A stretch of 64,000 bases of DNA from Sphingomonas sp. 8AM. Its GTDB lineage: Bacteria; Pseudomonadota; Alphaproteobacteria; Sphingomonadales; Sphingomonadaceae. The notes under the pieces are model-generated. The model was not told the origin of the DNA and did no database searches. It was given only the letters and a program-made list of their open reading frames with translations. The translations under genes were made by a program, and so were the position numbers. Positions 1-64,000 of the stretch are shown in pieces. Each line of letters opens with the position of its first letter. Within the stretch, counting starts at the first letter, position 1. The stretch spans positions 3,332,526 through 3,396,525 of the forward strand of contig NZ_LR733844.1 of NCBI RefSeq assembly GCF_902506455.1. The letters are read 5' to 3'.

Positions 1-50
1 GGGCTCGGTCAGCGGAATGTACCCCAGAGAAGAAAGCGGTGGTTCATCGC

Positions 51-1136
51 TCAACGCGGATCGGGCAAAAATGTTGTGGGCGTAACGACATCATGCAGCG
101 CGACCCAGGTGGCGGCGTCGATGCCGTCGAACAGCGCGCGCTCGGTGCCGGTCATCCACACCTGCCCGAGCGGGGCGAGGCGGGCGAACAGCGCGGCGCG
201 GCGCACCGGGTCGAGATGCGCCGCCACTTCGTCGAGCAGCAGCACCGGCGCATGCCCGGTCAGCCGCGCCACCAGCTCGGCATGCGCGAGGACGATCCCG
301 AGCAGCAGCGCCTTCTGCTCACCGGTCGAGGCGGTGGCGGCGGGGCGCGCCTTGTCGACGTGCGTGACGATCAGGTCGGCACGGTGCGGGCCGACCAGCG
401 TGCGGCCGGCGGCGGCGTCGCGCGCGCGTCCGGTGCGCAGCGCGTCGGCCAGCGTCGCGGCGTCGCCGCTCCAGCCCTCGAGCGCGATCCGCGCGCGCGC
501 GATCTCCCCAGCGGGCTGGGCGGCGAGCGCAGCGTCGAGCGCGGCGATGGTGTGGCGGCGGGCGGCGTCGAGCGCGGCGCCATGCTGTGCCATCTGCGCC
601 TCAAGCGCCGCGAGCCAATCGGGGTCGGGGAGCGGCTCGGCGAGCAGGCGGTTGCGGTCGCGCATCGCCGCCTCGTAGCGCGCGCCGTCGCGGGCATGGC
701 CGGGCTCGATCGCGAGCGTCAGCCGGTCGAGGAAGCGCCGCCGTCCGCCCGCCGCCTCGGTGAACAGCCGATCCATCGCCGGGGTGAGCCACAGCACCGC
801 GACGCGCTCGGCCAGCGCGGTGGCGGGGGCCGCGGCGCCGTTGATCCGCACCACCCGCCGCTCGGGCGCGGCGGCCAGCGTGCCGGTAGCGAGCGTGACG
901 TCATCTGCCAGCGTCGCGGCGACGCCGAAGCCGCCCGGCCCATCGCTGCGCGCGACCTCCGATAAGGCGGCGCGGCGCAGGCCCCGGCCCGGCGCGAGCA
1001 GCGATACCGCCTCCAGCACATTGGTCTTGCCCGCGCCGTTCGGGCCATACAGCACCACGAAGCCGGGCGCGGCATCGGGCACGATCGACAGCGCTTCGTG
1101 GTTGCGGACATCGGTGAGGACGAGGCGGGACAGCAT
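51..1136 (-). CDS. recF: DNA replication and repair protein RecF
   Basis: RecF is an SMC-like ATPase that binds single-strand gaps and helps load RecA with RecO and RecR. The 361-residue product has the usual family length. It opens with [14 protein letters not shown], followed by a Walker A motif GPNGAGKTN near residue 35. The ABC signature [11 protein letters not shown] and Walker [13 protein letters not shown] lie in the C-terminal third. The open frame continues about 295 codons upstream, but that part is Arg/Gln-rich antisense of rarD. The ATG at 1136 is therefore the start. The gene is divergent from rarD, and the first 50 bases of the window hold nothing else I can identify. Confidence 0.93.
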
Positions 1137-1253
1137 GATGGCGCGACGCTGGTACGGGCAAAGCGCGGGCAGGGCGACTGTTTCCTTGGGCGCGCCGGTG
1201 CGATGGGTCGGCGCGCGCTTGCATCGTGGCGCATCTGCCGCGACACGGCACGC

Positions 1254-2120
1254 ATGACCGCAAACTCCCATCGCTCCGGCCTGCTGCTCGGCGTCGGCGC
1301 CTATGTCTCCTGGGGGCTGCTGCCGCTCTATCTGCACCTGCTGACCGGCGTACCGGCGTTGCAGGTGCTGGCGCATCGCGTCGTCTGGTCGCTGCTGCTG
1401 CTCGCCGCGATCGTGCTGGCGATGCGGCGCACCCGGCCGATAGTGGCGGCGGCGCGCGGGCGGACGTTGTTGCTGCTGTGCGCGTCGGCGGCGCTGATCG
1501 CGGTCAACTGGCTGGTCTATATTTTCGCGGTGCAGAGCGGGCATGTGCTGGAGGCGAGCCTCGGCTATTTCATCAACCCGTTGCTCAACGTCGCGCTGGG
1601 GACGATCGTGCTCGGCGAGTGGATCGGCGCGATCCAGAAAGCGGCGGTCGCAGTCGCCGCTCTCGGCGTCGTGGTGCTGGCGATCGCAGGCGGCGGGGCG
1701 TTGTGGATATCGCTGACGCTCGCGTTCAGCTTCGGCGTCTACGGGCTGATCCGCAAGGTGGCGGCGATCGATGCGCTGGGCGGGCTGACCGTCGAGACCG
1801 CGTTGCTGATCGGGCCGGCGCTGGCGGTGCTGTGGCTCAGCCCGGAGCCGGTGTTCGGGCGCGGCGATATCGACCTGTTGCTGGTGCTGGCGGGCGCGGT
1901 GACCGCCGCGCCGTTGCTGATGTTTGCCGCGGCCGCGCGCCGGTTGCGCTACTCGACGCTCGGGCTGCTGCAATATCTCGCGCCGACGCTGCAGTTCCTG
2001 CTCGCGGTGCTGGTGTTCCACGAGCCGCTACGGGGCGTGCACATCGTCACCTTCGCGCTGATCTGGACCGGCTGCGCGCTCTACGCTCTCGGCAGCCGGC
2101 CGCGGCGCGCTACTCCCTAG
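1254..2120 (+). CDS. rarD: EamA-family transporter RarD
   Basis: This 288-residue inner-membrane protein is built of about ten hydrophobic helices. The opening ([20 protein letters not shown], then [10 protein letters not shown]) is typical of RarD in the EamA drug/metabolite transporter superfamily. The substrate is unknown; chloramphenicol sensitivity is the classical link for RarD. The ATG at 1254 was chosen because the 52 codons upstream in frame are hydrophilic and non-homologous in look. The 3' end overlaps the convergent symporter gene by 11 bases. Confidence 0.85.
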
Positions 2121-3339
2121 GTTCGCGCCGACCCAGCCACGCGGTGGTGGCGAGGTCCATCGTGACATTGCCGACGGTGCGGATGATGTCGGGGATTGTC
2201 TCGACCGCGACCAGCAGGCCGAGTGGGGCGACCGGTGCGCCGATCGTGCCCGCGATCGGCGCGATCGCGCTGACATAGCTGACCGTGCCGGGCAGGCTGA
2301 CCGAGCCCAGCGAGGTGAGCGTCGCCACCACCACGCCGATCGCCAGCGTCGCGGGCGACAGCGGGACGCCGAACCACGTCGCGACATAGATCGCGACCGC
2401 GAGGTTCATCGCCGGGCCGGTCGCGCGGAAGATCGCGACCGCCAGGGGCAGCGTCACCCCGGCGGTGCGCACCGGCACGCCGAGCGTGCGTGCGCCCTCC
2501 AGCATCGCCGGCACCGAGGCGAGCGAGGATTGCGTGCTGATCGCCACTGCCTGTGACGGCAGCGCGGCGCGCACGAAGTCTGAAGGGTTGAGCCGCGCGC
2601 CGGCCCAGGCGACCGGATAGGCGAGCAACGTGACGATCACCCCGACGCTGGCGACGACGAGGATGTAATGCGCCAGCGCGCCGAACGCGCCCGAGCCCGC
2701 GCGCGCGCCCACCACCAGCGCCAGTGCGAATACGCCGAGCGGCGCGATCCACAACACCCAGTCGATCACCACCAGCATCGTGTCGCGGAGGGCAGTGAAG
2801 AAGCGGACGAGCAAAGCACGCCCCTCCGCGTCGATTCGCGCGATCGCGAACGCGAAGACGAGCGTGAAGATGATGAGCGACAGGAAGGCGTCGCTGGCGG
2901 CGGCGTGGACGATGTTGGTGGGGACGATCCCGGCGAAGAACTCGCCGAGCGGCGGGACCGCGGGCACCTTGCCGGCGCCGACCAGCGCCGCGCGCAACGC
3001 CTGCGCGGAGGCGGCGGGGAGCGGGGCGACCGCGAGGATCACCGGCGTCGCGATCGCGGCGATCACCGCCGACAGGAACAGGAAGGTGACGTAAAGCGCG
3101 ATCGCGCGCCCCGCCAGCCGCCCGGCACGCGCTGCCTCGGCGGTTGCCGCGACCCCGGTGACGAGCAGCGAGACGACCAGCGGCACGATCGTCATCTGCA
3201 ACCCGTGCAGCCATGCCGCACCGATCGGCTCCGCCACCGCGATCGTGCCCGCGACGGCGTCGCGCGCGAAATGGGCGAGGGCGACGCCGCCCGCCAGCCC
3301 GATCAGCAGCGACAGCAGGATGCGGGAGGCTTGCGACAT
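2110..3339 (-). CDS. Dicarboxylate/amino acid:cation symporter (SDF family)
   Basis: A 409-residue membrane protein with the layout of the sodium/proton:dicarboxylate symporter family (DctA/GltP type). It has an N-terminal hydrophobic helix ([18 protein letters not shown]), an early [14 protein letters not shown] segment, a Ser/Ala-rich re-entrant loop ([14 protein letters not shown]) and a late [12 protein letters not shown] loop. These match the two hairpin regions of the family. It probably imports C4-dicarboxylates or acidic amino acids with a cation; the exact substrate cannot be read. The gene is divergent from glmM and convergent with rarD. Confidence 0.85.
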
Positions 3340-3407
3340 GCGGTATCTTCGCCTTTTGCTCGTCCGCGATTATGGGACCTGTCTGGGCCAAGCGAACGGA
3401 AGACACG

Positions 3408-4745
3408 ATGGCAAGGAAATATTTCGGCACCGACGGCATTCGCGGCCTGACCAATGCGGGCGCGATGACCGCGGAAATGGCGATGAAGGTCGGGATGGCG
3501 GCCGGGCGGCACTTCCTGCGCGGGCAGCATCGCCACCGCGTCGTGATCGGCAAGGACACCCGCCTGTCCGGCTATATGCTGGAGAGCGCGTTGCAGGCCG
3601 GCTTCACCAGCGTCGGGATGGACGTGACGCTGGTGGGGCCGATGCCGACCCCGGCGGTGGCGATGCTGACCAAGTCGATGCGCGCCGACATGGGCGTGAT
3701 GATCTCGGCCAGCCACAATCCGTTTTTCGACAATGGTATCAAGCTGTTCGGGCCCGATGGTTACAAATTGTCCGACGAGGACGAACTGGCGATCGAGGCG
3801 GCGATCGACGGTGACGTCGCGCTGGCGCCGGCGGGCGAGATCGGACGCGCCAAGCGGATCGACGATGCGCGCGGGCGCTACATCCACTTCGCCAAATCGA
3901 CTTTCCCGGCCGATTTGCGGCTCGACGGGATGAAGGTGGTCGTGGATTGCGCGAACGGTGCCGCCTATCAGGTCGCGCCCGAGGCATTGTGGGAACTGGG
4001 CGCCGACGTCATCCAGATCGGCGTCAACCCCAATGGGCTCAACATCAACGACCAGATCGGGTCGACTCACCCCGAAGCCTTGTCGGCGGCGGTGCTGGCG
4101 CACGGCGCGGCGATCGGGGTTGCGCTGGACGGCGATGCCGACCGGTTGATCGTGGTCGATGAAAAGGGCCGCGTGATCGACGGGGACCAGTTGATGGCGA
4201 CGATCGCCGCCGGCTGGGCGCGCGCCGGGCGGCTGGCGGGCGGCGGGCTGGTCGCAACGGTGATGTCGAACCTCGGGCTGGAGCGACACCTCAAAGCGCA
4301 GGGGCTGGGGCTGATCCGCACCGCGGTCGGCGACCGGCACGTGCTGGAGGCGATGCGCCGGCGGGGCTATAATGTCGGCGGCGAGCAGTCCGGGCACATC
4401 ATCCTCAGCGATTATGCGACGACCGGCGACGGGCTGGTCGCGGCGTTGCAGGTGCTGGCGGAGATCTGCCGCGCCGGGGCGCCGGCTAGCGAGGTGCTGC
4501 GGCGCTTCGAGCCCTTGCCGCAGTTGCTCAAGAACGTGCGCTTCTCGGGCGGCAAGCCGCTGGAGACCGATGCGGTGAAGGCGGTGATCGCCGATGCCGA
4601 GGCCGAGCTGGCGGGGCGCGGGCGGTTGGTGATCCGCCCGTCCGGAACCGAGCCGGTGATCCGCGTAATGGCGGAGGGTGACGATCCGGTGCAGGTCGAG
4701 CAGGTGGTCGACCGCATCTGCGACGCGGTGCGCGCGGCGGTTTAA
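3408..4745 (+). CDS. glmM: Phosphoglucosamine mutase
   Basis: GlmM converts glucosamine-6-phosphate to glucosamine-1-phosphate, which feeds UDP-GlcNAc for peptidoglycan and LPS. The 445-residue length equals that of typical GlmM. The start [13 protein letters not shown] is diagnostic. The phosphorylated active-site serine is Ser102 within ISASHNP, the same number as in E. coli. The metal-binding loop DGDADR and the C-terminal phosphate-binding [12 protein letters not shown] are intact. The ATG at 3408 has GGAAG a few bases upstream; a longer in-frame extension overlaps the divergent symporter gene and is not coding. Confidence 0.96.
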
Positions 4746-4795
4746 GGGAACGGTGGGGGCGGCTGATGGCCCGCCTCCTTGTCCATTCTCTCGTA

Positions 4796-4893
4796 CCCCG
4801 GCGAAGGCCGGGTCCCAGTTGGGGGACGGCTGTCACAGGGCGTAGCGCGCCACCACTGCGGTCTTCCCAACTGGGCCCCGGCCTTCGCCGGGG
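4796..4893. repeat. Palindromic repeat pair (family CCGGCGAAGGCCGGG)
   Basis: Two 28-base arms, 4796-4823 and 4866-4893, are near-perfect inverted copies built on CCCCGGCGAAGGCCGGG plus CCCAGTTGGG, with a 42-base spacer. They sit between the convergent ends of glmM and gpmA. The transcript could fold into a long hairpin and act as a bidirectional 3' end, though no T-run follows. Confidence 0.8.
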
Positions 4894-4902
4894 AACAGGG
4901 GC

Positions 4903-5589
4903 TTACCGCTCGCTCAGATAATAACGATCGGTCGCGTTGAGCGCGTCGTCGAGTTCGTAGACGATCGGCTGGCCGGTCGGGATCTCCAGCCCGGTGATCT
5001 CTTCGTCCGAAATCCCCGACAGATGCTTGACCAGCGCACGCAGCGAATTGCCGTGCGCCGAGATCAGCACGCGCTGCCCGTCCTTGAGCGCCGGCGCGAT
5101 GCGGCCTTCCCAATAGGGCAGCACGCGCGCGATCGTGTCCTTGAGGCTCTCGGTGGCGGGCACGTCGATTCCGGCATAGCGTCGGTCGGCCGAGGGATCG
5201 TAGGTGCTCCCGGCTTCGATCGGCGGCGGTGGCACGTCGAAGCTGCGGCGCCAGATGTGGACCTGCTCGTCGCCGTGCTTCGCCGCCGTCTCGGCCTTGT
5301 CGAGCCCGGTCAGCCCGCCGTAATGCCGCTCGTTGAGCCGCCAGTCCTTCTCGACCGGCAGCCACAGCCGCCCCATCGCCTCCAGCGCGAGGTTGAGCGT
5401 CTTGATCGCGCGGGTCTGGAGCGAGGTGAAGGTCTGGTCGAAGTCCAGCCCCCTGGCCGCCATCAACTCGCCAGCGGCGCGCGCCTCGGCCGCGCCTTTT
5501 GCCGTGACGTCGACGTCCCACCAGCCGGTGAAGCGGTTTTCGAGATTCCAGGCGGACTGGCCGTGGCGGATGAGGACGAGCGTTGGCAA
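4903..5589 (-). CDS. gpmA: 2,3-bisphosphoglycerate-dependent phosphoglycerate mutase
   Basis: A 228-residue glycolytic/gluconeogenic mutase that interconverts 3- and 2-phosphoglycerate. The phosphohistidine motif [10 protein letters not shown] contains His9. The ERHYGGLTG segment and the second catalytic histidine in [14 protein letters not shown] are intact, and the length is normal for the cofactor-dependent family. The start is TTG at 5589, giving [10 protein letters not shown], with a GGGAG ribosome-binding sequence upstream. No in-frame ATG lies close enough to replace it. The GNAT gene ends 13 bases upstream, so the two may be cotranscribed. Confidence 0.95.
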
Positions 5590-5602
5590 TCGGGTTCTCC
5601 CG

Positions 5603-6058
5603 TTAGAGGATCAGGGTCAGGAACTGGTTGTGCGGGCTCGGTCGGTAGTCGGCGAAAGCGTCGCAGGGAACGAAGCCGGCGCTGCGATACAGCGCAACCG
5701 CTGGTTGATGCAGCTCGGCGGTGCCGGTTTCGAGGCTCAGCCGCGCGTAGCCACGTTCGCGTGCGATGGCGATTACATGCGCCAGCAGCGCGCGACCGAC
5801 GCCGGTGCGGCGTGCCTGCGGAGCGGCCCGCATCGACTTCACCTCGCCGTGGCGCGGGTCGAGCTGCTTCAGCGCGACGAACCCGGCCAGCGTCTCCTCC
5901 CGCCACGCGGTCCAGAAGGTCACCTCCGGCATCGAGAGGCCGGCGGCGTCCAGCGCGAAGGCGAACTCCGCCATCTGGCCGCGCAGCTCGGCCAGATGGT
6001 GCGTCAGCAGCGCGGCGACATGCGAAGCGGTCGGGTCGTCCTTCCTGATCTGCATCAT
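5603..6058 (-). CDS. GNAT family N-acetyltransferase
   Basis: A 151-residue acyl-CoA N-acetyltransferase. The central beta-strand [22 protein letters not shown] contains the acetyl-CoA pyrophosphate loop ([10 protein letters not shown]), followed by the helix [12 protein letters not shown] and a C-terminal [11 protein letters not shown] segment. The acceptor substrate cannot be told. The start is one of two adjacent ATGs (6058 or 6055). The longer open frame upstream is antisense of the hydrolase gene and was discarded. The gene is divergent from the dienelactone hydrolase gene. Confidence 0.85.
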
Positions 6059-6130
6059 GAGCCCCGCTGCTTGTCCGGCGAATGGCTCCGATCTAGCGAA
6101 AGGCGCGACCGACACAACAGGAGAGCGCCG

Positions 6131-6886
6131 ATGACGATCCGCCGCCGCACCATCATCCATGACGGACCGGGTGGTCCGTTCGAGGGCGTGTTCGTGTGGG
6201 ACGACGCCGTCACTACGCCGCGGCCGGGCGTGCTGGTGATCCCGAACGTGCTCGGGCAGAAAGAGAGCGACAATCTGAAGGCCGAGGCGCTGGCCGCGCT
6301 CGGCTATGCCGCCTTCGCCTGCGACCTGTTCGGGCAGGGCAAGCGGACGCAGCGCGGCGAGGGCGCGAGCCGCTATATGGACGAACTGAACGCCGACCGT
6401 GCGCTGCTGCGCGCGCGACTGCGCGCGTCGCTGGGCGCGCTGACGGCGCACGACGAGGTCGACGAGGCATTGTGCGCCGCGATCGGCTTCTGCTTCGGGG
6501 GCAAATGCGTGCTCGACATGGCGCGTGCCGGGCTGCCGATCCGTGGCGGGGTCAGCTTCCATGGCGTTTACGATCGCCCCGATTGGGACAGCGTCGATCC
6601 GATCACCGTGCCGCTGCTGATCTGTCATGGGTGGGACGACCCGCTCGGGCCCCCAGATGCGGTCGTCGCGCTCGGCGAGGAACTCACCGCGGCGCAGGCG
6701 GACTGGCAGGTCCATGCCTATGGCGGGGCAGGGCACGCCTTCACGGACGCAGCGATGCCGGCGGGTCACGCCGGCTTTGGCTATGATGCGCGCGCCGACC
6801 GCCGCAGTTGGCGCGCGATGAGTCAATTTTTACAAGATGTCTTTGAAAACAACGAGATCGTTGCCGAAGTCACCACAGCCTTGTAG
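6131..6886 (+). CDS. Dienelactone hydrolase family protein
   Basis: A 251-residue alpha/beta-hydrolase. The nucleophile elbow is GFCFGG with Cys121, the cysteine nucleophile of the dienelactone hydrolase family rather than serine. The acid (GWDDP) and histidine (GAGHAF) positions follow in the right order. Family members open cyclic lactones or act as general carboxyl-esterases. No aromatic ring-cleavage genes lie nearby, so the substrate is open. The ATG at 6131 starts MTIRRRTIIHDG after the divergent GNAT gene. Confidence 0.85.
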   Translation: MTIRRRTIIHDGPGGPFEGVFVWDDAVTTPRPGVLVIPNVLGQKESDNLKAEALAALGYAAFACDLFGQGKRTQRGEGASRYMDELNADRALLRARLRASLGALTAHDEVDEALCAAIGFCFGGKCVLDMARAGLPIRGGVSFHGVYDRPDWDSVDPITVPLLICHGWDDPLGPPDAVVALGEELTAAQADWQVHAYGGAGHAFTDAAMPAGHAGFGYDARADRRSWRAMSQFLQDVFENNEIVAEVTTAL

Positions 6887-6972
6887 CGACGTCGCGCCAG
6901 TCGAGCGGCGCAGCACAAGCAGCACCCGCGATTGTAAAAAAACAAACAACGCTTCGGGACGCGTCGCAGGTT

Positions 6973-7500
6973 ATGGGGATCACCGTTTATGCACCGGCGC
7001 CGACGCCTGATGACGAGGGCGCGCGCGAGCGGGCGGTGATGGCGTCCGGTGCGCTCGACGCGCGCGACGATCCGGCGTTGCTGGAACTGGTCGAGCAGGC
7101 GCGGCAGCGATTCGGCACCGGCATGGCGGCGGTGTCGATCCTTTCGCGCGACTGGCAATATCTGATCGCTGCCGCGGGCGTCACGTCGCGGACCTATAGC
7201 CGGCGCATGTCATTGTGCGGCCACGCGATCATTACTCCGCGCGCGGTCTTCTGCGTCGACGATGCGCGTGCCGACCCACGCTTTGCCGACAATCCGGTGC
7301 TGATCGACGGCGGACAGGTGCGCTTCTACGCCGGTGCGCCGTTGATCGATGCCGGGCACATGCCGATCGGCACCTTCTGCGTCTTCGACCGGATGCCGCG
7401 TGGCGATTTCAGCGCCCACGAGCAGACGCATCTCCGGCAGTTCGCCGAGGCGGCGATCACGCGGCTGGCGGTCCGCCGGGCGGCACCTCCAACCGCCTGA
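6973..7500 (+). CDS. GAF domain-containing protein
   Basis: A 175-residue soluble protein that is essentially one GAF domain. The family-typical pattern runs from FGTGMAAVSILSRDWQYLIAA through SLCGHAI, DDARADPRFADNP, RFYAGAPL and IGTFCVFD. The conserved SLCGHAI cysteine occurs in many small stand-alone GAF proteins. The ligand is unknown and no output domain is fused. The 86-base leader is AT-richer than its surroundings. It is convergent with the chorismate mutase gene, whose end lies 6 bases away. Confidence 0.85.
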   Translation: MGITVYAPAPTPDDEGARERAVMASGALDARDDPALLELVEQARQRFGTGMAAVSILSRDWQYLIAAAGVTSRTYSRRMSLCGHAIITPRAVFCVDDARADPRFADNPVLIDGGQVRFYAGAPLIDAGHMPIGTFCVFDRMPRGDFSAHEQTHLRQFAEAAITRLAVRRAAPPTA

Positions 7501-7506
7501 CCCCGG

Positions 7507-7788
7507 TCAGCCCGCCGCGGCGGCGCGGTGGTGGCGGATCACCTCGTCGATGATGAAGCGCAGGAACTTCTCGGAAAATTCCGGGTCCAGCTCGGCGTCC
7601 TCGCTCAACTGGCGCAAGCGCGCGATCTGCGCCTCCTCACGGCCGGGATCGGCCGCGGGCAGGCCGGTCTGCGCCTTGTATGCACCGACCGACTGGGTGA
7701 TCTTGAATCGCTCGGCGAGCAGGCAGACCAAAGCGGCGTCGATGTTGTCGATGCTCTTGCGATAGCCCTTCAGAACGTCGTCGGTCAT
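7507..7788 (-). CDS. Chorismate mutase (AroQ type)
   Basis: A 93-residue all-helical chorismate mutase converting chorismate to prephenate for Phe/Tyr synthesis. The pattern YRKSIDNIDAALVCLLAERF, then AYKAQTGLP, DPGREEAQIARL and a C-terminal FLRFIIDEVIRHH helix matches the AroQ fold, with the arginines and lysine of the active site in place. It is a free-standing mutase with no dehydratase or dehydrogenase fusion. ATG at 7788 is preferred over the adjacent GTG at 7791. Confidence 0.88.
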   Translation of the reverse strand: MTDDVLKGYRKSIDNIDAALVCLLAERFKITQSVGAYKAQTGLPAADPGREEAQIARLRQLSEDAELDPEFSEKFLRFIIDEVIRHHRAAAAG

Positions 7789-7870
7789 CACGGCTTCCCC
7801 GTCAAAGCGATAATGGTCATGCAGCCCGCGCTTGCGTTGCGCGCGTGCCTCCCCCTAAGGGCAGGAACAG

Positions 7871-8881
7871 ATGAGCGCTACCTTGCACCGACTTCCCGGG
7901 CACACGCCCTCGCTCGATCCGATGATCGGGCTGGTCGCCGCCGACATGGATCACGTCAATGCCGTGATTGTCGAGCGCATGCGATCCGAAATCCCGTTGA
8001 TCCCCGAATTGGCCGGGCATCTGATCGCGGGCGGGGGAAAAAGGATGCGTCCGATGCTGACGCTCGCGGGCGCGCAGCTCGTCGGCTATGACGGCGATCG
8101 CCATCACCTGCTCGCCGCCGCGGTGGAGTTCATCCATACCGCGACGCTGTTGCATGACGATGTCGTCGACGGATCGGACCTGCGTCGTGGAAAGCGCACC
8201 GCCAACATCATCTGGGGCAATCCCGCCAGCGTGCTGGTTGGTGATTTCCTGTTTTCGCGTTCGTTCGAGCTGATGGTGGCGGGCGGGAACATGCGCGCGC
8301 TGGAGATCCTCTCGAACGCCTCGGCGGTGATCGCGGAGGGCGAGGTCAATCAGCTGACCGCGGCGCGGCGCGTCGATCTGCCCGAGGAACGCTATCTCGA
8401 CATCATCCACGCCAAGACCGCTGCACTGTTCGCGGCCGCGTGCCGGATCGCGGCGGTCGTCGCGGGTCGGCCGGAAACGGAGGAGCAGGCGCTCGACTCC
8501 TACGGTCGCAATCTGGGGATCGCCTTCCAGCTGGTCGACGATGCGATCGACTATACCAGCGACGCCGGGACGATGGGCAAGGATGCCGGCGACGACTTCC
8601 GCGAAGGCAAGATGACGTTGCCGGTGATCCTCGCCTATGCGCGCGGCGCTGACGAGGAACGGCAGTTCTGGCGCGACGCCGTCGAGGGACGCCGTGCGAG
8701 CGATGCCGATTTCGCACATGCGATCGATCTGGTCCGCCGCACCCGCGCGGTCGACGATACGCTGGCGCGGGCGCGGCACTATGGACAGCGTGCGATCGAG
8801 TCGCTGGCGATCTTCCCCGACAGCGCAATCAAGGACGCGATGGTCGAGGCGGTCGAATTTGCGGTGGCGCGCGCATATTGA
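7871..8881 (+). CDS. ispB: Polyprenyl diphosphate synthase (octa-/decaprenyl type)
   Basis: A 336-residue trans-isoprenyl diphosphate synthase making the side chain of ubiquinone. It has the GGGKRMRP motif (54-61), the first aspartate-rich motif DDVVD (96-100) and the second DDAID (223-227). The residues four and five before the first motif are small (Ala91, Thr92), which in this family permits long products. Decaprenyl is likely if the host is a sphingomonad, but chain length is an inference. ATG at 7871 follows a GGGCAGGAACAG leader and is divergent from the chorismate mutase gene. Confidence 0.9.
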   Translation: MSATLHRLPGHTPSLDPMIGLVAADMDHVNAVIVERMRSEIPLIPELAGHLIAGGGKRMRPMLTLAGAQLVGYDGDRHHLLAAAVEFIHTATLLHDDVVDGSDLRRGKRTANIIWGNPASVLVGDFLFSRSFELMVAGGNMRALEILSNASAVIAEGEVNQLTAARRVDLPEERYLDIIHAKTAALFAAACRIAAVVAGRPETEEQALDSYGRNLGIAFQLVDDAIDYTSDAGTMGKDAGDDFREGKMTLPVILAYARGADEERQFWRDAVEGRRASDADFAHAIDLVRRTRAVDDTLARARHYGQRAIESLAIFPDSAIKDAMVEAVEFAVARAY

Positions 8882-9294
8882 CGGACGGCGAGGGGCGGTC
8901 AGGACGAGCGTAGCGGCGTCCGCCTGTCCGTCCCGAGCCGCTGCCGAAGCGCTTCGCTGAATAATCACTGACGACAGGGTGTCGCGACCGGAAGTGCAAA
9001 GCCGGAAGGCGGCGTCCGGCACGGCGTAGCGCCAGCGATCCCTTGTCACCCCCACCCGACCGGCGCAGATCCGGATCGCCGATCTCGGCCGATACGGTCG
9101 CGATGAAGCGCTTTGCCGCGCCTCCTTCGATGAAGTGCCGTTCGGGAGCCCGACGCCCGCCGCATCTCCGCCGCGCGGGCCGCGGCAGCAAGGCTGATCC
9201 TGTGGCCGAAGGAAAGCGACACGCCACAGCCGTGCCGTTTGGGCGATCTCATTCTCCGATGCCGGTGACATCCCGGATGAACGGCGGGTCGCGC
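8882..9294. other. 413-base gap with no supported gene
   Basis: No convincing gene, tRNA or repeat is visible between the polyprenyl synthase and the rpoC terminator. Minus-strand frames across about 8830-9230 are open, but they lack a recognisable start, a ribosome-binding site or a domain. They may be chance reading in GC-rich DNA or the remains of a decayed gene. Confidence 0.5.
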
Positions 9295-9328
9295 AAAAAT
9301 CCGCCGCCCGGGGCTCCCCGGACGGCGG
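9295..9328 (-). terminator. Rho-independent terminator of rpoBC
   Basis: On the minus strand, CCGCCGTCCGGGG pairs with a CCCCGGGCGGCGG arm across a tight loop. The hairpin ends at 9301 and is followed by ATTTTT. It lies 34 bases past the rpoC stop codon. Confidence 0.85.
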
Positions 9329-9362
9329 CTCTTTCACGTCAGGCTAACGCCCGAAGCAAGGA

Positions 9363-13661
<4,299 letters not shown>

Positions 13662-13688
13662 CTTGATGAACCTCTTTCAATTCGTAGC

Positions 13689-13793
13689 CCGCTCCCCGTC
13701 GGGGAGAGGGTTGGGTGAGGGGCCGCCACGGGCGCTGGTCTCGGTGAGACTTCGCCCCCCACCCCGACCCTCTCCCCGGTGGGGAGAGGGAGA
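13689..13793. repeat. Palindromic repeat pair (family CTCCCC-N-GGGGAG) in the rpoB-rpoC gap
   Basis: Two short palindromes (CTCCCCGTCGGGGAG and CTCTCCCCGGTGGGGAGAG) flank a GGTCTC/GAGACT-containing centre. The same composite element lies inside glyS at 31298-31409. Here it fills nearly the whole rpoB-rpoC spacer, so it is transcribed within the rpoBC message and could form a strong intercistronic hairpin. Confidence 0.8.
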
Positions 13794-13799
13794 AGTGGC

Positions 13800-17978
<4,179 letters not shown>

Positions 17979-18144
17979 AAAAGCTTGTGCCTCGTCAGCC
18001 GTCAAAATGCAGGCGCAGGGTCGAACGGACAAAAGCCGATCGCACATCATGCGTCGGCTTCCAGCGTCCTGAACCGCGGCTTCCCAATCCGATCGACACA
18101 CTGCGCAAGGCGTGCCGTTTCCCGGAAGCTGTGGTGATGATGCG

Positions 18145-18173
18145 GATATAGGAGCGGGGAGGGGGTGTGTCAA
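18145..18173 (-). promoter_or_regulatory. Sigma-70 type promoter of rpoBC
   Basis: TTGACA (18173-18168), a 17-base spacer and TATATC (18150-18145) on the minus strand form a near-consensus promoter. It implies a leader of about 160 bases before rpoB. It lies downstream of the rplJL terminator, so rpoBC need not depend on read-through. Confidence 0.75.
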
Positions 18174-18198
18174 ACGGGGCGCCATCCTCTTCCGTTAT

Positions 18199-18273
18199 CC
18201 CGGACTTGATCCGGAATCCCGCTTCTTGTCCTGCGCGGGGCGCAAAGGAGCGCGGCTCCGGATCAAGTCCGGG
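18199..18273. repeat. Perfect 17-bp inverted repeat (family CCCGGACTTGATCCGGA)
   Basis: CCCGGACTTGATCCGGA at 18199-18215 and its exact complement at 18257-18273 enclose 41 bases. It lies between the rpoBC promoter and the rplL terminator. A related, more diverged pair lies downstream of phoX. Confidence 0.85.
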
Positions 18274-18292
18274 GCGACGAGAACGCGCATGA

Positions 18293-18328
18293 AAAAGGGG
18301 CGGCACCCGCGTGGGTGTCGCCCCTTTT
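18293..18328 (-). terminator. Rho-independent terminator of the rplJ-rplL operon
   Basis: Arms AAAAGGGGCGGCACCC and GGGTGTCGCCCCTTTT pair around a GCGT loop with one mismatch. On the minus strand the hairpin is followed by CCTTTTTC. It lies about 110 bases past the rplL stop codon. Confidence 0.85.
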
Positions 18329-18340
18329 CTGCTGGCGGCC

Positions 18341-18430
18341 ACGTCATGGGGATGAATCCCATGACGTCGAACGAGCGGGCTTGGGCCGCTCGTCGGCCGG
18401 CCTCGTGTGAGGGGGGCAAGCCCCTCACAC
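18341..18430 (-). repeat. Three consecutive perfect hairpins in the rplL 3' region
   Basis: Three perfect stem-loops are packed between the rplL stop and the terminator. ACGTCATGGG/CCCATGACGT lies at 18341-18367 with a 7-base loop. ACGAGCGG/CCGCTCGT lies at 18371-18393 with a 7-base loop. GTGTGAGGGG/CCCCTCACAC lies at 18405-18430 with a 6-base loop. The stems are unrelated to each other, so this is not a simple repeat expansion. Confidence 0.85.
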
Positions 18431-18436
18431 TTCGGC

Positions 18437-18811
18437 TTACTTCAGCTCGACGGTCGCGCCGGCTTCTTCCAGCTGCTTCTTGACCTTCTCGGCCTCGTCC
18501 TTGTTCACGCCTTCCTTGACCGGCTTCGGCGCGCCTTCGACGAGCGCCTTGGCTTCGGTCAGGCCCAGGCCGGTGATCGCGCGGACTTCCTTGATGACGT
18601 TGATCTTCTTGCCACCGTCGCCGGTCAGGATCACGTCGAACTCGGTCTTCTCTTCAGCGGCCGGAGCAGCAGCGCCGCCGCCAGCAGCCGGAGCCGCAAC
18701 CGCCGCAGCGGCCGAAACGCCCCACTTCTCTTCGAGCAGCTTCGACAGCTCGGCTGCTTCCAGGACGGTCAGTTCGCTCAGGCTCTCAACGAGCGCGTTC
18801 AGGTCTGCCAT
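18437..18811 (-). CDS. rplL: 50S ribosomal protein L7/L12
   Basis: A 124-residue acidic stalk protein that recruits translation factors. The N-terminal dimerisation domain [20 protein letters not shown] is followed by an Ala-rich hinge (about 35-50). The globular C-domain starts [20 protein letters not shown] and ends [17 protein letters not shown]. It follows rplJ by 67 bases in the same operon and is followed by a run of hairpins. Confidence 0.97.
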
Positions 18812-18878
18812 GATTGTACTTCCTAATTAAACGGGGACAGGGCCCCAATTCCAAACATCAACCGGATGCGGCCTGAAA

Positions 18879-19394
18879 TCAGGCTGCCTCCTTCTCCGAA
18901 TAAGCTGCCAGCACGCGCGCGATCTGCGCGGCCGGGGCCTGGGTGATGGTCGCCAGCTTCGTGGCAGGTGCCACGATGAGGCCGACGATCTTCGCACGCA
19001 GCTCGTCCAGCGACGGCAGCGTGGCCAGTGCCTGCACGCCCGCCACGTCGAGCGGGGTCGCGCCCATCGCACCGCCGACGATCTCGAACTTGTCGGTCGT
19101 CTTGGCGAACTCGGCGGCAACCTTCGCGGCCGCGACCGGATCGGTCGAGGTCGCCAGGCCGACCGGACCGGTCAGCATGTCGCTGATCGAGCCGTAATCG
19201 GTGCCGTCCAGTGCGATTCTGGCAAGCTTGTTCTTCGAGACCTTGTAGGTCGCGCCGGCGTCCCGCATCCGGTTGCGCAAGTCGGTCGACTGCGCCACCG
19301 ACATCCCCAGGTTGCGGGTGACGACCACCACGGCAACCTCGGAGAAGGTACGGTTGAGCTCGGCGACGGCCGCGGTCTTCTGACTACGATCCAT
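18879..19394 (-). CDS. rplJ: 50S ribosomal protein L10
   Basis: A 171-residue stalk base protein that binds 23S rRNA and L12 dimers. ATG at 19394 gives MDRSQKTAAVAELNRTFSEV, the normal family start, with GGAG upstream. Conserved DLRNRMRDAG, YKVSKNKLARIAL and the L12-binding C-terminal helix (IARVLAAYSEKEAA) are present. The frame continues 42 codons upstream through the leader without family features. Confidence 0.96.
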   Translation of the reverse strand: MDRSQKTAAVAELNRTFSEVAVVVVTRNLGMSVAQSTDLRNRMRDAGATYKVSKNKLARIALDGTDYGSISDMLTGPVGLATSTDPVAAAKVAAEFAKTTDKFEIVGGAMGATPLDVAGVQALATLPSLDELRAKIVGLIVAPATKLATITQAPAAQIARVLAAYSEKEAA

Positions 19395-19640
19395 GCCATT
19401 CTCCACATTGGGAAAGGACGTGCCGAAACACGCGCCCTTCCGGGTACGGACCGCCAGTCGCGCGGATGCGCGAGCGGCGGCATAGTCCAGCGATGGGGAA
19501 AATGACCGGCGACCGGCCACACGATGATCGTGGCAGCGCGGGAAGCGTCGATCCTGTCCCCGTCTCGGCGGGGAATTAAGGCCCGAGGGGCCACCCGCTG
19601 TCTCGGACGGTGTGCCATGTCCGCGAACGGACAGGCGACA
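19395..19640 (-). promoter_or_regulatory. Probable L10 leader (autoregulatory 5' UTR)
   Basis: About 245 bases of transcribed leader separate the promoter from the rplJ ATG. It contains small hairpins (TGTCCG-TTCG-CGGACA, GGCCC/GGGCC and CCCCG/CGGGG). In many bacteria L10-L12 binds such a leader and represses translation. The length and position fit, but I cannot confirm the binding fold by eye. Confidence 0.45.
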
Positions 19641-19646
19641 CGGCGG

Positions 19647-19674
19647 GCTATAGCGGATTGCGCCGGCCGGTCAA
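19647..19674 (-). promoter_or_regulatory. Promoter of rplJ-rplL
   Basis: TTGACC (19674-19669), a 16-base spacer and TATAGC (19652-19647) on the minus strand. The form resembles strong alphaproteobacterial ribosomal promoters. It abuts the divergent PhoB-like boxes of phoX. Confidence 0.7.
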
Positions 19675-19685
19675 GGGCGAAGCGG

Positions 19686-19740
19686 GTGTCACGAAGCTGT
19701 CGCCGAACTGTCGTTGCGCCGTCGCCGAACTTTCACGCCC
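19686..19740 (+). promoter_or_regulatory. Array of five 11-base PhoB-box-like repeats
   Basis: Five head-to-tail 11-mers start at 19686, 19697, 19708, 19719 and 19730: GTGTCACGAAG, CTGTCGCCGAA, CTGTCGTTGCG, CCGTCGCCGAA and CTTTCACGCCC. Each begins with a version of the PhoB half-site CTGTCAC at the exact 11-base spacing used by PhoB dimers. The array ends 55 bases before the phoX start codon. Confidence 0.75.
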
Positions 19741-19794
19741 CTGCCTTCCAAGGCCGCGATAGCCGCGGCGGAAATGATGTTCGGGGAAGCTTTT

Positions 19795-22293
19795 ATGACC
19801 GGCCTGCGCCACGACGACTTCGTCTTGTTCACCGACGGTGACGTCGACACCAATCCGTCCACCACCACCACGCTCGGCGCGCTGGTCGAGCAGCGCTATT
19901 CGCGCCGCCGGATGATGGGCGGCATGAGCGCGATGACCACCGCCGCATTCGGCGCGTCGCTGCTCAGCGGCTGCGGCTCGGACGATGACGACACGAGCGA
20001 CGCGATCACCGTGTCGGACGGCACCACCGTCCAGACGCAGGGCGGGCGCGTCGTGACGCTGACCGCGACCGCCAGCGGCAATGCCACCAGCACCGGCTGG
20101 TCGCAGGCGAGCGGACCCGCCGTCGCGCTGAGCACCAGTGGCACCTCGGTCAGCTTCGTCGCGCCAAACGTCACCACCGCGACCAACATCGTGCTGCAAT
20201 TCACGGCCAGCAACGGCAGCACGATCAGCAAGGCGAATTCGACCGTCGTCATCAGCCCGGCGACGCTCGATTTCACCGCGGTCGTCAAGAACAGGAACGA
20301 CATCGTCACCGTGCCGACCGGCTATACCGCGTCGATCCTCTATCGCTGCGGCGATCCGCTCGCGGCGGGGGTGGCGGCTTACGCCAATGACGGTACCGAC
20401 GGCAATTTCGCGCAGCGTGCGGGCGACAATCACGACGGGATGAGCTTCTTCGGGCTCGCCGCCAGCGGTGCAAATCCCGACGCCAGCAACAGCACGCGCG
20501 GGCTGCTGGTCCTCAACCACGAATATATCAATCCGGGCTATATGCATGTTGCCGGGCAGACGATCGTCAACCGCACGCGCACCGTCGAGGCGGAGGTCGT
20601 CAAGGAGATCGAGGCGCATGGCGTGTCGGTCGTCGAGGTGACGCGCGCCGGCAACACCGGCGCCTGGAGCTACGTACAGGCCGGCGCGCTCAACCGCCGC
20701 GTCACGCCGAATACCCCGATCGCGTTCAGCGGGCCGGTGAAGGGCGACGCGATGCTACGCACCGTGTATGCCAAGGACGGCACCACCGGCCGCGGCACGA
20801 TCAACAATTGCGCGAACGGCGCGCTGCCGTGGGGCGATTACGCGACCTGCGAGGAGAATTGGGCGGGCTATTTCCGACGCGACGCCGGTGACGCGGCAGT
20901 CCGCACCGCGGCCGGCACCCCGAAGCAGAACGTGTCGCTCGCACGCTACGGGATCAGCGAGGGCGCGGCGGGCAACCATCTGTGGTCGACCGTCGCCGCG
21001 GCCGATGCTGCCAGCACCATCTATCGCCGCTGGAACGCCACCGCGGCGGCGACGCTGGCGGCGGACGGCACCGCCGACTTCCGTAACGAGCCCTACACCT
21101 TCGGCTGGGTGGTCGAGATCGACCCGTACAATCCGGCCTCGACCCCGCGCAAGCGCACCGCGCTCGGCCGCATGGCGCACGAGGGGGTGATGCCCGGCCG
21201 CGTGATCGCGGGGGTCAAACCGGCCTTCTACATGGGTGACGACGGCCGCAACGAATATATCTACAAGTTCGTCTCCGCGACCGCCTGGTCGGCGGCGGAT
21301 GCGACCCCGTCCGATCGCCTCGCGACCGGTGACAAATATCTCGACAGCGGCACGCTCTATGTCGCGAAGTTCAATGCCGATGGCACCGGCCAGTGGCTGC
21401 CTTTGCTGTTCGGGCAGAACGGGCTCGACGCGAACAATGCCGCCTATCCGTTCGCCAGCCAGGCCGACGTGCTGGCCAACGCGCGACTCGCCGGCGACGC
21501 GCTGGGCGCGACGCCGATGGATCGCCCGGAATGGACCGCGGTGAACCCGGTCGACGGCGAGATGTACTGCACGCTGACCAACAATTCGAATCGTCGCGGC
21601 GTCGCGAGCAGCAGCACGCGCGCGATCGACCCGGTCAATCCGCGTGCCTATGTCGACACGCGCATCGATGGCGGCAGCAACTCGGGCAATGCCAATGGCC
21701 ATGTCGTGCGGCTGCGCGAGGCCAGCGACTCGACCGAGTCGCTTACCTTCAGCTGGGACGTCTATGCGTTCGGCGCGCGGTCGGGCGCGGATGCGGCCAA
21801 CGTCAACCTGTCGGGGCTGGACGCGACCAACGACTTCTCGTCGCCGGACGGTTTGTGGTTCGGGCTGCCGACCAACGCCGCCGGACAGGCGGCGCCGCTG
21901 CTGTTCGTCCAGACCGACGACGGTGCCTATACCGATGTCACCAATTGCATGATGCTGATCGGCATGCCCGGCAGGGTCGGTGACGGCACGACCACGAGCG
22001 TGACCAGCTCGTTCGGCGGCACCGCCACCACCACCGCGCGCGTCGGCGCGGCGCCCGGCGCGAAGCTGAAGCGCTTCCTCGTGGGCCCGAAGGAATGCGA
22101 GGTCACCGGCATCACATCGACCGCCGATGGCCGCTCGATCTTCATCAACATCCAGCATCCGGGCGAGGACGGCAATTACGCCAACATCACCTCGAATTGG
22201 CCGCAGAGCCAGGCGACCGGCACCGGCACCGGCCGCCCGCGCGCGGCGACGGTGGTGATTACCAAGAACGATGGCGGCGTGGTCGGGCTCTAG
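19795..22293 (+). CDS. phoX: PhoX-family alkaline phosphatase (DUF839), Tat-exported
   Basis: An 832-residue exported phosphatase of the calcium/iron-dependent PhoX family, which releases phosphate from organic esters. A twin-arginine signal lies near residue 35-60 (YSRRRMMGG, then AAFGASLLSGCGS, whose SGC could also be a lipobox). An Ig-like stretch precedes the PhoX core. Core blocks include FFGLAASGANPDASNSTRGL, LVLNHEYIN, WGDYATCEENWAGYF and DGRNEYIYKFVS. The start is ATG 19795 with GGGGAAG five bases upstream. An ATG at 19774 is an alternative. Control by phosphate starvation is inferred from the box array. Confidence 0.88.
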   Translation: MTGLRHDDFVLFTDGDVDTNPSTTTTLGALVEQRYSRRRMMGGMSAMTTAAFGASLLSGCGSDDDDTSDAITVSDGTTVQTQGGRVVTLTATASGNATSTGWSQASGPAVALSTSGTSVSFVAPNVTTATNIVLQFTASNGSTISKANSTVVISPATLDFTAVVKNRNDIVTVPTGYTASILYRCGDPLAAGVAAYANDGTDGNFAQRAGDNHDGMSFFGLAASGANPDASNSTRGLLVLNHEYINPGYMHVAGQTIVNRTRTVEAEVVKEIEAHGVSVVEVTRAGNTGAWSYVQAGALNRRVTPNTPIAFSGPVKGDAMLRTVYAKDGTTGRGTINNCANGALPWGDYATCEENWAGYFRRDAGDAAVRTAAGTPKQNVSLARYGISEGAAGNHLWSTVAAADAASTIYRRWNATAAATLAADGTADFRNEPYTFGWVVEIDPYNPASTPRKRTALGRMAHEGVMPGRVIAGVKPAFYMGDDGRNEYIYKFVSATAWSAADATPSDRLATGDKYLDSGTLYVAKFNADGTGQWLPLLFGQNGLDANNAAYPFASQADVLANARLAGDALGATPMDRPEWTAVNPVDGEMYCTLTNNSNRRGVASSSTRAIDPVNPRAYVDTRIDGGSNSGNANGHVVRLREASDSTESLTFSWDVYAFGARSGADAANVNLSGLDATNDFSSPDGLWFGLPTNAAGQAAPLLFVQTDDGAYTDVTNCMMLIGMPGRVGDGTTTSVTSSFGGTATTTARVGAAPGAKLKRFLVGPKECEVTGITSTADGRSIFINIQHPGEDGNYANITSNWPQSQATGTGTGRPRAATVVITKNDGGVVGL

Positions 22294-22313
22294 GGCCCGT
22301 CGCCTTCCGCCAT

Positions 22314-22388
22314 CCCGGACTTGATAGAGGATTCCGCTTCTTCTCCCGGCGGTCGCCAGAAGAAGCGGGGCTCCCGAACAAGTCCGGG
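22314..22388. repeat. Diverged inverted repeat (CCCGGACTTGAT family)
   Basis: CCCGGACTTGAT at the left and ACAAGTCCGGGG at the right, with CGCTTCTTCTCC/AGAAGAAGCG inner arms. It is a relative of the pair at 18199-18273. It sits 20 bases past the phoX stop codon and may serve as a 3' hairpin. The rest of the gap to 22629 holds only a small hairpin at 22588-22615. Confidence 0.7.
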
Positions 22389-22587
22389 GCGACGGACGAA
22401 AGCGGTAGTCGGATCGCATGGCGACGACGATCGTGGAAATTCCGAACGTCGACTTGACCTCCCCGGTCCGGCCCGTGGCAAGGCAGGGCGGGCCGGGATG
22501 CTACGACAAGGCAGACGCTGTGACGAGATAATGGCGACCGTGGCTCCATGCCGCGGTCGCCATTTGCTCAAGTCCCTGGCTTTCTTC

Positions 22588-22615
22588 GTCATTGTGAGCG
22601 CAGCGAAGCAATGAC
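22588..22615. repeat. Small palindromic repeat GTCATTG-N14-CAATGAC
   Basis: A 7-base inverted repeat with a GAGCGCAGCGAAG centre lies 14 bases from the 3' end of the DEAD-box gene. It resembles a short interspersed motif, but only one copy is in this window. Confidence 0.5.
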
Positions 22616-22629
22616 GATGTCGGGCCGAA

Positions 22630-24321
22630 CTACCGCCGCGGGCGCAGCCCCCCGCGCGGCGCCGCACCGCCGCCGCCGTGGCGACGCTGCGGCGGGCCGC
22701 CGGCGTTGCGGATCGGTACCGCGCCGCTCGGCATCGGCTCGATCCGCACGCCGCTCTCGTCCTCGCCGTCCGCGTTGGCGGACGCCTTGACCGCCGCCGC
22801 GAAGCGTGCCGCCAGCGCGCTCGGCACCTGGAATTGCGTCTCGGTCGCGCCGATGCGGATCGCGCCGATCTCGGCCTTGGTGACATGCCCGCGGCGGCAG
22901 AGCAGCGGCAACACCCAGCGCGGGTCGGCGTTCTGCCGGCGACCGACGTTCATGTGGAACCACACCACGTCGTCGAAGCCGTCGCGAAGACCCTTCTGCT
23001 GGTTTGCGCTCATTTCGATGCGATCGCCGAGTTCCTCGGGCGCGGGCAGCGCGGCGCGTTGTGCCGCGACCAGCGCCGCGGCGATCTCCTCGGGCGTGCG
23101 CTGCGCGAGCAATTCGGTCGCCAGCGCCTTGTCGTCCTCATCGACCTCGACCGGCGCGAGCAGCCGTTCCAGCAACCGCTCGCGATCCTTGGCGCGGATC
23201 GCCTCGGCGCTCGGCACATCGCCCCATTCGGCGGCGATGCGTGCGCCACGCAGCATCATCTCGACGCGGCGGCGACGCGGATAGGGGACGATCAGCACCG
23301 CAGTGCCCTTCTTGCCGGCGCGTCCGGTGCGGCCCGAACGGTGCTGCAACACCTCGGCATCGCGCGGCATCTCGACATGGACGACAAGGCTGAGCGTCGG
23401 CAGATCGATCCCGCGCGCCGCGACATCGGTCGCGACGCAGACCCGCGCGCGACGGTCACGCAGCGCCTGCAACGCATGGTTGCGCTCGTTCTGCGAATGC
23501 TCGCCCGACAGCGCCACCGCCGCGAAGCCGCGCTCGACCAGCCCGGCGTGCAGGTGGCGGACGTTGTCGCGAGTCGCGCAGAACAGGATCGCGGTCTCCG
23601 CCTCGTAGAAGCGCAGCAGGTTGATGACCGCATGTTCGATCTCGGACGGCGAAACGGTCACCGCGCGATAGGTGATGTCGCCGTGCCCGCGCTGTTCGCT
23701 GACCGTCGAGATGCGCAGCGCGTCGCGCTGATAGGCCTTGGCAAGCGCGACGATCGGGCGCGGCAGCGTCGCGGAGAACAGCAACGTGCGGCGCTCGGTC
23801 GGCGTCTGGTCGAGCAGCGCCTGCAGATCGTCGCGGAAGCCCATGTCGAGCATCTCGTCGGCCTCGTCGAGGACAGCGGCGCGTATTTGCGACAGGTTCA
23901 GCGCGCCACGCTCGGCGTGGTCGCGCAGTCGGCCCGGCGTGCCGACGACGATATGCGCGCCCTGGTTGAGCGTGCGGCGCTCGCGGCTGGCGTCCATGCC
24001 GCCGACGCAGGTCGCGATCCGCGCCCCCGCGTAGAGCCACATCAGCTCCTTGGCGACCTGCAACGCCAGCTCGCGCGTCGGCGCGATCACGAGCGCGAGC
24101 GGGGGACCGGCAACGGGCAGGTTGCCGTCCTCGCCCAGCAATTGCTCGGCCATCGCAAGGCCGAAGGCGACGGTCTTGCCGGAGCCGGTCTGCGCAGAGA
24201 CGAGCAGGTCGCGGCCATGCGCGACCTCGGCGGTCACCTCGGCCTGAACGGGGGTGAGCGCGGTGTAACCACGCGTGGCGAGCGCGCTGGCGAGCGCGGG
24301 GGGGAGGTTCGGGAAGTCCAT
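22630..24321 (-). CDS. DEAD-box ATP-dependent RNA helicase
   Basis: A 563-residue RNA helicase with both RecA-like domains: Q-motif region (LTPVQAE), motif I AQTGSGKT, PTRELA, DEAD, SAT, and C-terminal motifs through HRSGRTGRAGKKG. A C-terminal segment around residues 465-535 (GRRQNADPRWVLPLLCRRGH) looks like the small RNA-binding domain found in DeaD/DbpA-type helicases. The tail is Arg/Gly-rich (GGPPQRRHGGGGAAPRGG). The likely role is ribosome assembly or mRNA unwinding. ATG 24321 was chosen; an in-frame GTG at 24333 is also possible. Confidence 0.9.
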   Translation of the reverse strand: MDFPNLPPALASALATRGYTALTPVQAEVTAEVAHGRDLLVSAQTGSGKTVAFGLAMAEQLLGEDGNLPVAGPPLALVIAPTRELALQVAKELMWLYAGARIATCVGGMDASRERRTLNQGAHIVVGTPGRLRDHAERGALNLSQIRAAVLDEADEMLDMGFRDDLQALLDQTPTERRTLLFSATLPRPIVALAKAYQRDALRISTVSEQRGHGDITYRAVTVSPSEIEHAVINLLRFYEAETAILFCATRDNVRHLHAGLVERGFAAVALSGEHSQNERNHALQALRDRRARVCVATDVAARGIDLPTLSLVVHVEMPRDAEVLQHRSGRTGRAGKKGTAVLIVPYPRRRRVEMMLRGARIAAEWGDVPSAEAIRAKDRERLLERLLAPVEVDEDDKALATELLAQRTPEEIAAALVAAQRAALPAPEELGDRIEMSANQQKGLRDGFDDVVWFHMNVGRRQNADPRWVLPLLCRRGHVTKAEIGAIRIGATETQFQVPSALAARFAAAVKASANADGEDESGVRIEPMPSGAVPIRNAGGPPQRRHGGGGAAPRGGLRPRR

Positions 24322-24362
24322 GAAGGTTCCCACATGGACCTTTTAGCCGACAATTGCCAGTG

Positions 24363-24388
24363 GGAACGCAGCGCGACAGCACCGCGTT
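24363..24388 (+). promoter_or_regulatory. EcfG-type general stress promoter
   Basis: GGAAC at 24363-24367, 17 bases, then CGTT at 24385-24388. This fits the consensus (GGAAC-N16/17-CGTT) of the alphaproteobacterial general-stress sigma factor. It ends 34 bases before the SDR start codon on the same strand. Confidence 0.6.
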
Positions 24389-24422
24389 GGGGCAGCACTC
24401 CTGCCAATCATGGAATTTCCAC

Positions 24423-25283
24423 ATGACGCTCGCTGCCGATCCGGTCTGGTTCATCACCGGTTGCTCGACCGGTTTCGGTCGTGAACTTGCCAAGCTGGTG
24501 CTCGCGAGAGGCTGGCGCGTGGTGGCGACCGCGCGCGACGCCGCGCGCGTTTCTGACCTCGCGGACGGGCAGGACGAGCGACTGCTCGCACTGGCGCTCG
24601 ACGTCACCGACGCGAACGCGATCGCGGGTGCTGTCAGCGCTGCCGAGGAACGCTTCGGTCGCGTCGACGTGCTCGTGAACAACGCCGGCTATGGCTATCA
24701 ATCGAGCATAGAAGAGGGCGAGGAGAGCGAGATTCGCGCGCAATTCGACGCCAACGTCTTCGGCCTGTTCGCGATGACGCGCGCAGTGCTGCCGGGAATG
24801 CGCGAGCGGCGGCGGGGCGCGATCGTCAACATTACCTCAGTGGCCGGGCTCGTCGGCTTCCCGTCGTCGGGTTATTACGCGGCGTCCAAACATGCGGTGG
24901 AGGGCTTCTCCGACGCACTCGCCGCCGAGGTCGCGCCGCTTGGCATTGCGGTGACCTGCGTCGAGCCGGGACCCTTCCGCACCGACTGGGCAGGCCGCTC
25001 GCTGCGGCAGACCGAGAGCCACATCGCCGATTATGCCGACACCGCCGCCGCGCGGATGGCGAGCACCAAGGGCTATTCGGGCAACCAGCCCGGCGACCCG
25101 GTGCGCGCGGGTGAGGCGATGATCGCGGCGGTCACCCGCGAGGCGCCGCCGCGGCATCTGGTGCTCGGCAAATGGGGCTATGACGCGGTGACCGAGCGGT
25201 TGCGCGCGCGCATCGCAGAAATCGAGGGGCTCCGCGACGAAGCGCTCGGCGCCGACTTCCCCGACGCTACCAGCGGTAGTTGA
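24423..25283 (+). CDS. SDR family oxidoreductase
   Basis: A 286-residue classical short-chain dehydrogenase. The cofactor motif is TGCSTGFGRE, followed by the NNAGYG motif and the active-site pair YYAASKHA. Later sequence (CVEPGPFRTDWAGRSL) is typical of the retinol/steroid-type SDRs that act on unknown alcohols or ketones. ATG 24423 lies 34 bases downstream of an EcfG-type promoter, so a role under general stress is inferred. The 3' end overlaps the convergent oxygenase gene by 17 bases. Confidence 0.85.
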   Translation: MTLAADPVWFITGCSTGFGRELAKLVLARGWRVVATARDAARVSDLADGQDERLLALALDVTDANAIAGAVSAAEERFGRVDVLVNNAGYGYQSSIEEGEESEIRAQFDANVFGLFAMTRAVLPGMRERRRGAIVNITSVAGLVGFPSSGYYAASKHAVEGFSDALAAEVAPLGIAVTCVEPGPFRTDWAGRSLRQTESHIADYADTAAARMASTKGYSGNQPGDPVRAGEAMIAAVTREAPPRHLVLGKWGYDAVTERLRARIAEIEGLRDEALGADFPDATSGS

Positions 25284-25860
25284 AGCTGACGCTGATCCGC
25301 TCGGCCCTGGCGGTGCTGGTCATAACCTCGTGCCGCAGCCAGCTTTCCCACAGGAACAGCGCGCCGTCGCGTGGCTCGGCATAGACGAACGTGCCGTCGC
25401 GCGGCGGCGCGGCCATCAACATCGGCAGCCGCGGGTCCTCCAGCTTGAGCGCTCCCGACCCCTCGGGCACCGCGACATAGAAGGTGCCCGACACGACGCT
25501 GTGCGGGTGGAGATGCCCGGAATGCGTGCCGCCGGGCTTCATGACGTTCACCCACAGGCTGTCGAGCTTGAGCTTGCGCCCGCCGAGATCGAAGCCCGCC
25601 TCCTTCGCGAACGCGGCGACATGGCGGTCGAGCAACTTCTTGAGGTCGGCGAACACCGGGTCGCGCATCGGCAGATCGTTGAGCGAGGCGTAGCTGGTAT
25701 AGCCGCGATAGCCATGCGCCTTCGACCATCGCTTCCCCGCGCCATCCTCCTCCGCCAGCGCGCGGCACGACGCGTCGAGGTCGGCGAGCAGATCGGCATC
25801 GCCCGGATCGGCTTCGTAGAACAGGGTCGGGAACAGCTCGCGGGTCGGCATCGTCATCAT
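25267..25860 (-). CDS. TIGR02466-type putative 2OG-Fe(II) oxygenase
   Basis: A 197-residue protein of the small putative 2-oxoglutarate/iron oxygenase family. The metal-binding area reads HSGHLHPHSVVSGTFYVAV, and the late LFLWESWLRHEV supplies a second histidine. The C-terminal RISVSFNYRW closes the jelly-roll. Substrate unknown. The start is uncertain: ATGs occur at 25860, 25857 and 25851. A palindromic repeat directly abuts the first ATG, so there is no clear ribosome-binding site. Confidence 0.75.
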   Translation of the reverse strand: MMTMPTRELFPTLFYEADPGDADLLADLDASCRALAEEDGAGKRWSKAHGYRGYTSYASLNDLPMRDPVFADLKKLLDRHVAAFAKEAGFDLGGRKLKLDSLWVNVMKPGGTHSGHLHPHSVVSGTFYVAVPEGSGALKLEDPRLPMLMAAPPRDGTFVYAEPRDGALFLWESWLRHEVMTSTARAERISVSFNYRW

Positions 25861-25895
25861 CCGTCGGCCCTGCGAAGGCAGGGGCCCATGTCTTT
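25861..25895. repeat. Palindromic repeat, family CCTGCGNAGGCAGGGGCCCATGTCT
   Basis: CCCTGCGAAGGCAGGGGCCC followed by ATGTCT. It is one of at least five copies in the window and lies right against the start codon of the oxygenase gene. Confidence 0.75.
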
Positions 25896-25989
25896 CCGCC
25901 CTGAAAGCTGCGCGACGTGGTGGCAAGGGTGAAGACGCCCCGCATAGCGTCAGCGCCGCTGCGTGAGCCGCGTCGCCCGCCATCTCATC

Positions 25990-26020
25990 CGTCGCTCCTG
26001 CGAAGGCAGGAGCCTATGTC
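25990..26020. repeat. Second copy of the CCTGCGAAGGCAGG repeat
   Basis: GTCGCTCCTGCGAAGGCAGG followed by AGCCTATGTCTG, in the same orientation as the copy at 25861. The pair are direct repeats about 130 bases apart. Confidence 0.7.
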
Positions 26021-26063
26021 TGTCCGCCCCGAAGGCTGCGAGGCATGAAGGAAAGAGGTTTCA

Positions 26064-26207
26064 TCGCGCAGAGGCGCAGAGGCGCAGAGCTGTGTCGCGA
26101 GGCGGCGCAGTCAGCTTCGATCGAGACCCGCACCGTACGAGCCGATGGTGACGGGCCAGCCCGGACCAGCAGGCGACACCCCTCTGCGCCTCCGCGTCTC
26201 TGCGCGA
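26064..26207. mobile_element. Miniature inverted-repeat element A (144 bp)
   Basis: A 26-base left end (TCGCGCAGAG...GGCGCAGAG, 26064-26089) and its inverted right end (26182-26207) match at 24 of 26 positions. The right end is identical to the right end of the GxxExxY-encoding element at 48791-49232. The 92-base interior has no gene. I see no target duplication. Confidence 0.7.
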
Positions 26208-26248
26208 ATCAACTTACTGTTCCGGTCGAGGCGTGAAGAAGGTTTGTT

Positions 26249-26393
26249 CACGCGGAGGCGCGGAGGCGCGGAGAATGTCGTTTGCGGCAACGGTTTCGAG
26301 CCGTCCTTGCCGGCTCATGCCTTGCCGACGTTAACGAGGGTCTCCCGCTCGCCACGGGTGCGTCAGCCTCCGCATCTCCGCGCCTCCGCGTGA
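26249..26393. mobile_element. Miniature inverted-repeat element B (145 bp)
   Basis: The ends TCACGCGGAG...GGCGCGGAG (26249-26274) and the inverted 26368-26393 match at 24 of 26 positions. It is a diverged relative of element A, nearly the same length and 41 bases away. The interior is unrelated to that of A and carries no gene. With A it fills the gap between the oxygenase gene and pth. Confidence 0.65.
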
Positions 26394-26417
26394 CCCCGCT
26401 TTCTAGGCCGAACCCTA

Positions 26418-26984
26418 TCACCCCAGCCGCAGCGCCACGTCGTTCATGAACCGCACGTCGTCGCCCTGTGCCAGCCACTCCGCCTCCGCTGCCAGCGCGC
26501 CGAGTACGTCGCTCAGCGCGTCAATCTCGCTCTTGGCGTAATTGCCGAGCACATGACCGGTGACGCGATCCTTGTGCCCGGGATGCCCGATCCCGATCCG
26601 CACCCGGCGGAAATCGGGCCCGAGATGCTGGTCGATCGAGCGCAAGCCGTTATGCCCCGCGGTGCCGCCGCCCTGCTTCACCTTGACCTTCATCGGCGCA
26701 AGGTCGAGCTCGTCATGGAAGACGGTCAGCGCGTCGGTGCCGAGCTTGTAGAAGCGCAGCGCCTCGCCAACCGAGCGGCCGCTGTCGTTCATGAAGGTCG
26801 CGGGCTTCAGCAGCAGCACCTTCGTCGTGCCGACGCGGCCTTCCTGCAACCAGCCCTGAAACTTCTTGGCCGGTGCGGCGAAGCCGTGAACCGCGGCGAT
26901 CGCATCGATCGCCATGAAGCCGACATTGTGGCGGTGCATCGCATATTGCGCGCCCGGATTGCCGAGCCCCACCCACAATTGCAT
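26418..26984 (-). CDS. pth: Peptidyl-tRNA hydrolase
   Basis: A 188-residue enzyme that recycles tRNA by cleaving peptidyl-tRNA dropped from ribosomes. The signature start WVGLGNPGAQYAMHRHNVGF includes Asn9 and catalytic His19, followed by KPATFMNDSG, the acidic FHDELDL and GGGTAGHNGLRS. It lies downstream of rplY with a hairpin between them. AGAAGGA precedes the ATG. Confidence 0.96.
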   Translation of the reverse strand: MQLWVGLGNPGAQYAMHRHNVGFMAIDAIAAVHGFAAPAKKFQGWLQEGRVGTTKVLLLKPATFMNDSGRSVGEALRFYKLGTDALTVFHDELDLAPMKVKVKQGGGTAGHNGLRSIDQHLGPDFRRVRIGIGHPGHKDRVTGHVLGNYAKSEIDALSDVLGALAAEAEWLAQGDDVRFMNDVALRLG

Positions 26985-27000
26985 CGCTGATCCTTCTCTC

Positions 27001-27040
27001 CAAAAGCAAAGGGCAGGGGAGCGTCGCCGCTGCCCTGCCC
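27001..27040 (-). terminator. Hairpin with T-rich tail between rplY and pth
   Basis: On the minus strand GGGCAGGG and CCCTGCCC pair around a 14-base loop, followed by TTTGCTTTTG. It may terminate or attenuate rplY transcription before pth, whose ribosome-binding site lies just beyond. Confidence 0.6.
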
Positions 27041-27077
27041 CCGAACATTGGTCCGCACGAAATCGGCGGACCGGCGA

Positions 27078-27737
27078 TTACTCGCCCTTGTCCTCGCCTT
27101 CGCCCTCGGCGGCAGCCGCCTCGGACTCGGCCGACTGCGCTTCGGCCACTTCGGCATCGGCCTGCTCGTCCGCCGCGGTCGGAACGGTCGGCGCCACCAG
27201 CGTGGCGACCGCGACGTCGCCCTCGGCGGCGGCCTTGGCGCCCTTCGGCAGCTGCAGGTCGGAGATGTGGATCGTGTCGCCGATCTCGATGCCCTTGAGC
27301 GACACCGTGATCTCGCTGGGGATGTCGGCGGCGTCAACGACCAGCTCGACATCGTGCTGGACGATGTTGAGCACGCCATTGCCCTTCTTGATGCCCGGCG
27401 CGTCCTCTTCGTCCACGAACACGACCGGCACCGCGATCGTCACGGTCTCGTGCTCGCCGATGCGCAGGAAGTCGACGTGGGTCGGACGGTCGGTGACCGG
27501 GTGGAACGCCACGTCTTTGGCCAGCGTGCGCGTGCCGTCGACCATGATGACCGAGTTCATGAAGTGGCCGGTCATCAGCGCCTTGACGAGTGCCTTCTCC
27601 TCGAGATGGATCGAGGTCGGCTCCTTGTTCTGGCCATAGATCACGGCGGGGACGCGGCCGTCGCGACGGAGTGCACGGGAGGCTCCCTTGCCAACCCGGT
27701 CACGCGTCTCGGCTGCGAGCGTAATGGTGTCGCTCAT
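27078..27737 (-). CDS. rplY: 50S ribosomal protein L25 (Ctc/TL5 type)
   Basis: A 219-residue 5S-rRNA-binding protein of the long Ctc form. The start [20 protein letters not shown] is followed by [13 protein letters not shown], the 5S-binding domain (HVDFLRI) and the second beta-domain ([17 protein letters not shown]). The last 40 residues are an acidic Ala/Glu-rich tail ([17 protein letters not shown]). ATG at 27737 was chosen, with GGAG upstream; the longer frame runs through the repeat element. Confidence 0.93.
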
Positions 27738-27854
27738 CTCAAATGCTCCGAAATACGGTGATATGCTTTCCGGCCACGCCTCCAGGGATGACCATGACCG
27801 GAAGCCGGCGCGCATAGCGGGACGGGGCGGGAAATGCAAGATCGACGTCTTACA

Positions 27855-27989
27855 CCGTCGCCCCTGCGCAGGCAGGGGCCCATGTCTGTATCGTTGCGCA
27901 TCAAGGTCTGACACAAGGCCGGCGGTCCATGTGTCCAGGTCACACGAGCACGATACAGACATAGGCCCCTGCCTGCGCAGGGGCGACGG
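27855..27989. repeat. Inverted pair of CCTGCGCAGGCAGGGG repeats (REPIN-like)
   Basis: A copy at 27855-27893 and an inverted copy at 27951-27989 share about 38 bases including CCGTCGCCCCTGCGCAGG and the CATGTCTGTATCG tail. They enclose 57 bases between rplY and the TraB-like gene. A single copy of the same family lies inside glyS at 32211. Confidence 0.85.
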
Positions 27990-27990
27990 G

Positions 27991-28890
27991 TCAGTAGTTA
28001 ACCCGCACCGCCTTCAGCCTGTACGCCCCAAGCTGGTCCTGCACGCTCCCCGCGCCGGCCAGATGTCCCGCGCCGACCGCAATGAATACCGTCCCCGGCC
28101 GCTTCATCCGCTCGGCGATCCACTTCGCCCATTGCCTGTTGCGATCGGTGAGCAGCACCTTGGCGACCTCGGGCGAGTCCTTGAGCGACTCGTTCATTTC
28201 CTTCGCCACACCCTCGGGCTTGCCGCTCGCCCATGCGTCGACCAGCGTCGTGAACGTCGCATCGACCTTCGGCAATTCGTCGAGCGTGCTTTCCAGCAAC
28301 TGCACCTGCGCACCCTTCGACAGCCCGCCGAACACTCCCAATTGCCCCTCGAACGTCTCCAGCCCGACGACCGGCTTGCCCGCTGCCTTCGCTGCGTCGG
28401 TCAGCACCTTCTCCGGGCCGTTCGCCGGATCGTAACCGAGCTGACGCACCGGCAGCAGCGACAGCGTCACCGCCGCAAACCACGGCCGCATCTTCTCGTA
28501 CACCGCCGGCTGGACCTGCCCGTCGCGCATCGCTTTGGCGAAAGCGGCGTGGTAATTGGGCGAGAGCTGCTGCGTCAGCGGGGTGCCGTTCGGGTCGAAG
28601 GCGGCGGCGCTCACCACGCGCTGCTGCGTGGCGGCATCGGGCTCGACCATCTCCAGCACCAGCGTCTGCGAGCGGTCGAACGCGGTCTTCACCGCCTCGT
28701 CGAACCACGACAGCCCCGGCTTCAGGACGTGGATCGTCCCGAACAGATAGATGGTCGTGTCCTTGTCCTTGACCACCCACAAGGCCGGGTCGGCGTCCTG
28801 CGTCGTTGCGGCGGGCGCGGAGGCCGGCTGCGCACAGGCGGGCAGCGGCAGGGCGAGGAACAGCGCGAGCAGCGGAGCGGCGATCTTCAT
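27991..28890 (-). CDS. TraB/GumN family protein, exported
   Basis: A 299-residue protein with a signal sequence ([20 protein letters not shown]). It can be read as signal peptidase I cleavage after ACA or as a lipobox with the cysteine of LPAC. The TraB/GumN hallmarks are GTIHVLKPG near the N-terminus and a late VGAGHLAG. Members have a putative metalloprotease-like fold, and the biochemical role is unsettled. GGAGGGG lies just before ATG 28890. It is divergent from glyQ. Confidence 0.82.
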
Positions 28891-28989
28891 GGCCCCTCCA
28901 TGGCGAGCCGACGCGCGAAAGGGAAGCGCGACGGTTTTGTTGATTCCGCGCCGCCCTTGCGCCACAGGCTCGGCCCTGTGACCGACAAC

Positions 28990-29892
28990 ATGACCGACAT
29001 CAGCGCTCCCCGCCCGCTCAGCTTCCAGGCGATGATCCTGCGGCTCCACCAATATTGGTCGGAGCGCGGCTGTGCGATCCTCCAGCCCTATGACATGGAA
29101 ATGGGGGCCGGCACCTTCCACCCCGCCACCACGCTGCGCGCGCTGGGGCCGGACACGTGGAACGCCGCCTATGTCCAGCCGTGCCGCCGGCCCACGGACG
29201 GCCGCTATGGCGAGAACCCAAACCGGCTCCAGCATTATTACCAATATCAGGTGATCCTGAAGCCGAGCCCGCCTGACCTGCAGGAACTCTACCTCGGCAG
29301 CCTAGCGGCGATCGGCGTCGATACCGGGCTGCACGACATCCGCTTCGTCGAGGACGATTGGGAGAGCCCGACGCTCGGCGCGTGGGGGCTGGGCTGGGAG
29401 GTCTGGTGCGACGGGATGGAGGTGACGCAATTCACCTATTTCCAGCAGATGGGCGGCTTCGACATGAAGCCGGTCGCGGGCGAGCTGACCTACGGGCTCG
29501 AACGGCTGGCGATGTATATCCAGAACGTCGACAACGTCTACGATCTGGCGTTCAACGACGCCGGCGTGTCATACGGCGACGTGTTCCTCGAGAACGAGCG
29601 GCAGATGTCGACGTGGAACTTCGAGGTCGCCGACACCGACGCGCTGTTCGACCTGTTCAAAAAGGCGGCGGCGGAGTGCGAGCGCAGCCTCGCCGCGAAG
29701 CTGCCGATTCCGGCCTATGAGCAGGCGATCAAGGCCAGCCACACCTTCAACCTGTTGCAGGCGCGCGGCGTGATCTCGGTCGCCGAGCGGCAGGCGTATA
29801 TCGGCCGCGTCCGCGATCTCGCGAAGGCGGCCTGCGCGGCGTATATGGAAAAGAACGGGTGGGCGGAGCAGCTCAAGGTTCCGGCGGCGTGA
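28990..29892 (+). CDS. glyQ: Glycyl-tRNA synthetase alpha subunit
   Basis: The catalytic alpha subunit of the tetrameric bacterial glycyl-tRNA synthetase, 300 residues. [20 protein letters not shown] and [17 protein letters not shown] are strongly conserved. [19 protein letters not shown] and the [16 protein letters not shown] block complete the active site. ATG 28990 was chosen; GTG 28978 is in frame four codons earlier. A miniature element lies between it and glyS, which normally follows directly. Confidence 0.96.
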
Positions 29893-29964
29893 AGTGCCGC
29901 TGGAATAGCTGCGGAGCGGGCGTGAGAGAGATCACGCGACACCGCGACGCCGCGAAGAGATTGT

Positions 29965-30101
29965 TCGCGCAGAGGCGCAGAGGCGCAGAGATGGTGCGCG
30001 CGCGGCGGGTGTCCGCGGCAGCAATCTCGTCAAGCGGCGGCGGCTCCGGCGATGAGCTGGCCGCTGACGCACCCTCTCTGCGCCTCCGCGGCTCTGCGCG
30101 A
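29965..30101. mobile_element. Miniature inverted-repeat element C (137 bp)
   Basis: The left end at 29965-29990 is identical to that of element A. The right end at 30076-30101 is its inverted partner (24 of 26). Outside these, a second, looser inverted repeat (ACGCGA...CGCGAAG, about 29934-29957 and 30121-30146) encloses the whole. It lies in the glyQ-glyS spacer and carries no gene. Confidence 0.7.
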
Positions 30102-30169
30102 GCCCACCCTCTTCCCCTTCTTCGCGTCCTCACGCCTTCGCGTTACCCCCAGCAAACGGCCCGCCCAGC

Positions 30170-32551
30170 ATGACCGACTTCCTTCTCGAACTCCGCTCCG
30201 AGGAAATTCCCGCGCGGATGCAGGCCAAGGCGCGCGAGGATCTCGCGCGGCTGTTCGCGGCCGAGCTGGCGAAGGCCGGCCTCACCGCCGCCGTGACCGT
30301 CACCTATGCGACCCCGCGCCGCCTGACGCTGATCCTGCGCGACCTGCCCGACGCGACCGAGGCGGTCAGCGAGGAAGTGAAAGGCCCGCGCGCGTCCGCG
30401 CCGCCGCAAGCGCTGGAGGGCTTCCTCCGCAAGACCGGGCTGATCCGCGAGCAACTTACCGAGCGCGACGGCGTGCTCTACGCGATCACCGAAAAGCCCG
30501 GTCGCGCCACCGCCGACGTGCTCGCCGAGGCGATCCCCGCCGTCATCCGCGCCTTCCCGTGGCCCAAGTCGATGCGCTGGGGCGCGGCCTCGCTGTCGAC
30601 CGAGAGCTTGCGCTGGGTTCGCCCGCTGCAAGGGATCGTCGCGTTGCTCGGCGAGCAGGTCGTGCCGGTCACGATCGCCGGCGTCGAGAGCGGCGCGGCG
30701 ACGCTCGGGCATCGCTTCCACCATCCCGGTGCGATCACGATCGGCTCGGCGGCGGATTATGTTGACAAGCTGCGCGCCTGCCACGTCATCGTCGACCAGG
30801 ACGAGCGCGCAGCGCTGATCCGCGACCGCGCTATCGCGCTCGCTGCCGAGGCCGGGCTGGTGCTGGTCGGGGACGAGGGGCTGGTCGCCGAGAATGCCGG
30901 GCTGACCGAATGGCCGGTACCGCTCCTCGGCCGCTTCGACGCCGACTTCCTGTCGGTGCCGCCCGAGGTCATCCAGTTGACCGCACGGGTGAATCAGAAA
31001 TATTTCGTGTGCCGGGACGAGACGGGCACGCTGGCGAACGCGTTCGTCTGTACCGCTAACATCGACGCGCATGACGGCGGCGCGAAGATCGTCGAAGGCA
31101 ACCGCAAGGTGCTCGCCGCCCGGCTGAGCGATGCGCGCTTCTTCTACGACACCGATTTGAAAGTGCCGCTGGCAGATCAGGCGAAGAAGCTCGACCGGAT
31201 CGTCTTCCACGAGAAACTCGGCACGGTGGCCGACAAGGTCGAGCGCGTCGCCAAGCTGGCGCGCTGGTTGGTGGAGGAGGGCATCGTTGGCGCACTTCCC
31301 TCTCCCCTGCGGGGAGAGGGTCGGGGTAAGGGGCCGGTGTCTCACCGAGAGGCCGGTCTCGCTGAGACCTCAACCCCTCACCCCAGCCCTCTCCCCGAGG
31401 GGGAGAGGGAGCAGTTGGCCGCTCAAGCGTATCGCGCCGCCAAACTGGCAAAGGCCGATCTCGTCACCGGCATGGTCGGCGAGTTCCCCGAATTGCAAGG
31501 CCTGATGGGCGGCTATTACGCCGCCGCGCAGGGCGAGGGCGAAGCGGTCGCCAACGCGATCCGCGACCATTACAAGCCGGTCGGGCAGGGCGACGCAGTG
31601 CCGACCGATCCGGTGACGGTGGCGGTGGCGCTGGCGGACAAGCTGGATACCCTCCTATCGTTTTTCTACCAGAAGCTTTTGCCGTCGGGATCGAAAGACC
31701 CATTCGCCCTGCGCCGTGCAGCGTTGTCGTCAATCCAGCTTCTACTTGTGAACAATCTAAGATTGCCACTGGCGGAGGTTCTTACCTCAAGAATGGCTTT
31801 CCTTTCTGGCTTCTTGGCGGGCATAGAAAACGCTAATCAAGTAGAGGAAATGCTTGAGAGCCGGCGTGCTGCTGGTTACTCGGTAACAGAAGATGATGAG
31901 AAAGACGCTTGGGCAATCGCCGAGCGCCGTGCCTTTGCCAAGCGTCGGCCTGAGGAAATGCGGGAACGGGTTGAGCCTGCTGTTGGTCAACTTCTCAACT
32001 TCTTCGCCGACCGCCTCAAGGTCCAGCAACGCGAGGCCGGCGTCCGCCACGACCTGATCGACGCCGTCTTCGCGCTCGGCGGTGAAGACGATCTCGTCCG
32101 GCTGCTCTCCCGCGTCCGCGCGCTCCAGTCGTTCATCGGTACCGACGACGGCGCAAACCTGCTCGCCGGCTACAAGCGCGCCGCCAATATCCTGAAGAAG
32201 GAAAACGTCCCCGTCGCCCCTGCGCAGGCAGGGGCCCATGTCTCTCCCGATCAGGCGACACCGCCCGAGAACGAAGACGCGGGGCTGTCCTACACGCCCG
32301 AAAAGGACGAAGCTGCGCTGATCGCCGCGCTCGACACCGCCGAGCCCGCCGCCGCGCAGGCGATCGAACGCGAGGATTTCGAGGGTGCGATGGCCGCGCT
32401 CGCGACGCTCCGCGCGCCGATCGACGCATTCTTTGATAGCGTTACCGTAAATGACAGCGATCCGCAAAAGCGTACAACACGTTTAATCCTGCTGGCGCGC
32501 GTTCGCGCCGCAGTGCACAAGGTCGCCGATTTCTCGAGAATCGAGGGCTGA
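30170..32551 (+). CDS. glyS: Glycyl-tRNA synthetase beta subunit, with in-frame repeat insertions
   Basis: The 793-residue beta subunit needed for tRNA recognition. It is longer than the roughly 690 residues usual for the family. MTDFLLELRSEEIPARMQAK, LSTESLRWVRPLQGIVALL and LGHRFHHPGAI are typical. Residues about 377-414 are encoded by a palindromic repeat (LPSPLRGEGRG and PHPSPLPEGE ends). Residues about 681-692 come from a second repeat family ([12 protein letters not shown]). Both keep the frame open. The region from about 31640 to 31990 is markedly AT-richer, with unusual codons, and seems to hold about 50 extra residues. Downstream family sequence (ADRLKVQQREAGVRHDLIDA) resumes, so the protein is probably functional. 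Confidence 0.92.
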   Translation: MTDFLLELRSEEIPARMQAKAREDLARLFAAELAKAGLTAAVTVTYATPRRLTLILRDLPDATEAVSEEVKGPRASAPPQALEGFLRKTGLIREQLTERDGVLYAITEKPGRATADVLAEAIPAVIRAFPWPKSMRWGAASLSTESLRWVRPLQGIVALLGEQVVPVTIAGVESGAATLGHRFHHPGAITIGSAADYVDKLRACHVIVDQDERAALIRDRAIALAAEAGLVLVGDEGLVAENAGLTEWPVPLLGRFDADFLSVPPEVIQLTARVNQKYFVCRDETGTLANAFVCTANIDAHDGGAKIVEGNRKVLAARLSDARFFYDTDLKVPLADQAKKLDRIVFHEKLGTVADKVERVAKLARWLVEEGIVGALPSPLRGEGRGKGPVSHREAGLAETSTPHPSPLPEGEREQLAAQAYRAAKLAKADLVTGMVGEFPELQGLMGGYYAAAQGEGEAVANAIRDHYKPVGQGDAVPTDPVTVAVALADKLDTLLSFFYQKLLPSGSKDPFALRRAALSSIQLLLVNNLRLPLAEVLTSRMAFLSGFLAGIENANQVEEMLESRRAAGYSVTEDDEKDAWAIAERRAFAKRRPEEMRERVEPAVGQLLNFFADRLKVQQREAGVRHDLIDAVFALGGEDDLVRLLSRVRALQSFIGTDDGANLLAGYKRAANILKKENVPVAPAQAGAHVSPDQATPPENEDAGLSYTPEKDEAALIAALDTAEPAAAQAIEREDFEGAMAALATLRAPIDAFFDSVTVNDSDPQKRTTRLILLARVRAAVHKVADFSRIEG
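31298..31409. repeat. CTCCCC/GGGGAG composite palindromic repeat inside glyS
   Basis: A 112-base element with palindromes at 31298-31320 and 31387-31409 and a central GGTCTC-GCT-GAGACC. It is the same family as the rpoB-rpoC spacer element. It lies wholly within the glyS reading frame. Confidence 0.85.
32211..32244. repeat. CCTGCGCAGGCAGGGG repeat inside glyS
   Basis: CCGTCGCCCCTGCGCAGGCA followed by GGGGCCCATGTCT matches the inverted pair at 27855-27989. It is read in frame as part of GlyS. Confidence 0.85.
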
Positions 32552-32625
32552 CGACAACCTCGCCGGCGTCTCAACTTTCGCAACATTCGCGCGGGGCACC
32601 GGCGCGAGATCAAGGACTTGGCAGG

Positions 32626-35295
32626 ATGACCCAGCGTTACGTCTATCGCTTCGGTGGCGGCGTCTCCGACGGGGGCAAGGGCGACAAGAACCTGTTGGGC
32701 GGCAAGGGCGCGAACCTTGCCGAAATGGCGTCGATCGACCTGCCGGTCCCGCCCGGCTTCACGATCTCGACCGCGATGTGCGCGCGTTATTACGAGGAAG
32801 GCGAGCGTTTCCCCGACTCGCTCAAGGCCGAGGTCGCCGAGGGGATCGCGCATATCGAGCGCATCACCGGCAAGACGTTCGGCGATGCCGCCGATCCGCT
32901 GCTGGTGTCGGTACGCTCGGGCGCGCGGGTGTCGATGCCGGGGATGATGGACACCGTCCTCAACCTCGGGCTCAACGACGCGACCGTCGAGGGGCTGGCC
33001 GCGACCAGCGGCGACGAGCGCTTCGCCTGGGACAGCTATCGCCGTTTCATCCAGATGTACTCGGACGTGGTGCTCGAGCTGGATCACGGCGCGTTCGAGG
33101 AAGCGCTGGAGATCGCCAAGGAAGACCGCGGCTACACGCTCGATACCGAGCTGTCGGCGGCGGACTGGCGCGAACTGGTCGCCGAATACAAGGCCATCGT
33201 CGCCAAGGAATGGGGCAAGCCGTTCCCGCAGGACGTGCATGACCAGCTCTGGGGCGCGGTCGGCGCGGTGTTCGGATCGTGGCAGTCGGAGCGCGCCAAG
33301 GTCTATCGCCGCCTCAACCACATTCCCGGCGACTGGGGCACCGCGGTCAACGTGCAGGCGATGGTGTTCGGCAACATGGGCGACACAAGCGCGACCGGCG
33401 TCGCCTTCACCCGCGATCCCGCCAAGGGCGACCGCGCCTATTACGGCGAATTCCTCATCAACGCGCAAGGCGAGGACGTCGTCGCCGGCATCCGCACCCC
33501 GCAATATCTGACGAAGGCCGCGCGCGAGGAAGCGGGTGCCCAGCCGCTGTCGATGGAAGAGGCGCTGCCCGAGGTCTACACCGAGCTGGCGGCGGTGTTC
33601 GACAAGCTCGAAACCCACTATCGCGACATGCAGGACATCGAGTTCACCGTCGAGCGCGGGAAGCTGTGGATGCTGCAGACCCGCTCGGGCAAGCGCACCG
33701 CCAAGGCTGCGCTCAAGATCGCGGTCGAGATGGCGAGCGAGGGGCTGATCACCCGTGAGGAAGCGATCGCGCGCGTCGACCCGCAGGCGCTCGACCAGTT
33801 GCTCCACCCGACGCTCGATCCCGAGGCGCCGCGCGACGTGCTGACCAAGGGGCTGCCCGCCTCGCCGGGCGCTGCGAGCGGTCTGGTGGTGTTCGACGCG
33901 GACACTGCCGAGCGGATGGCGGCGGACGGCAAGGCGGTGATCCTCGTCCGTACCGAGACCAGCCCCGAGGACATCCACGGGATGCACGCCGCGAAGGGCA
34001 TCCTCACCGCGCGCGGCGGGATGACCAGCCACGCCGCGGTGGTCGCGCGCGGAATGGGGCGGCCGTGCGTCTCGGGCGCGGGCTCGCTGTCGATTTCCGC
34101 GAAAGACAAGGTGTTGCGCGTCGGCACCCGCGAGGTACGCGAGGGCGAGACGCTGACGATCGACGGCGCGACCGGCGAGGTGATGGTCGGCGAGGTCGCG
34201 ACGATCCAGCCCGAGCTGGCCGGCGATTTCGGGACGCTGATGGAATGGGCCGACGGCGTGCGCCGGCTGAAGGTCCGCGCCAATGCCGAGACGCCGCTCG
34301 ACTGCCGCACCGCGCGCGACTTCGGCGCCGAGGGCGTCGGGCTGTGCCGTACCGAGCACATGTTCTTCGACGCGGCGCGGATCACCGCGGTGCGGCAGAT
34401 GATCCTCGCCGAGGACGAGGCGGGGCGCCGCGCGGCGCTGGAGAAATTGCTCCCCGAACAGCGCGCCGATTTCACCGCGATCTTCGAGGTGATGGCGGGC
34501 CTGCCGGTGACGGTGCGGCTGCTCGATCCGCCGCTCCACGAATTCCTGCCGCATGAGGAAAACGAATTCGCCGAGGTCGGGCGCGCGACCGGGCTGCCGG
34601 TCGAGCAACTGAAGCGCCGCGCGGCGGAACTGCACGAATTCAACCCGATGCTCGGGCATCGCGGTTGCCGGCTGGGCGTGACCTATCCGGAAATCTACGA
34701 AATCCAGTCGCGCGCGATCTTCGAGGCGGCGATCGACGTCGCCGAAAAGTCGGGCGAGGCGCCGATCCCCGAGGTGATGATTCCGCTGGTCGGCACCAAG
34801 CGTGAGCTGGAGTTGATGAAGACCGTCGTCGATGCCGCCGCCAAGGCGGTGTTCGCCGAGCGCGGGCGGACGCTCGACTATATGGTCGGCACGATGATCG
34901 AGCTGCCACGCGCCGCGCTGCGCGCGGGCGAGATCGCCGAGGCGGGCGAGTTTTTCTCGTTCGGTACCAACGATTTGACGCAAACGACGCTGGGGGTCAG
35001 CCGCGACGACGCCAGCCGCTTCCTCGGCGCCTATGTCGAGAAGGGCATCTACGCGCGCGACCCGTTCGTCAGTCTCGATGTCGAGGGCGTCGGCGAACTT
35101 GTCGAGATCGCCGCCGAGCGGGGGCGCAAGACGCGGCCAGGCATCAAGCTCGGCATCTGCGGCGAACATGGCGGCGATCCGGCGTCGATCGCTTTCTGCG
35201 AAAAGGTCGGACTCGATTATGTCTCCGCCTCGCCGTATCGCGTGCCGATCGCGCGACTGGCGGCGGCACAGTCGGCGCTGGAGGCACGTCGATGA
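32626..35295 (+). CDS. ppdK: Pyruvate, phosphate dikinase
   Basis: An 889-residue enzyme that interconverts pyruvate, ATP and phosphate with PEP, AMP and pyrophosphate. The N-terminal ATP-grasp domain starts YRFGGGVSDGGKGDKNLLGG. The swivelling phosphohistidine domain has GGMTSHAAVVARGMGRP with His469. The C-terminal TIM barrel has GFFSFGTNDLTQTT-like sequence and the catalytic GICGEHGG with Cys845. The length is that of a standard bacterial enzyme. The last four bases overlap the start of the PEP-CTERM gene. Confidence 0.96.
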   Translation: MTQRYVYRFGGGVSDGGKGDKNLLGGKGANLAEMASIDLPVPPGFTISTAMCARYYEEGERFPDSLKAEVAEGIAHIERITGKTFGDAADPLLVSVRSGARVSMPGMMDTVLNLGLNDATVEGLAATSGDERFAWDSYRRFIQMYSDVVLELDHGAFEEALEIAKEDRGYTLDTELSAADWRELVAEYKAIVAKEWGKPFPQDVHDQLWGAVGAVFGSWQSERAKVYRRLNHIPGDWGTAVNVQAMVFGNMGDTSATGVAFTRDPAKGDRAYYGEFLINAQGEDVVAGIRTPQYLTKAAREEAGAQPLSMEEALPEVYTELAAVFDKLETHYRDMQDIEFTVERGKLWMLQTRSGKRTAKAALKIAVEMASEGLITREEAIARVDPQALDQLLHPTLDPEAPRDVLTKGLPASPGAASGLVVFDADTAERMAADGKAVILVRTETSPEDIHGMHAAKGILTARGGMTSHAAVVARGMGRPCVSGAGSLSISAKDKVLRVGTREVREGETLTIDGATGEVMVGEVATIQPELAGDFGTLMEWADGVRRLKVRANAETPLDCRTARDFGAEGVGLCRTEHMFFDAARITAVRQMILAEDEAGRRAALEKLLPEQRADFTAIFEVMAGLPVTVRLLDPPLHEFLPHEENEFAEVGRATGLPVEQLKRRAAELHEFNPMLGHRGCRLGVTYPEIYEIQSRAIFEAAIDVAEKSGEAPIPEVMIPLVGTKRELELMKTVVDAAAKAVFAERGRTLDYMVGTMIELPRAALRAGEIAEAGEFFSFGTNDLTQTTLGVSRDDASRFLGAYVEKGIYARDPFVSLDVEGVGELVEIAAERGRKTRPGIKLGICGEHGGDPASIAFCEKVGLDYVSASPYRVPIARLAAAQSALEARR

Positions 35296-36038
35296 ACGCG
35301 CGCCTCGCCTTCGCGGCGATTGTGACCGCCGCATCGGCACCGCTGCCGGCGCTGGCCGCGGTGACGATCGGAACGCAGATCGTCGACACCCGATTGACCG
35401 GCACGATCGCGGGCGCGCCGCTTGACTCGTCGGCGAGCGACGCCGCCACCGGCGCGGGTCGGGTGAGCGCCATGGCACAGCTGGTCGAGCGCGGCACGAA
35501 CGGTTTCCCGGCGGTGCGCGCGCGATCGTCGGTGGTGGCGGAACTGTCCAGCGCCGAGCGTGGTCGGGTGACCTTCCAGCGTTCGCTGTCACCCGGCGAT
35601 ATCGATAGCGGCAACGCCGTGACCACGAGCAGCGCCAACTACCGCTATTTCTTCACCACCGATCAGGAGACGATGTTCGACCTCGACTGGGGCGTTGGGG
35701 CATTTGGCGACGCTGGGGACGGGCAAACGCCGGGGCAGGCGGTCTCGCTGGGCGCGCGAGGCGCTGGCCCCTCATTGCTACAGCTCGGCACCCTGGGCGA
35801 AGGCGCGAGCGGCACGACGCAACTATTGCTGACGCCCGGCAGCTACGAATTCTGGATCACGGATGCGTTCGCGCCGATCGCAGCGGCGGGGCGAAGCAGC
35901 GGCCTGTCGGGGCAGTACAGCTTCGCGATGCGGGCAGTGCCGGAACCGGAGACATGGGCGTTGATGCTGGCCGGATTCGCCGCGATCGGTGTCGCGGCCC
36001 GTCGGTCGCGGAGAAGGGATTCACTGCCCGCCCGTTGA
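35292..36038 (+). CDS. PEPxxWA-CTERM sorting-domain protein
   Basis: A 248-residue exported protein. A signal peptide (LAFAAIVTAASAPLPALA) is followed by a beta-rich, Gly/Ser/Thr-rich body with no named domain. The C-terminus has the sorting signal VPEPETWALMLAGFAAIG and then the basic RRSRRR stop. Such proteins are processed by exosortase-type systems. The sphingomonad variant is PEPxxWA. ATG overlaps the ppdK stop (ATGA), so translation may be coupled, though the functions look unrelated. Confidence 0.85.
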   Translation: MNARLAFAAIVTAASAPLPALAAVTIGTQIVDTRLTGTIAGAPLDSSASDAATGAGRVSAMAQLVERGTNGFPAVRARSSVVAELSSAERGRVTFQRSLSPGDIDSGNAVTTSSANYRYFFTTDQETMFDLDWGVGAFGDAGDGQTPGQAVSLGARGAGPSLLQLGTLGEGASGTTQLLLTPGSYEFWITDAFAPIAAAGRSSGLSGQYSFAMRAVPEPETWALMLAGFAAIGVAARRSRRRDSLPAR

Positions 36039-36052
36039 GCGTCCGGGCGGGC
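36026..36052. terminator. GC-rich hairpin at the end of the PEP-CTERM gene
   Basis: GCCCGCCCG and CGGGCGGGC pair around a 9-base loop that contains the stop codon. No T-run follows, so it is only a possible terminator for these convergent genes. Confidence 0.4.
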
Positions 36053-36060
36053 GGGTGATA

Positions 36061-36513
36061 TCAGATGAAGCCGCGGTCACGGGGGTGGCCAGGCGCGAGA
36101 CGATCGCCATCATCAATGCGGTCGTGGTCGAGCGGGCGATCGTCACGGACATAACGATCGTGGGCGATTGGCCGCGCGGTCGACAAGCGACTGTTCTCGC
36201 GTTCGAGTTCGTCGTTTTCGCGCTTCAGCTGCGCAACACGCTCGTTCGCGAGATCACGCTCCCGCTCCAGGTCGGTGACTCGCGTTCCGACGGTGCCATG
36301 GTCACGCTCCAGATCCGCGGCGCGCTTGGTGACAGTGTCGTGGTCGCGTTCCAACTCGGTCACGCGCTTGCTGGTGACCGCATGTGCGTCACGCTCTGCG
36401 ACGTAGCGCGCCTTCCACTTGCGACCGCCCGGATGGCTTGCAAGACCGAACAGCCAACCCGCGACCAGCGCGATCGCCAGTGCGATATATTGCGTCGTCG
36501 TGGTGAACAGCAT
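36061..36513 (-). CDS. Membrane-anchored coiled-coil protein of unknown function
   Basis: A 150-residue protein with one N-terminal membrane segment (YIALAIALVAGWLFGLAS). A long charged coiled coil follows at about 45-105, with repeated blocks (ELERDHDTVTKRAADLERDH, then DLERERD, QLKRENDELEREN). The tail is Asp/Arg-rich. I do not recognise the family. ATG 36513 has GCGGAGG at ideal spacing; the frame opens ten codons earlier with TTG. It lies 53 bases downstream of tadC on the same strand and may be transcribed with the pilus operon. Confidence 0.65.
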   Translation of the reverse strand: MLFTTTTQYIALAIALVAGWLFGLASHPGGRKWKARYVAERDAHAVTSKRVTELERDHDTVTKRAADLERDHGTVGTRVTDLERERDLANERVAQLKRENDELERENSRLSTARPIAHDRYVRDDRPLDHDRIDDGDRLAPGHPRDRGFI

Positions 36514-36566
36514 GACGATCCTCCGCTTCAGATCGTGGCTCAACGACGCAAAGGCGGCAGCTGTTC

Positions 36567-37550
36567 CTACGGCTTGGCGTTGATGAACGAGTCGTTGAGC
36601 GAGCAGGCTGCCGGACCAAGAATGACAACGAACAACACCGGCAGGATGAACATGATGAGCGGCACGGTCATGATGGCCGGTAGCCGCGCTGCTTTCTCTT
36701 CGGCGCGCATCATCCGTTCGTGACGGAATTCCGCCGACAGGACGCGCAGCGCGCTGGCTAGCGGGGTGCCGTACTTTTCGGTCTGGATCATCGTCGTCAC
36801 CACGCCGCGCACCGCGTCGAGGTCGACACGGTTGGCAAGATTCTCGAACGCCTGCCTCCGGTCGGTAAGGAAGCCCAGTTCAATCGCAGTCAGCGCGAAT
36901 TCCTCGCCAAGCTCGGCATATGCCTTGCCCAGTTCGCGCGAGACGCGGTTGAACGCGGCATCCACGGTCAACCCGGCCTCGGCGCAGATCACCAGCAGGT
37001 CGAGCGCATCGGGTAGCCCCTTGCGGATTGCATCGGTGCGCTTGTTGATCTTGTTCTTCAGGAAGATGTCTGGTGCCTTGTAGGCAAGTACGAAGGTTCC
37101 GGCCACCAGCCCGTAGCGCTTGAGCGCGCCCCAGTCCGGAAAGGCGTCGAGCAGATAGACCCAGATCACCATCAGGCCGCCGAAAACGATCGGCAGCACC
37201 AGCCGGCCGAAAATCACCGCGACCGCCCATTCCTTGTTGCGGATGCCGGCCTGGATCAGCTTGCGCTGCGCCTCCTTGACCTGCTCGTCCTGCAACACGC
37301 GCAGCGACGACAGCAGAGCGCGCACGCGATCCGCGGCGTTGCTCTGGTGAACCAGCTTGGTGCGTCGCTTTGCGGTCGAGGCAGTGATCCCCGCCTTGAG
37401 CTGTTCGCGCCGGTCGTTGAGCGCGCGGACCCGGCGGGTCATCGGATCGCGCAGGGCGCGGGTTGCATAACTCCCCATCAGCAGTGCGGCACCGAACGCG
37501 GGCAGCAAGGTGGCGAGCATCAGCAGGTCTAGGCCGAATAGCGTGGGCAT
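36567..37550 (-). CDS. tadC: Tad pilus inner-membrane platform protein TadC
   Basis: A 327-residue type II secretion F-domain protein with hydrophobic segments near both ends and the cytoplasmic F domain at about 165-295 (IRKGLPDALDLLVICAEAGL, then VDAAFNRVSRELG). With TadB it forms the platform on which the ATPase drives pilus growth. Its start codon lies 1 base from the tadB stop codon. Confidence 0.92.
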   Translation of the reverse strand: MPTLFGLDLLMLATLLPAFGAALLMGSYATRALRDPMTRRVRALNDRREQLKAGITASTAKRRTKLVHQSNAADRVRALLSSLRVLQDEQVKEAQRKLIQAGIRNKEWAVAVIFGRLVLPIVFGGLMVIWVYLLDAFPDWGALKRYGLVAGTFVLAYKAPDIFLKNKINKRTDAIRKGLPDALDLLVICAEAGLTVDAAFNRVSRELGKAYAELGEEFALTAIELGFLTDRRQAFENLANRVDLDAVRGVVTTMIQTEKYGTPLASALRVLSAEFRHERMMRAEEKAARLPAIMTVPLIMFILPVLFVVILGPAACSLNDSFINAKP

Positions 37551-37551
37551 G

Positions 37552-38520
37552 TCAGATCTCGAAGCTCACCATACGAGCCATGATGAAGGCGCCGATCGCC
37601 ATCCAGACCAGCCCGCCGACCGCGGTGAGCGTCAGCCGCATGTCGCTGAAGAATGTCTGCATGTACGGCGGGTTGACGGTGTAGATCAGCCCGAAGACGA
37701 TGAACGGCAGTGAGCCGATGATATAGGCCGATGCCTTCGATTCCGACGACATCGCCTTGATTTTCAGCTTCATCTGCCCGCGCTGGCGCAGCACCGTGGC
37801 GAGATTCTGGAGGGTTTCGGCGAGGTTGCCGCCGGTTTCGCGCTGGATCGAGATCGTGATGACGAAAAACTGGAATTCGGCGGTCAGCAAGCGGTCGGCG
37901 GTCTCCTGCAGCGCCACGTCCATCGAGCGTCCGATCCGCATCTTGTCGGAGACTGAGCGGAATTCCTCGCCGACCGGACCAGGCACTTCGGCCGCGACGA
38001 CCTGCATCGTCTCGGAGATCGGCAGACCCGACCGCAGGCCGCGAACCAGAAGCTCGATCGCATCGGGGAATTTGCTGATGAACGCGGCGAGCCGCCGTTT
38101 GATGAGGAACGCGACCGCCAGATGAGGGATCGCCGCACCGAGCAACATGCCGACGAACAACGCGATCAGCACCGGCACGCCATATAGTGACAGCAGCAGC
38201 AGCGTGACCGCGGCGATCGACCCGGCGGCAATGCCATACTGACCGACTGTCCACGGCTTGCCGGTCATCGACAGCCGCTTGCGCAGCTCCGCCGCGTTGG
38301 GAAGAATGCGTGTCATTGCCAGATCGGCGCGCGTGGCACTGCGTCCGGTGATGCGGCGCAGTTGCGCTTCGATCGTGTTGGTAGGAGTGGCGACGTGTCG
38401 CTCGCGTAGCATCGCCAACCGCCGCGCGCTGGCCTTTTGCGTCGACGGCGCGCCCAAAGCGAACGCGAGCAGCCCGAGCGTGAGCCCGGCCGCCAGCAGC
38501 AGCAAGATCAGCGGCGACAT
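37552..38520 (-). CDS. tadB: Tad pilus inner-membrane platform protein TadB
   Basis: A 322-residue F-domain membrane protein. The conserved FPDAIELLVRGLRSGLPISE and FFVITISIQRETGGNLAETL lie in the cytoplasmic domain, flanked by hydrophobic helices at both ends. ATG at 38520 was chosen because the preceding 35 codons have no membrane or family character. The cpaE gene ends only 31 bases upstream, so there is no room for the ATPase gene that usually sits here. Confidence 0.92.
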   Translation of the reverse strand: MSPLILLLLAAGLTLGLLAFALGAPSTQKASARRLAMLRERHVATPTNTIEAQLRRITGRSATRADLAMTRILPNAAELRKRLSMTGKPWTVGQYGIAAGSIAAVTLLLLSLYGVPVLIALFVGMLLGAAIPHLAVAFLIKRRLAAFISKFPDAIELLVRGLRSGLPISETMQVVAAEVPGPVGEEFRSVSDKMRIGRSMDVALQETADRLLTAEFQFFVITISIQRETGGNLAETLQNLATVLRQRGQMKLKIKAMSSESKASAYIIGSLPFIVFGLIYTVNPPYMQTFFSDMRLTLTAVGGLVWMAIGAFIMARMVSFEI

Positions 38521-38551
38521 GACGGCTCCGCAGCAAAAGGGACGATCGTCG

Positions 38552-39823
38552 TCACTTCCGGGCGGGCTTCTTCGCGACCAGCTCGGTGAGCCGGGCCAGC
38601 AGCGATCCGCCGCGCGCGCCGCCACTGTTCAGCGACACCGGGTCGTCGCCGGTCGCCGCCAGCAGGCGCTCGGCCAGATCGGTAAGCGGCGCGATCGTCT
38701 TCGATCCCCTGCCGGCGGCGGCCATCGGCTTGCCGAGCTTCGCCGCCTGTGACGCCAGCTTGTGGTCATAGGCGATCGCCACGTCGATCTTGCGCTCGAT
38801 CGAGCCCTCGAAGTCCTTGCGGAGCACTTCCTGCTGCGTACCGGGATGGACGCGGTTGGCGAGGACGCAGACCTGCGCCTGCGGCGCGTTGGTGCGCAGC
38901 CAGGACAACAGCCGGATCGTGTCGCGCGCCGCAGCGAGCGTCAGGTCTGTCACCAGAACCACCGCCTGGACCTCCGCTATTAAATGCGGATGCTGGATCA
39001 ACATTGCGCGCGGCAGGTCCATGATGCTCATGTCGAATGCGCTGCGCAGCTCTTCCTGAAGCTGGTAATAAGCGGAGCCGTCGGTGACGATCGGGTTGCT
39101 GATCGGCGCTTCCGCGGACAGCACCGACAGCTTGTCCGACGCACGGACCAGAGCGCGTTCGAGGAACAGGCCGTCGATACGGCTGGGATTGTCGATCGCG
39201 TCGATCAACCCGCGTCCCGGTTCGAGATCCATCGCCAGGGCGTTGGTGCCGAAGTGCACGTCGAGGTCGAGCAAGGCAGTCGAGCGCTTGCCGGCCTCGC
39301 TCATCTGCCACGCCAGCGAGGTCGCGATCGTCGAGGCGCCGACGCCGCCGCGGCACCCGACCACCGCCAGCGCCGAATGGATGCGCTCGGCGGCGGCATC
39401 GGCATAGCGCGGGGTGTTGAGCATCGCCTGCGCGGAGGCGAACGCATCACGCACCGCGTCGACGCCGAGCGGCTTGAGCAAATAATCGTGGATCCCGCTC
39501 GCCAGCAGGTCGCGGTAGAGCCGGACGTCATTTACCTGTCCGGCCGCGATCACGATCGTCCCGGGCTCGCAAACCTCCGCCAAGCTGTTGATGTCGGCGA
39601 GCGGATCGCTGGCCTCGCTCAGGTCAACGAACAGCAACTGCGGGCTCGACGAGACCGCCAGCGTCTGCACCGCCTGACGCAGGCCGCCGTTGTAGACATT
39701 CTCCTGCGGCCAGCCGAGCTCGTCGACGACCGCGCGCAGCGTCATGCTGGCATTGTCGTCGCAGCAGAAGGCGAGGAAGGGTGCGCGCGCCGCTGCACCC
39801 GCGACTTTCCACGGTGCGTTCAT
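38552..39823 (-). CDS. cpaE: Tad pilus localisation ATPase CpaE/TadZ
   Basis: A 423-residue protein with an N-terminal receiver-like domain (FVDLSEASDPL, then LASGIHDYLLKPLG) and a ParA/MinD-like C-domain. Its Walker A reads GCRGGVGASTIA, with Ala where classical ParA has Lys. This deviant P-loop is common in the TadZ family. The protein directs pilus assembly to the pole. The gap to cpaD is 1 base. Confidence 0.9.
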   Translation of the reverse strand: MNAPWKVAGAAARAPFLAFCCDDNASMTLRAVVDELGWPQENVYNGGLRQAVQTLAVSSSPQLLFVDLSEASDPLADINSLAEVCEPGTIVIAAGQVNDVRLYRDLLASGIHDYLLKPLGVDAVRDAFASAQAMLNTPRYADAAAERIHSALAVVGCRGGVGASTIATSLAWQMSEAGKRSTALLDLDVHFGTNALAMDLEPGRGLIDAIDNPSRIDGLFLERALVRASDKLSVLSAEAPISNPIVTDGSAYYQLQEELRSAFDMSIMDLPRAMLIQHPHLIAEVQAVVLVTDLTLAAARDTIRLLSWLRTNAPQAQVCVLANRVHPGTQQEVLRKDFEGSIERKIDVAIAYDHKLASQAAKLGKPMAAAGRGSKTIAPLTDLAERLLAATGDDPVSLNSGGARGGSLLARLTELVAKKPARK

Positions 39824-39824
39824 G

Positions 39825-40463
39825 TCAGCGACCCCCCGTCGTCGTGGCTTCGCTCTTCAAAACCGTGCCGCCCGCCCCGGTCGGCGCTGCCTTGCGCCAC
39901 ATGCCTACCGACTTGGCCACGGTGATCGCCGTCGTCGAGCCATCGTCGCTCTTGCCGCGGAGCAGATCGTTCGGGTCGGCGACCATCGCCGCCAACGTGC
40001 CGTTGATCGCGCAGCCGAACGACCCGCTGGTATGCGCGTCGAAATTGACCAGCGTCGCCGACGGGCCGGGCGTGGTGCAGCTCGGCACCGAGGCGGTGCT
40101 CCGCGTCACGACCACGCGCAGCGTGCCGGGCGGCGGTGCGTCCGCCTGAGGCGCAGCACGCGCCGACAGCCGAAGCCCACGCTCGGCGGAGACCGCCGCG
40201 ATCTCGGCCCGCGCGCCCGCAGAGACGGCAGGATCGTCGATCGCGATCGTCGCGCCCGGCGCGGGGGCGAGCACGTCGAGCCAGCCGCGCAACCGTTGCC
40301 CCTCGCCGCCGGCCAGACCGTCCGCGCCGGCGAGCAGGTCGAGCGCATAATCGTTCCGGGCAACGACCGGCTGGTGTACGGTTTCCAGGCCGCGATACTC
40401 ACCGCAACCGGCAAGCTGAGCCGCGGCGGCGAGCGCGACGAGGAGGAGCGGACGCGGAGTCAT
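39825..40463 (-). CDS. cpaD: Tad pilus lipoprotein CpaD
   Basis: A 212-residue outer-membrane-associated lipoprotein. The signal (MTPRPLLLVALAAAAQLAGC) ends in a lipobox at Cys20. The CpaD-type C-terminal part has PSCTTPGPSATLVNFDAHTS, then FGCAINGTLAAMVADPNDLL, with two paired cysteines. ATG 40463 has AGGA at good spacing. The upstream ATG 40472 touches the cpaC stop and is the alternative. Confidence 0.85.
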   Translation of the reverse strand: MTPRPLLLVALAAAAQLAGCGEYRGLETVHQPVVARNDYALDLLAGADGLAGGEGQRLRGWLDVLAPAPGATIAIDDPAVSAGARAEIAAVSAERGLRLSARAAPQADAPPPGTLRVVVTRSTASVPSCTTPGPSATLVNFDAHTSGSFGCAINGTLAAMVADPNDLLRGKSDDGSTTAITVAKSVGMWRKAAPTGAGGTVLKSEATTTGGR

Positions 40464-40474
40464 GGAATGCATCC

Positions 40475-42013
40475 TCACTTGATCGAGAAGCCAGGGGTCG
40501 GCTGGGCGGCCGGTGCGGCGGCCTTCGGCTGCGGCCGCGCGGCGGCGCGATTGCCGCTGTCGAGTTTGCCGAGCAATGCACGCTCCAGATCGGTCGGCGC
40601 CTTGTAGCCATCAGTTGGCAGCTTGATGTCAGCGGCGTCGACCGGGCGCACCAGATACGGCGTGATGACGATCACCAGCTCGGTTTCGTTGCGCTGGAAG
40701 CCATTCGAGCGGAACAGCGCGCCGAGGATCGGGATGTCGCCGATGCCGGGCGTCTTGGTGTAGCTGTTGTTGTGCGTGTTCTGCATCAGGCCGGCGATCA
40801 TGAAACTTTGACCTGAACCCAGTTCAACCGTCGTCTCGGCGCGGCGCGTGGTCAGCGCCGGGACGCGCGCGCTGCCCACCGATACCGCATTGCCATAGTC
40901 GAGTTGCGACACTTCCGGCTTGACCCGCAAGGAGATGCGCCCGTCCGACAGCACGGTCGGCGTGTACGCCAGGCTGACGCCGAACTGCTTGTATTCGATC
41001 GAATTGGTGCCGAGCGCCTGCGCGATCGGGATCGGGATCTCGCCGCCGGCTAGGAACGTGCCGGTCTCGCCCGACAAAGCGGTGAGATTCGGGTTCGCGA
41101 GCGTCGTCACTTGGCCCAGCGTCTCGCCGAGGTCGAGCGCATTGATGAAGTCGGTGCCGAGCAGCCGCCCGAAGAGACTGAACGTGCCGCCCCCGCTCGT
41201 GACCGCCGGCAGCGTGAAGCTGGTGCCGCCCCCCGGCAGGTTGGGATCGTTTGCGCTCGGCAGCACGTTGGTGATCGTGCCCTGCCGGCCGAAGCCGAGC
41301 CCGAGTAGCGGGTTCTTGTTGCCAAGCGTCCGCGTGGTGACGTTGTTCGCGATGTTCTTGAGGAACGAGCGGCTTACCTCGGCGAACTTCACCTGCAGGT
41401 TGACCTGCAGCGGCGTCGCAATCTTGATGCGATTGATGACCGCCATCTTGAGCGTCGCACTCTCGGCACTCACGTCGACACCGGGATTGAGCAGACTCGT
41501 CACCAGCCGCTGCGCCTGTTCGGCGTCCGCGGGGGCGAGGGCAGTGCCGTTGATGACGGCGATCTGCCCGACCATCGTCACACGGAAGTCGCTGCCAGGC
41601 AGTGCGGCCTGCAGCATGCGGTCGATCTGCGTCGCATTCTGCGCGACGCGTACCGATGCCGAATAGATCACCGCGCCGGCGCGGTCGGTGGCAAAGATCG
41701 TCGCTTCGCCATCGGCCTTGCCGAACAGGTGAATCTGGCGCGGATTGGCGACATAGACGTCGGCTGCGGCCGAATTCGAGGTCCATACCTCGGTCACTGC
41801 GGCGGGCAGGGTGATAAGCTCACCCTCGCCGATCGAAAGCCACTTTTCGATACTCGGCTTGGTGACGCCGGCCGGCGGCAGACCGCTGCGAACCATCGGG
41901 CGATCGGCGCCAAGGCGCTGAGTGGCGCGTGGTGCGGCCGCGATCGTGGCGGGGGCGAGCGCCACCGTCAGCGCGACGGCGAGTGCCGCGCCATGAAACA
42001 GGGAGGAGCGCAT
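40475..42013 (-). CDS. cpaC: Tad pilus secretin CpaC/RcpA
   Basis: A 512-residue outer-membrane secretin. It has a signal peptide (AALAVALTVALAPATIAAA), an N-terminal pilus-assembly domain (GEGELITLPAAVTEVWTSNS) and a BON-like middle (ALAPADAEQAQRLV). The secretin domain includes EIPIPIAQALG, VSLAYTPTVLSDGRISLRV and the C-terminal ETELVIVITPYLVRPV. It is the exit pore for the Flp pilus. It is 1 base from cpaB, in the order usual for tad loci. Confidence 0.93.
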   Translation of the reverse strand: MRSSLFHGAALAVALTVALAPATIAAAPRATQRLGADRPMVRSGLPPAGVTKPSIEKWLSIGEGELITLPAAVTEVWTSNSAAADVYVANPRQIHLFGKADGEATIFATDRAGAVIYSASVRVAQNATQIDRMLQAALPGSDFRVTMVGQIAVINGTALAPADAEQAQRLVTSLLNPGVDVSAESATLKMAVINRIKIATPLQVNLQVKFAEVSRSFLKNIANNVTTRTLGNKNPLLGLGFGRQGTITNVLPSANDPNLPGGGTSFTLPAVTSGGGTFSLFGRLLGTDFINALDLGETLGQVTTLANPNLTALSGETGTFLAGGEIPIPIAQALGTNSIEYKQFGVSLAYTPTVLSDGRISLRVKPEVSQLDYGNAVSVGSARVPALTTRRAETTVELGSGQSFMIAGLMQNTHNNSYTKTPGIGDIPILGALFRSNGFQRNETELVIVITPYLVRPVDAADIKLPTDGYKAPTDLERALLGKLDSGNRAAARPQPKAAAPAAQPTPGFSIK

Positions 42014-42014
42014 C

Positions 42015-43049
42015 TCAGTTCTTTCCTGCGACGGAGACTTCGGTCACGGCATTGCCGCGGGCGATGCGGACCTTCGGCCCGGCGGACGCTGCGCCCGCGG
42101 CGGCGTTCGCTCCCGGCATTCCCGGCATTCCCGGCATCGACGGTGCGGGTGCGGAGGCGTTGTTGCGCAGCGGCACGGTGCGGCGCTGAAAGCGCGAGAC
42201 GTCGGCGCCGACCGCATAGGTGGTGTTGCCGGTCTGCGGCGTGTTGGCGAGGCGGTCGAGCGCCGCCTCCTCGGCGGTCGCATCCTTCGCATCGCCGACG
42301 CTCACCGTGCCCGAGGCGATCGCGCGATCGAGTTCGGAGGCGTTGTCGGCAAGCGAGCGCAGCGACAGCGACAGCGTGCCAATCGTCTGTGCAACCGCGA
42401 TCTGCTCTGCGATCTTCGGCGTCGCCTCGACCGTGATGGTGGAGAAGGTCTGCACGACGGTATTGCCCTGATCGTCCTTCTGGTCGGTGGTGCGCTGGTC
42501 GGTGGCGAGGACGCGCAGGTTGCGCATCACCGTCTCACTGGCGCGTAGCGGCGGGCCGTCGCCCTCGACCGACTGGGTGAGGATCAGATCGATGTGGTCG
42601 CCGGGGAAGACGAAACCGGCGACGCTGGTCTGCGCCGATACCGGCACCGTCACCGCGCGCATCCCCGCGCCGAGTGCCGCGGCAAGGAAGCCGCGGTCGC
42701 CGGGCTTGACGAGCTGGCCCTGCGTCACCGGCTGACCCGCCGTAATCGGCAGCCGGACGACCGTGCCGATCAGCTTGCCCATATCGGTGCCGCTGCGCAT
42801 GTAATAAGCGTTCTCGACCAGCTCCTTTGGCCAGGGCTGAAACTTGAGCGCGCTGGCGTCGAGGATCGTGCCGACCGGAAGCGCACGCGTGGCGACCAGC
42901 ACCTCCGGCCCGTCGATCCTCGGCGCGACAGCCCCCATCGCCGCGGCTTCGGGAGCCGGCGAGCCGACCAGCATCGAGCGCGCAGCGAACGCGGTAAGGG
43001 CGGCGACCATCAACGCTCCGACCAGCAGAATGAGCTTGCGACTGTCCAT
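42015..43049 (-). CDS. cpaB: Flp pilus assembly protein CpaB/RcpC
   Basis: A 344-residue periplasmic protein anchored by an N-terminal helix (KLILLVGALMVAALTAFAA). A SAF domain at about 48-115 contains VATRALPVGTILDASALKFQ and GTVVRLPITAGQPVTQGQLV. A second conserved block reads AVTVPVSAQTSVAGFVFPGD. A Met/Pro/Gly-rich stretch (SMPGMPGMPGANAA) near the C-terminus is low-complexity. Confidence 0.92.
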   Translation of the reverse strand: MDSRKLILLVGALMVAALTAFAARSMLVGSPAPEAAAMGAVAPRIDGPEVLVATRALPVGTILDASALKFQPWPKELVENAYYMRSGTDMGKLIGTVVRLPITAGQPVTQGQLVKPGDRGFLAAALGAGMRAVTVPVSAQTSVAGFVFPGDHIDLILTQSVEGDGPPLRASETVMRNLRVLATDQRTTDQKDDQGNTVVQTFSTITVEATPKIAEQIAVAQTIGTLSLSLRSLADNASELDRAIASGTVSVGDAKDATAEEAALDRLANTPQTGNTTYAVGADVSRFQRRTVPLRNNASAPAPSMPGMPGMPGANAAAGAASAGPKVRIARGNAVTEVSVAGKN

Positions 43050-43097
43050 GAATGACCCTGTCCCGGCGCGGCGCCGACGGCGCCTGTGTGCCTGCGA

Positions 43098-43574
43098 TTA
43101 TTGGATAAATTGGTTAAGGAGCGGTTCGCGAAGCCCGAGCAGACCGGCCAGTGCGATCGCGACGCCATACGGGACCTCGACGGCGCCCGCGTTGCGTCGC
43201 AGGCGCTGCTCGATCAGCATCGCCAGCGTCAGCGCGCCGCCGATCACCGACATTACCAGCAGCATGTCGAGCAGGTGCAGCGGCGCGAGCCATAGCGACA
43301 GCGCACCGATCAGCTTGACGTCGCCTCCACCCATCTGCCCAAGCGCGAACGCGCCGACGAAGACGGCGAAGACGAGCAACGCGACGCCGAGCTGGATCGC
43401 CATCCCCGGCCATGGATCGAGTCCGCTCGCCAGCCACCAGAGCGGGGAAAGCGACGCGATTACGGCGTTCTTCCAGTTGGCGATCTCGCGCGAGCGCACA
43501 TCCTGGATTCCTGCCGAGAGCAGCAGTGCACCCATCGACGCGGGCAGCAGCCATGTGAGAAATCCCGGGCTCAT
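43098..43574 (-). CDS. cpaA: Prepilin peptidase CpaA (A24 family)
   Basis: A 158-residue polytopic membrane protease that cleaves prepilin leaders. The two catalytic aspartates of the A24 family are in QDVRSREIANW and in the GGGDVKLIGAL motif. It has about five hydrophobic segments and lacks the methyltransferase domain of PilD, as usual for CpaA. ATG 43574 was chosen; the longer frame is antisense of the neighbouring hydrolase gene. It is first in the tad operon. A Flp pilin gene, often next to it, is absent. Confidence 0.9.
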   Translation of the reverse strand: MSPGFLTWLLPASMGALLLSAGIQDVRSREIANWKNAVIASLSPLWWLASGLDPWPGMAIQLGVALLVFAVFVGAFALGQMGGGDVKLIGALSLWLAPLHLLDMLLVMSVIGGALTLAMLIEQRLRRNAGAVEVPYGVAIALAGLLGLREPLLNQFIQ

Positions 43575-43625
43575 GCCGCTTGGCGCTAGACGGAATGGTT
43601 TGAGAAACCGTAACCATGCCGCGAA

Positions 43626-44561
43626 ATGTCGATGCCGACCGATCCCGCCGCGGTACGCCGCTTCCTGCCCAGCGATGCGCGACTGAGTTTCGACATCGCC
43701 GCCGACGGGTGGAAGCTGCGGCGCTTCTCGCGACCGGGTCGCGGGCGCGGCGCGCTGATGTTCCAGGGCGGGCGCGGCGACATGATCGAGAAGTATCTGG
43801 AGGCGTTCTGCGACTGGCACGGGCGTGGTTGGGCGGTCACCGCGTTCGACTGGCGTGGGCAGGGCGGATCGGGGCGGCTGGGTGCGGATCCGCATGTCGG
43901 CCATTGCGACGACTTCGCGCCGTTGATCGCCGATCTGGCGGCGGTGTGGCGTGATTGGACGGCGGAGCAGCCCGGCCCGCATGTGATCGTCGGGCATTCG
44001 ATGGGCGGGTATCTGGTGCTCCGCGCCGTGCTCGATGGTGTCATTCGCGCCGATGCGGTGGTGCTGGTCGCTCCGATGCTCGGCCTGCGCTCGCCGGTGG
44101 GAGCTTGGCTGGGTGACCGCGTGGCGCGGGCGATGATGCGGATTGGCGATCCGGCCCGCGCGGCGTGGAAGAGCCATGAACGGCCCGGGATGCTGCCGCG
44201 CCAGCGGCTGTTGACCGGCGACACGGCGCGCTATGCTGACGAGGAATGGTGGTTGAAGGCGCAGCCGGAATTGCGACTCGGGCCTCCGAGCTGGGCGTGG
44301 CTCGCAGAAGCCTTTGCGGCAACCGCCCGGCTGCGCGTGGATCCCCGTCTTGCGACCTTGAAGACGCCCGTGTTGATGTTGGTCGCCGACAATGATCGGC
44401 TGGTTGACCCCCGCGCGGCGGCGCAGGTCGCCGCGCGGTTGCCGAACGCCATGCTGGTGCGGTTCGGACCTGGAGCCGCGCACGAGTTGCTGCGCGAGGC
44501 CGATCCGGTACGACAGCGTGCGATGGCGTCGATCGATGCCTTTCTCGATCGCTTCGCCTGA
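43626..44561 (+). CDS. Alpha/beta hydrolase (lysophospholipase-like)
   Basis: A 311-residue hydrolase with the nucleophile elbow VGHSMGG at Ser125, acid region ADNDRLVDP and histidine AAHELL. The oxyanion segment FQGGRGDMIEKY and FDWRGQGGSG resemble monoacylglycerol-lipase/PldB-type enzymes. Its ATG is 51 bases from divergent cpaA. Its stop codon overlaps the start of the next gene by one base, so the two are cotranscribed. Confidence 0.85.
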   Translation: MSMPTDPAAVRRFLPSDARLSFDIAADGWKLRRFSRPGRGRGALMFQGGRGDMIEKYLEAFCDWHGRGWAVTAFDWRGQGGSGRLGADPHVGHCDDFAPLIADLAAVWRDWTAEQPGPHVIVGHSMGGYLVLRAVLDGVIRADAVVLVAPMLGLRSPVGAWLGDRVARAMMRIGDPARAAWKSHERPGMLPRQRLLTGDTARYADEEWWLKAQPELRLGPPSWAWLAEAFAATARLRVDPRLATLKTPVLMLVADNDRLVDPRAAAQVAARLPNAMLVRFGPGAAHELLREADPVRQRAMASIDAFLDRFA

Positions 44562-45634
44562 TGCGCTACGACATCGCGATCGTCGGAGCGGGGATTGCCG
44601 GTGCCAGTCTGGCGGCGAAGATCGGCGACCGCGCGCGGGTGCTGTTGCTCGAAGGCGAGGAGCGGCCGGGGTACCATGCGACCGGCCGGTCGGCGGCGTT
44701 TTGGTCCGAAACCTACGGCGGTCCGCACATCCAGCCGCTGACCACTGCCTCTGGGCCGGTGCTAAAAGCGGGGGGCTATCTAGACCCGCTGGGAGCGGTC
44801 CATATCGGTCGCGATGAGGATGCAGGGGCGATTGCAGCGTTGCTCGATGAATTCGCCGCTACCCCGGTGGCGCTGACCGGAGTCGATCCGCAACCGCTTG
44901 TTCCGGGCCTCAGACCGACGTGGACCCGGGGGGTGAGCGAGCCGACCTGCGCCTATATCGACGTGGCGCGGTTGCACGGCGACTATCTCGCGCAGGCGGC
45001 GCGCAGCGGTACGGAGCTGGTAAGCGGCGCCCGTGTGGCGGCGGCGACACGACGCGACGACACGTGGCGGATCGAGACCGAAGACGGTCGCGTGGTCGCC
45101 GCGACGATCCTGGTTGATGCGGCGGGCGCATGGGCGGACGAGGTCGCGGCGCGGAGTGGAGTCGTGCCGATGGGGATCACCCCCTACCGCCGGACGATGG
45201 TGCAGTTGCAGACCGACCCGCCGGTTCCCGCGACGCTGCCGTTTGTCATCGATGTCAGCGGCGGCTTCTATTTCAAGCCGGAAGCGGGCGGGCGCTTGTG
45301 GCTCAGCCCGCACGACGAGCATCCGATGGTGGCGCACGACGTCGCGGCCGAGGAACTCGACGTCGCGATTGCGATCGATCGGCTCGAGCAGGCGGTCGAT
45401 TGGCGGGTGGTGCGGGTCGAGCGCCGCTGGGCCGGGTTGCGGTCGTTCGCGCCGGACCGGCTGCCCGTCTATGGCATGGCTGAGCCCGGCTTCTTCTGGT
45501 TCGCCGGGCAGGGCGGTTTCGGCATCCAGACCGCACCGGCCGCCGCCCGGATCGGGGCGGCGTTGCTGCTCGGAGCCGGGCCGCCGGATGACATTGATCC
45601 GGCGCGCTACGCACCGCAGCGATTCCGTCGTTAG
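44561..45634 (+). CDS. FAD-dependent amine/amino-acid oxidoreductase (DAO family)
   Basis: A 357-residue flavoprotein of the D-amino-acid oxidase fold. The N-terminal dinucleotide motif is AIVGAGIAGASLA, followed by ERPGYHATGRSAAFWSETYG. A central substrate region includes PFVIDVSGGFYFKPEAGGRL, and the C-terminus has GQGGFGIQTAPAAARIGAAL. The closest remembered relatives are D-arginine dehydrogenase-like proteins. The substrate is not proven. Confidence 0.82.
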   Translation: MRYDIAIVGAGIAGASLAAKIGDRARVLLLEGEERPGYHATGRSAAFWSETYGGPHIQPLTTASGPVLKAGGYLDPLGAVHIGRDEDAGAIAALLDEFAATPVALTGVDPQPLVPGLRPTWTRGVSEPTCAYIDVARLHGDYLAQAARSGTELVSGARVAAATRRDDTWRIETEDGRVVAATILVDAAGAWADEVAARSGVVPMGITPYRRTMVQLQTDPPVPATLPFVIDVSGGFYFKPEAGGRLWLSPHDEHPMVAHDVAAEELDVAIAIDRLEQAVDWRVVRVERRWAGLRSFAPDRLPVYGMAEPGFFWFAGQGGFGIQTAPAAARIGAALLLGAGPPDDIDPARYAPQRFRR

Positions 45635-45807
45635 CTGCGGCCTTCAGGCGGCTTGCGGTCGGGAACCGCGGGGACTTGCCCCAGCAGGGTGAGCAGGGTC
45701 GGGATGTCGCCGGTGATGTAGGTGTCGGTCGGAACGCGCAGACTGGAGCGTAGCGCTTGGCCCATCGTGCCCAGTTGCTCCTGCCGATTCCGCTCCTTCC
45801 CCTGCAC
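45631..45807 (-). CDS. Small protein, possibly NepR-like anti-sigma factor
   Basis: A 58-residue frame starting at GTG 45807. It reads GTMGQALRSSLRVP, then YITGDIPTLLTLLGQVPA, near its middle. The LR...IP..L..LL pattern resembles NepR, the anti-sigma factor that holds EcfG, but the spacing differs by a few residues and the usual tyrosine is displaced. Third-position GC is high, as in real genes here. A GGAAC-N17-GTT site lies upstream on the same strand. No phyR or ecfG gene is in the window, so the assignment is tentative. Its stop overlaps the stop of the FAD gene. Confidence 0.4.
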   Translation of the reverse strand: MQGKERNRQEQLGTMGQALRSSLRVPTDTYITGDIPTLLTLLGQVPAVPDRKPPEGRS

Positions 45808-45865
45808 GACTTCGTTCCCATGCTGTCACGATGAGGCCGCTTTCGACAGAGCGGCGAGTGGTAGG

Positions 45866-45892
45866 GGAACCTGCCGCACGCCGCCATGTTCC
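45866..45892. promoter_or_regulatory. Palindromic EcfG-like site GGAAC-N17-GTTCC
   Basis: GGAAC at 45866-45870 and GTTCC at 45888-45892 form a site readable on both strands as GGAAC-N17-GTT. It could drive the small minus-strand gene at 45807 and the short plus-strand frame at 46022. It is one base weaker than the CGTT consensus. Confidence 0.4.
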
Positions 45893-46021
45893 GGCTGGCG
45901 TTGCTCGACTCGTCGCAGCGCAGCGGCCGGTCGCCGGATCGAATTTCGTTCAGCGGCGCGCAACCTTTGGACGTGGCAGCGATTAAGCTGGCATCGATGA
46001 TAACGGCTCGCAAAGGTCGCC

Positions 46022-46102
46022 ATGCTGAAGCACGTCACACCGCTCGCTCTTGCGCTTTTCCCGCTGGTCGCGGTGGTGAGTGCCGTCTGGAACGTCCCCT
46101 GA
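46022..46102 (+). CDS. Possible 26-residue membrane peptide
   Basis: The frame encodes MLKHVTPLALALFPLVAVV followed by SAVWNVP, a single hydrophobic helix with a basic start. AAAGG precedes the ATG at workable spacing. It sits in a 595-base gap with no larger gene on this strand. A short hydrophobic frame can occur by chance, so this is a candidate only. Confidence 0.3.
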   Translation: MLKHVTPLALALFPLVAVVSAVWNVP

Positions 46103-46170
46103 TCACAAGCTTTTAAGGCCCCCCGAAGGCGCCGCCATTCCCCCCTGAAGAGGCGGCGCCGAACAAGGAA

Positions 46171-46200
46171 AGGCCCGCCCGGAGCGATCCGGGCGGGCCT
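46171..46200. terminator. Bidirectional terminator after rplI
   Basis: A perfect 13-bp stem (AGGCCCGCCCGGA/TCCGGGCGGGCCT) with a GCGA loop and pyrimidine runs on both sides. It lies 30 bases past the rplI stop codon. A second, smaller inverted repeat (GGCGCCGCC/GGCGGCGCC) lies at 46128-46160. Confidence 0.85.
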
Positions 46201-46229
46201 TTCTTCTTGCCGGCGGTGCGTAGGGCCGG

Positions 46230-46823
46230 TCAGCCCTGCGCGTCGTCCGACTGAGCCTCGGCGGTCGCGCCCGGCTCGGCATTCGGATCGTAATCCTCGG
46301 TGAAGCCGCCCTGATCGCGACCTTCCTCGAAGACCTGCTGCATGACGTCGACACCCGCCGTCTGCATCTCGGCCTCTTCGGGCGAGCGCGCGACGTTGAC
46401 CTTGACGTTCACGACGACCTCCGGGTGCAGCTGCACCTTGACGTCGTACAGGCCGATCGACTTGATCGGACGGTCCAGCACCACCTGGCTCTTGGTCACC
46501 TTGTGACCATCGGCCTGAAGCGCCTCGACCAGATCGCGCACCGCGACCGAGCCGTACAGCTGGCCGGTGTTCGACGACTGGCGGATCAGCGTGATCTGCG
46601 CGTCCTTGAACGAGCCCGCTTCCTTCTCGGCCTCGCCGCGACGGTTGGCGTTCTCGCTCTCGATGCGGGCGCGGTTCGCCTCGAACACCTTGCGATTGGC
46701 TTCGTTGGCGCGCAGCGCCTTCTTGTTCGGGAGCAGGTAGTTACGAGCGAACCCGTCCTTGACCTTCACCACGTCGCCGATGCCGCCGAGCTTCTCGACG
46801 CGCTCAAGCAGGATGATATCCAT
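46230..46823 (-). CDS. rplI: 50S ribosomal protein L9
   Basis: A 197-residue protein of the large subunit. The N-terminal domain MDIILLERVEKLGGIGDVVK, then VKDGFARNYLLPNKKA, is diagnostic. It is joined by the long helix to the C-domain (LYGSVAVRDLVEAL). The acidic tail (DPNAEPGATAEAQSDDAQG) makes it longer than the E. coli protein (149 residues). It is last in the rpsF-rpsR-rplI operon. Confidence 0.95.
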   Translation of the reverse strand: MDIILLERVEKLGGIGDVVKVKDGFARNYLLPNKKALRANEANRKVFEANRARIESENANRRGEAEKEAGSFKDAQITLIRQSSNTGQLYGSVAVRDLVEALQADGHKVTKSQVVLDRPIKSIGLYDVKVQLHPEVVVNVKVNVARSPEEAEMQTAGVDVMQQVFEEGRDQGGFTEDYDPNAEPGATAEAQSDDAQG

Positions 46824-46835
46824 CTGCTCTTCTCC

Positions 46836-47060
46836 TTACTTCACGACGTAGGGCAGCAGGCCCAGGTGACGCGCGCGCTTGATCGCCTGCGCCAGCTCGC
46901 GCTGCTTCTTGGCGCTCACCGAGGTGATGCGCGACGGGACGATCTTGCCACGCTCGGACACGAAGCCCTGCAACAGCCGGACGTCCTTATAGTCGATCCG
47001 GGGCGCATCCTTGGCGCTGAACGGGCACGACTTGCGGCGGCGGAAAAACGGACGCGCCAT
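46836..47060 (-). CDS. rpsR: 30S ribosomal protein S18
   Basis: A 74-residue small-subunit protein ([20 protein letters not shown]), with [40 protein letters not shown] and [10 protein letters not shown]. Its ATG overlaps the rpsF stop by one base (TAATG), which suggests coupled translation. Confidence 0.96.
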
Positions 47061-47506
47061 TATGCGGCCTCCTCTTCACGATCACGACGGGGGCCACGAT
47101 CGCCACGATCGCCGCCGCGGTCACCACGGTCACCACGCTCGCCGCGGCCACCCTCGCGCTCGCCACGACGCTCACGGTCGCGCTCCTGCTTGCGCATCAT
47201 CACGGTCGGACCTTCTTCGTGGCCGTCGACGCGGACGGTCATGTAGCGGATCACGTCCTCGTTGATGCTGGTCTGACGCTCCAGTTCGGCGACGGTGTCG
47301 CCCGGTGCGTCGATCTCGAGCATCACGTAGTGCGCCTTGCGGTTCTTCGCGATGCGATAGGCGAGCGAACGCAGGCCCCAGGTCTCGGTCTTGACGACCT
47401 TGCCGCCACGTTCCTCGACGATCCTGGTGGCGGTTTCCGCCAGCGTGTCCACCTGCGCCTGTGCCAGATCCTGGCGCGCAAGGAACACATGCTCGTACAG
47501 AGCCAT
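47060..47506 (-). CDS. rpsF: 30S ribosomal protein S6, with Arg/Gly/Asp-rich tail
   Basis: A 148-residue S6. The core [20 protein letters not shown] to [20 protein letters not shown] is normal. From about residue 108 the tail is a run of charged repeats ([20 protein letters not shown]). E. coli S6 also has a charged tail, but an acidic poly-Glu one. ATG 47506 was chosen, with GAAGG upstream; the longer frame has no S6 sequence. Confidence 0.95.
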
Positions 47507-47576
47507 GCACGTACCTTCATGTTGGCCGATCGCTGACGAGCACCCCATGTGCAACGCCCCTCCGGCTGTCGTTCCA

Positions 47577-47735
47577 ATGGCAAAGGGCGGCAAGGTGATT
47601 CCCTTCCGCCCGACGCCGTCGCGCTATGACGCGAAAACGCGTCCGCTGCAACCGAATGTTGCGGCGCGTGTTGCGGCGCGAATGTTGCGAATGTTGAGAC
47701 GATCGCGCGTTGGATTCAACTTTCCCGCCTCGTGA
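47577..47735 (+). CDS. Possible 52-residue basic protein (weak)
   Basis: The frame reads [20 protein letters not shown] then an Ala/Arg-rich end ([17 protein letters not shown]). The KVIPFRP phrase occurs in small alphaproteobacterial hypothetical proteins as I remember them. There is no ribosome-binding site, and it lies antisense to the rpsF leader and its likely promoter. The Arg-rich part comes from repeated GTTGCGGCGCG units. Confidence 0.2.
47623..47651 (-). promoter_or_regulatory. Likely promoter of rpsF-rpsR-rplI
   Basis: TTGCAG (47651-47646), a 17-base spacer and CATAGC (47628-47623) on the minus strand give a leader of about 110 bases. Repeated TGTTGCGGCGCG and AATGTTGCG units lie just upstream (47656-47700). 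Confidence 0.4.
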
Positions 47736-47772
47736 CATCCTTATGCCAGAAACCGCGCCGAATCGCCAGCGG

Positions 47773-47801
47773 TTGACCCGAAGCGCGCGCGCGGCCTAGC
47801 A
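47773..47801 (+). promoter_or_regulatory. Likely promoter of fabD
   Basis: TTGACC (47773-47778), a 17-base spacer and CTAGCA (47796-47801), then a GGAGG ribosome-binding site before the fabD ATG at 47829. Confidence 0.55.
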
Positions 47802-47828
47802 GCGCGGGCGATTTCCACGGAGGCCTTC

Positions 47829-48788
47829 ATGCGCGCGTTCATCTTTCCCGGTCAGGGCAGTCAGGCGGTCGGCATGGGCGCGGCGCTGGCCGACGCCTCG
47901 GCGGTGGCGCGCGAGGTGTTCGGCGAGGTTGACGAGGCGCTGGGGCAGAATCTGCGCCGGTTGATGGCGGAGGGGCCGGCTGACGAGTTGACGCTGACCG
48001 AGAATGCACAGCCGGCGATCATGGCGAATGCGATCGCGACGCTCCGCGTGCTGACGCGCGAGGGCAATGTGCGGCTGGCCGAGAAGGCCGATTATGTCGC
48101 CGGTCATTCGCTGGGAGAATATAGCGCCTTGTGCGCGGCGGAGGCGCTCGACCTCGGCACGACCGCACGGCTGCTGAAGACGCGCGGGCGGGCGATGCAG
48201 GCCGCGGTGCCGGTCGGCGAGGGGGCGATGGCAGCGCTGCTCGGCGCGGATGTCGAGAAGGCGCAGGCGATCGCGGGCGCGGCGGTCGACCTGATCCTGA
48301 CCGAGACCGGCGAGACGCTGGTGTGCACGGTCGCCAATGACAACGACCCGTCGCAGGTGGTGATCTCCGGGCATCGCGCCGCGGTGGAGCGCGCGGTGGC
48401 GCTGGCCAAGGAGCTGGGCGCGAAGCGGGCGGTGCTGTTGCCGGTGTCGGCGCCGTTTCATTGTCCGCTGATGGAGGATGCGGCGCGGGTGATGGAGGGC
48501 GCGCTGGCGGCGGCCGATCTGCGCGCGCCGCTGATGCCGGTGTTCGCGAACGTCGACGCGGTGGCGGTGGCCGATCCGGCGACGATCCGACGCTTGCTGG
48601 TCGAGCAGGTGACAGGACGGGTGCGGTGGCGCGAGTCGGTGCTGGCGATGGTCGAGGCGGGGGTGACCGAGTTCGTCGAGTTCGGCGGCAAGGTGCTGTC
48701 GCCGATGGTCAAGCGGATCGCGCCGGACGTCGAGGTGGTGAGCGTGGTGTCGATGGACGATGTCGAGGCGCTGCTGAAGAAGTTTTGA
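47829..48788 (+). CDS. fabD: Malonyl-CoA:ACP transacylase
   Basis: A 319-residue enzyme that loads malonyl groups on ACP for fatty-acid synthesis. The start MRAFIFPGQGSQAVGMG is diagnostic. The nucleophile is Ser94 in AGHSLGEYSAL, and the histidine lies in VSAPFHCPLM. The length is normal. It is first in a fabD-fabG-acpP-fabF series. A 442-base inverted-repeat element starts 3 bases after its stop codon and separates it from fabG. Confidence 0.96.
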   Translation: MRAFIFPGQGSQAVGMGAALADASAVAREVFGEVDEALGQNLRRLMAEGPADELTLTENAQPAIMANAIATLRVLTREGNVRLAEKADYVAGHSLGEYSALCAAEALDLGTTARLLKTRGRAMQAAVPVGEGAMAALLGADVEKAQAIAGAAVDLILTETGETLVCTVANDNDPSQVVISGHRAAVERAVALAKELGAKRAVLLPVSAPFHCPLMEDAARVMEGALAAADLRAPLMPVFANVDAVAVADPATIRRLLVEQVTGRVRWRESVLAMVEAGVTEFVEFGGKVLSPMVKRIAPDVEVVSVVSMDDVEALLKKF

Positions 48789-48790
48789 TC

Positions 48791-49232
48791 TCGCGCAGAG
48801 ACGCGGAGGCGCAGAGAGGGTGTGGCTCGGGATATCGACCGGATCAGCGGCGACGTGGTCGATGTGGCGATCAGGCTGCACCGCGACCTTGGCCCGGGCC
48901 TGCTTGAGAGTGTGTACGAAACGGTGCTGGCGGCGAAGCTGGCCCGTATGGGCTACACGGTCGAAACGCAGGTTCCGGTATCTATCCGCTTCGAGGACAT
49001 GCGGTTCGACAATGCCTTCCGCATCGACCTGTTGATCGACGAGCGGTTGATCGTCGAGATCAAATCCGTCGAGCGGCGACGGCCGGTCATGCCAAACAAT
49101 TGCTGACGTACCTTCGGTTGACCGATCGTCCGGTCGGATTGCTTCTCAATTTCGGCGGAGCAACCCTGAAGGAGGGGATCCGCCGGCTGGTCAACAATCA
49201 CAACCCCTCTGCGCCTCCGCGTCTCTGCGCGA
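48791..49232. mobile_element. 442-bp element with perfect 26-bp terminal inverted repeats, encoding a GxxExxY protein
   Basis: The left end 48791-48816 (TCGCGCAGAGACGCGGAGG and so on to GCAGAG) and the right end 49207-49232 are exact inverted copies over 26 bases. The GxxExxY gene starts 6 bases inside the left end, and its frame runs out through the right end. The right end is identical to that of element A at 26182-26207. I see no target duplication in the flanks. The element has separated fabD from fabG. Confidence 0.75.
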
Positions 49233-49258
49233 ACAATCAATCTGAGCAACAGGAGTAA
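48822..49258 (+). pseudogene. GxxExxY protein gene (PD-(D/E)XK-type), one frameshift
   Basis: The first frame (GTG 48822, 94 residues) has the family signature G26-L-L-E29-S-V-Y32. It also has a nuclease-like core FRIDLLIDERLIVEIKSVE with Asp69, Glu79 and Lys81. It then stops early after PVMPNNC. Shifting frame at 49088 restores HAKQLLTYLRLTDRPVGLLL, then NFGGATLKEGIRRLVNNH, to a stop at 49256. One missing C at about 49088 (GTCATG where GTCCATG is expected) explains it. The restored C-terminus SAPPRLCAN is encoded by the right terminal repeat. The family's function is unknown; a nuclease is inferred from the motif. A sequencing error is possible. Confidence 0.8.
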
Positions 49259-49261
49259 CCA

Positions 49262-50005
49262 ATGTTCGACCTTACAGGCATGACCGCGCTGGTGACCGGC
49301 GCTTCGGGGGGGATCGGGTCGGCGATCGCGAAGGGGCTCGCGGCGCAGGGCGCGCGGCTGGCGGTGTCGGGGTCGAACGTCGCCAAGCTGGAGGCTTTCC
49401 TCGGTGAGCTGGGTGGTGACGGGCATGTCGCGGTGCCGTGCGACCTGTCGGATCCCGTGGCGGTCGACGGGCTGGTGCCGCAGGCGGTCGCGGCGCTGGG
49501 CGGGCGGATCGACGTGCTCGTCAACAATGCCGGCGTGACGCGCGACAATCTGGCGATGCGGATGAAGGACGACGAATGGGATCAGGTGATCCGCGTCAAC
49601 CTGGAGGCCGCGTTCCGGCTGATCCGCGCCGCGGCCAAGCCGATGATGAAGCAGCGTTTCGGCCGCGTGATCTCGATCACCTCGGTCGTCGGGCAGACCG
49701 GCAATCCGGGGCAGGCGAACTACGCCGCGTCGAAGGCGGGGCTGGTCGGCATGTCCAAGGCGCTGGCGCAGGAACTGGCCAGCCGCAACATCACCGTCAA
49801 TTGCGTCGCGCCGGGCTTTATCCGCTCGGCGATGACCGACGGGCTGCCCGAGGCGCAGAAAACACAGTTGACGGCACGCATTCCCGCGGGTGATCTGGGG
49901 ACGGGCGAGGACATCGCCGCCGCGGTCGTGTATCTTGCGTCGAAAGAGGCCGGCTACGTCACCGGGCAGACCATCCACGTCAACGGCGGGATGGCGATGG
50001 TTTGA
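49262..50005 (+). CDS. fabG: 3-oxoacyl-ACP reductase
   Basis: A 247-residue NADPH-dependent SDR that reduces 3-oxoacyl-ACP. The cofactor motif is TGASGGIGSA, with NNAGVTRDNL at 88-97 and the catalytic Ser141, Tyr154 and Lys158 (YAASKAG). IRVNLEAAFRL and the C-terminal YVTGQTIHVNGGMAMV are typical of FabG. CAGGAG before ATG 49262 overlaps the last codons of the GxxExxY gene. Confidence 0.96.
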   Translation: MFDLTGMTALVTGASGGIGSAIAKGLAAQGARLAVSGSNVAKLEAFLGELGGDGHVAVPCDLSDPVAVDGLVPQAVAALGGRIDVLVNNAGVTRDNLAMRMKDDEWDQVIRVNLEAAFRLIRAAAKPMMKQRFGRVISITSVVGQTGNPGQANYAASKAGLVGMSKALAQELASRNITVNCVAPGFIRSAMTDGLPEAQKTQLTARIPAGDLGTGEDIAAAVVYLASKEAGYVTGQTIHVNGGMAMV

Positions 50006-50038
50006 GCCATCCGCCCGGCAGGTGCTGCACACACGGAC

Positions 50039-50067
50039 TTGTCAGGCGGGTTAACGGGCTCTACCTG
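50039..50067 (+). promoter_or_regulatory. Possible separate promoter of acpP
   Basis: TTGTCA (50039-50044), a 17-base spacer and TACCTG (50062-50067), 48 bases before the acpP start codon. A dedicated promoter would fit the high demand for acyl carrier protein. Confidence 0.4.
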
Positions 50068-50114
50068 CGTTCAGGAAATCTAAATCACCCCCCCAAATCG
50101 AAAGAGGGAAAGTT

Positions 50115-50351
50115 ATGAGCGAGACCGCCGACCGCGTGAAGAAGATCGTCGTCGAGCATCTCGGCGTCGAAGCCGACAAGGTGACCGAGGACGCCAGCTT
50201 CATCGACGATCTGGGCGCGGACAGCCTCGACATCGTCGAGCTGGTCATGGCGTTCGAGGAAGAGTTCGGGGTGGAAATCCCGGACGACGCCGCCGAGAAG
50301 ATCTCGACCGTCAAGGACGCGATCACCTATATCGACGAGCACAAGGGCTAA
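50115..50351 (+). CDS. acpP: Acyl carrier protein
   Basis: A 78-residue acidic four-helix carrier. The phosphopantetheine attachment site is Ser37 in [20 protein letters not shown]. It carries growing chains for FabD, FabG and FabF encoded around it. GAGGGAAAG precedes the ATG. A terminator hairpin follows about 70 bases downstream. Confidence 0.97.
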
Positions 50352-50418
50352 GGCCCTGATGCGCCGGGTGGCGGGGCTTCTCGTCCCTGCCGACGCCCGG
50401 CCGTCGAACAGATTTGAG

Positions 50419-50461
50419 CGGCTTCCCGTCCTTCGCTAGAGGATGGGGAGCCGTTTCGTTT
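50419..50461 (+). terminator. Rho-independent terminator after acpP
   Basis: CGGCTTCCCGTCC pairs with GGATGGGGAGCCG (with G-U pairs) around a 9-base loop, followed by TTTCGTTT. It lets acpP be expressed above fabF. Confidence 0.75.
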
Positions 50462-50516
50462 ATGAAGACCGCCGGATGCGTGGGAGAGGCGCAAAGGGCG
50501 GGAAGAAGGGAAGCCT

Positions 50517-51773
50517 ATGCGTCGCGTCGTCGTCACCGGACTTGGCCTCGTCACCCCGCTCGGGGCGGACGTGGAAACCGCCTGGGCGAACCTGATTGCC
50601 GGGAAATCGGGCGCCGGCCCGATCACGCGCTTCGACACCACCGGGCAGAAGTGCCTGATCGCGTGCGAGGTGAAGCCGAAGGACCATGAATATGGCTTCG
50701 ATCCCGACAAGCGCGTGGACCACAAGGTCCAGCGGCAGGTCGACCCGTTCATCATCTATGGCATCGATGCCGCGGGGCAGGCGCTGGAAGACGCCGGGCT
50801 GACCGAGATGGACGAGGAGATGCGGATGCGCGCGGGCGTGTCGATCGGATCGGGGATCGGTGGCTTGCCGGGGATCGAGATCGAATCGGTCAACCTCCAC
50901 GAGCGCGGTCCGGGCCGTGTGAGTCCGCATTTCGTCCACGGTCGCCTCATCAACCTGATTTCGGGTCAGGTTTCGATCAAATACGGCTTGATGGGGCCGA
51001 ATCACGCGGTCGTCACCGCCTGCTCGACCGGTGCGCATTCGATCGGCGACGCGGCGCGGATGATCCGCGACGACGATGCCGACATCATGCTGGCGGGCGG
51101 GGCGGAGAGCACGGTCAACCCGCTTGGCGTCGCTGGCTTCGCACAGGCGCGTGCGCTCAATTGCAGCATGAACGATCGGCCCGAACAGGCCAGCCGGCCG
51201 TATGACAAGGACCGCGACGGCTTCGTGATGGGCGAGGGCGCGGGCGTGATCGTGCTCGAGGAATATGAGCACGCCAAGGCGCGCGGCGCGAAAATCTATG
51301 CCGAGGTGGTCGGTTACGGCCTGTCGGGCGACGCCTATCACGTCACCGCGCCGCATCCCGAGGGTAAGGGTGCGGAACTGGCGATGCGGATGGCGCTGCG
51401 CAAGGCGGGGATGACCCCGGCGGACATCGATTACATCAACGCGCACGGCACCTCGACGATGGCCGACACGATCGAGCTGGCGGCGGCAAAGCGCGTGTTC
51501 GGCGACGATCTGTCGGGCGCGTCGATGTCGAGCACCAAGTCGGCGATCGGGCATCTGCTCGGCGGCGCGGGCGCGGTGGAGAGCATCTTCTGCATTCTCG
51601 CGATGCGCGACCAGATCGTGCCACCGACGCTCAACCTCGACAATCCCGACGAGGGCACCGAGGGCGTCGATCTCGTCCCGCATCATGCCAGGAAGCGGCC
51701 GGTGCGCGCGGTGCTGAACAATTCGTTTGGCTTCGGCGGCACCAACGCTTCGCTGGTGATGAAGGCGGTCTGA
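50517..51773 (+). CDS. fabF: 3-oxoacyl-ACP synthase II
   Basis: A 418-residue elongating condensing enzyme. The start MRRVVVTGLGLVTPLG is diagnostic. The active-site cysteine is Cys169 in VTACSTGAHSIGDA, with the two histidines in INAHGTSTMADT and GHLLGGAGAVE. It ends NNSFGFGGTNASLVMKAV. It is followed 10 bases later by mltG. Confidence 0.97.
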   Translation: MRRVVVTGLGLVTPLGADVETAWANLIAGKSGAGPITRFDTTGQKCLIACEVKPKDHEYGFDPDKRVDHKVQRQVDPFIIYGIDAAGQALEDAGLTEMDEEMRMRAGVSIGSGIGGLPGIEIESVNLHERGPGRVSPHFVHGRLINLISGQVSIKYGLMGPNHAVVTACSTGAHSIGDAARMIRDDDADIMLAGGAESTVNPLGVAGFAQARALNCSMNDRPEQASRPYDKDRDGFVMGEGAGVIVLEEYEHAKARGAKIYAEVVGYGLSGDAYHVTAPHPEGKGAELAMRMALRKAGMTPADIDYINAHGTSTMADTIELAAAKRVFGDDLSGASMSSTKSAIGHLLGGAGAVESIFCILAMRDQIVPPTLNLDNPDEGTEGVDLVPHHARKRPVRAVLNNSFGFGGTNASLVMKAV

Positions 51774-51783
51774 GGCTAGGACC

Positions 51784-52752
51784 ATGCGCAGGCTCGGCTG
51801 CTTTGCCCTTGTCGCCGGCCTGCTGTTGGTCGCAGCCGGCTTCTGGGTCGGATATGGCTGGAAGGGTGCGGGGCCGTTGCCGCGCGCCGCCAATGTCGGG
51901 ATCGCCGAAGGGTCGAGCCTCGCTGCTGCGGCGCGGACACTGGAAAAGGCCGGGGTGATCGCCTCGGCGCGCCGCTTCCGCGTGCAGGCGCGGCTCTTCG
52001 CGTCGGGCGCGCCGATCAAGGCGGGCGAATATGCGTTCCCCGAACATGCCAGCGCCGCGCAGGTGCTCGCGATCCTGCAGGGCGGCAAGGCCGTGCAGCG
52101 GCTGGTGGTGGTCCCCGAGGGGCTGCCGTCGGTGATGGTGCGCGACGCGCTGATGAAAGCCGAGACGCTGACCGGCGACGTCAACGTACCCGCGGAAGGC
52201 TCGGTGCTGCCCGATGGCTATGCCTTCGAACGCGGCGAGCCACGCGCGGCGGTGCTCGCGCGGATGCAGGCGGCGATGCGGAAGTATCTTGCAGCGGCGT
52301 GGAAGACGCGCAAGCCGGGGGCGGTCGTGACGACGCCGGCGCAGGCGATCATCCTCGCCTCGATCGTCGAGAAGGAAACCGCCAAGCCCGAGGAGCGGCG
52401 GACGGTGGCGGCGGTCTACGGCAACCGGCTGCGGCTCGGGATGCCGCTGCAGGCTGATCCGACCGTTATTTATCCGATCACCAGGGGGCGGCCGCTGGGC
52501 CGGCGTATCCGGCAATCGGAACTGCGCGCAAAGAACGGATATAATACGTATGCGGAGACGGGGCTGCCGGCCGGGCCGATCGCCAATCCGGGACGGCTGT
52601 CGATCGATGCGGTGCTGAACCCGGCCGAGACGAAGGCGCTGTATTTCGTCGCGGACGGAAGCGGCGGGCACGTCTTCGCGGATACGCTGGCCGAGCATAA
52701 TGCCAATGTGAAGAAATGGTACGCGATCCGTCACGCGCGCGGGGAAATGTAG
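51784..52752 (+). CDS. mltG: Endolytic murein transglycosylase MltG
   Basis: A 322-residue inner-membrane enzyme that cuts nascent glycan strands. An N-terminal anchor (CFALVAGLLLVAAGFWVGYG) is followed by a LysM-like part. The YceG catalytic domain has ILASIVEKETAKPEERRTVA (catalytic Glu196) and GMPLQADPTVIY. It ends ADTLAEHNANVKKWYAIR. Its position after fabF matches the mltG neighbourhood known from other proteobacteria. Confidence 0.94.
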   Translation: MRRLGCFALVAGLLLVAAGFWVGYGWKGAGPLPRAANVGIAEGSSLAAAARTLEKAGVIASARRFRVQARLFASGAPIKAGEYAFPEHASAAQVLAILQGGKAVQRLVVVPEGLPSVMVRDALMKAETLTGDVNVPAEGSVLPDGYAFERGEPRAAVLARMQAAMRKYLAAAWKTRKPGAVVTTPAQAIILASIVEKETAKPEERRTVAAVYGNRLRLGMPLQADPTVIYPITRGRPLGRRIRQSELRAKNGYNTYAETGLPAGPIANPGRLSIDAVLNPAETKALYFVADGSGGHVFADTLAEHNANVKKWYAIRHARGEM

Positions 52753-52835
52753 GCGGACCGCTTACCGGCAATGTGACTCGCCGACCCACGCCGCGGTGCT
52801 GGCCTTTTCGGCGCACGCGCGTGTAAGGCGTCGGA

Positions 52836-54161
52836 ATGGCGCAGCAAACTTCATCGCGGCACGGGCGGTTCGGCTGGACGCCCGCGCGGATGCGGGCGTT
52901 GCTCCGGTCGCAGCGCCCGCGCGCACGGCGGTTGCGCGCGCGGCTCGCGATTCTTGCCGGGGCAGTGGCGATCGGGCTGGCGGCGACCGTCTTCGCGCTG
53001 GCGGCGGATGCGTGCGGCGAGCTTTTTGCCGGCTTCGCGCGGCAGCATCGCTGGGTGCCGATGATCACGACTCCGCTGACCTTCGGCGCTTTGGTGTGGC
53101 TGACGCGGCGCTACGTGCCGCTGGCGCGCGGGTCCGGCATCCCGCAAGTGATGGCGGCGCAGGCCGATCCCGAGGCGGCGACGCGCTCGCTGGTGTCGCT
53201 GCCGACGGTGATCGGCAAGGCGGCGCTGACGCTCGCCGCGGTGCTGGCGGGGGCGTCGGTGGGGCGCGAGGGGCCGACCGTGCAGATCGCCGCGGCGATC
53301 ATGGGGCTGACGCACCGCATCCTGCGCGTCCCGCTGCGCGCGGGCGTGCTGATCGCGGGCGGCGCGGCCGGGGTGGCGGCGGCGTTCAATACGCCATTGG
53401 CCGGGTTGCTGTTCGCCATCGAGGAACTCGCCGCCGCCTATGAGCAGAAGGTGACGTTGCTGGTGGTCGGCGCGATCGTCATCGCGGGGATGGTCGCGCA
53501 GTCGGTGCAGGGCGACTATCTCTATTTCGGTCTGGTCGGCGCGCACATGCCGATCGGATCGGCGCTGGTCGTCGCCGGAGCGGCGGGGCTGGTCGGCGGG
53601 CTGGCGGGCGGGGCGTTCGCGCGCGCGATGCTGGCGCTGGCCGGCGGCGTGCATCCCGTGGCAGCGTGGAGCAAGCGGCGCCCGGTGTGGTTTGCGGTCG
53701 GATGCGGCGTGGTGGTCGCGGCGCTGGGGTGCGGGACGGGGCTGACCTGGGGCACCGGCTATAGCGCGGCGCGGGCGATGATCGGCGGGGTCGACGCGCC
53801 GCTGTGGTTCGGCCCGGCCAAGCTGCTGGCGACGCTGGCGACCGCGGTGGCAGGGTTGCCGGGCGGGATCTTCGCGCCATCGCTGGCGGTCGGCGCGGGG
53901 GTCGGCAACCTGCTGCGGCCGCTGTTCGCCGACTCACCGGCGTCGGCGGTCGTGATTCTCGGCATGGTCGGCTATTTCACCGGGGTTGTCCGGGCGCCCT
54001 TGACCGCGGTCATCATCCTGGCGGAGACCACCGGAAGCCGCGGGCTGATGCTGCCGATGTTCGCGACCGCGTTTGTCGCAGATGGTGCCAGCCAGTCCAT
54101 TTGCCGCGAGAAATTGTACCACGGCCTTGCGCGAACCTTCGCGGTATCGTCCAACAAATAG
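52836..54161 (+). CDS. ClC-family chloride channel/antiporter
   Basis: A 441-residue membrane protein with the ClC ion-pathway motifs. GSGIPQ carries Ser100, and GREGPTVQIA carries gating Glu145. The third motif is GGIFAPSLAVGAGVG. A glutamate pair in FAIEELAAAYEQK lies where bacterial H+/Cl- antiporters keep the internal proton glutamate, so antiport is likely. There is no CBS domain. The N-terminus is Arg-rich and probably cytoplasmic. Confidence 0.9.
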   Translation: MAQQTSSRHGRFGWTPARMRALLRSQRPRARRLRARLAILAGAVAIGLAATVFALAADACGELFAGFARQHRWVPMITTPLTFGALVWLTRRYVPLARGSGIPQVMAAQADPEAATRSLVSLPTVIGKAALTLAAVLAGASVGREGPTVQIAAAIMGLTHRILRVPLRAGVLIAGGAAGVAAAFNTPLAGLLFAIEELAAAYEQKVTLLVVGAIVIAGMVAQSVQGDYLYFGLVGAHMPIGSALVVAGAAGLVGGLAGGAFARAMLALAGGVHPVAAWSKRRPVWFAVGCGVVVAALGCGTGLTWGTGYSAARAMIGGVDAPLWFGPAKLLATLATAVAGLPGGIFAPSLAVGAGVGNLLRPLFADSPASAVVILGMVGYFTGVVRAPLTAVIILAETTGSRGLMLPMFATAFVADGASQSICREKLYHGLARTFAVSSNK

Positions 54162-54162
54162 C

Positions 54163-54192
54163 TTGGTAACCCACAGTTTATATCGTATACGA
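54163..54192 (+). promoter_or_regulatory. Promoter with overlapping palindromic operator for the hydroxyproline-type cluster
   Basis: TTGGTA (54163-54168), a 17-base spacer and TATACG (54186-54191). The -10 lies inside the perfect palindrome TCGTATACGA (54183-54192), which resembles operators of FCD-type GntR repressors. AGGAGG and the GTG start follow at 54205-54218. Confidence 0.55.
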
Positions 54193-54215
54193 ACCTCATC
54201 ATTCAGGAGGACGAT

Positions 54216-55139
54216 GTGGTTTCTGGTTCGAGCATGTGGACGGGCGTCTATCCCGCAGCAACGACGCAGTTCGCGGCTGATGGTTCGGTGGACATCGACG
54301 CGACGCAGCGCGGGTTGGTGGCGTTGGTCGAGGACGGCGTCGACGGGCTGATCCTGCTCGGCACGTGCGGGGAGAACAACTCGCTCGACGTCGACGAGAA
54401 GCATGCCGTGCTGCGCGCCGGCGTCGAGGCGGTCGGCGGGCGCGTGCCGCTGGTGTGCGGCGTGTCCGAGTTCACGACGCGCCGCGCGGCGGCGTTCGCG
54501 AAGGAGGTCGAGGACATCGGCGTCGACGCGCTGATGCTGCTCCCCGCAATGGTCTATGTCCCGACGCCGAACGAACTGGCGACGCATTTCCGCACCGTCG
54601 CCGAGGCGACCGGGCTGCCGATCATGCTCTACAACAACCCGCCTGCGTACCGCGTGTCGGTCGACTTCAACACGCTCGAACTGCTGGAGCCGGTCAAGAA
54701 CATCGTCGCGGTCAAGGAAAGCGCGCCCGATCCGCGCCGCTTCACCGACGTCATCAATCGCTTCGGCGACCGCTATATCGTAATGGCGGGGCTGGACGAT
54801 GTCGCGCTGGAGGGCATGCTGCTCGGCGCGAGCGGCTGGGTCTCGGGGCTGACCAGCGCGTTCCCGAAGGAATCGGTGGCGCTGATCGCGGCGGTCGATC
54901 GCGGCGACTGGGAAGAGGCGCGGCGCATCTATCGCTGGTTCATGCCGCTGCTGCATCTCGATGCCGAGCATGATCTGGTCCAGTCGATCAAGCTGGCCGA
55001 GGAGATCATGGGGCGCGGGTCGGAGCGCGTGCGCCTGCCGCGTCTGCCGCTGGACGGCGCGCGTCGTGCCGAGGTGATTGCGATGGTCGAGAAATGCGCG
55101 GCGACGCGCCCGATCCTCAAGGAAGCAGTCGCGGCCTGA
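54216..55139 (+). CDS. DapA-family lyase, probable 1-pyrroline-4-hydroxy-2-carboxylate deaminase
   Basis: A 307-residue class I aldolase-fold protein of the dihydrodipicolinate synthase family. The Schiff-base lysine is Lys167 in IVAVKESA, and Tyr139 lies in MLYNNPPAY. The substrate loop reads LLGTCGENNSL. Its place in front of a hydroxyproline epimerase, an FAD dehydrogenase and a permease suggests that it deaminates pyrroline-hydroxycarboxylate to 2-oxoglutarate semialdehyde. The start is GTG 54216 after AGGAGG; ATG 54234 is the alternative. An out-of-frame ATG at 54214 overlaps the start. Confidence 0.85.
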   Translation: MVSGSSMWTGVYPAATTQFAADGSVDIDATQRGLVALVEDGVDGLILLGTCGENNSLDVDEKHAVLRAGVEAVGGRVPLVCGVSEFTTRRAAAFAKEVEDIGVDALMLLPAMVYVPTPNELATHFRTVAEATGLPIMLYNNPPAYRVSVDFNTLELLEPVKNIVAVKESAPDPRRFTDVINRFGDRYIVMAGLDDVALEGMLLGASGWVSGLTSAFPKESVALIAAVDRGDWEEARRIYRWFMPLLHLDAEHDLVQSIKLAEEIMGRGSERVRLPRLPLDGARRAEVIAMVEKCAATRPILKEAVAA

Positions 55140-56134
55140 TGCGCCACACTTTCTTCTGCATCGACGGCCACACGGCGGGCAATCCCGTCCGTCTGGTGGC
55201 CGGGGGCGCCCCGCTGCTGCGGGGTGCCAGCATGGCGGAGCGGCGGCAGGATTTCCTGGCGCGGTTCGACTGGATCCGCACCGGCTTGTGCTTCGAGCCG
55301 CGCGGGCACGACATGATGTCGGGCGGGTTCCTGTACCCGCCATGCGGCGATGCGGATGCGGCGATCCTGTTCATCGAGACGTCCGGGTGCCTGCCGATGT
55401 GCGGGCACGGGACGATCGGGATGATCACCTTCGGGCTGGAGAACGGCCTGATCACCCCGCGCGAGCCGGGACGCCTGCGCGTCGAGGTGCCTGCCGGGGT
55501 GATCGACATCGATTATGTCGCGGATGGCGACCGCGTGCGCTCGGTCAAGATCCGCAACGTGCCTGCCTATCTGGCGACGCAGGGATTGCGGATCGATGTG
55601 CCGGGGTTCGGCCCGCTGTCGATCGACGTCGCCTATGGCGGCAATTATTATGCGATCATCGAGCCGCAGGGTGCGTACACCGGGCTCGATGATCTCGGCG
55701 CGGCGCGGATCGTCGAGCTGAGCCGGACGGTCCGTGAACTGGTGCGCGCGGTCTATGAGCCGGTTCATCCGCTCGAGCCGACGATCCGCGGTGTCAGCCA
55801 TGTGCTATGGGCGGACAAGCCGAAGGGCGAGGGCGCGGACGGGCGCAACGCGGTGTTCTATGGCGAGCGCGCGATCGATCGCAGTCCGTGTGGCACCGGC
55901 ACCTCGGCGCGGCTTGCGCATCTTGCGGCGACCGGGCGGCTGAAGGTCGGCGACCGGTTCGTGCACGAAAGCTACATCGGCAGCCGCTTCATCGGGCGGG
56001 TCGAGGCGGAAACGACGATCGGCGAGCAGCCGGCGATCGTGCCGTCGATCGAAGGCTCGGCGATCGCGACGGGGTTCAACACGATCTGGATCGATCGTGA
56101 GGATCCGTTCTGGGGCGGGTTCACGGTGGTGTGA
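55139..56134 (+). CDS. 4-hydroxyproline 2-epimerase
   Basis: A 331-residue member of the proline racemase family. The two catalytic cysteines are Cys88 in PMCGHGTIG and Cys251 in SPCGTGTSARL. Both being cysteine points to an epimerase rather than the Ser/Thr-bearing 3-hydroxyproline dehydratases. The start HTFFCIDGHTAGNPVRLV is typical. It converts trans-4-hydroxy-L-proline to the cis-4-D form. Its ATG overlaps the stop of the lyase gene by one base. Confidence 0.9.
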   Translation: MRHTFFCIDGHTAGNPVRLVAGGAPLLRGASMAERRQDFLARFDWIRTGLCFEPRGHDMMSGGFLYPPCGDADAAILFIETSGCLPMCGHGTIGMITFGLENGLITPREPGRLRVEVPAGVIDIDYVADGDRVRSVKIRNVPAYLATQGLRIDVPGFGPLSIDVAYGGNYYAIIEPQGAYTGLDDLGAARIVELSRTVRELVRAVYEPVHPLEPTIRGVSHVLWADKPKGEGADGRNAVFYGERAIDRSPCGTGTSARLAHLAATGRLKVGDRFVHESYIGSRFIGRVEAETTIGEQPAIVPSIEGSAIATGFNTIWIDREDPFWGGFTVV

Positions 56135-56147
56135 TCGCCGCTACCCT

Positions 56148-56246
56148 CCGTCATTCCCGCGAAGGCGGGAATCCAGACGCGCTGGTCTTCGCAAATGCCG
56201 AAAGGTCAGAGGTTCTGGATCCCCGCCTGCGCGGGGATGACGACAG
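56148..56246. repeat. Inverted palindromic repeat pair (family CGTCATTCCCGCGAAGGCGGG)
   Basis: Arms around 56148-56178 (GTCATTCCCGCGAAGGCGGG then AATCCAGA) and 56213-56244 (TCTGGATCCCCGCCTGCGCG then GGGATGACG) are inverted, with about 35 bases between. It lies inside the hydroxyproline cluster between epimerase and permease. Confidence 0.8.
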
Positions 56247-56286
56247 AGGGAAGGTGAACGGTAAATAACAAACAGGGGAGAGGCAT

Positions 56287-57702
56287 TTGGCACGAGGGAT
56301 ATTGGGGCCGCTGAAGCCGCTCGATGCGCGGGAGACCGACCCGGATCGCAAGCTGCGCAAGACGCTGAGCTGGCCGCATCTGATCGCGCTGGGGATCGGC
56401 GCCATCGTCGGCACCGGCATCTACACGTTGACCGGGGTCGGCGCGGATCGTGCCGGGCCGGCGGTGATCCTGTCCTTCGCGATCGCCGGGGCAGTGTGCG
56501 CCTGCGCGGCGCTTGCCTATGCCGAGATGGCGACACTGATCCCGACCGCGGGCAGTGCCTATACCTATACCTATTCGGTGATCGGCGAGAGCATCGCCTG
56601 GATCGTCGGGTGGAGCCTGATCCTCGAATATTCGCTGGCGTGTTCGACGGTGGCGGTCGGCTGGTCCGCCTATCTGGTCGGGTGGTTGCAGAGCGCGGGG
56701 GTGCATCTGCCCGCCGCGTTGCTCTCGGGGCCGCACGGCGGCGGGATCGTCAACCTGCCGGCGGTGCTGGTCGCGCTCGGGATCGCGGGCATGCTGGTCG
56801 CGGGCACCAGGGAGAGTGCGACGTTCAACATCGTATTGGTTGCGATCAAGATGGTCGCGCTGGCGGTGTTCGTGTTCGTCGCCTTGCCGGCGTTCAACGG
56901 CGGCAATTTCGAGCCGTTCATGCCGTATGGCTTCGGCAGCCACGTTCAGGGCGGCGCGACGCGCGGGGTGATGGCGGCGGCGGCGATCGTGTTCTTTGCT
57001 TTCTACGGCTTCGATGCGGTCGCGACCTCGGCGGAGGAAGCGCGCAATCCGGGGCGTGACCTTACGATCGGGATCATCGGGTCGATGGCGGCGTGCACCC
57101 TGATCTACATGGGCGTTGCGGTCGCGGCGATCGGGGCGGTGAGCTATATCGACCTCGGCAAGTCGGCCGAGCCGCTCGCTTACGTGCTGCGCACGCTCCA
57201 GCATCCGTTTGCGGCGTGGGCGATCGGGCTGGCCGCGCTGATCGCGCTGCCGTCGGTGATCCTGGTCATGATGTACGGGCAGAGCCGCATCTTCTTCGTG
57301 ATGTCGCGTGACGGATTGCTGCCGCGATCCTTGAGCCGCGTGTCGGCGCGCACCGGGTCGCCGGCGCTGGTGACGATGGTGACCGGCGTGTTCGTCGCGG
57401 CGGTGGCGGGGTTCTTCCGGCTCGACGAGATCGCCGAACTGGCGAATGCGGGCACGTTGCTGGCGTTCATCGCGGTGGCGGCGTGCATGATGATACTGCG
57501 CAAGCGCGCGCCCGAGCTGAAGCGCGTGTTCCGCTGCCCGGCGCCGATGCTGGTCGGGACGCTGGCGATCCTCGGCTGCATCTATCTGCTGGTCAGCCTG
57601 CCGACGCACACGCTGGAGCGGTTCGCCTTGTGGAACGTGCTGGGCGTGGTCTTCTATCTCGCCTACGGCCGTGCGCGCAGCCTGGTGCGGGCGCAGGCAT
57701 GA
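56287..57702 (+). CDS. APC-family amino acid permease
   Basis: A 471-residue membrane protein with about twelve hydrophobic helices. The conserved APC helix 1 is ALGIGAIVGTGIYTLTGVGA, followed by FAIAGAVCACAALAYAEMAT and a FYGFDAVATSAEEARNP segment. It resembles the cationic amino acid transporter branch. In this cluster it probably imports hydroxyproline or proline. The start is TTG 56287, placed after a GGGGAGAGG ribosome-binding site. No ATG fits the conserved N-terminus. Confidence 0.88.
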   Translation: MARGILGPLKPLDARETDPDRKLRKTLSWPHLIALGIGAIVGTGIYTLTGVGADRAGPAVILSFAIAGAVCACAALAYAEMATLIPTAGSAYTYTYSVIGESIAWIVGWSLILEYSLACSTVAVGWSAYLVGWLQSAGVHLPAALLSGPHGGGIVNLPAVLVALGIAGMLVAGTRESATFNIVLVAIKMVALAVFVFVALPAFNGGNFEPFMPYGFGSHVQGGATRGVMAAAAIVFFAFYGFDAVATSAEEARNPGRDLTIGIIGSMAACTLIYMGVAVAAIGAVSYIDLGKSAEPLAYVLRTLQHPFAAWAIGLAALIALPSVILVMMYGQSRIFFVMSRDGLLPRSLSRVSARTGSPALVTMVTGVFVAAVAGFFRLDEIAELANAGTLLAFIAVAACMMILRKRAPELKRVFRCPAPMLVGTLAILGCIYLLVSLPTHTLERFALWNVLGVVFYLAYGRARSLVRAQA

Positions 57703-58931
57703 TCCGTTCGGCGATCGTCGTCGGCGACGGCGTGGTGGCGCTGAACGTCGCGCTCGCCTTGCAGAAGCGGGGCACGCAGGTGACGATCGTCGCGCCCGAC
57801 GCGCCATGGCGCGGGGCGTCGTGGGGCAATGCCGGGCATATTGCGGTCGAGCAGGTCGCGCCGCTGGCGTCGCTGTCGACGATTGCCAGCGTGCCCACGC
57901 GGCTGTTCTCGCGCGGCGGGGCGCTGGCGCTGCCGGCCCGGGCGATCGGGTGGTGGCTGCCGTTCACGCTGCGGCTGCTGCGCGCCAGCACGCCGGCCCG
58001 ATTCGCGCGCGGCAAGGCGGCGCTGTCGGCGATGCTCGCGACTGCGATCCCGGCGTGGCAGCGCGTGCTCGCGGAGGCGGGGATGCCCGAGCTGCTGCGC
58101 GTCGACGGCCATTATGTCGTCTGGGAGACGCCCGCGACGGCGGCGCGGGGGCGCGCGGCATGGCTGGCGGCGGATACCGGCACCGCGACGGTGCGGAACG
58201 CGACCGGGGAAGAACTGGCGCGATTGCGCACGCTGACCGGCGTGCCGTTGGCGGGCGCGATCCGGTTCGAAGGCAGTGGACAGATCACCGATACCGGCGC
58301 GCTGGGCGAGGCATTGGCCAAGCGGTTCAGCGCGGCGGGCGGCGCGAGGGTATATGACCGCGCCCGCTCCGTGATCGAGCGTGACGGCGGTGTGCGTGTC
58401 ACGCTGGACGAGGCAGCGCCGCTCGACGCCGATGTCGTGGTGGTCGCAGCCGGCGCGGCCTCGGCGCCGCTGGTTGCGCCGCTCGGCCTGCGTGCGCCGC
58501 TGATCGCCGAGCGCGGCTATCATATCGAGGGCGATCCGGGCGACTGGCCCGCCGACCAGCCCCCGGTGGTGTTCGAGGACCGCGCGATGATCGTCACACG
58601 CTTCGCACAACGGCTGCGGGCCGCGAGCATCGTCGAATTCGCCGCGGTCGCGACGCCCGCCGATCCGCGCAAATGGGCGCGGCTGCGCGCGCATGTCGCG
58701 GCGCTCGGGCTGCCGTTGCGCGAGCCGGTCGCGCCGTGGATGGGCGCGCGGCCGACGTTGCCCGATTATCTCCCCGCGATCGGGCGGCGTGGTGCGGTGG
58801 CCTATGCATTCGGGCATCAGCATCTCGGGCTGACGCTCTCCGCGACGGGTGGCGAGGCGCTGGCCGCGTTGTTGCACGGCGAAACGCCGGCCTACGATCT
58901 GGCGCCGTTCGATCTTGCGCGGTTCGGTTGA
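57699..58931 (+). CDS. FAD-dependent D-amino-acid dehydrogenase, probable D-hydroxyproline dehydrogenase
   Basis: A 410-residue DAO-family flavoprotein. The N-terminal fold reads AIVVGDGVVALNVALALQKR, where the usual GxGxxG is GDGVVA. FAD- and substrate-region blocks include PWRGASWGNAGHIAVEQVAP, IAERGYHIEG and the C-terminal MGARPTLPDYLPAIGR, then GHQHLGLTLSATGGE. It should oxidise cis-4-hydroxy-D-proline to the pyrroline. ATG overlaps the permease stop (ATGA). Confidence 0.85.
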   Translation: MIRSAIVVGDGVVALNVALALQKRGTQVTIVAPDAPWRGASWGNAGHIAVEQVAPLASLSTIASVPTRLFSRGGALALPARAIGWWLPFTLRLLRASTPARFARGKAALSAMLATAIPAWQRVLAEAGMPELLRVDGHYVVWETPATAARGRAAWLAADTGTATVRNATGEELARLRTLTGVPLAGAIRFEGSGQITDTGALGEALAKRFSAAGGARVYDRARSVIERDGGVRVTLDEAAPLDADVVVVAAGAASAPLVAPLGLRAPLIAERGYHIEGDPGDWPADQPPVVFEDRAMIVTRFAQRLRAASIVEFAAVATPADPRKWARLRAHVAALGLPLREPVAPWMGARPTLPDYLPAIGRRGAVAYAFGHQHLGLTLSATGGEALAALLHGETPAYDLAPFDLARFG

Positions 58932-59068
58932 CGCCTGCGCTTCACGGTCCGGCCAGGGCGCCGTGATTTTCTGTTGCGATGCGGGACAGGACCGCGGGAG
59001 CCATTGCGCGCGGGCTGACGCGAGGGTTAAGTGATTTACCGGTATATCTCTGCCGGTTGGGGTTCTTC

Positions 59069-59740
59069 ATGACCGGTATTATCGTCCGCAACCTTTCCGA
59101 ACAACTCGTCGATCTCGTCCGCGACCGCATTCTGGCTGGTCAGGTGGATGTCGACCGCGCCATCCGGCAGGACGCGCTCGCCGCCGAACTGGGCGTCAGC
59201 AAGATCCCGTTGCGCGAGGCGCTGACGCGGCTCGAGCAGGAGGGGCTGGTTCGCTCACGCGCCAACCGCGGCTATTTCGTCCGCGAACTGACGATCGCCG
59301 AGGCCGAGGAGGTCTATGCGCTGCGCCTCAAGCTGGAACCCGAAGTGGCTGCGCAGGCGTCGGCGAATGCCAGCGAGCAGGAGCAGGCCGTTGCGATGCA
59401 GACGCTGGCGCAGCTCGACGCTGCGACCAACGCGCACGGCGACGGGGTCGGCGCCTTCAACCGCGCCTTTCACGTCGCGCTGCTGCGCCCGTCGCGGCAG
59501 CCGATCACGACCACGATGCTGGAGCGGCTGCACGTGCTCGGCGAGCGTTACGTGCGCAAGCATCTCGAACCGCTGGGACGCGACCAGCGTGCGAACGACG
59601 AGCATGCGCAATTGCTGGAAAGCTGGCTGTCGCGCGACACCGCGGCGGTGCGGGAGCGGATGTTCGCCCATATCGAGCAGACCGTGCTGGACCTGCGGCG
59701 CGAATTTCGCGGTGGTGCCGCTATTGGAGACGAGCGCTGA
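59069..59740 (+). CDS. GntR-family regulator (FCD type)
   Basis: A 223-residue regulator. The winged-helix domain spans residues 1-75 (RQDALAAELGVSKIPLREAL, then TRLEQEGLVRSRANRGYFVR). The C-terminal helical FCD ligand-binding domain starts LTIAEAEEVYALRLKLEPEV and carries histidines (FHVAL, MFAHIEQTV) that usually bind metal. It probably represses the neighbouring hydroxyproline genes. ATG 59069 was chosen. ACCGGTAT occurs both just upstream and within the first codons. Confidence 0.88.
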   Translation: MTGIIVRNLSEQLVDLVRDRILAGQVDVDRAIRQDALAAELGVSKIPLREALTRLEQEGLVRSRANRGYFVRELTIAEAEEVYALRLKLEPEVAAQASANASEQEQAVAMQTLAQLDAATNAHGDGVGAFNRAFHVALLRPSRQPITTTMLERLHVLGERYVRKHLEPLGRDQRANDEHAQLLESWLSRDTAAVRERMFAHIEQTVLDLRREFRGGAAIGDER

Positions 59741-59852
59741 TCCTTCTCGCGCACGAGAGGCGATCGGGCGCGCAGCCATCCCTCTGGAGTTCGTTCACCA
59801 TCTAAGTAGCTGCCACCGAATCAATTTTCCTGCGCATGTTCGTATAATATAT

Positions 59853-59880
59853 TTGATGTACGCTCCGCCGTCTGTATGAT
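59853..59880 (+). promoter_or_regulatory. Likely promoter of the TonB receptor gene
   Basis: TTGATG (59853-59858), a 16-base spacer and TATGAT (59875-59880). A TCGTATA half of the 54183 palindrome lies at 59840-59846 and could place the receptor under the same regulator. The spacer from 59741 is AT-richer than its surroundings. Confidence 0.4.
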
Positions 59881-59915
59881 CGCGTTATCAAACAAGCGAT
59901 CATGAGGGGGCAGAC

Positions 59916-62849
59916 ATGCTACGGACGAAGAGGTGGCTGGCATCGGCGGCGATCGGTGCGATGGTGCTGGGCGGAGCCGCGCCGGCGGTGGCGCAGGTCA
60001 CGGCTGGCGATCAGGCAGCGGCGCCGGCGGACGCGCCGGGCGGGACGGAAGGCGAAGGCGTGGTCGTGACCGGCACGCGCCTCGCGCAGCCGGGCGTGAT
60101 GAGCAACAGCCCGATCACGACGGTCGCCGCGGGCGAGATCCGGCTGCAGGGTGCGACCAACGTCGAGAGTGTGCTCAACCGCCTGCCGCAGATCACGCCG
60201 GACTCGAACGAGAATGTCTCAAACGGGTCGGACGGTACGGCAAAGGTCAATCTGCGCAACCTCGGTGCGAACCGGAACCTGACGCTGGTCAACGGGCAGC
60301 GGCTGCTGCCGATTCAGGCAACCGATCTCAACTTCATCCCGGCATTCATGGTCAAGCGGATCGACGTGGTGACCGGCGGCGCGTCGGCGGTGTACGGGTC
60401 GGACGCGGTATCGGGCGTCATCAACTTCGTGCTGCGCGACGATCTCAATGGCGTGCTCGGCAATGTGCAATACGGCTTCTCGGCGCATCATAACGACAAC
60501 GCCACCAACCGTGACCGCGTCGCCGGGGCGGGCTTCAACCGCGCGCCCGACACGCCGGTCGATGGTCAGCGCTTCGATGCGAACATCGCGATGGGCGCCA
60601 ACTTCGCGGACAACCGCGGCAACGTAACCGCCTATTTCGGCTATCGCGACGTCAAGCCGATCGTCCAGTACAACCGCGACGTATCCGCGTGCGCGCTCGA
60701 TCCGAACGACACCCGCACCGCGTTGATCTGCGGTGGTTCGTCGAACAATGAATATGGCCGTTTCACGCCGCAGCGCGACGACGCCGGCGACTTCAACAAC
60801 ACCAAGGATGGCCAGAAGACGTGGGTGCCGTATGACAACAGCTTCCGCTACAATTATTCGCCGCTGAACTACTTCCAGCGCAACGACACGCGCATCACCG
60901 CCGGCGCGTTCGCGAAATATGAGGTGACTCCCGCCGTCGAGCTGTACGGCAGCTTCATGTTCATGGACGACCGCACCAATTCGCAGGTCGCGCCATCGGC
61001 GCTGTTCTACGGCTATGGCTATTCGGTGAATTGCGACAATCCGCTGATGAGCGCGCAGCAGGCCGGGTTGCTCTGCGGCGACAATGCCGGGAAGAGCGTC
61101 AATCAGGACACCTATATTGGCTATCGCCCGGTCGCCGCCCCGGCGCAGCCGCGCCGCGACGACCTGCGGCACACGGATTATCGCGTCACCGGCGGGGTGC
61201 GCGGGCAGATCGCGAAGGGCATCCGTTACGACGCCAATGCGCTGTTCTCGACCGTCCTCTTTAACGAAACCTACCAGAACGACATCGATCCGGCGCGCGC
61301 CAATCGCGCGCTGAAGGTCAGCCTGGTCAATGGCGCGCCGACCTGCCAGTCGGTGATCGACAAATCGGACCCGAGCTGCGTCCCGCTCAACGTCTTCCAA
61401 TATGGCGGGCCGACCGCGGCGGCGCTCAGCTACATCTACGCGCCGACCAGCACCGAGGGGGTCGACAAGGAGACGGTGCTGTCGGGCACGGTCACCTTCG
61501 ACGGCGGCGAATATGGCGCGAAGCTGCCATGGGCCGATACGGGCATCGGCGTAGTGGTCGGCGTCGAGCATCGCCGCGAAAGCCTGGAGTTCAGGGCCGA
61601 CGCGCTGGCGCTCGCCAAGGGCACCAAGGAAAATGCGGGCGCCTTCAACGTCACCGAAGGCTTCACCGAGGTGCGGGTGCCGCTGGTCGAGAACCGGCCA
61701 TTCTTCGAGGAGCTGTCACTGACCGGCGGCTATCGCTTCTCGAAGTACAGCACCACCGGCAAGGGCATCTCGACCTACAAGGGCGAAGTGGCGTGGGCGC
61801 CGTCGCGCGACCTGCGGCTGCGTGGCGGGTACAATCGGGCGATCCGCGCGCCGAACATCACCGAACTCTACTCCCCGCAATTTCCAGGCAACGTCGGCAC
61901 GCAGGATCCGTGCGCCGGCAAGACGCCGACTGCGACCGCCGCACAATGCGCGCTCACCGGCGTGACGGCGGCGCAATATGGCCGGATCCCGGAATGCCCG
62001 AGCGAGCAGTGCACAGGCTTCTTCGGCGGCAATCCCGCGCTGAAGCCCGAGCAGGCGGATACCTATACCGCCGGCGTGGTGCTGACCCCGACCTTCGTGC
62101 GGGGGCTGACGCTGTCGGTCGATTATTACAACATCAAGGTGAAGAACTACATCAACTCGATCCCGATGCAGCTGACGATCGATCAGTGCATCGGCACCGG
62201 CAATCCGTTCTTCTGCTCGCTGTTCAACCGCAACCCGCGCAACGGCGTGCTGTTCTCGGGCGATGCGACAACCGCGGGCTATGTCCTGTCGACGACGCAG
62301 AACACCGGCTCGCTGGCGACCAGCGGCATCGACTTTACCGCCGATTATACGTTCCGCACCGCGATCGGCGCGCTGAGCACCAGCCTGGTCGGCACGTGGC
62401 TGCGTGATCTGACCACCGAGCCCTTGCCCGGGCTCGCGTCCTATGACTGCAAGGGCCTGTTCGGTGGCACCTGCGGTCAGCCGAGCCCCGAGTGGCGGCA
62501 TCAGGCGCGCTTCACCTGGACGTCACCGGACGACAAGGGCTCGATCTCGCTCAACTGGCGCTACATCGGTCCGACCAAGGTGTCGTTCAACGACAAGGCG
62601 CAATTCCCGGGCAGCGCCACCTATGTCATCAACTCGCGTCTGCCGGTCGCCAATTACTTCGATCTGGCCGCCACCGCGACGGTGACCAAGGAGCTGACGC
62701 TGCGCGCGGGCGTCAACAACCTGCTGGATCGTGACCCACCTGCGATCGCCCAGGGCGTTCTGGCGTCGTTCGGCAATGGCAACACCTACCCCGGCGTGTA
62801 CGACGTTGCGGGGCGCTCCTTCTTCGTCGGCCTGTCCGCCGAATTCTGA
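59916..62849 (+). CDS. TonB-dependent outer-membrane receptor
   Basis: A 977-residue receptor. The signal peptide ends near AAPAVAQ (about residue 27). The plug domain has VVVTGTRLAQPG, LNRLPQITPDSNE, NLRNLGANRNLTLVNGQRLL and RIDVVTGGASAVYGSDAVSG. A 22-strand type barrel ends in SFFVGLSAEF with the terminal Phe typical of outer-membrane proteins. Several cysteine pairs occur in loops (for example CAGKTPTATAAQCA). The ligand is unknown. Its neighbours suggest hydroxyproline-rich peptides or, given the downstream galactosidase, galactosides. Confidence 0.92.
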   Translation: MLRTKRWLASAAIGAMVLGGAAPAVAQVTAGDQAAAPADAPGGTEGEGVVVTGTRLAQPGVMSNSPITTVAAGEIRLQGATNVESVLNRLPQITPDSNENVSNGSDGTAKVNLRNLGANRNLTLVNGQRLLPIQATDLNFIPAFMVKRIDVVTGGASAVYGSDAVSGVINFVLRDDLNGVLGNVQYGFSAHHNDNATNRDRVAGAGFNRAPDTPVDGQRFDANIAMGANFADNRGNVTAYFGYRDVKPIVQYNRDVSACALDPNDTRTALICGGSSNNEYGRFTPQRDDAGDFNNTKDGQKTWVPYDNSFRYNYSPLNYFQRNDTRITAGAFAKYEVTPAVELYGSFMFMDDRTNSQVAPSALFYGYGYSVNCDNPLMSAQQAGLLCGDNAGKSVNQDTYIGYRPVAAPAQPRRDDLRHTDYRVTGGVRGQIAKGIRYDANALFSTVLFNETYQNDIDPARANRALKVSLVNGAPTCQSVIDKSDPSCVPLNVFQYGGPTAAALSYIYAPTSTEGVDKETVLSGTVTFDGGEYGAKLPWADTGIGVVVGVEHRRESLEFRADALALAKGTKENAGAFNVTEGFTEVRVPLVENRPFFEELSLTGGYRFSKYSTTGKGISTYKGEVAWAPSRDLRLRGGYNRAIRAPNITELYSPQFPGNVGTQDPCAGKTPTATAAQCALTGVTAAQYGRIPECPSEQCTGFFGGNPALKPEQADTYTAGVVLTPTFVRGLTLSVDYYNIKVKNYINSIPMQLTIDQCIGTGNPFFCSLFNRNPRNGVLFSGDATTAGYVLSTTQNTGSLATSGIDFTADYTFRTAIGALSTSLVGTWLRDLTTEPLPGLASYDCKGLFGGTCGQPSPEWRHQARFTWTSPDDKGSISLNWRYIGPTKVSFNDKAQFPGSATYVINSRLPVANYFDLAATATVTKELTLRAGVNNLLDRDPPAIAQGVLASFGNGNTYPGVYDVAGRSFFVGLSAEF

Positions 62850-62913
62850 GTGCGGTGAACTGAAGGGGGCGGCCGGCGTGCACAGGCGTCGGCCGTCGTC
62901 GTGGGAGAGTAAG

Positions 62914-64000
62914 ATGACGGGTCGGATCGCACTTGCCGTGCTGGTGTCAACGCTGGCGATCGCGCAGGCGACCGCCCAGAATGCGACGCCGCCCGCGACG
63001 CCGGCCACCGAATGGGAGCAGCCCGAGGTGATCCGCGTCGGGGCCGAGCCGATGCACGCGACCTTCGCCGGGTTCGAGAGCAAGGCCGCGGCGTTGCGCG
63101 ACGATCCGGCGCGCTCGCGCTATCATCTGTCGCTCGACGGACAATGGTCGTTCCACCATTCGCCCAACCCCGAGGCGCGGCCGGTCGGGTTCGAGAAGCC
63201 CGGTTATGACGTGAGCAAATGGGGCAAGGTGGCGGTGCCCGGTATTCTGCAGGCCGAGGGACAGGGCACGCCGGTGTTCGTCGGCGCGGGCTATCCGTTC
63301 CCGCGCAACCAGCCGTGGATCGACCACGACATGAACGAGGTCGGCTCATACCGCCGCGAGGTGGTGGTGCCCGCGCACTTCGCGGGACGGCGGCTGTTGC
63401 TGACGGTCGGCGCGGCGGGCGCGGCCTATTATCTGTACGTCAACGGTGAGCGGGTCGGCTATTCCGAGGACTCGAAGCTGCCCGCCGAGTTCGACGTGAC
63501 GAAGGCGATGCATCCCGGGCGGAATACGGTCGCGATCGAACTCTATCGCTATGCCGATGGCAGCTACCTGGAAGATCAGGATTTCTGGCGGGTCAACGGC
63601 ATCGAGCGAAGCGTGACGCTCTATGCCGCGCCCGCGACGCACCTGCGCGATGTGGATGTGCGTGCCGGACTCGCCAATCAATATCGCGACGGCACGCTGG
63701 CGCTGAACGTTGCGGTCGGCGGCGGCGCGGCGCCGGTGCGGGTGCGCGCGACCGTTATGGATCGCGGGCGCGTGCTACTGAAGCGCGAGGGGACGCCGGA
63801 TGCCGCGCGCAATGTGCAGCTCGACGGCACGATCCCGGCGGTGCGCGCGTGGAGCGCCGAGACGCCCGAGCTTTACACGCTGCTCGTCGAACTGCTCGAT
63901 GCGAAGGGCAAGGTGATCGAGGCAACCGCGCGGAAGATTGGTTTCCGCACCGTCGCGATCGAGGACGGCGAGGTGCGCGTCAACGGACGGAGGATCACGA
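62914..64000 (+). CDS. Glycoside hydrolase family 2 (beta-galactosidase type), 3' truncated
   Basis: The first 362 codons of an exported GH2 enzyme that runs off the window. The signal peptide MTGRIALAVLVSTLAIAQAT is followed by the LacZ-like sugar-binding domain (LSLDGQWSFHHSPNPEARP, GSYRREVVVP, YLYVNGERVGYSEDSKLPAE). The LacZ-characteristic GSYLEDQDFWRVNGIERSV comes next, then the immunoglobulin-like domain. The catalytic barrel is beyond the edge. GGGAGAGTAAG precedes the ATG. It is likely cotranscribed with the TonB receptor gene 64 bases upstream. Confidence 0.9.
   Translation, partial: MTGRIALAVLVSTLAIAQATAQNATPPATPATEWEQPEVIRVGAEPMHATFAGFESKAAALRDDPARSRYHLSLDGQWSFHHSPNPEARPVGFEKPGYDVSKWGKVAVPGILQAEGQGTPVFVGAGYPFPRNQPWIDHDMNEVGSYRREVVVPAHFAGRRLLLTVGAAGAAYYLYVNGERVGYSEDSKLPAEFDVTKAMHPGRNTVAIELYRYADGSYLEDQDFWRVNGIERSVTLYAAPATHLRDVDVRAGLANQYRDGTLALNVAVGGGAAPVRVRATVMDRGRVLLKREGTPDAARNVQLDGTIPAVRAWSAETPELYTLLVELLDAKGKVIEATARKIGFRTVAIEDGEVRVNGRRIT

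Follow-up and report, generated by a model that had tools for sequence, protein, structure and literature searches.

Within the window, that is, the whole stretch of 64,000 nucleotides of Sphingomonas sp. 8AM DNA that was analysed, a gene-bearing element of 442 bp with exact inverted ends occupies positions 48791..49232 on the forward strand (+). It is wedged between two open reading frames of the same strand, 47829..48788 on its left and 49262..50005 on its right, which we take to be fabD and fabG; 2 bp separate the element from the fabD stop, and 29 bp lie between it and fabG. The left terminal repeat (48791..48816, +) consists of exactly 26 bp in three 8-bp units, and the right one (49207..49232, − strand) is its exact inverted copy. 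The first-pass annotation had described these exact 26-base ends and their outer span of 442 bp, and both are present. Ungapped extension carries the match between the ends to 34 nt at 94%. When as many as 3 mismatches are allowed, a 23-base core of the end is matched 7 times in the window, compared with 0.01 expected from shuffles, and chance or low complexity was ruled out as the origin of the ends by these shuffles and by the shifted-window controls described below. A search of 48700-49300 against Rfam gave no structured RNA at the gathering score.

The interior of the element holds an open frame of 94 aa (48822..49106, +), which reading frames and family profiles assign to the GxxExxY family (TIGR04256 / PF13366). 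The 94-aa fragment scores 79.4 bits with TIGR04256 (cut-off 35) and 79.6 bits with PF13366 (cut-off 22), and thus passes both curated cut-offs. The gene is nevertheless broken: the first frame, shortened by a frameshift, stops at 49106, and the remainder of the family match (81-116) lies in another frame at about 49079..49192 (+). The earlier description of one gene filling the interior between fabD and fabG therefore holds for the family of the gene, not for its integrity. Its accompanying statement, that GxxExxY genes are often present in many copies per genome, does not apply here, since the window's genome has a single GxxExxY gene and the same-genus sample yielded 124 loci in 115 genomes.

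The end sequence itself recurs throughout the window's genome: with a tolerance of 3 mismatches there are 28 matches, including 11 exact ones (reversed-pattern control, 15), and many form +/- pairs about 90-140 bp apart. Three gene-less elements of this kind also lie in the window. An inverted pair of the same repeat as the gene's ends spans 144 bp at 26064..26207, and it is followed at 26248..26393 by an element of the CGCGGAG subtype, the right arm of which is imperfect. Between glyQ and glyS, an inner pair (29965..30101) is nested within an outer, degenerate pair of the CGCGAAG type (29932..30145). An inverted repeat pair of the GTCGCCCCTGCGCAGGCAGGGGC type, unlike the GxxExxY ends, was additionally seen by eye at 27857-27987.

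Inverted ends at GxxExxY genes within the genus and across phyla

The same-genus sample comprised 201 genomes, of which 115 contained the gene, giving 124 loci after fragments of broken genes were merged. Ends were scored as the best ungapped inverted match between the two flanks of a gene, and windows shifted by 900 bp served as controls. A score of at least 15 was reached at 119 of the 124 loci (median 24) and at none of the 245 shifted controls (median 9), among which two windows at 13 represented the maximum. The loci scoring below 15 were L046, L048, L053, L060 and L085, and the ends are still recognisable in L048 and L060. Elements are mostly 430-490 bp long. In the usual end, TTCRCGC leads into NNAG-RCGC-NNAG-RCGC-NNAG, which makes three 8-bp units; NN is lineage-specific and defines CGCAGAG, CGCGGAG, CGCGAAG and other subtypes. 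In type A proteins, as seen in relatives, the right end doubles as the coding sequence for the last residues of the C-terminus.

A second GxxExxY subfamily, with mostly CAC-type ends, was observed at L043, L034, L042, L059, L068, L151 and other loci. Of 16 loci away from fabD-fabG, 10 share a conserved neighbourhood of this subfamily's own; at L043, the neighbours of the GxxExxY gene are presumably KorB-like and photolyase-like genes.

The association extends well beyond the genus. A scan of genome contigs from many phyla gave 573 loci, of which the best 80 were retained as named loci; ten of these are genes already in the 124-locus set, all ten from sphingomonads. Among these best 80 of 573, 69 score at least 13, as compared with 0 of 149 controls, and they include 35 of the 36 loci classed by title as alphaproteobacterial and 34 of the 44 others. 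The sharing of ends by GxxExxY genes, which the first-pass annotation had suggested checking, was thus found both within the genus and across phyla. The unit design faces the gene on both sides at 58 of the best 80 loci (30/36 alphaproteobacterial, 28/44 others) and at 1 of 149 control windows. Such two-sided facing is absent at the other 22 of the 80, and at 5 of these 22 (2 alphaproteobacterial, 3 others) the unit design occurs in the reversed direction only. At least one unit-design arm is present at 34/36 alphaproteobacterial loci and 42/44 others of the same best 80, although a single arm carries little information because 29 of 149 control windows have one. L272 reaches the score threshold with ends of a different design.

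The non-alphaproteobacterial named loci include representatives of Nostoc, Flavobacterium, Verrucomicrobia, Planctomycetes, Chloroflexi, Desulfobacteraceae, SAR324 and Acidobacteria; the Nostoc ends, for instance, read CTCACGCAAAGGCGCAAAGGCGCAAAG. Those missing the score include loci from Geobacter (L255), Chitinophagaceae (L286) and Melioribacteraceae (L289). At L245, titled Pseudomonadota only, the GxxExxY gene also lies at fabD-fabG.

In the window's genus, DUF559 genes (L370-L399, and L187, presumably a DUF559-like gene, in the glyQ-glyS junction of G017) show the same architecture with unrelated ends of the CCCCTCCCGC..GCGGGAGGGG type. DUF559 ends score at least 15 at 27 of 29 loci (one of 30 loci, being short, was left out) and at 1 of 58 controls, and the gene is present in 57 of 61 genomes. 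DUF559 may be a second small nuclease family with its own dispersed repeats, and it seems to have reached the same architecture as GxxExxY.

Dispersed gene-less copies and their dependence on gene presence

Gene-less inverted pairs are dispersed in the genome and measure about 110-250 bp overall. Some are simple inverted pairs spanning about 130 bp; in others, a pair of the GA type encloses one of the GG or AG type, and this nested form is better preserved in other genomes than at 29932..30145. In one relative (G098), 15 of the 19 dispersed loci retrieved were classed by eye as inverted pairs, and pairs are found in G000 too. The glyQ-glyS junction was read in 11 relatives, in a comparison that left out G020 and G035. 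Counterparts of the window's element, partly of other subtypes, occur in five (G005, G008, G016, G029, G032), the junction is empty or almost so in four (G001, G009, G013, G014), and G017 and G003 have elements of a different kind.

In the closest pair of genomes, G098 and G146, the fabD-fabG flanks share 95.6% identity. Of 14 sites compared between them, at least 4 are filled in one genome only (the G146 partners of L294, L300, L303 and L312), and two of these G146 sites hold other sequence instead; the G146 partner of L311 has the outer pair only. Among the 14 sites, a judgement from which the alignments L295/L320 and L308/L319 were left out, there was no clean case of a target-site duplication or of a clean young insertion. 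When the copies of these sister species are compared (L313-L326 versus L294-L312), they differ by whole 8-bp units, by one unit at several sites, and this points to slippage or unequal exchange inside the array of units.

The repeats depend on the presence of the gene. With a single pattern at up to 2 mismatches, a match was found in 102 of the 115 genomes that have the gene and in 17 of the 86 that do not; the reversed-pattern control gave 435 and 23 matches in the two groups, respectively, and is raised in gene-bearing genomes because the motif is repetitive. Three subtype patterns at 1 mismatch were also summed, for which the reversed control gave no match with the CGCGAAG type and few with the other two. 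At least four summed matches occurred in 99 of the 108 genomes with the gene at fabD-fabG and in 9 of the 86 gene-less genomes (Fisher p 4.5e-33), as well as in 1 of 7 genomes having only the other gene type. Shared ancestry was taken into account on a tree built from fabD and fabG, which covers 149 genomes (107 that have the gene at this junction and 42 of the 93 without it; 3 of 152 rows were dropped as too short). Of 21 independent pairs on this tree, 14.4 were concordant for gene and repeats, 0.5 were opposite and 6.1 had no repeat difference (median p 0.0003). The first-pass annotation had regarded repeats equally common in genomes without the gene as evidence against its proposal, and neither the counts nor the independent pairs show such a pattern.

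The correspondence has exceptions in both directions. Fewer than four matches were found in 9 of the 108 gene-bearing genomes, and gene-less G141 and G159 retain about 30. Among the nine gene-less genomes with repeats, G031, G090 and G131 retain decayed remnants at fabD-fabG, long inserts of other kinds occupy it in G009 and G159, another repeat is present in G141, and the junction of G120 is short; in G020 the fabG match starts at a contig end, and G176 is without a fabG match. At the level of subtypes, the GA fraction of the dispersed repeats is 0.46 for genomes with GA-type genes and 0.23-0.25 for those with GG and AG types. A strict subtype match between the ends of the gene and the dispersed repeats of its own genome was considered and rejected, as there is a tendency only. 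Arm identity (94% within versus 84% between elements) is a biased measure because the arms were picked for similarity.

The protein, its fixed site and the exchange of cassettes

GxxExxY proteins are conserved. Motifs and lengths were counted at the 118 loci that match the GxxExxY expression, leaving out L073, L106, L107, L139, L146 and L147, the last of which has lost the K of ExK. Full-length same-genus proteins retain D and ExK in 109 of 109 and QxxxY in 108 of 109, and frames shorter than 120 aa occur at 9 of the 118 loci, the window's gene among them. The median dN/dS of 0.063 (50 pairs) indicates purifying selection. Structure prediction for L240, a named relative, from an alignment of 71 gave a model with a pLDDT of 91.4, the best solved fold for which is SSO0001 (Foldseek E 8.7e-4; VIA Z 8.9 over 101 residues, rmsd 4.4), which we take to be a Cas4. 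Other PD-(D/E)XK folds matched by the model are 3ijm (Z 8.5) and the Holliday junction resolvase Hjc (Z 6.6), and the homing nuclease I-Bth0305I is a weak fold match at rank 21 (E 0.31). Because these Z values are middling, the assignment is limited to fold class and motif order and does not extend to Cas4 function. On the predicted model, the GxxExxY protein is a conserved, compact PD-(D/E)XK nuclease with its nearest neighbours among Cas4/RecB-type folds (E, D, ExK, QxxxY).

No solved relative was found by sequence at E up to 1, and the Pfam matches of the 94-aa fragment at E up to 1 were PDDEXK_3, SAM_LFY and SfsA only. With PADLOC, the type A protein had weak matches (RT-associated PDDEXK, E 0.0005; Cas4, E 0.005-0.06) and the type B protein had no match, while PHROGs gave weak matches only.

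Within the genus, 107 of the 124 gene loci lie at the fabD-fabG junction, in one orientation, and fabD and fabG adjoin 17 of the 80 named loci (best 80 of 573). A freely hopping transposon was consequently ruled out for the gene-bearing copy, given this single site and the shared neighbourhood of 10 of the 16 loci elsewhere. Plasmid or phage cargo was likewise ruled out by rarity: 4 of 72,556 plasmid records, searched with one subfamily-B protein, contain a relative, and a pattern scan of viral contigs, of limited sensitivity, gave 1 relative among 94 pattern matches. The mobile, self-spreading unit proposed in the first-pass annotation is therefore borne out in part: gene-less pairs are dispersed, but the gene-bearing copy keeps to one site, where it moves mainly as an allelic cassette.

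Of the 44 gene-less fabD-fabG junctions that were read and classed by eye, 26 are short (at most 46 bp), 6 contain decayed remnants, 5 contain other repeat families, 5 contain other long inserts, and 2 are unclassed. Filled and empty sites thus coexist here as well as at glyQ-glyS, in agreement with the empty-site polymorphism that had been proposed as a check. Along the tree, the gene is gained or lost 26 times. Palindromic repeat families other than the GxxExxY element were observed at fabD-fabG in G141, G168, G078, G033 and G047 (loci L358, L366, L367, L368 and L365, respectively). Since both fabD-fabG and glyQ-glyS take other repeat families, the choice of site may reflect a permissive junction and not cleavage specificity, and this is the main caution against inferring site specificity.

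The element and its flanks have different histories. Among pairs with 2,000-3,100 aligned flank bases, 50 pairs have flanks at least 94% identical (94-96%), and in 38 of these (28 loci) the elements are less than 80% identical; 3 pairs are intermediate and 9 have elements at 90% or more. The converse is seen in G123/G191, in which elements 98.0% identical lie between flanks 88.3% identical. The flanks of G052/G111 match right up to the element ends, and in G167/G070 and G071/G092 the last ~20 bases of fabD differ too. On a flank tree of 52 rows and 18 element types, the type changes 30 times, where the minimum is 17. From these alignments, we read the mismatch between element and flanks as cassette exchange by recombination or homing, and not as fast evolution in place.

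Interpretation and comparison with known systems

The explanation that we favour, to which we give about half of our confidence, is a two-part repeat system. One GxxExxY gene between three-unit inverted ends would be held at a fixed chromosomal site, which in this genus is fabD-fabG, and scattered gene-less pairs would rely on its protein for their spread or upkeep. The nuclease most likely recognises the unit array and would cut at or beside it, perhaps at moments when its inverted arms are in single-stranded form or fold out as hairpins. After such binding and cutting, host repair could copy the element elsewhere, with gene-less copies being made in trans. The gene-bearing copy may spread between lineages by replacing the resident allele in a homing-like manner; allele replacement at a fixed site would follow from cutting, and in the pairs examined the limits of exchange lie at the ends or within about 20 bp of them. 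Several findings count against the two-part system: target-site duplications and clean young insertions were sought without success, the copy with the gene is not dispersed, the association of gene and repeats has exceptions, subtypes match only as a tendency, and 22 of the 80 named loci do not show the two-sided unit design. The window itself is a further one, where the gene is broken although the genome still has the repeats.

Several of these observations can be given another weight. If homing or allelic drive at one site were the main activity, the nuclease would cut the fabD-fabG junction or a rival element and be copied in by recombination, and the dispersed repeats would be a by-product or older debris. 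The 107 of 124 loci at a single site fit this explanation, as do the different elements over flanks 94-96% identical, with limits at the ends or ~20 bp into fabD, and the weak fold match to I-Bth0305I; other PD-(D/E)XK homing nucleases exist. We consider it rather unlikely, however, as it gives no account of the abundance of gene-less pairs sharing these ends chiefly in genomes that have the gene, or of the similar ends across phyla at other sites, and the fabD-fabG junction takes other repeats as well. The protein might instead be a nuclease with a host function, for which the repeats are sites bound or processed in the course of repair, end processing or the shaping of the chromosome, while the pair beside the gene would serve autoregulation. 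Strong purifying selection, the mostly single copy at a conserved site, the rarity on plasmids and in viral contigs, and the RecB/Cas4-like fold are all consistent with such a role. It is made doubtful by the 26 changes in gene presence on the tree and the decayed remnants, which represent losses, by the swapping of cassettes among relatives, and by near-sister genomes that differ in filled sites; moreover, in contrast to binding sites strewn over a genome, the repeats delimit elements that are restricted in length and have inverted arms.

It is very improbable that the repeats belong to another transposase and that the GxxExxY gene is a passenger caught between two copies. Dispersed elements without the gene do exist, and the gene's own copy is not spreading, but a passenger would be expected in some elements only, whereas similarly designed ends accompany the gene in many phyla, and gene and repeats vary together across the tree.

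The two-part system, as we envisage it, could represent an undescribed class of mobile DNA in many phyla, a proposition for which we see about as much chance of its being right as wrong. Its sole enzyme would be a minimal Cas4/RecB-like PD-(D/E)XK nuclease recognising 8-bp unit arrays, with one fixed-site cassette, the alleles of which are replaced by homing, a gene-less satellite population and, in DUF559, a seemingly convergent counterpart. Repeats of similar design beside a common GxxExxY protein in many phyla suggest a likely substrate for the protein and a likely agent for the repeats, and a single purified protein and a single short DNA would suffice to test this pairing. Should the nuclease be what moves the elements, it would add an enzyme class to DNA mobility and provide an independent parallel to REPIN-RAYT, and cassette swapping at fabD-fabG would be a natural allelic drive inside an essential operon.

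Literature searched by title and abstract opening, mostly without subscription journals and without preprints, contained no description of the ends or of the gene-repeat pairing, and its sequence matches amounted to a short primer-like string. GxxExxY is named in PMC8934634 and PMC12085832.

Among enzymes, the closest likeness is to Cas4 and RecB-type nucleases, in fold and in the motif order D, ExK, QxxxY. Cas4 has a PD-(D/E)XK core with QxxxY and iron-sulphur cluster cysteines; the modelled protein L240 has no cysteine, and GxxExxY differs further in having its own terminal repeats. The Rpn / PDDEXK transposase-like families and TnsA are likewise PD-(D/E)XK nucleases linked with DNA movement. 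The 94-aa fragment had no Pfam match to Rpn, PDDEXK transposase-like families or TnsA at E up to 1, and TnsA acts with a DDE partner, whereas the GxxExxY element has a single gene.

In anatomy, the elements resemble MITEs, which are described as gene-less, about 100-400 bp long, with terminal inverted repeats; like them, they seem to rely on a gene located at another place in the genome. They differ in being without a known transposase family. Among the sites of G098 and G146 that could be judged, none gave a clean pair of filled and empty alleles, and target-site duplication was not seen. In behaviour, they recall PD-(D/E)XK homing endonucleases, of which I-Ssp6803I is one: a small stand-alone nuclease, a fixed insertion site, and an allele replaced while the flanks are conserved. 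The GxxExxY gene, however, lies outside any intron or intein and has its own inverted repeats and many gene-less satellites. By analogy, the GxxExxY element resembles a combination of MITE-like anatomy and homing-like behaviour, neither of which fits fully.

The nearest functional parallel is REPIN-RAYT. In that system, a single-copy gene is flanked by linked repeats, gene-less and mostly inverted pairs are dispersed, and the gene is conserved while the repeats form a population (PMC3116915; PMC8049555); the RAYT phylogeny is there reported as largely congruent with the species (PMC3116915). GxxExxY is alike in that the gene is nearly single-copy (124 loci in 115 genomes) with ends at 119 loci, and in that its dispersed repeats are inverted doublets (15/19 G098 loci). 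It differs in enzyme, PD-(D/E)XK as opposed to the HUH/Y1 of RAYT (no HUH match in Pfam at E up to 1 for the 94-aa fragment), in its ends, which are arrays of direct 8-bp units where REPs are short and palindromic, and in the swapping of the gene copy between lineages (30 type changes, minimum 17, on the fabD-fabG tree only). The GxxExxY system is therefore not a member of REPIN-RAYT, because its enzyme belongs to another class and its gene copy passes from lineage to lineage. We rate it as new by enzyme class and end design, with a functional analogue in existence and a movement that we infer. On our best reading of this analogy, the nuclease would do for its own repeats what RAYT transposases do for REPINs, while belonging to an unrelated class of enzymes.
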